Shown: positions 1 through 18,803 of the stretch, one piece after another
Position numbering within the stretch: the first letter of the stretch is position 1
How the letters are laid out: the number at the start of each line of letters is the position of its first letter
Assembly: GCA_002726335.1 (NCBI GenBank)
Contig: PBSR01000277.1
Coordinates: 1 to 18,803, forward strand
Source of the DNA: Gemmatimonadaceae bacterium
Lineage (GTDB): Bacteria; Latescibacterota; UBA2968; UBA8231
Reading direction: 5' to 3'
Length of the DNA stretch: 18,803 bases
Made by a program: the position numbers and the translations under genes
The notes under the pieces: generated by a model
Seen by the model: the letters and a program-made list of their open reading frames with translations, nothing else
Databases searched by the model: none
What the model was told of the DNA's origin: nothing

Positions 1-1309
1 CGGCGGGTCCCGTATAGTCGAGGGTGTCCATGGCGAGATTGGCGAGCACGATGAGATCGGTCTCGAAGTGACAGCGCGCCAGCACGTAGGGCAGGACCTG
101 GCGGAAGTCGCGCTGATCGAGGGCGGGGTCATCGAGGACGATGAGGAACTTCGTCAGCGTCAGCTGGCCGGCGTCCTCACCGAGGATGCGGAAGGCGAAC
201 TTCATCGCCTCCCGGGGGTACCGTTCGCGCACAACGATGGAAGACAGGCCGTGGTAGCCCGTCTCGCCGTAACTCCAGATGGAGTGGATGGCCGGCATGA
301 TGAGTTTGCTCAACGGCGCCATCAGCTCCTGGATGTAGTCACCGAGCCACAGGTCTTCCTGCGGTGGCTTGCCGACCACGGTGGCGGGAAAGACGGCGTC
401 CTTCCGGTGGAAGACACGCTGCACGTCCAGGAAGGGGTAGTCATGCTGCAACGAGTAGTAACCGAAGTGGTCACCGAATGGACCCTCCGGTCGGCGGGCG
501 TGCGCCGGCACGATGCCCTGCACGGCGAATTCGGCCTCGGCGACAATGGCGTGAGGGTGCCCTGTCACCGAGGTGCGCCGCAGACGCTCTCCCTGCAGCA
601 GTGAGGCCAGAACCAGCTCCGGCATGTCTTCCGGCAGGGGTCCGATGGCAGCCAGCATGAGCGCCGGAGGACCGCCGACCATCAGGGTCAACGGCAGGGC
701 CTCGCCGCGACGCTCGGCGACGTCATAGTGGAAGCCTCCGCCCTTCTGAATCTGCCAGTGTACGCCCAGCGTGGAACCATCGTGCCGCTGCACGCGATAC
801 ATGCCCAGATTGTGATGCCCGGTCTCGGGGTGTTCGGTGTACACCAGCGGCAAGGTGACGAAGTGGCCGCCATCCTCGGGCCAGGTCTTCAGCAGGGGCA
901 GTCGCGTCAGGTCCGGCGTCGACTGTCGGCACTCGGTCACTGGTGCGCGCGACACCGTCTTCATGCCGATCCGCAGAATCTGACGCGCCAGGCCGTGATG
1001 GCCCCACAGCTTTCCCGCCGACAGGGCGGGCAGATCCAGGGCGACCTGTACCAGTTCACGGATGAAATGTTCCGGTCGCGGCCCGAAGGCCATCTCTACC
1101 CGCTTCGGCGTACCAAAGAGGTTGGTCACGCAGGGAAAGTCAGCTCCCTCCACCTGACGGAACAGCAAAGCCGGCCCGCCAGCAGCGATGACACGACGGT
1201 GGATCTCGGCCAGTTCCAGGTCGCTGCTGACGGGAGCGTCGATATCGACGATCTCACCCTCGCGGCGCAGCAGATCAAGGTAGGCTCGGAGACAGATCAA
1301 GTTGGCCAA
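1..1309 (-). CDS. UbiD-family prenylated-FMN decarboxylase (C-terminus cut by window edge)
   Basis: The minus strand is continuously open from 1309 to the window edge, giving about 436 residues. Family members usually have 440-500, so only a short C-terminal part is missing. UbiD-family enzymes use prenylated FMN and a divalent metal to (de)carboxylate aromatic or alpha,beta-unsaturated acids. Visible landmarks are the N-terminal LRAYLDLLRREGEIVDID, the cofactor/metal segment HNLGMYR (N167, R172) followed by GVHWQ (H184), and RRPEGPFGDHFGYYS (272-286). An in-frame TAG lies eight codons upstream and no ATG lies nearer the N-terminus, so TTG at 1309 is the best start; it places R172 almost exactly at the position of the catalytic arginine in characterised enzymes. 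No Shine-Dalgarno sequence is obvious. One oddity is Q264 in AEFAVQG, where I expect glutamate. No UbiX cofactor prenyltransferase lies nearby. The substrate cannot be told; ubiquinone/menaquinone biosynthesis is only one option. The gene is divergent from the hydrolase at 1416. Confidence -1.
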   Translation of the reverse strand, partial: MANLICLRAYLDLLRREGEIVDIDAPVSSDLELAEIHRRVIAAGGPALLFRQVEGADFPCVTNLFGTPKRVEMAFGPRPEHFIRELVQVALDLPALSAGKLWGHHGLARQILRIGMKTVSRAPVTECRQSTPDLTRLPLLKTWPEDGGHFVTLPLVYTEHPETGHHNLGMYRVQRHDGSTLGVHWQIQKGGGFHYDVAERRGEALPLTLMVGGPPALMLAAIGPLPEDMPELVLASLLQGERLRRTSVTGHPHAIVAEAEFAVQGIVPAHARRPEGPFGDHFGYYSLQHDYPFLDVQRVFHRKDAVFPATVVGKPPQEDLWLGDYIQELMAPLSKLIMPAIHSIWSYGETGYHGLSSIVVRERYPREAMKFAFRILGEDAGQLTLTKFLIVLDDPALDQRDFRQVLPYVLARCHFETDLIVLANLAMDTLDYTGPA

Positions 1310-1359
1310 GGATGTGTGAGAGGGGGTCGGCTAAGTTCGGGCGCGTGAACGTACGCAAG

Positions 1360-1402
1360 CCGCCGGGGGCGGTAAAGCACCTGTTGCCGTCAGTCCGACG
1401 GC
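1360..1402. promoter_or_regulatory. Divergent intergenic region with two small inverted repeats
   Basis: The 106-base gap between the divergent UbiD-family gene and the CocE-type gene holds two short perfect inverted repeats. CCGCC/GGCGG (1360-1364 and 1368-1372) has a 3-base loop. GCCGTC/GACGGC (1386-1391 and 1397-1402) has a 5-base loop and ends 13 bases before the hydrolase ATG. They could be an operator or RNA hairpins. Both are short enough to occur by chance in GC-rich DNA, and I found no convincing sigma70 boxes on either strand. Confidence -1.
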
Positions 1403-1415
1403 CTACCTTTGCGGC

Positions 1416-3128
1416 ATGGATCGAGATTCTCCGCTCGCCACCTTCGGCATCCGGACCGAGGCTGATGTGGCCGTGACCATGCGCGATGGTGTCGTGCTGC
1501 GCTCCCACGTGTTCCGTCCCGATGCTCCCGGTGCGTTCCCCGGGATCCTGCTGCGAACACCCTACGGCAAGCCTGAGAGTGGCTACGAGCGCTACGTCCG
1601 TGCCGGCTACGTCGTGGTCACCCAGGACTCGCGGGGCCGCTACGCGTCTGAGGGTGACTACATCCCCTTCACCGAACCGGACACCGGCGATGGTCCAGAC
1701 GGCTACGATGCCGTCGAGTGGCTGGCGGCGCAGCCCTGGTGCGACGGCAACGTGGGAACTCTCGGGGCCTCGTACAACGCCTGGATGCAGTGGCAGCTGG
1801 CGAAGTTGCGCCCACCCCACCTGAAGGCCATGTGCGCCTACACTATTCCGCTGGAACTGACCGCCGTCGACTGGCCCGGAGGCTTTCGTCCGGGGCGTCG
1901 TATCAAGTGGTGGCTGACGACGATGGCCCCGGATCTTCGCCGACGGGCCGATTGGCCGCCGCCGCACACCCCGGCTGAAGCTCGCCGGCTGTGGGACGAG
2001 ATCGAAGGCGAAGGACACTGGATCGGCTATCTGCCGTGGCAGGATTTTCCACGACATCTGCCTCCCGGCCTGCGCCAGTACTGCGAGAGCTGGCTGGCCG
2101 AACCGGACCGACGGCCCTGGCGCTTCGACCAAATCCATCAGGAAGTGGACGTACCCAACCTCGATTTCAGTGGCTGGTACGACCACTGCAATGACTCCAT
2201 GCGCCATCTGCAGCTCATGCAGAATAACGGCCGCAGCGACGCAGCACGCCGGGCGACGAAACTCGTCTGTGGTCCATGGAATCATCCGGGGCTTGGGCGA
2301 CGACAGATCGATGACTTCGACTTCGGGCCACAGGCCGCACTGGATCTGCCCGACGTCATCATGCGTTGGTTCGACCATTGGTTGAAGGGGATCGACAACG
2401 GCATCGAGGCAGAGCCGGCTGTGCGGTACTTCGTCATGGGCGGCCAGGGCCGGTGGCGTACCGCCGACACCTGGCCGCCGGAGACGACGACGACCCAGCT
2501 GCACCTGGCCAGTGGCGGCGATGCCCGGCATGCGGTTGGTGGGGGCCAGCTCGGTACGGCAGCGGAGCAGGCATCGGCAGCACCCGAGGACCGGTTCGAC
2601 TACGACCCCACCAACCCGGTGCCGACGCTCTGGAGCAAGGCCTGGTTTACCGGACCGGGAGATCGTCGCCAGCTGGAGTACCGGCCCGATATTCTCATCT
2701 ACCGGACGCCCCCGTTGCCCGTGGACATTGAGATCGCGGGCTATCCACGCGTGGTGCTGTTCGTGTCCTCAACGGCACCCGACACGGATTTCTTTGCTCG
2801 CCTTGTGGACGAGGCGGACGAGGGCCCGGCGGCCGAGGTCAGTTACGGCATGGTGCGGCTGCGACACCGCCATGGATTGGGAGAAGACGATCTGTTGTCA
2901 GCGGGGGAGAGAGCCGAGCTGTCCATCGAACTGGGTCCCACGGCCTGTCGTTTCGTCGCCGGTCACCGGATCCGGCTCGAGATCACGTCCAGCGACTTTC
3001 CGAATCACGACCGCAATCACAACACCGGGCGCAATGACCTCGCCGATGTCGAACTGGTGACGGCGACAAACACCGTGCACCATGATCAGGACCACCCATC
3101 ACGCCTCCTGCTGCCCGTGCTCGAATGA
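1416..3128 (+). CDS. CocE/NonD-family alpha/beta hydrolase (X-Pro dipeptidyl-peptidase S15 type)
   Basis: Protein of 570 residues, the normal length for the family of cocaine esterase and related acyl hydrolases and acylases. The N-terminal alpha/beta-hydrolase domain (about 15-340) begins with VTMRDGVVLRSHVFRP and contains the nucleophile motif GTLGASYNAW with Ser119. Asp256 (SGWYDH) and His290 (GPWNHPG) complete a triad at nearly the same spacing as in CocE. The C-terminal half (about 390-570) is the jelly-roll domain of the family, recognisable by PRVVLFVSSTAPDTDFFARL and the late RLEITSSDFPNHDRN segment. The usual glycine three residues after the serine is alanine here (SYNA). There is no signal peptide, so it is probably cytoplasmic. 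The ATG at 1416 gives the family-typical N-terminus but has no clear ribosome-binding site. The stop lies five bases from the stop of the converging transporter operon. The substrate (ester, amide or proline peptide) is unknown. Confidence -1.
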   Translation: MDRDSPLATFGIRTEADVAVTMRDGVVLRSHVFRPDAPGAFPGILLRTPYGKPESGYERYVRAGYVVVTQDSRGRYASEGDYIPFTEPDTGDGPDGYDAVEWLAAQPWCDGNVGTLGASYNAWMQWQLAKLRPPHLKAMCAYTIPLELTAVDWPGGFRPGRRIKWWLTTMAPDLRRRADWPPPHTPAEARRLWDEIEGEGHWIGYLPWQDFPRHLPPGLRQYCESWLAEPDRRPWRFDQIHQEVDVPNLDFSGWYDHCNDSMRHLQLMQNNGRSDAARRATKLVCGPWNHPGLGRRQIDDFDFGPQAALDLPDVIMRWFDHWLKGIDNGIEAEPAVRYFVMGGQGRWRTADTWPPETTTTQLHLASGGDARHAVGGGQLGTAAEQASAAPEDRFDYDPTNPVPTLWSKAWFTGPGDRRQLEYRPDILIYRTPPLPVDIEIAGYPRVVLFVSSTAPDTDFFARLVDEADEGPAAEVSYGMVRLRHRHGLGEDDLLSAGERAELSIELGPTACRFVAGHRIRLEITSSDFPNHDRNHNTGRNDLADVELVTATNTVHHDQDHPSRLLLPVLE

Positions 3129-3133
3129 CACCC

Positions 3134-4873
3134 TCAGGCGCCGCCGGTATCGCGCGGCTCCAGGCCCAGCAGCAACAGCAGGAAGGTGTTGTGCCAGTAC
3201 GCCGTGTTGATGTACGGATCTTCCAGACTCGGCCAGTTGGTCCAGTAGGTCTCGTTGTGCGGAATGCGGTGATACCACTGCACCAGCGGGATGGCCGGCA
3301 GCTCGCGCAGCCAGATCTCCATCGCTTCGCGGAACAGTTCCTGTAACGCCGGATCGCCCGGCGAGGTCTTGCCCATCTGGTCGACGATGCGGTCGTACTC
3401 CGGGTTCGACCAGCGCCAGAAACGCTCGGCGTGTGTACCGGAGGGCTGCACGAAACGGCTGTGGTAAAGCCGCAGCGTGAAGTAGGGATCCCGCACGGAC
3501 CCACCGTTGCCCATCATGTAGGCTTTTGCCGTGCCCTGCGCCATGCGGGTGTTGGCGTCCGGTGTCATGCGGAAATCAGCGTCGAAGCCGGCCTTTTCCA
3601 GTTGGGCCACAAGCACCGGCGCGAGGTCATTGAAGATGCTGAAGATGTCGATGACGATCTGCAGCTTCTCACCGTCCTTGGTCCAGAATCCCTCGGCATC
3701 CCGCGCCCAGCCCTTGCGCTCCATGATGGCTGCCGTCTTGGCGGGGTCGTGCACACCGACTTCATACTTCTCCAGCAGATCCTGGATCTGGTCGGTGTAG
3801 GCCCGAATGGGTGGGAAATCGGGCAGTGGCAGGAGTGAGTGAGTTCCGGCTCCCTGCCAGCCGATGGCCACCAACTGCTCGCGGTCGATGGCGTAATTGA
3901 TGGCTCGGCGAATCTCAGGGTCGCTGAAGGGCGCCTCAAGATTGTTGAACCCCATGCAGACCGGCCACCAGTCGAGGTAGCCGTGGGGCAACTCCCGGCC
4001 GCTGAAGGTGGTCACGTTGGGGTTGGCGTCGAGAATCGACTGGATGTTCGGAGGCCGCAGATCGAGGCTGATGTCCATGGTGTTGGAGATGACATTCTGC
4101 ACCCGTTTCGTACCCTCCATGAAGGGCAGGTAGATCAGTCGTTCCACCTTGGGCAGATCCCTGAAACCGGTTTTTGCCGCCCACCAGTCATCACGTCGAT
4201 CCCACACACGCTGCTCAGGTACGGAGATCCTGATCCGGTAGGGTCCGGTGACCACGGGCCAGCCCTTTTCCAGATCGAAGTTGCTGAAGACCTCGGGATC
4301 CTCCCCTTCCCAGATGTGCTTGGGCATGATGGGGATGCCGTTGTCGAAGTTGTTGGTGAAGTAGCTGAACATGAAACGCGGGTTCGAGTCGGTCAGCTCG
4401 ATGTGTGCCGTGTAGTCGTCGACTGCCACAGCCTCCGCCACCCAGGCTTTCATGTCGGTGGAGAAACCCAGGGACGGGGCGTGCGACTTCAGCATGTTGA
4501 TCGTGAAGACGAGGTCATGCGCCGTCCAGGGCTGACCGTCGCTCCATTCGACCCCCTCGCGGATGTGCACCGTGACGGCTGTGTAGTCGTCGTTGTACTC
4601 GTGGCCGGTGGCGATCCACGGGATGATGTTGTCTTCCGCCGCGTAGGCGTTGTAGAAGTAGAGAGGCTCGTAGAGGTAGTTCCAGCCCGTTTTCGTGATC
4701 CCCGTCAACAGGAAAGGATTGAAGGCGTTGTAGTCCTTGATCTGGCCACTGCAATCGCCTTCGCTGGAGCAGTCCATGATCAACGTGCGGCTGCGGGGGA
4801 TGTCACTGGACTGGCCGCCGCCGCAACCGGCGAAGACCAGAGCCAGCAGGGCGAGCGTCAGAAACTTCCTCAT
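3134..4873 (-). CDS. ABC transporter family-5 solute-binding lipoprotein
   Basis: Protein of 579 residues of the extracytoplasmic SBP_bac_5 (OppA/DppA) family. The N-terminus MRKFLTLALLALVFAGC is a lipoprotein signal with lipobox FAGC, so Cys17 should be lipidated and the mature protein membrane-anchored. The diagnostic family motif is seen at about 105-125 (REGVEWSDGQPWTAHDLVFT). The early segment YEPLYFYN (68-75) resembles family-5 binders of oligosaccharides as I remember them, so the ligand may be a glycan rather than a peptide. The segment GPYRI and the C-terminal PAIPLVQWYHRI are also typical. It is the last gene of the cluster, six bases after the ATPase stop, with AGAGGA inside the last codons of that gene as its Shine-Dalgarno. 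Binding-protein genes usually come first, so this order is unusual. Ligand class is inference; family membership is secure. Confidence -1.
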   Translation of the reverse strand: MRKFLTLALLALVFAGCGGGQSSDIPRSRTLIMDCSSEGDCSGQIKDYNAFNPFLLTGITKTGWNYLYEPLYFYNAYAAEDNIIPWIATGHEYNDDYTAVTVHIREGVEWSDGQPWTAHDLVFTINMLKSHAPSLGFSTDMKAWVAEAVAVDDYTAHIELTDSNPRFMFSYFTNNFDNGIPIMPKHIWEGEDPEVFSNFDLEKGWPVVTGPYRIRISVPEQRVWDRRDDWWAAKTGFRDLPKVERLIYLPFMEGTKRVQNVISNTMDISLDLRPPNIQSILDANPNVTTFSGRELPHGYLDWWPVCMGFNNLEAPFSDPEIRRAINYAIDREQLVAIGWQGAGTHSLLPLPDFPPIRAYTDQIQDLLEKYEVGVHDPAKTAAIMERKGWARDAEGFWTKDGEKLQIVIDIFSIFNDLAPVLVAQLEKAGFDADFRMTPDANTRMAQGTAKAYMMGNGGSVRDPYFTLRLYHSRFVQPSGTHAERFWRWSNPEYDRIVDQMGKTSPGDPALQELFREAMEIWLRELPAIPLVQWYHRIPHNETYWTNWPSLEDPYINTAYWHNTFLLLLLGLEPRDTGGA

Positions 4874-4879
4874 GGGATG

Positions 4880-5920
4880 TTATTCCTCTTGTGGGGTAGC
4901 GCCGATGATGCGGGTCAGATCACCGCTTTCCAACGGCTCCTGCCCGTCGTACAGCACGCAGGAGGCCACACGGCCATCGTCGAGTCGGTAGAGGGGCGGC
5001 ATCTGCGCACAACGGGCTGACCCGTGGGCACACCGGGGGGCGTAGCGACAGCCCCCGGTCGCCTCGTCCGACACCTCGACGTCTTTCTCTTCGACCGCTT
5101 CCTCGATCCAGGCGCTGCCTGGATCCGGGACAGGGATCGAATGGATCAGCTCCCGGGTGTACGGGTGCTTCGGATCCGTGATCACATGCTCCACATCACC
5201 CGCCTCGGCGACGGTGCCATGGTAGAGGACGACGATTTTATCGCTCACCTGATAGGCGGTGGTCAGATCGTGGGTGATATAGATGAAAGAGATGCCGAAA
5301 TCGGTATAGAGTTTGTGCAGGCTCGACAGGATCGTCGCCCGCAGGGAGGCGTCCACCATGGACACCGGCTCGTCGGCGATGATGAGCTTCGGTTTGAGCA
5401 GCAGCGCTCGAGCGATTGTGATCCGCTGGCGTTGCCCGCCGGACAACTGATGGGGGTAGCGGCCCAGGGTCTCTTCCGGGCGCAGGCCGACGGTGCGAAG
5501 GGCCTCGTCAATCTGTTCGGCTGCCTGCTGTCTGGAGGAGGCGAGGCCGAACTTCTCGATCGGTGTCGTCAGGATATGATCGATCTTGTAGAACGGGTTA
5601 TAGACCTCGAAGGGATCCTGGAAGATGGCCTGCACATCCTGACGGAAGGCGCGTGTCTGGTCGCGGTCGAGAGAACTGACGTCCATGCCGCGATAGCGCA
5701 CAGATCCCTCAGAGGGTGGCGTCACGCCGAGCAGCAGGCGGGCGATCGTCGTCTTGCCACTGCCGGACTCGCCGGCGATGGTCGTGAAGGAAGGTGTGTC
5801 TCCGTCGATAGCCAGGGTGAAGTCGTCCACGGCCACCGTCTCGGTGGAGTCAGCCTGCAACAGGCCGCCGCCGCTGCGAAACACCTTGCGCACGTGCTGC
5901 GCTTCAAGCAGGGGTGGCAT
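4880..5920 (-). CDS. Opp/Dpp-type ABC transporter ATP-binding protein (OppF-like)
   Basis: ATPase of 346 residues that energises import through the two permeases encoded upstream. Visible elements are Walker A GESGSGKT (50-57), Q-loop Q101 in FQDPFEVYNPF, signature LSGGQRQ (159-165), Walker B LIIADEP (179-185) and the switch histidine H217 in YITHDL. The C-terminal oligopeptide-transporter extension follows KHPYTREL and carries Cys291, Cys297, Cys304 and Cys321, a pattern fitting the [4Fe-4S] site known in some Opp ATPases. The frame stays open upstream to an ATG at 5965, but the ATG at 5920 is preferred. It has AAGGAAGG five bases upstream and begins directly at the domain start MPPLLEAQHVRKVF. 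With this start it overlaps the preceding ATPase gene by 17 bases, which suggests translational coupling. It pairs with the ATPase at 5904-6902 as a heterodimer. Confidence -1.
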   Translation of the reverse strand: MPPLLEAQHVRKVFRSGGGLLQADSTETVAVDDFTLAIDGDTPSFTTIAGESGSGKTTIARLLLGVTPPSEGSVRYRGMDVSSLDRDQTRAFRQDVQAIFQDPFEVYNPFYKIDHILTTPIEKFGLASSRQQAAEQIDEALRTVGLRPEETLGRYPHQLSGGQRQRITIARALLLKPKLIIADEPVSMVDASLRATILSSLHKLYTDFGISFIYITHDLTTAYQVSDKIVVLYHGTVAEAGDVEHVITDPKHPYTRELIHSIPVPDPGSAWIEEAVEEKDVEVSDEATGGCRYAPRCAHGSARCAQMPPLYRLDDGRVASCVLYDGQEPLESGDLTRIIGATPQEE

Positions 5921-6902
5921 CGGTGCCTTCCTTTTCATGCAGCAGGCAAGACACGTGTTGTCCATGTCCCAACTGTGTCAGACCGGGCTCCTGGCGGGCG
6001 CAATCCTCCATCGCCTGCGGGCAGCGTGGGTGGAACAGGCAGCCACTCGGAGGATCCAGCAGCGACAGTCCGACCCCGGGGATGCCTTTGAAGGTGCCGC
6101 GGCGGTCGAAGGAAGGAATGCTCGAGATCAGCAGCTGGGTATAGGGATGCTGGGGGTTGCGGAACACGTCGGCCACGGTGCCGACTTCGACGAGTTTGCC
6201 GCCATACATGATCCCCACTCGCTCGGCGAACTGTGCCATCAGACCCATGTCGTGGCCCACGAGCAACACCGTGGCGTCCAGCTGCAACTGCAGCTGCCGC
6301 AAGGTCTGCATGATCTGCCGCTGCACGACCACATCGAGAGCTGAGGTGGGTTCGTCGGCCAGGATCAGACTCGGACCGAGAGAGATCGCCTGGGCGATGC
6401 AGGCTCGCTGCTTCATGCCGCCGCTGAGTTCGTGGGGGTAGAGTCCCGTCACTTCAGGCTTGAGGCCCACCCGTTCGAGCAGCTGCTCGAGGCGGGTCTG
6501 CATCTCGTCTCTGGTACCCTCTTCCCCATGTTCCCGCATCGTCAGCGTCAGCTGTTCGCCGATGCGCATCACTGGATTCAGCGAGTTCATCGCTCCCTGA
6601 GGTACCATGGCCACCCGCCGCAGGCGATTCTCGCGCACCTCCTCTTTCGACAGGGCCAGCAGGTCCATACCGTCGTCAAACACGGCACGGCCGCCGGCGA
6701 TGAGGCCGGGTGTCTTGATCATGCGCAACAGAGCCAGGATCATCGTCGTCTTGCCGCTGCCAGACTCGCCTACCAGACCGAAACGCTCCCCTTTGAAGAG
6801 CTGTAGGTCGACGTCGTTGACGGCTCGAGCCAGACCCCGACGCGTCTCGAAATGCACCTCCAGGCCCTGAATATCGAGAAGTACTTCTCGTGCCGTACTC
6901 AT
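5904..6902 (-). CDS. Opp/Dpp-type ABC transporter ATP-binding protein (OppD-like)
   Basis: ATPase of 332 residues, a normal length for the OppD/DppD group. Walker A GESGSGKT (45-52), Q-loop Q102 in VPQGAMNSLNP, signature LSGGMKQ (159-165), Walker B LILADEP (179-185) with the D-loop SALD, and H217 in LLVGHDMG are all intact. MNSLNP and the later HPYTQLL are hallmarks of the peptide/nickel/oligosaccharide importer family. The C-terminal extension contains Cys288, Cys294, Cys301 and Cys319, spaced as expected for the [4Fe-4S] cluster reported in some oligopeptide permease ATPases. The ATG at 6902 has GGAAG seven to eight bases upstream and follows the permease stop by 67 bases. It is the partner of the OppF-like ATPase, whose start codon lies within its 3' end. 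Confidence -1.
   Translation of the reverse strand: MSTAREVLLDIQGLEVHFETRRGLARAVNDVDLQLFKGERFGLVGESGSGKTTMILALLRMIKTPGLIAGGRAVFDDGMDLLALSKEEVRENRLRRVAMVPQGAMNSLNPVMRIGEQLTLTMREHGEEGTRDEMQTRLEQLLERVGLKPEVTGLYPHELSGGMKQRACIAQAISLGPSLILADEPTSALDVVVQRQIMQTLRQLQLQLDATVLLVGHDMGLMAQFAERVGIMYGGKLVEVGTVADVFRNPQHPYTQLLISSIPSFDRRGTFKGIPGVGLSLLDPPSGCLFHPRCPQAMEDCARQEPGLTQLGHGQHVSCLLHEKEGTDATPA
5926..5933 (-). promoter_or_regulatory. Ribosome-binding site deciding the OppF-like start
   Basis: AAGGAAGG on the minus strand ends five bases before the ATG at 5920. Neither of the two upstream in-frame ATGs has a comparable site, so this settles the start. It lies inside the 3' end of the preceding ATPase gene. 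Confidence -1.
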
Positions 6903-6969
6903 CGACGGATCTTCCGTGTCCCTGCGGCGTCGAATCTGCGCCCGGTCGGGATCAAGTGTTCACGCCGCC

Positions 6970-7827
6970 TCATACCGCTTTCCGCTGCTTCGGGTTGGCC
7001 AGCTCGTCGAGGCCGGCAGCGATCATCAGCAGGCCGACGAAGACCGTGCCGATAAACAGGATCGGAATCGCCCACCACCACCACATGCCGCGGATCAGCG
7101 CGCTGAAGGTGATGGCCCAGTAGATCGTCATGCCTACCGTGGGATCGTTCTGGGGACCCAGACCGAGAGCCTCGAGGCCAATAGAGGCCAGAATCGCCCA
7201 GTTTACGGCGTTGGCAAAGAGCGCGGCCAGGTAGGGCAGCAGGTTGGGAAAGAGCTCCTTCCAGATGATCTCGGCGGAACTCATGCCATTCAACTTGGCC
7301 ATCTGTACGTAGGCACGCTCACGCATGGTCAGCACCTGGGCGCGGATCACACGTGTGGGCCACATCCAGGCCAGCGAGGCCACCACCATGGCCATGATGT
7401 TGACGCTGATCTCCTCGCGGATCGTCGAAGCGATGGAGATGAGCACGACGAGGCCGGGCACCGTCAGCAGGGTGTCGACGACACCCCGTACGATCGTGTC
7501 GAAGGTGCCTCCCAGGTAACCGCTCGTGAAGCCGAGAAAGATGCCGACGCCGAGACCCACAGCGCCGGCCAGCAGTCCCACCCTCATGGTCATCGGTACG
7601 CCCACGACCATGACGGACAGCAGGTCACGACCGGCGTCGTCGGTGCCGAAGGGATGATCCAGCGAAGGCGCCAGGCGCGGAGTCGTCGACAGTGGCCGGG
7701 ACAGATCCGTATCGACGAACAGGGGTCCGAGAGTGCCGAACAGTACGATGAGGAAAATGAGAACGGTACCCGCGCCGAGCATGGGACTCTCGCGCAGATA
7801 GTAGAGGATCTGGTCGAGGCGACGCAT
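6970..7827 (-). CDS. Opp/Dpp-type ABC transporter permease (OppC-like)
   Basis: Inner-membrane permease of 285 residues. An N-terminal hydrophobic helix (about 16-36) is followed by the OppC/DppC-type periplasmic motif HPFGTDDAGRDLLS (58-71). Five further hydrophobic segments lie at about 80-103, 117-134, 141-158, 200-217 and 250-271. The cytoplasmic EAA-type loop that contacts the ATPases is at about 172-198 (AKLNGMSSAEIIWKELFPN). A run of four tryptophans (WWWW, 249-252) opens the last helix. The ATG overlaps the stop of the upstream permease by one base (TGATG), a classic coupling arrangement. It forms the heterodimeric pore with the OppB-like protein. Family assignment is firm; the substrate cannot be read from the permease. 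Confidence -1.
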   Translation of the reverse strand: MRRLDQILYYLRESPMLGAGTVLIFLIVLFGTLGPLFVDTDLSRPLSTTPRLAPSLDHPFGTDDAGRDLLSVMVVGVPMTMRVGLLAGAVGLGVGIFLGFTSGYLGGTFDTIVRGVVDTLLTVPGLVVLISIASTIREEISVNIMAMVVASLAWMWPTRVIRAQVLTMRERAYVQMAKLNGMSSAEIIWKELFPNLLPYLAALFANAVNWAILASIGLEALGLGPQNDPTVGMTIYWAITFSALIRGMWWWWAIPILFIGTVFVGLLMIAAGLDELANPKQRKAV

Positions 7828-8837
7828 CAGGCGTCACTCCGGTGGGAGATTCGCGGGTCCAGCAGGGGATACAGGAAGTCCATCATCATCGTGACGAGAC
7901 CGATGGCCAGGATGAGGATGAGAACGACACCGTTGATGACGGTATAGTCGGACGCCTGAATCGCCTGGAACAGCACGGTGCCGATTCCGGGATAGGCGAA
8001 GATCACTTCGACGATGACCTGACCGGCCACCACATTGGCCAGGGACAGACCCAGCGCGGTGAACTGGGGCAACATGGCGTTGCGCAGACCGAAGCGCAGG
8101 AAGATCGTCCGGTTGCGCAGGCCGTTGGCTTCGGCCAGAGAGATGTAGTCCTCCCCCGAAGTGGACACCATCATACCCCGCATCCCCAGGGCCCAGAAGC
8201 CCACCGCCTGCAGGACGATGGCGAGTCCGGGCAGGATCGAGTGGTGCACGACGTCGACGTAGTAGTCGAAGCTGGCGATGGCCAGCATACCCGGCGAGTA
8301 GCCGCCGGACAGGGGAAACAGTTTCAGCTTGAGGCCGAGGATATAGAGGACGATGAGACCGAGCAGATAGGGAGGGATCGCCGACATCGTCATCAGGGGC
8401 ACGGCCATACTGCGCAACCAGCGGGGAGACGCAGGCCAGGCAGACAGAGCTCCCAGCAGGGTACCGATGACAAAACTCATCAGCACGGAAACCACCATCA
8501 GACCCAGGGTCCAGGGCATGGCGTTGCCGATCAGATCGCCGACGCGGGCCGGGTAGTTGGCCAGCGAATAGCCGAGATCCAGCGTCAGTGTATCGCCGAG
8601 AAAGTTCAGGTACTGCTCGTACAGCGGCTTGTCGAGGCCGAACTTGGCCTGGTACGCCTTGACCATGGCCTCGATGCCATCCTGCCGCAGACCGCCGCTG
8701 GCGGCCAGTTGGCCCAGCTTCTCACGGATGGGATCACGCCCCGTGCCCAGGCGGGGGACGAAGAAGTTGACGCTGGCCGCCGCCCACACCACCACAAGGA
8801 AGAGGGAGACGCGCCGGATGATGTAGTTCCATTTCAT
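7827..8837 (-). CDS. Opp/Dpp-type ABC transporter permease (OppB-like)
   Basis: Inner-membrane permease of 336 residues, typical of OppB/DppB. The first transmembrane helix (about 9-28) is followed by a roughly 80-residue periplasmic part containing FGLDKPLYEQYLNFLGD, characteristic of the family. Further helices lie at about 109-131, 143-168, 200-219, 258-280 and 302-322. The EAA loop is at 235-257 (AEANGLRNRTIFLRFGLRN, ending near MLP). The C-terminus YPLLDPRI is also family-typical. It begins 69 bases after the mannonate dehydratase stop with only a weak GGA as ribosome-binding site, and its TGA overlaps the ATG of the OppC-like gene. It is the first transporter gene in transcription order. 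Confidence -1.
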   Translation of the reverse strand: MKWNYIIRRVSLFLVVVWAAASVNFFVPRLGTGRDPIREKLGQLAASGGLRQDGIEAMVKAYQAKFGLDKPLYEQYLNFLGDTLTLDLGYSLANYPARVGDLIGNAMPWTLGLMVVSVLMSFVIGTLLGALSAWPASPRWLRSMAVPLMTMSAIPPYLLGLIVLYILGLKLKLFPLSGGYSPGMLAIASFDYYVDVVHHSILPGLAIVLQAVGFWALGMRGMMVSTSGEDYISLAEANGLRNRTIFLRFGLRNAMLPQFTALGLSLANVVAGQVIVEVIFAYPGIGTVLFQAIQASDYTVINGVVLILILAIGLVTMMMDFLYPLLDPRISHRSDA

Positions 8838-8906
8838 GGCGAATCCGTGATTAACGACTATCGCCGGAGACGGAGCAAGTCCTGATCTCCAACCCGCAGG
8901 TACGGA

Positions 8907-9899
8907 TCACTCCGCGCCCTGCTTGTACACCGACTCGCGCAGGCCCTTGATGTAACCGATGGCGAAAAGCCGGCCGATGGAGGAGTACCCGGGCTGGTTG
9001 TTGTCGTCGCCCTCCATGGTCGGTACGTGGTCCGGACGCAGGACCCCCTCGAAACCGATGTCGCGGTAGGCCTTCATGCACTCGTACATGTCGGTCTGGC
9101 CATCGTCGTGGAAGGTCTCGACGAATTTCTCCGGTGTGCCGCGAACGTCCCGCAGGTGCACGAAGAAGATCTTGTCGTGGAAGTTCCGGATCACCTCAGG
9201 CAACTGGTCCGTCATCAGGGCGAAATTTCCCTGACACATACAGATGCCGTTCATCGGGCTGGGCGCCAGATCGAGAAGCTTCTGGTAATTGTCGACGCTG
9301 CGCATGATGCGACCCATGCCGCGCAATGGCGACAGGGGTGGATCGTCGGGGTGCATGGCGAGACGGACGCCGGCCTCCTCGGCCACGGGCAGCACCTGCT
9401 CGAGGAAATACTTCAGGTTATCCCACAACTGCTCCTCCGTCACCTGGTGCTCGGAGGGCGGTGCTCCCTTCATCAACTCGTTGTCGAAGCCGGTGACGTA
9501 CGCGCCGCCGCGACTCGGTGTCGTCGTCGAGGTGCGCGTCCAGTTGAGGATGGGCATCCACTCATAGCACCAGGTCTCGATTCCCAGGGCCCCCATCGTG
9601 CGGATAAGGTCCATGGCGTACTCGATCTCCTGGTCGCGGTCCGACAATCCGAGTTTGGCCTTGTTGAGTGGCGGGCGGGCCTCGATGACGTCGAGCTGGA
9701 AGCCGCCGTTCTCGTACGCCGTCTTCGCCCGGACGATGTTGGGATAGCTCCACGGGCGCTCGTCGGGGTGCATGTCGGCCGGGTCACCTGAGCGGCCAGT
9801 ATGCGGAAAGCCACCCACGACATAGTCGACACCGCACTGCTTGACCATCTTCCACAGGGGGGATGGATGGGGAGACATGACTTCGGCGATCTTGATCAT
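8907..9899 (-). CDS. uxuA: Mannonate dehydratase
   Basis: Protein of 330 residues matching UxuA, the TIM-barrel enzyme that dehydrates D-mannonate to 2-keto-3-deoxygluconate in hexuronate catabolism. The blocks I recognise are LAMHPDDPP (H183), MCQGNF (C222), [11 protein letters not shown] (H248), a segment at 258-271 ending GQTDMY, and LRPDHVP (D290). H183, C222, H248 and D290 correspond to the expected metal ligands, so it should be active. It is slightly shorter than many UxuA proteins (about 350-400 residues), mostly at the termini. There is no signal peptide, so it is cytoplasmic. It lies 28 bases after the GH5 stop and 69 bases before the OppB-like gene on the same strand, linking an extracellular glycosidase to an importer. 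No uxaC, uxuB, kdgK or kdgA is present in the window, so the rest of the pathway must be elsewhere. Related sugar-acid dehydratases sharing the fold remain possible. Confidence -1.
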
Positions 9900-9927
9900 C
9901 TCTATCTCGTTTCGGTGTCTTGGGTGG

Positions 9928-11892
9928 TCAACGGAGGAGGGTCATGGGGTGGCTCACAGTACGCCCCGCCGACTGCAGGCGGTAGAAGTAGGTGCCGCTG
10001 GCGACCGCCGTGCCGGCATCGTTCAGGCCATCCCAGTGCGCTCGGTGTGTACCGGCGGCGACGGTCCCATCGACGAGGGTGCGCAGCCGCCGCCCGAGGG
10101 CGTCGAAGATTGCCATGTCAACCGTCGTGGTGCGGTCGAGGTCGAAGGGGATGACCGTGGCCCCATTGAAGGGGTTCGGGTAGTTCTCCGACAGTCGGGC
10201 CAGCGTCGGTACACCGGCGGTAGTGGCGACAACGGTTGCCGGCACACTCACGATCCGGATGTCGTCAAAGGCCAGGCGATTGCCCAGCAGATCGTGGTGC
10301 TCGGCGACGATTTCGAAGCGGTCTACGTCGGTCCAGTCGAACACTCCCTGCGGCTCGTGGAAGTCACCGTCCCAGGCACCGTGCTCGTGGAACGAGCTCA
10401 GCGGGATCTGTACCAGCTGCCAGGAATCGTCCCAGGTGACGTCGGTGAGAGACTCGTCCACCGTGACCCGCATGCGCCACGGCAGGTCGCCTCGTTCGGC
10501 GTGATGCCCGTCGAGGAAACGGACATCGACGGCGGTGCCGGGGGTATTGCCGCGGACACGGAATTCCAGGGCGAAACCGGCCCTCACGAGCTGCGACAGG
10601 TCGCGATCGGGGCGGAAGTCGAAGGTCACAGCGTTGTATCGATCGATATCGGTCAATGAAATGCCGAAACGACCACTGACTGCGGCTGATTCAGAATAGA
10701 AGTCGAGCTCGCCGGCGCTGATCCAGCTGTTCTCCACGATTCCGGTCTCGATGACATCGCTGTACAACGAGAAGGCTTGTGTATCGGGACGCTGCACGAA
10801 TTCCGCCTGCGGCGGCAGGCGCAGACCGAGGGCCGCCAGCAACGGCTCGTTCAGATCGAAATCGAACTGCTCCCCCGTCCCCGCCTCGAACAATCCGAAG
10901 CCGCCCTGGTAGTCCCACATCACCCAGGGGATGTCCTGCCGTTCCAGATGGGAGCGCACCGTCTCGTACCAGAATACTCTGTCCCGCGGATCGCTGTTGG
11001 GGATGTGGACGCCGATCTCCCCGCAGAAGATCGGCACATCCCGCTCCCGAGCGAAGTCGGCAGCGATGTCGAGCAGGGCCTCCACATCAGCCGCCCTGCC
11101 CTGGGTTCGATAGGCTGTCAGCGCACCCTCTACCCAACTGCCGGACAGGGCCGTCGGCACAGCCGGCATCCGCGCTGCGTCAAAGGGAAAGGGCACGCCG
11201 GCAAGGCTCAACATGGAGGGCGTCGTCCACGTGGCGCCCTGATGGGTGAAGACGAAGGGATCGTAGAAGTGGAACGTGTAGATCAGGTGTTCGTCTTCAT
11301 AGGTGGGCATGAGCCGCAGGTTCCGATAGCTGCTCCAGTTGCCCGGGGCGATGACGATCACACGAGCCGCATCGATGGCACGAACTGCGGTGACGGCAGC
11401 CTGCTGGATCTCGTGCCAGGATGTATCCTCGATGCCGTGCGGCTCGTTGAGGATCTCGAACAACAGATGGGGGGCGCTACCGGCGTAGTGTCGGGCGATC
11501 TGCTGCCACACCGGCAGCAGGAAGCGATCGACGTCGGCAGCGGTCGATGCCTGCGACGCAGGGTGATTCTCGAGGATGAGCTGCAAGCCGAGCTCTCCCG
11601 TCCAGTCAACGATCTGATCCAGGAAGAAGAACAGCAGTGGGTCGACGGTGAAGTCCGGATCGGGGCCCGTCATGCCGGGCAGATTGACGGGAAGTCGGAT
11701 CACGTCGATTCCGAGGGACTGGATGTCGACCAGGTCCTCCCGGGTGAAACGGCTGAACTGAACCTGGCGGACGCCGGGTGCCTGCAGCCATTGGGTCAGG
11801 TTGATGCCTCGCGTGAACGGCACGGTCGTTCCTTCAACCACGGTGCCCGACAGCAGAACCAGCGCCATCAGCATCCACATCGTTGCTCTCAC
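9928..11892 (-). CDS. Secreted GH5 glycoside hydrolase with C-terminal FlgD/T9SS-type domain
   Basis: Protein of 654 residues in three parts. After a signal peptide ([21 protein letters not shown]) comes a GH5 (cellulase-type) TIM barrel at about 25-360. Its acid/base is Glu150 in FEILNEPHG, its nucleophile Glu292 in FCGEIGV, and it has the HxY pair H208/Y210 and the barrel Trp in VMWDYQGG. Residues about 370-550 form a beta-rich, CBM-like domain. The tail (about 565-654) starts ENYPNPFN and ends [18 protein letters not shown], the pattern of type IX-style or FlgD-like C-terminal domains. The enzyme should hydrolyse a beta-linked glycan (glucan, mannan or similar) outside the cell. The GTG at 11892 overlaps the upstream stop (GTGA). 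It is preferred over ATG at 11880 because it supplies the positive signal-peptide residue (R2), although the ATG has a weak GAGAG upstream. Exact substrate is unknown. Confidence -1.
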
Positions 11893-13583
11893 GGCCGCGC
11901 CGGTTGTTGCAGATGGACGATCTGGTTGGCTGCCTGCGAATCCGCTTCCGACACCGAACCATCAGGCCAGGTCACACGGAGTCGCGCGTTGTCGGCGGTT
12001 CCCAGGCCGAAACGCAGAACTGATTCGCTGGATCCCAGATAGCCGGCCGCAGAATTGAGAGTCTGCATCTGCTGCCCTGCGACGGAATACAGTTGAACAC
12101 GACTGCCAGCCACCGGCCGATGGTCCGGTCCTGCCAGCCGCACGGCGATCCAGTTGCCGGGCTCCGGTGTGTCGTTGCGCAGCAGCGTTGGCGTGTCGTT
12201 GAGGTTGACGACGAATACATCGGTATCGCCGTCGCCGTCGTAGTCCCCGGTGCAGCTGCCGCGGCTGACCTTGACGACGGCCAGCCCCGGCCCCGCCGCC
12301 GCTGTCGCGTCGCTGAAATGGCCCTGACCATCGCCGCGGAACAGCTGGTTCGGCTGGGCGTATCGTGCCCCTGTCTCGGTGACGTCGACCTGTGGGTAGA
12401 CGTGGCCGTTGGCGACGAACAGGTCCTGATCCCCGTCCAGGTCGGCATCGAAGAAGTGTGTTCCCCATCCCAGCAGGGGGATCGTCGGGGCCGCCAGACC
12501 CGCCTCGACCGTGGCGTCGGCGAACTGCCACGGGCCATCGTTGCGGTACAACGTATTCGTCTCGCCGTAGAAGTTGGTCACGTACAGGTCGGGGTCGCCG
12601 TCGTTGTCATAGTCGGCAACATCGACACCCATGCCGGCCTCCGCCTCGCCGTCGCCGTTGAAGGCGACACCGGCCTCGGTGGCCACATCTGTGAAGTGCA
12701 GATCCCCGTCGTTGCGGAACAGGACGTTGGCCGTCTCGTCATTGGCCACGAACAGGTCGATTCGGCCGTCACCGTCGAAGTCTTCGGGCACGACCCCAAG
12801 ACCATAGTACTGGTTGGCATCGCCGATTCCGGAGGCTGCCGTGACGTCGCTGAATCTGCCACCGCCGTCATTGCGGTAGAGCTGGTCATCAGCCCCTGGC
12901 ATTCCCATGGGGCCACAGTACACACGGATTCCGCCCAGGTACATGCAGAGATCATCGTAGGCCGGGTCTTCGGGGACGTCGTCCAGGCTGAAGCGTACAT
13001 AGTTGGTCACGTAGAGGTCGAGGTCGCCATCCAGATCGGCATCGAAGAAGGCGGCACTGGCACTGAAGTCGGCCCCGCCGGTCCCGGAGGACGCTGTGAC
13101 GTCGGTAAAGACTTCCTGGCGGTCATGGCGATAGAGAATGTTGGACCCGTAGTTGGTGACGTAGAGATCGTCCTGCCCGTCGTTGTCGATGTCTCCCACT
13201 GCGACCCCGGCCCCCCACCCCCGGTGAGCGATCCCGGCGGCGGTCCCGGTGGGCAGGAAGCGTCCCGAGCCCTCGTTGTGGAACATTTCGTTGCCCGGTC
13301 CGGCACCGAGAGTCTCGGCGGTAGAGCCATTGACGACGTACAGGTCCAGCTGGCCGTCGCCGTCATAATCGAAGAAAGCGGCACCGCTGCCGTGAGCTTC
13401 GAGAATGTGCCGTTTCCGCTGGCCGCCGAAGACATTTGGAACTTCGACACCAGCGGCCGCCGTCTGGTCCGAGAAGTGTAGTCTTGCAGGCGTGTTGGCC
13501 GGACCCGCCGACAGCGGTATCACCCGTGCCAGAACGCCTGCCAGCAATACCGTCGCTGCTGCCCGCGGTCCTAGCGGGCGCAC
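11889..13583 (-). CDS. Secreted FG-GAP repeat / ASPIC-UnbV (CRTAC1-like) protein
   Basis: Protein of 564 residues. Seven calcium-binding FG-GAP loops of the form DxDxDGxxD lie at 72-80, 131-139, 181-189, 268-276, 324-332, 379-387 and 447-455, suggesting a seven-bladed beta-propeller. The C-terminus (about 477-560) is an ASPIC/UnbV domain (NWIAVRL, then LGSSESVLRFGLG and VTWPDGSV). The cysteine segment DDLCMYLGGIRVYCGP (211-224) is typical of CRTAC1-like bacterial proteins. The GTG at 13583 gives a signal-like N-terminus (MRPLGPRAAATVLLAG), though an arginine interrupts the hydrophobic core. The frame is open further upstream to 13952, but that stretch overlies the SUMF1-domain gene and reads as non-protein-like R/G/Q-rich sequence. 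It overlaps the SUMF1 gene by 13 bases and the GH5 gene by 4. Such proteins are usually extracellular; glycan binding or scaffolding is an inference and no enzymatic residues are evident. Confidence -1.
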   Translation of the reverse strand: MRPLGPRAAATVLLAGVLARVIPLSAGPANTPARLHFSDQTAAAGVEVPNVFGGQRKRHILEAHGSGAAFFDYDGDGQLDLYVVNGSTAETLGAGPGNEMFHNEGSGRFLPTGTAAGIAHRGWGAGVAVGDIDNDGQDDLYVTNYGSNILYRHDRQEVFTDVTASSGTGGADFSASAAFFDADLDGDLDLYVTNYVRFSLDDVPEDPAYDDLCMYLGGIRVYCGPMGMPGADDQLYRNDGGGRFSDVTAASGIGDANQYYGLGVVPEDFDGDGRIDLFVANDETANVLFRNDGDLHFTDVATEAGVAFNGDGEAEAGMGVDVADYDNDGDPDLYVTNFYGETNTLYRNDGPWQFADATVEAGLAAPTIPLLGWGTHFFDADLDGDQDLFVANGHVYPQVDVTETGARYAQPNQLFRGDGQGHFSDATAAAGPGLAVVKVSRGSCTGDYDGDGDTDVFVVNLNDTPTLLRNDTPEPGNWIAVRLAGPDHRPVAGSRVQLYSVAGQQMQTLNSAAGYLGSSESVLRFGLGTADNARLRVTWPDGSVSEADSQAANQIVHLQQPARP

Positions 13584-14275
13584 CGGAGGCCTACACTGTT
13601 GCCTTTGATGTAGGAATGGGACGACCCCATGTCGTTGCTTTTGGCACAACCCGCCAGGGACTTGCCGTTCACCCAGGAGCCCCCCCGGAGCCTGGGTTTG
13701 CCGTTGGCGTCTATCGCCCACTCCCAGACATTGCCGCCCATATCCCAGATACCGTAGGCGCTGCGACCGTGCGGGAAACTGCCCACCGGCGCCGTCTTGA
13801 GAAAGCCGTCGGCCTCGCCGAAGATGTTGGCCCGCGGCAAGGCTTCGGGTCCGGCGACGCGCAAGTGATGTCCCCAGGCGAAGGTGAGCTTCTCCGGGCC
13901 CTCGCAGGCCAGTTGCCACTCCGCCTCGGTGGGAAGCCGCTTGCCCGCCCACTCGCAGTACCCCCTGGCACCCGCATAGGAGACTTCCGTCGCCGGATGC
14001 TCGTCAAACCCTTTCTTTGGCCGGAAGACGCCGTCCGCCTCTTCGATGAGGACATAGGCACTCGTCATCTCGACGGGGGGCACACCCTTGACTCGCTCGT
14101 TACCCATCTCATTGAGATACACGGCCATCTGCCGATTGGTGACCTCGTAGAGATCCAGGTGGAACCCGGGGTCGCCTATGGGTACCATCTCTCCGGTTAC
14201 AGGGCGAGGGGCGTCGGCGGCGATACCTGTCAACGCCGCCAACAGGGTCAGGATTCTACTCCAACTCATGTTCAT
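13571..14275 (-). CDS. Secreted SUMF1/FGE-domain protein, short, lacking active-site cysteines
   Basis: Protein of 234 residues, shorter than the usual 260-320 for this fold. A signal peptide (MNMSWSRILTLLAALTGIAADA) precedes a compressed N-terminal half that lacks the FxMG motif. The recognisable FGE-sulfatase/C-type-lectin-like blocks are EVTNRQMAVYLN (44-55), CEWAGKRLPTEAEWQLAC (107-124), YGIWDMGGNVWEW (174-186), RLRGGSW (195-201) and VGLRCAR. In true formylglycine-generating enzymes RGGS is followed by two catalytic cysteines. Here the equivalent positions are Asn203 and Ala208, with only Cys210 nearby, so sulfatase activation is unlikely. ATG at 14275 has a strong GAGGAGAG site. It is the first gene of the nine-gene minus-strand cluster and overlaps the CRTAC1-like gene by 13 bases. 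A binding or structural role, perhaps on a glycan, is possible but not shown. Confidence -1.
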   Translation of the reverse strand: MNMSWSRILTLLAALTGIAADAPRPVTGEMVPIGDPGFHLDLYEVTNRQMAVYLNEMGNERVKGVPPVEMTSAYVLIEEADGVFRPKKGFDEHPATEVSYAGARGYCEWAGKRLPTEAEWQLACEGPEKLTFAWGHHLRVAGPEALPRANIFGEADGFLKTAPVGSFPHGRSAYGIWDMGGNVWEWAIDANGKPRLRGGSWVNGKSLAGCAKSNDMGSSHSYIKGNSVGLRCAR

Positions 14276-14278
14276 CGA

Positions 14279-14286
14279 CTCTCCTC
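14279..14286 (-). promoter_or_regulatory. Strong ribosome-binding site of the first operon gene
   Basis: GAGGAGAG on the minus strand, with GGAG five bases before the ATG at 14275. It is the clearest Shine-Dalgarno in the window and fixes the start of the first SUMF1-domain gene. Confidence -1.
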
Positions 14287-14300
14287 ATTGTCAGCCTGAT

Positions 14301-14330
14301 AGTATAACCCTCGGCTCCGGTAAGGGTGAA
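14301..14330 (-). promoter_or_regulatory. Putative sigma70-type promoter for the minus-strand operon
   Basis: On the minus strand TTCACC (14330-14325) and TATACT (14306-14301) are separated by 18 bases. The -10 box differs from TATAAT at one position and the -35 box matches TTGACA at four of six. The predicted start near 14294 leaves a leader of about 19 bases containing the GAGGAGAG site. It is well placed to drive the SUMF1-to-transporter cluster. It was found by eye only, and promoter consensus in this lineage is not established. Confidence -1.
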
Positions 14331-14389
14331 GACCTGCTGTGCATTCAGGTCGCCACCTGTGCCGCGATTGAGTATCATCTCTACGGGAG

Positions 14390-14409
14390 CCGATCGTCGG
14401 TGCGATCGG
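14390..14409 (+). promoter_or_regulatory. Inverted repeat in front of the large exported protein gene
   Basis: A perfect 7-base inverted repeat, CCGATCG (14390-14396) and CGATCGG (14403-14409) with a 6-base loop, ends two bases before the AAGGA ribosome-binding site (14412-14416) of the gene starting at 14424. It could be an operator for a dimeric regulator or an mRNA hairpin affecting translation. An upstream TATCAT (14373-14378) resembles a -10 box but no good -35 accompanies it. Confidence -1.
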
Positions 14410-14423
14410 GTAAGGAATTGGTC

Positions 14424-16781
14424 ATGTCCATGCACACGATGACTCTGTGGTTGGCTTTCACCGCACTGATCCTGGGATTGTTCTGTGATCCCGGCCAGAC
14501 CGACGAACTCCGCTTTGACAGTACCAGTGACTGGCAGCCATGGGACATCCCCCAGGGTATCGTCACGCTGGGAAGGGACGGCGTGCTTCGTCCCGTCGAG
14601 ATCCGCAAGAACATCAACGCCTCGCTGAACGCTGCCGCACTGGGAGGCGGGGTCCACAAGACCGGCTCCAATGCATTTCAGGCTGCCGCCGTGCTCGATG
14701 GCGATCCGACCACCGGTTGGGCCCCCGACAGCACGGCTGCCGAGGCTGACTGGTTCATCGAGATCGACCTGGGTCGGGCCGTCTCCGCCCACCGCGTCGC
14801 CCTGCAGTTCGACGAATCGGCCTCCCCCTTCGAGCTGTTCGACCTGCTGCTGTCCACCGGGGAGCCCGCCGTGGACGTGGTTGGCAATCCCATCGAGGGC
14901 ACTCTCGTCTATCGGATCAGTGAGCGCTACAAAGCCAACGACCGGCACCGCGTCACCTTCGAACTGGATCAACCCCTGCACACCCCGATCCGCTACGTGC
15001 GTGTGCAGCCGCTGACTTTCGTGCCCGGTGCCAGACTGACGGAGATCGAAGTGGCCGGCTTTGGCGACAACCTGTTGACCAACCTGCTCGACAAGGGCGG
15101 CAATATAGAGATCGTCACCGCCATCGAACTGGGGGCGGACGCGGTGGCCCTGGGCAACGCCTTCTCGTTGATCGATGGTGATCTGGTCACGCGTTATTCG
15201 CAGCGCAACGAACCGCGGGCGGCCTTCGACATCTTCGGCCACATCACCCTGGACCTGGGTGCTGTCTTCTGGACAGATCTGGTACGCCTCATCAACGGCG
15301 TCGTCGTGCGCTCAGGCAATGGTGGTGGCATCACGACGGCGCAGTTCATCTCACGCCGAAGTTTCATCTACCGCTTCTACGAAATCCTTACCTCCGACGG
15401 CTCCCTGTCTCCGGACGGCACGCGGCGGTGGACGAAGCACTTCTCCGACTGGTCGACGGACGAGATGCGCCTGCGAGGTCTGGCCGATCACAACTTCGAC
15501 CCCATCCCGGCTCGTTTCGTGCGCCTTCGCTGGCGAGTCTGGGACGCGGCCTGCGCCTTCGGAGCGGAGGTCGCCAGTCAGGCCTTTACGGCGAGGAACT
15601 GCCTGGTCACAGGCTGGACGGAAGAGATGCAGGTTTTCGGCGCGGGCTTCCCGAGAGAGGCCAGGTTGTCCTCACCGTTGCTCGATCTGGGTGAGGGCAA
15701 GAACCTCAACGCCGTGCGTTGGGCGGCCGACGCGCCTCCGGGTACTCGTGTAGAGATTCGCACGCGCACCGGCAACCAGGTGGAAGAAGTGCTCACCTAT
15801 CGTGACAAGAACTTGAAGGAGGTCACGGCGCGATCCTGGGGGAAACTGATCCCGAGCTTCCGCGGTCCCATCGACACGACCCAGGTCCCCGGTGATGACT
15901 GGAGTCCATGGAGCACGGCCTACGGCGTCTCAGGGGAGCGTTTCCAGTCGCCCTCCCCGCGACGGTATCTCGAGCTGAACATCCTGCTGATCACAGATGA
16001 GCTGGACAGGGCACCAAGTCTCGACTGGGTTGCCGTAGACTTCTCGCCGCCTCTGGCAGGCAGAGCCTTCGGTGAGGTCACACCCAGTCAGGTGCGCCCG
16101 GGACAGCGCACGGAGTTCAGTTATTTCCTCCGCTCCGAGGACAGCCCCATCGGTTTCGATCGTCTCGCTGTCGAAGCCTCGACGGATCTCGAGTTTGTCG
16201 ACACACAGATCGATGGTTCCAGCATCGACGCCGTGGCGACACCCACCGCGGAGGGGTTCGTCCTGGCTCTACCACGCCGGGTACGTGCAGGCGAGCTTGT
16301 GGAGGTCCGATTCGCCACCGCCGTCTATCTCCAGTCGACGCGCTTCGACCTGTTTCTCGAGGCCAACCGTGACGGGCAACAGATCCGTCAGCGAGTCGAC
16401 GCCGGCGATGCCAGCCCCGACGTGGGGAGCAATTCGACCGTTGTCAGCATCCCCGTGAGTGCCCACGTGTTTGCCGGCATCGACATCTTGCCGCCGGTGC
16501 TGACGGCCAATGGCGACGGCATCAACGACGAACTCACCGTGGACATCGATCTGGTCAATGTCCTCAGTCCGCGACCCCTCAGCCTGCGCCTCTACGACCT
16601 GACCGGCCGCCTCGCCCACCAGCAGGAGCGCCTGGTGACCGCGGGGCAGCACGTCCTGTCGTGGGACGGGCGCGGTGTCGGCGGCAGACTCTTGCCGCCG
16701 GGGATGTACGTCCTGGAGGTGGTCCTGGAGGGGGACGCCGACCGGCAGGTCGAGCGTCGTGTCGTGCCCGTCGTCTACTGA
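14424..16781 (+). CDS. Exported discoidin-like protein with NGDG/FlgD-type C-terminal domain, function unknown
   Basis: Protein of 785 residues. An N-terminal export signal (MSMHTMTLWLAFTALILGLF) is followed by two discoidin (F5/8 type C)-like beta-sandwich regions. The first, at about 60-212, has LDGDPTTGWAPD and WFIEIDLGRAVSAHRVALQ; the second, at about 232-410, has LIDGDLVTRYS, ITLDLGA and FVRLRWRVW. A third module (about 415-680), shared with the paralogue at 17716, contains PSFRGPI, DDWSPWS and SPSPRR. The C-terminus (about 690-785) carries LTANGDGINDEL and LYDLTGRLA, then LSWDGRG and PPGMYVLEV, resembling CHU_C or FlgD-Ig sorting domains. ATG at 14424 has AAGGA seven bases upstream and starts the signal sequence; the frame is open to 14178 but that extension is not protein-like. 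The lipobox is absent (Phe before Cys21). A surface adhesin or glycan-binding role is inference. Its stop overlaps the converging SUMF1-domain gene by seven bases. Confidence -1.
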   Translation: MSMHTMTLWLAFTALILGLFCDPGQTDELRFDSTSDWQPWDIPQGIVTLGRDGVLRPVEIRKNINASLNAAALGGGVHKTGSNAFQAAAVLDGDPTTGWAPDSTAAEADWFIEIDLGRAVSAHRVALQFDESASPFELFDLLLSTGEPAVDVVGNPIEGTLVYRISERYKANDRHRVTFELDQPLHTPIRYVRVQPLTFVPGARLTEIEVAGFGDNLLTNLLDKGGNIEIVTAIELGADAVALGNAFSLIDGDLVTRYSQRNEPRAAFDIFGHITLDLGAVFWTDLVRLINGVVVRSGNGGGITTAQFISRRSFIYRFYEILTSDGSLSPDGTRRWTKHFSDWSTDEMRLRGLADHNFDPIPARFVRLRWRVWDAACAFGAEVASQAFTARNCLVTGWTEEMQVFGAGFPREARLSSPLLDLGEGKNLNAVRWAADAPPGTRVEIRTRTGNQVEEVLTYRDKNLKEVTARSWGKLIPSFRGPIDTTQVPGDDWSPWSTAYGVSGERFQSPSPRRYLELNILLITDELDRAPSLDWVAVDFSPPLAGRAFGEVTPSQVRPGQRTEFSYFLRSEDSPIGFDRLAVEASTDLEFVDTQIDGSSIDAVATPTAEGFVLALPRRVRAGELVEVRFATAVYLQSTRFDLFLEANRDGQQIRQRVDAGDASPDVGSNSTVVSIPVSAHVFAGIDILPPVLTANGDGINDELTVDIDLVNVLSPRPLSLRLYDLTGRLAHQQERLVTAGQHVLSWDGRGVGGRLLPPGMYVLEVVLEGDADRQVERRVVPVVY

Positions 16782-17716
16782 GCAGATTCGGTTGAGAAGG
16801 TTGCCTTCAACCGGCCCCAGCTTTCCGGGGCGACGACGGTTGCGGGCAACGTGGAGGCGATCGCGGCACAGCGGAAGCCGATCTGTCTGTACGTGAGAGT
16901 CTCCGGCAGCCCGCTGCGGTCCGTGGTCCGCAATCGACGGGACTCGCTGCCGAAGGAGCCACCACGGAGCACCCGGTTGAGGCCGGTGGCAGGACCCTCC
17001 GGATGGCTTGCCGGGCTCATGGCGTAGTAGCTCTCGCCATACCAGTCGCTGACGAATTCCCAGACGTTGCCCGCCATGTCATGGACGCCGTAAGGAGAAA
17101 TCCCGAGATCGTACTCGCCCACCGGCGACGAGGTGAAGAAGCCGTCGGCGGAGTCACCACCGCAACAACCCTCCTTCCCATAGTTGGCCCGGTCGCGCGA
17201 GATCTCCTCGCCCCAGGGGTAGGTGCGTTCGTCAGTGCCCCGGGCGGCCTTTTCCCACATCGCCTCGGAGGGCAATCGCAGTCCTGCCCATCTGCAGTAG
17301 GCGTAGGCTCCCAGCCAGCTGATCTCTCCCGCGGGACTGTCGGCCAAGGCGTCAAGGGAGACGCGATAGTCGCCGGAACGTGTCCGGCGGATCCCCGCAT
17401 CAGGGTCCCTCACGTCGACGAAGGCGCGACCCTCCACATCGACGTGACGGCCACCATCGTTGAGGAAGGCGACGTAGAGGCGATTGGTCACCTCGAAACG
17501 GTCGATGAAGTAGTCGTTCAGAAACACACGGTGCGGGGGCTGCTCATCCGGTTTACCCCCAGCCGATCCCATGGTGAAGGTCCCGGCAGGGATCAACACC
17601 AGATCGTGCACCGTGGCGGCAACGGTCATGTGTGAGCGGGTCATCTGCGCCGTTACAGCCACGGGCAGACAGAGCAGCAGTACGGTGAGTGACGCCGCTC
17701 TGTGGGCGTCAGGCAT
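16775..17716 (-). CDS. Secreted SUMF1/FGE-domain protein, lacking active-site cysteines
   Basis: Protein of 313 residues with a signal peptide (MPDAHRAASLTVLLLCLPVAVTAQ) and a full-length FGE-sulfatase domain at about 37-285. Blocks are LIPAGTFTMGS (41-51), EVTNRLYVAFLN (75-86), CRWAGLRLPSEAMWEKAARG (141-160), YPWGEE (166-171), YGVHDMAGNVWEFVSDW (209-225), LRGGSF (250-255) and GFRCA (280-284). Ser257 and Leu262 stand where formylglycine-generating enzyme has its two catalytic cysteines, so it is probably not a sulfatase activator. Adjacent cysteines C184/C185 are unusual. A roughly 28-residue tail follows the domain. The ATG overlaps the stop of the large exported protein gene by one base (TGATG), indicating coupled translation and probably linked function. 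The stop region overlaps the converging plus-strand gene. It is a second, more complete relative of the protein at 13571-14275. Confidence -1.
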   Translation of the reverse strand: MPDAHRAASLTVLLLCLPVAVTAQMTRSHMTVAATVHDLVLIPAGTFTMGSAGGKPDEQPPHRVFLNDYFIDRFEVTNRLYVAFLNDGGRHVDVEGRAFVDVRDPDAGIRRTRSGDYRVSLDALADSPAGEISWLGAYAYCRWAGLRLPSEAMWEKAARGTDERTYPWGEEISRDRANYGKEGCCGGDSADGFFTSSPVGEYDLGISPYGVHDMAGNVWEFVSDWYGESYYAMSPASHPEGPATGLNRVLRGGSFGSESRRLRTTDRSGLPETLTYRQIGFRCAAIASTLPATVVAPESWGRLKATFSTESAQ

Positions 17717-18803
17717 CAGTACGCCAGTCCGACCACGCGTGTGGCGGACCCCGTGACGGCATCCCCCACAACCTCGACGCGAAGCAGATACAGCCCCGGC
17801 GGCGACAGGTTGCCCTGCTCGTCGAGGCCGTCCCAGGACAGGTCGTAGTGCCCGGCCACGCCCCGCTGTTCCAGGCGACGCACCTGGCGACCCTGCAGGT
17901 CGTACACCAGCGCCAGAATGGGCCGGGCGCTGGTCAACCTGAGGGCATCGAAGGAAAACGTCACGTCGTCGTGCAGGCCGTCGCCGTTGGGCGTGAAGAC
18001 GCCGGATGACACCGTCAGGTTGGCGAACAGAGTGGCTTTGATGGGTAGCGAGACGAAGTCGGAATCGTCGCCCAGGTCGGCAATCGCGTCTCCCGGGTCG
18101 ACGGCCTGCCGCAGTTGTTGACCGGTGCCGTCAAACTCAAGGGTGGTGTGGAACCGCGTGCGCTGGAACACAGTGGCGTCAAACTGAATCTCGAGCAGAT
18201 CGGCGGCGTCGATCGTAGCCGGCAGGTGCAGCCGGAAGCCACCCTCCACGAGTTCGTGCTCAACCCCATCGACCAGCTGACCGTCGATGGCCAGCTCGCC
18301 GAACTCCATGGGGATGGTCGATTCCACCAGCACGCGGTCGAAGCCCAGGTTCTGGCGATCGAACGTGGGATGCACGAAATAGGAGAATGACCGACGCACA
18401 CCTGGTTCGGTCTGTGCCGGCACGACCTCGCCCACGGCGGTGCCGGCCAGGGGTCGGGTGTATTCGACGGTGATGTCGCCAAGAGTTGCCGCGGCATCCG
18501 CCACATCCGAGAGGAATTCAGCCTCGATCTGGATGAAGCGCCGCGGCGATGGCGAGCGGAAGGGTGTATTGGGTTCAAGGTAGTCCTCGCTCCAGGCGCT
18601 CCATCCTGCGCCCGGGCTGATGGCGATCTCGATGGGGCCACGGAAGCTCTTGATCAGCTTGTTGTAACGCCGTTCCGTCACCTCCTTGCCCTTGCTGTCA
18701 AAGTAGTGCGTCTCCTCCACGACCTCGTCACCGCTGCGGGAGCGAAACAGCATGCGGGCACCAGTGGGAACCTCGGCGTCCCAGGACACGGTCGACACGT
18801 TCC
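17716..18803 (-). CDS. Exported protein paralogous to the 14424-16781 product (N-terminus outside window)
   Basis: About 362 C-terminal residues are visible and the frame continues past the window edge. They align end to end with residues about 427-785 of the plus-strand protein. The shared blocks are KEVTxR, KSFRGPI (PSFRGPI in the other), GWSAWSEDY, FRSPSPRR, RPLAGTAVGEV, SFSYFV, GFDRVLVE, DGTGQQLRQAVDPGDA and TPNGDGLHDDVTF. By eye roughly 40 percent of positions match. The C-terminal domain (YDLQGRQVRRL, LSWDGLDEQG, PPGLYLLRVEV) is again of CHU_C/FlgD-Ig type. The missing N-terminus presumably holds discoidin-like domains and an export signal. It is coupled by TGATG to the downstream SUMF1-domain gene. 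Function is unknown; surface location is inferred from the tail. Confidence -1.
   Translation of the reverse strand, partial: NVSTVSWDAEVPTGARMLFRSRSGDEVVEETHYFDSKGKEVTERRYNKLIKSFRGPIEIAISPGAGWSAWSEDYLEPNTPFRSPSPRRFIQIEAEFLSDVADAAATLGDITVEYTRPLAGTAVGEVVPAQTEPGVRRSFSYFVHPTFDRQNLGFDRVLVESTIPMEFGELAIDGQLVDGVEHELVEGGFRLHLPATIDAADLLEIQFDATVFQRTRFHTTLEFDGTGQQLRQAVDPGDAIADLGDDSDFVSLPIKATLFANLTVSSGVFTPNGDGLHDDVTFSFDALRLTSARPILALVYDLQGRQVRRLEQRGVAGHYDLSWDGLDEQGNLSPPGLYLLRVEVVGDAVTGSATRVVGLAY

Follow-up and report, generated by a model that had tools for sequence, protein, structure and literature searches.

The window, that is the whole stretch of 18,803 nucleotides that was analysed, carries nine minus-strand genes between positions 3134 and 14275 (Table 1). 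The run described in the first-pass annotation was upheld in its order and strand by open reading frame and Pfam analysis within the window, with Pfam support for every gene and a largest gap of 69 bases (8838-8906). From spacing only, the nine genes are presumed to be co-transcribed. A promoter scan returned two matches against a shuffled mean of 2.0, which is chance level, and a terminator scan returned two, both within coding sequence, against a shuffled mean of 5.3; neither was counted as evidence. There was no Rfam match at gathering score and no tRNA in the window, and no regulator gene was present among the nine. One flank of the operon carries, by Pfam scan, a UbiD gene and a convergent S15 peptidase gene. 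The other flank (14178-16781, plus strand, and 16775-18801, minus strand) encodes, divergently, an F5/8 type C protein bearing a CHU_C/FlgD-like tail, along with a second SUMF1-like protein and a further protein that has a FlgD_ig tail; a relative of the F5/8 type C protein was seen at the contig edge of locus L001. The nearest relatives are from Latescibacterota MAGs, part of which are filed as Gemmatimonadetes, Gemmatimonadota or Gemmatimonadaceae.

Table 1. Genes of the putative operon, with window coordinates and the matches on which each assignment is based.
Feature	Position	Strand	Evidence
Solute-binding protein (SBP), family 5 (cluster C), saccharide-type, candidate lipoprotein	3134..4873	-	PF00496 192 bits; nearest solved kin are saccharide binders
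OppF-type ATPase	4880..5965 (longest ORF); start probably about 5920	-	ABC_tran and oligo_HPY; Walker A, LSGG and Walker B
OppD-type ATPase	5904..6902	-	ABC_tran and oligo_HPY; Walker A, LSGG and Walker B
OppC-type permease	6970..7827	-	BPD_transp_1; best NCBIfam model Opp4C, under its cut-off
OppB-type permease (permease B)	7827..8837	-	BPD_transp_1; relative of at least 70% identity in 20/64 phylum genomes
UxuA-family mannonate dehydratase	8907..9899	-	PF03786 310 bits; PRK03906 239.7 over 191; TIGR00695 184.8 under 199.55
Secreted GH5 enzyme with type IX sorting tail	9928..11892	-	PF00150 134 bits; Por_Secre_tail (TIGR04183) 30.5 over 23; GH5 glutamates
CRTAC1-like FG-GAP/UnbV_ASPIC protein	11889..13559, start uncertain 13523-13559	-	PF13517, PF07593
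SUMF1-fold protein without the FGE two-Cys motif	13571..14275	-	PF03781 122 bits

The GH5 enzyme retains its catalytic glutamates, E150 (in NEP) and E292 (in GEIG), and is marked as type IX secretion cargo by its C-terminal sorting domain; SprA was found in all four relatives searched. In a protein search, its close relatives bore names from Latescibacterota, KSB1 and Planctomycetota. The best solved kin carry the name endoglucanase, among them 3amc, the Thermotoga Cel5A, also active on mannan. With the whole GH5 protein as query (its C-terminus lies at window positions 9931-10182), 62-145 matches per genome were obtained in five relatives. As all but one of the matches listed cover the later part of the query alone, the set of cargo proteins bearing the sorting tail in these relatives looks very large. 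The UxuA-family protein contains the HPDDPP, Cys, His and RPDH stretches common to solved UxuA proteins; scoring over the subfamily models PF03786 and PRK03906 and under the equivalog model TIGR00695, it is best classed as a subfamily member and not as an equivalog. Formylglycine-generating enzymes (FGE) carry an active-site CxxxxC cysteine pair near the C-terminus. The SUMF1-like protein has cysteines at positions 107, 124, 210 and 232 only, and a function as an FGE, or sulfatase activator, was ruled out because the two-Cys motif is absent from that region.

The Opp/Dpp-type importer was found to be complete, with two BPD permeases, two oligo_HPY-tailed ATPases and one SBP, the candidate lipobox Cys17 of which does not vary across alignment A1 (13 sequences, that of the window among them). 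It had been proposed that this peptide-type importer serves as an oligosaccharide carrier, and the proposal gained support from both the kinship and the predicted fold of the SBP. By sequence profile and by predicted fold alike, the protein groups with binders of mannosides, chito-oligosaccharides and cellobiose, not with peptide or nickel binders, and its nearest solved relatives are TM1223 and TM1226 of Thermotoga maritima. It matched 10 NCBIfam SBP models, in each case with a score far under the cut-off. It is therefore very likely, on profile and predicted structure, that the peptide-family importer of this operon carries sugars; the saccharide kinship of the SBP does not fix its ligand. 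Residues Asp271 and Arg273 of the SBP lie in a loop aligned with a sugar-contact loop of VcCBP, and neither varies among the 13 sequences of A1. At both positions the residues of the Thermotoga binders are uncharged; position 271 is Glu in two of eight SBP groups, and the pair might matter for charged ligands.

The synteny of GH5, uxuA, the opp genes and the SBP gene was examined in relatives. The search matched 108 contig stretches, 93 of them encoding an SBP relative; 76 distinct loci were retained. Window-type permease B was present in 18 of these, one (L056) retaining its last 38 residues only; as another (L005) starts inside the gene, upstream DNA was available for 17 loci. The genomes concerned are akin to each other, and the counts are thus not independent. 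A CRTAC1-like gene stood upstream of permease B in 10 of the 17 loci, preceded by a SUMF1-like gene in seven, the remaining three starting inside CRTAC1 at a contig edge. No CRTAC1 match was obtained in five loci that carry the importer (L012, L014, L015, L028 and L051). The uxuA gene lies between the CRTAC1-like gene and the importer in two loci (L001 and L002), and GH5 was upstream of window-type permease B in none. A conserved order running from GH5 through uxuA to the transporter was accordingly rejected, the parts also lying 0.5 Mb or more from each other in G003 and G053, the two single-contig chromosomes. There, GH5 and permease B are separated by 0.51 Mb (G003) and 1.83 Mb (G053), and uxuA and permease B by 4.5 Mb (G003, linear; 1.7 Mb if circular) and 0.50 Mb (G053). 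The conserved unit, as judged from gene order in these loci, consists of the SUMF1-like gene, the CRTAC1-like gene, OppBCDF and the SBP gene.

Both catabolic genes are found elsewhere in the phylum. The GH5 catalytic domain gave matches in 14 of 64 phylum genomes, strong ones (54-57%) in eight; in none of these eight was it near permease B, and in six the two are on different contigs. Among the fetched loci, four held GH5 matches, five in number and of 87-132 aa, and none of these was a full enzyme. UxuA matches occurred in 39 of the 64 genomes (E up to 1e-90), the gene standing beside the importer solely in G001 and G002, that is in two of the 20 genomes with window-type permease B (hereafter importer genomes); in G003 its neighbours are a PfkB-family kinase gene, an amidohydrolase gene, an enolase-superfamily gene and DUF1611. 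In locus L164, uxuA and the CRTAC1-like gene share four bases, whereas in the window it is GH5 that has such an overlap, if its start is the GTG at 11892, with uxuA following. GH5 therefore looks to have been inserted into the unit, loss elsewhere being the alternative. At the site of the window's GH5 and uxuA, locus L004 (2657-5909) has three ORFs that separate permease B from the CRTAC1-like gene. G002 contains a second importer set (L056:5905-7070), in which the 38-residue end of permease B lies behind an ORF and which may be a chimeric assembly.

The distribution of the binding proteins differed from that of the permease. Window-type permease B (at least 70% identity) occurs once in each of the 20 importer genomes, with an extra fragment in G051, and two further genomes (G061 and G063) have only a 54-55% form. 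SBPs of the window clade (at least 58% identity) numbered 110 in 22 of the 64 genomes, with up to nine each, partial ones counted. All 20 importer genomes fall within these 22, and in the other two (G055 and G064) the window-type permease was not found, which speaks against a shared importer. In the two single-contig chromosomes, only two of the 14 window-type SBPs have a PF00528 permease within 10 kb, and the remaining 12 have none within 30 kb; for other family-5 SBPs of the same chromosomes, the figure within 10 kb was 10 of 15 (Fisher p 0.008, the genomes being related). Across the fetched loci, 34 of 91 SBPs had a match to the window permeases B or C within 8 kb, 31 had no such match although 5.5 kb or more was visible on both sides, and 26 were cut by contig ends or undecided. 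In a quick maximum-likelihood tree of 86 sequences, the window SBP falls in a 15-row clade (SH-aLRT 100; 13 adjacent to the importer, one cut, and the window), which is nested in a 71-row clade (SH-aLRT 99; 30 orphan, 21 adjacent, 19 cut, and the window) that contains several orphan groups found in more than one genome, plus a few single rows. Outside that clade are 15 rows, a distant G003 copy and sequences from other phyla, of which 11 are adjacent, three cut and one orphan. Tandem SBPs follow the importer in four loci (L012, L014, L015 and L028), and these together with the tree fit a history in which SBPs duplicated beside the importer and were later dispersed. A short window-clade SBP of 307 aa in G053 (L163:9949-10872) is possibly a decaying orphan.

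Ligand-contact positions were compared between SBP groups, ten being mapped by hand from the alignment with Asp9, Arg435 and Phe436 left out of a contact list that, taken from part of its source, is perhaps incomplete. Consensus W560 is present in all eight groups, and positions 61, 411, 413 and 561 vary by group. Mean between-group entropy was 1.09 at the ten positions against 0.80 for all columns (p 0.11); compared with columns conserved within groups, the contact positions were more variable between groups (p 0.03). Omission of position 254, the least surely aligned and of zero entropy, gave p 0.01, this being a post hoc choice made after its value was known. The variation agrees with different ligands for different SBP groups and is suggestive only. 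Six orphan neighbourhoods were also sampled, with chosen genes scanned. The first (L065) contains a UxuA-family gene, an enolase-superfamily gene, a sulfatase gene, Gfo/Idh genes and DUF4832; the second (L017) has genes for a sulfatase, a Gfo/Idh protein, a TPP enzyme and an amidohydrolase, together with a distinct binding-protein/ATPase pair that belongs to a different ABC type. The third (L046) has two enolase-superfamily genes, a BNR (sialidase-like) gene, a Gfo/Idh gene and a DHDPS-family gene, which may be a lysine gene since it scores over the dapA cut-off. Five genes scanned in L149 were TIM-barrel isomerase-like, Gfo/Idh, GTPase, kinase-like and LacI-type, and the single genes scanned in each of L147 and L148 showed no sugar link. 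Sugar-acid, sulfatase or sialidase-like genes were thus seen in three of the six, such genes being common in these genomes generally; the small number of genes scanned in the other three gave little sign of glycan chemistry.

Taken together, the operon is considered, with moderate confidence, to encode an Opp-type importer for oligosaccharides or sugar-acid derivatives, the OppBCDF of relatives most likely also serving orphan SBPs. The SBP would capture the ligand, which OppBC would pass across the membrane with OppDF powering transport. The UxuA-family dehydratase (in this lineage) and the secreted GH5 enzyme (in this genome) would stand within an older unit of SUMF1-like, CRTAC1-like, OppBCDF and SBP genes. 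In its relatives, one OppBCDF would also serve several same-clade orphan SBPs encoded elsewhere. The fuller form of this proposal is put forward tentatively, at slightly less than even confidence: a hub-and-spoke mode of uptake in which a single Opp-type importer, fixed in place next to the CRTAC1-like and SUMF1-like genes, would serve as many as nine dispersed SBPs of one clade. These SBPs would have duplicated next to the importer before moving apart and would differ in ligand, and use of a further glycan would be gained by relocating an SBP and not a transporter.

It was also possible, although rather unlikely, that the importer is not shared with the orphan SBPs, these acting instead as sensors or with another transporter, and that the window operon is a conventional importer for one ligand. 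In vibrios, chito-oligosaccharide SBPs of this kind have a further role in the negative control of chitin signalling, according to the available part of one report (PMC10667598), and a second Opp set, of 54-55% identity, occurs in several genomes, with its own SBP in locus L155. However, the 12 window-type SBPs of the single-contig chromosomes that are far from any PF00528 permease, the co-occurrence of SBP clade and permease, and the tandem SBPs that adjoin the importer in four loci all speak against this explanation. An importer of peptides or metals, with GH5 and uxuA as accidental neighbours, was judged very improbable. This reading would account for the names, such as peptide/nickel transport system, that SBPs of the window clade bear in their source records, for the S15 peptidase gene directly downstream on the opposite strand, and for the oligopeptide and dipeptide ABC transporters listed in the accessible part of a 2015 Latescibacteria SAG paper (PMC4454575); against it stand the saccharide-type kinship and predicted fold of the SBP and its scores far under the cut-off of each NCBIfam SBP model matched.

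The remaining alternative was that of the first-pass annotation, which had seen a polysaccharide-utilisation locus for a uronate-containing glycan; a conserved locus of this kind was not borne out, neither GH5 nor uxuA being kept at the site in relatives. In the textbook route, UxaC and UxuB feed UxuA. The dedicated uronate-glycan locus would have GH5 cutting outside the cell, the importer taking up aldouronic oligosaccharides, and uronate passing through UxaC, UxuB and UxuA. It is supported by the UxuA-family gene adjoining GH5 and a saccharide-type importer, by the GH5 orthologues of G003 and G057 lying close to enolase-superfamily and Gfo/Idh genes, and by the charged pair at positions 271 and 273 of the SBP. 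However, UxaC was found in three of the 64 genomes (G009, G010 and G023) and in none of the 20 importer genomes, the same search being positive in seven of 14 control genomes, and the UxuB-type domain Mannitol_dh_C (PF08125) was absent from both single-contig chromosomes and from G051, which weakens the uronate reading. Furthermore, glucuronidase, lyase, UxaC and UxuB families were all absent from the window proteins scanned. G001 and G002 each gave one UxuB-type match over the PF08125 cut-off, spanning 108 of the 190 positions, and these are exactly the two genomes with uxuA inside the operon; in the closest kin, such matches would keep the uronate route open. Routes from galacturonate and glucuronate to KDG are claimed for other Latescibacteria in the part of the 2015 SAG paper at hand (PMC4454575). 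On balance, the dedicated uronate locus is regarded as improbable. A beta-mannan or beta-glucan suits the locus at least as well as a uronate glycan, and an oligosaccharide of one of these is the more likely ligand than a uronate-specific glycan. As the SBP is of mannoside type and UxuA is a mannonate dehydratase, an economical alternative would be a mannan route, in which mannose is oxidised to D-mannonate and UxuA takes this to KDG.

Several known systems resemble the preferred arrangement in part. The Thermotoga EFGKL transporters consist of one SBP, two permeases and two ATPases. In the part of the literature available on T. maritima (PMC3750489), the xtp, xlo, mtp, bgl and cel loci are described as five-gene (EFGKL) Opp-type transporters adjoining glycoside hydrolases, secreted hydrolases included, xtp with an alpha-glucuronidase, with several pathways having their own transporter and named regulators. 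As such clusters have a peptide-family sugar importer adjoining hydrolase genes, as in the window, this association is already known; unlike those loci, the nine genes here include no regulator, GH5 is not kept at its site, and the conserved partners are the SUMF1-like and CRTAC1-like genes. The SusCD loci of Bacteroidota share with the window a secreted hydrolase and a type IX tail, but the expectation that SusCD is not used here held, SusC and SusD families being absent from the window proteins scanned and SusD from all four relatives searched.

Dispersed binding proteins have precedents as well. In the pneumococcal AmiA/AliA/AliB system, one main permease/ATPase core works with several SBPs, some encoded elsewhere. 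The Opp system of Borrelia burgdorferi has five OppA proteins, a primary OppB1C1 with OppDF, and one orphan permease, as given in the portion of the source available (PMC7822543). Both have one main core and several SBPs, part of them encoded elsewhere, as proposed for the relatives of the window, but they carry peptides, whereas the SBPs here are of saccharide type. A shared core for genome-dispersed saccharide-type SBPs was not recognised in the available portions of the literature on shared or orphan SBPs and on Latescibacterota, and is not claimed to be unpublished. If the clade binds sugars, some of the peptide diet predicted for this uncultured phylum may in fact consist of glycans taken up; if one core serves them all, gene neighbourhood would fail to tell transporter specificity, one permease standing for many ligands. 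The chito-oligosaccharide-binding CBP of Vibrio (1zty, 5yqw) belongs to the same SBP subgroup, and its stacking Trp is kept here as W560, whereas positions aligned with its other contacts (411, 413 and 561) differ among the groups.
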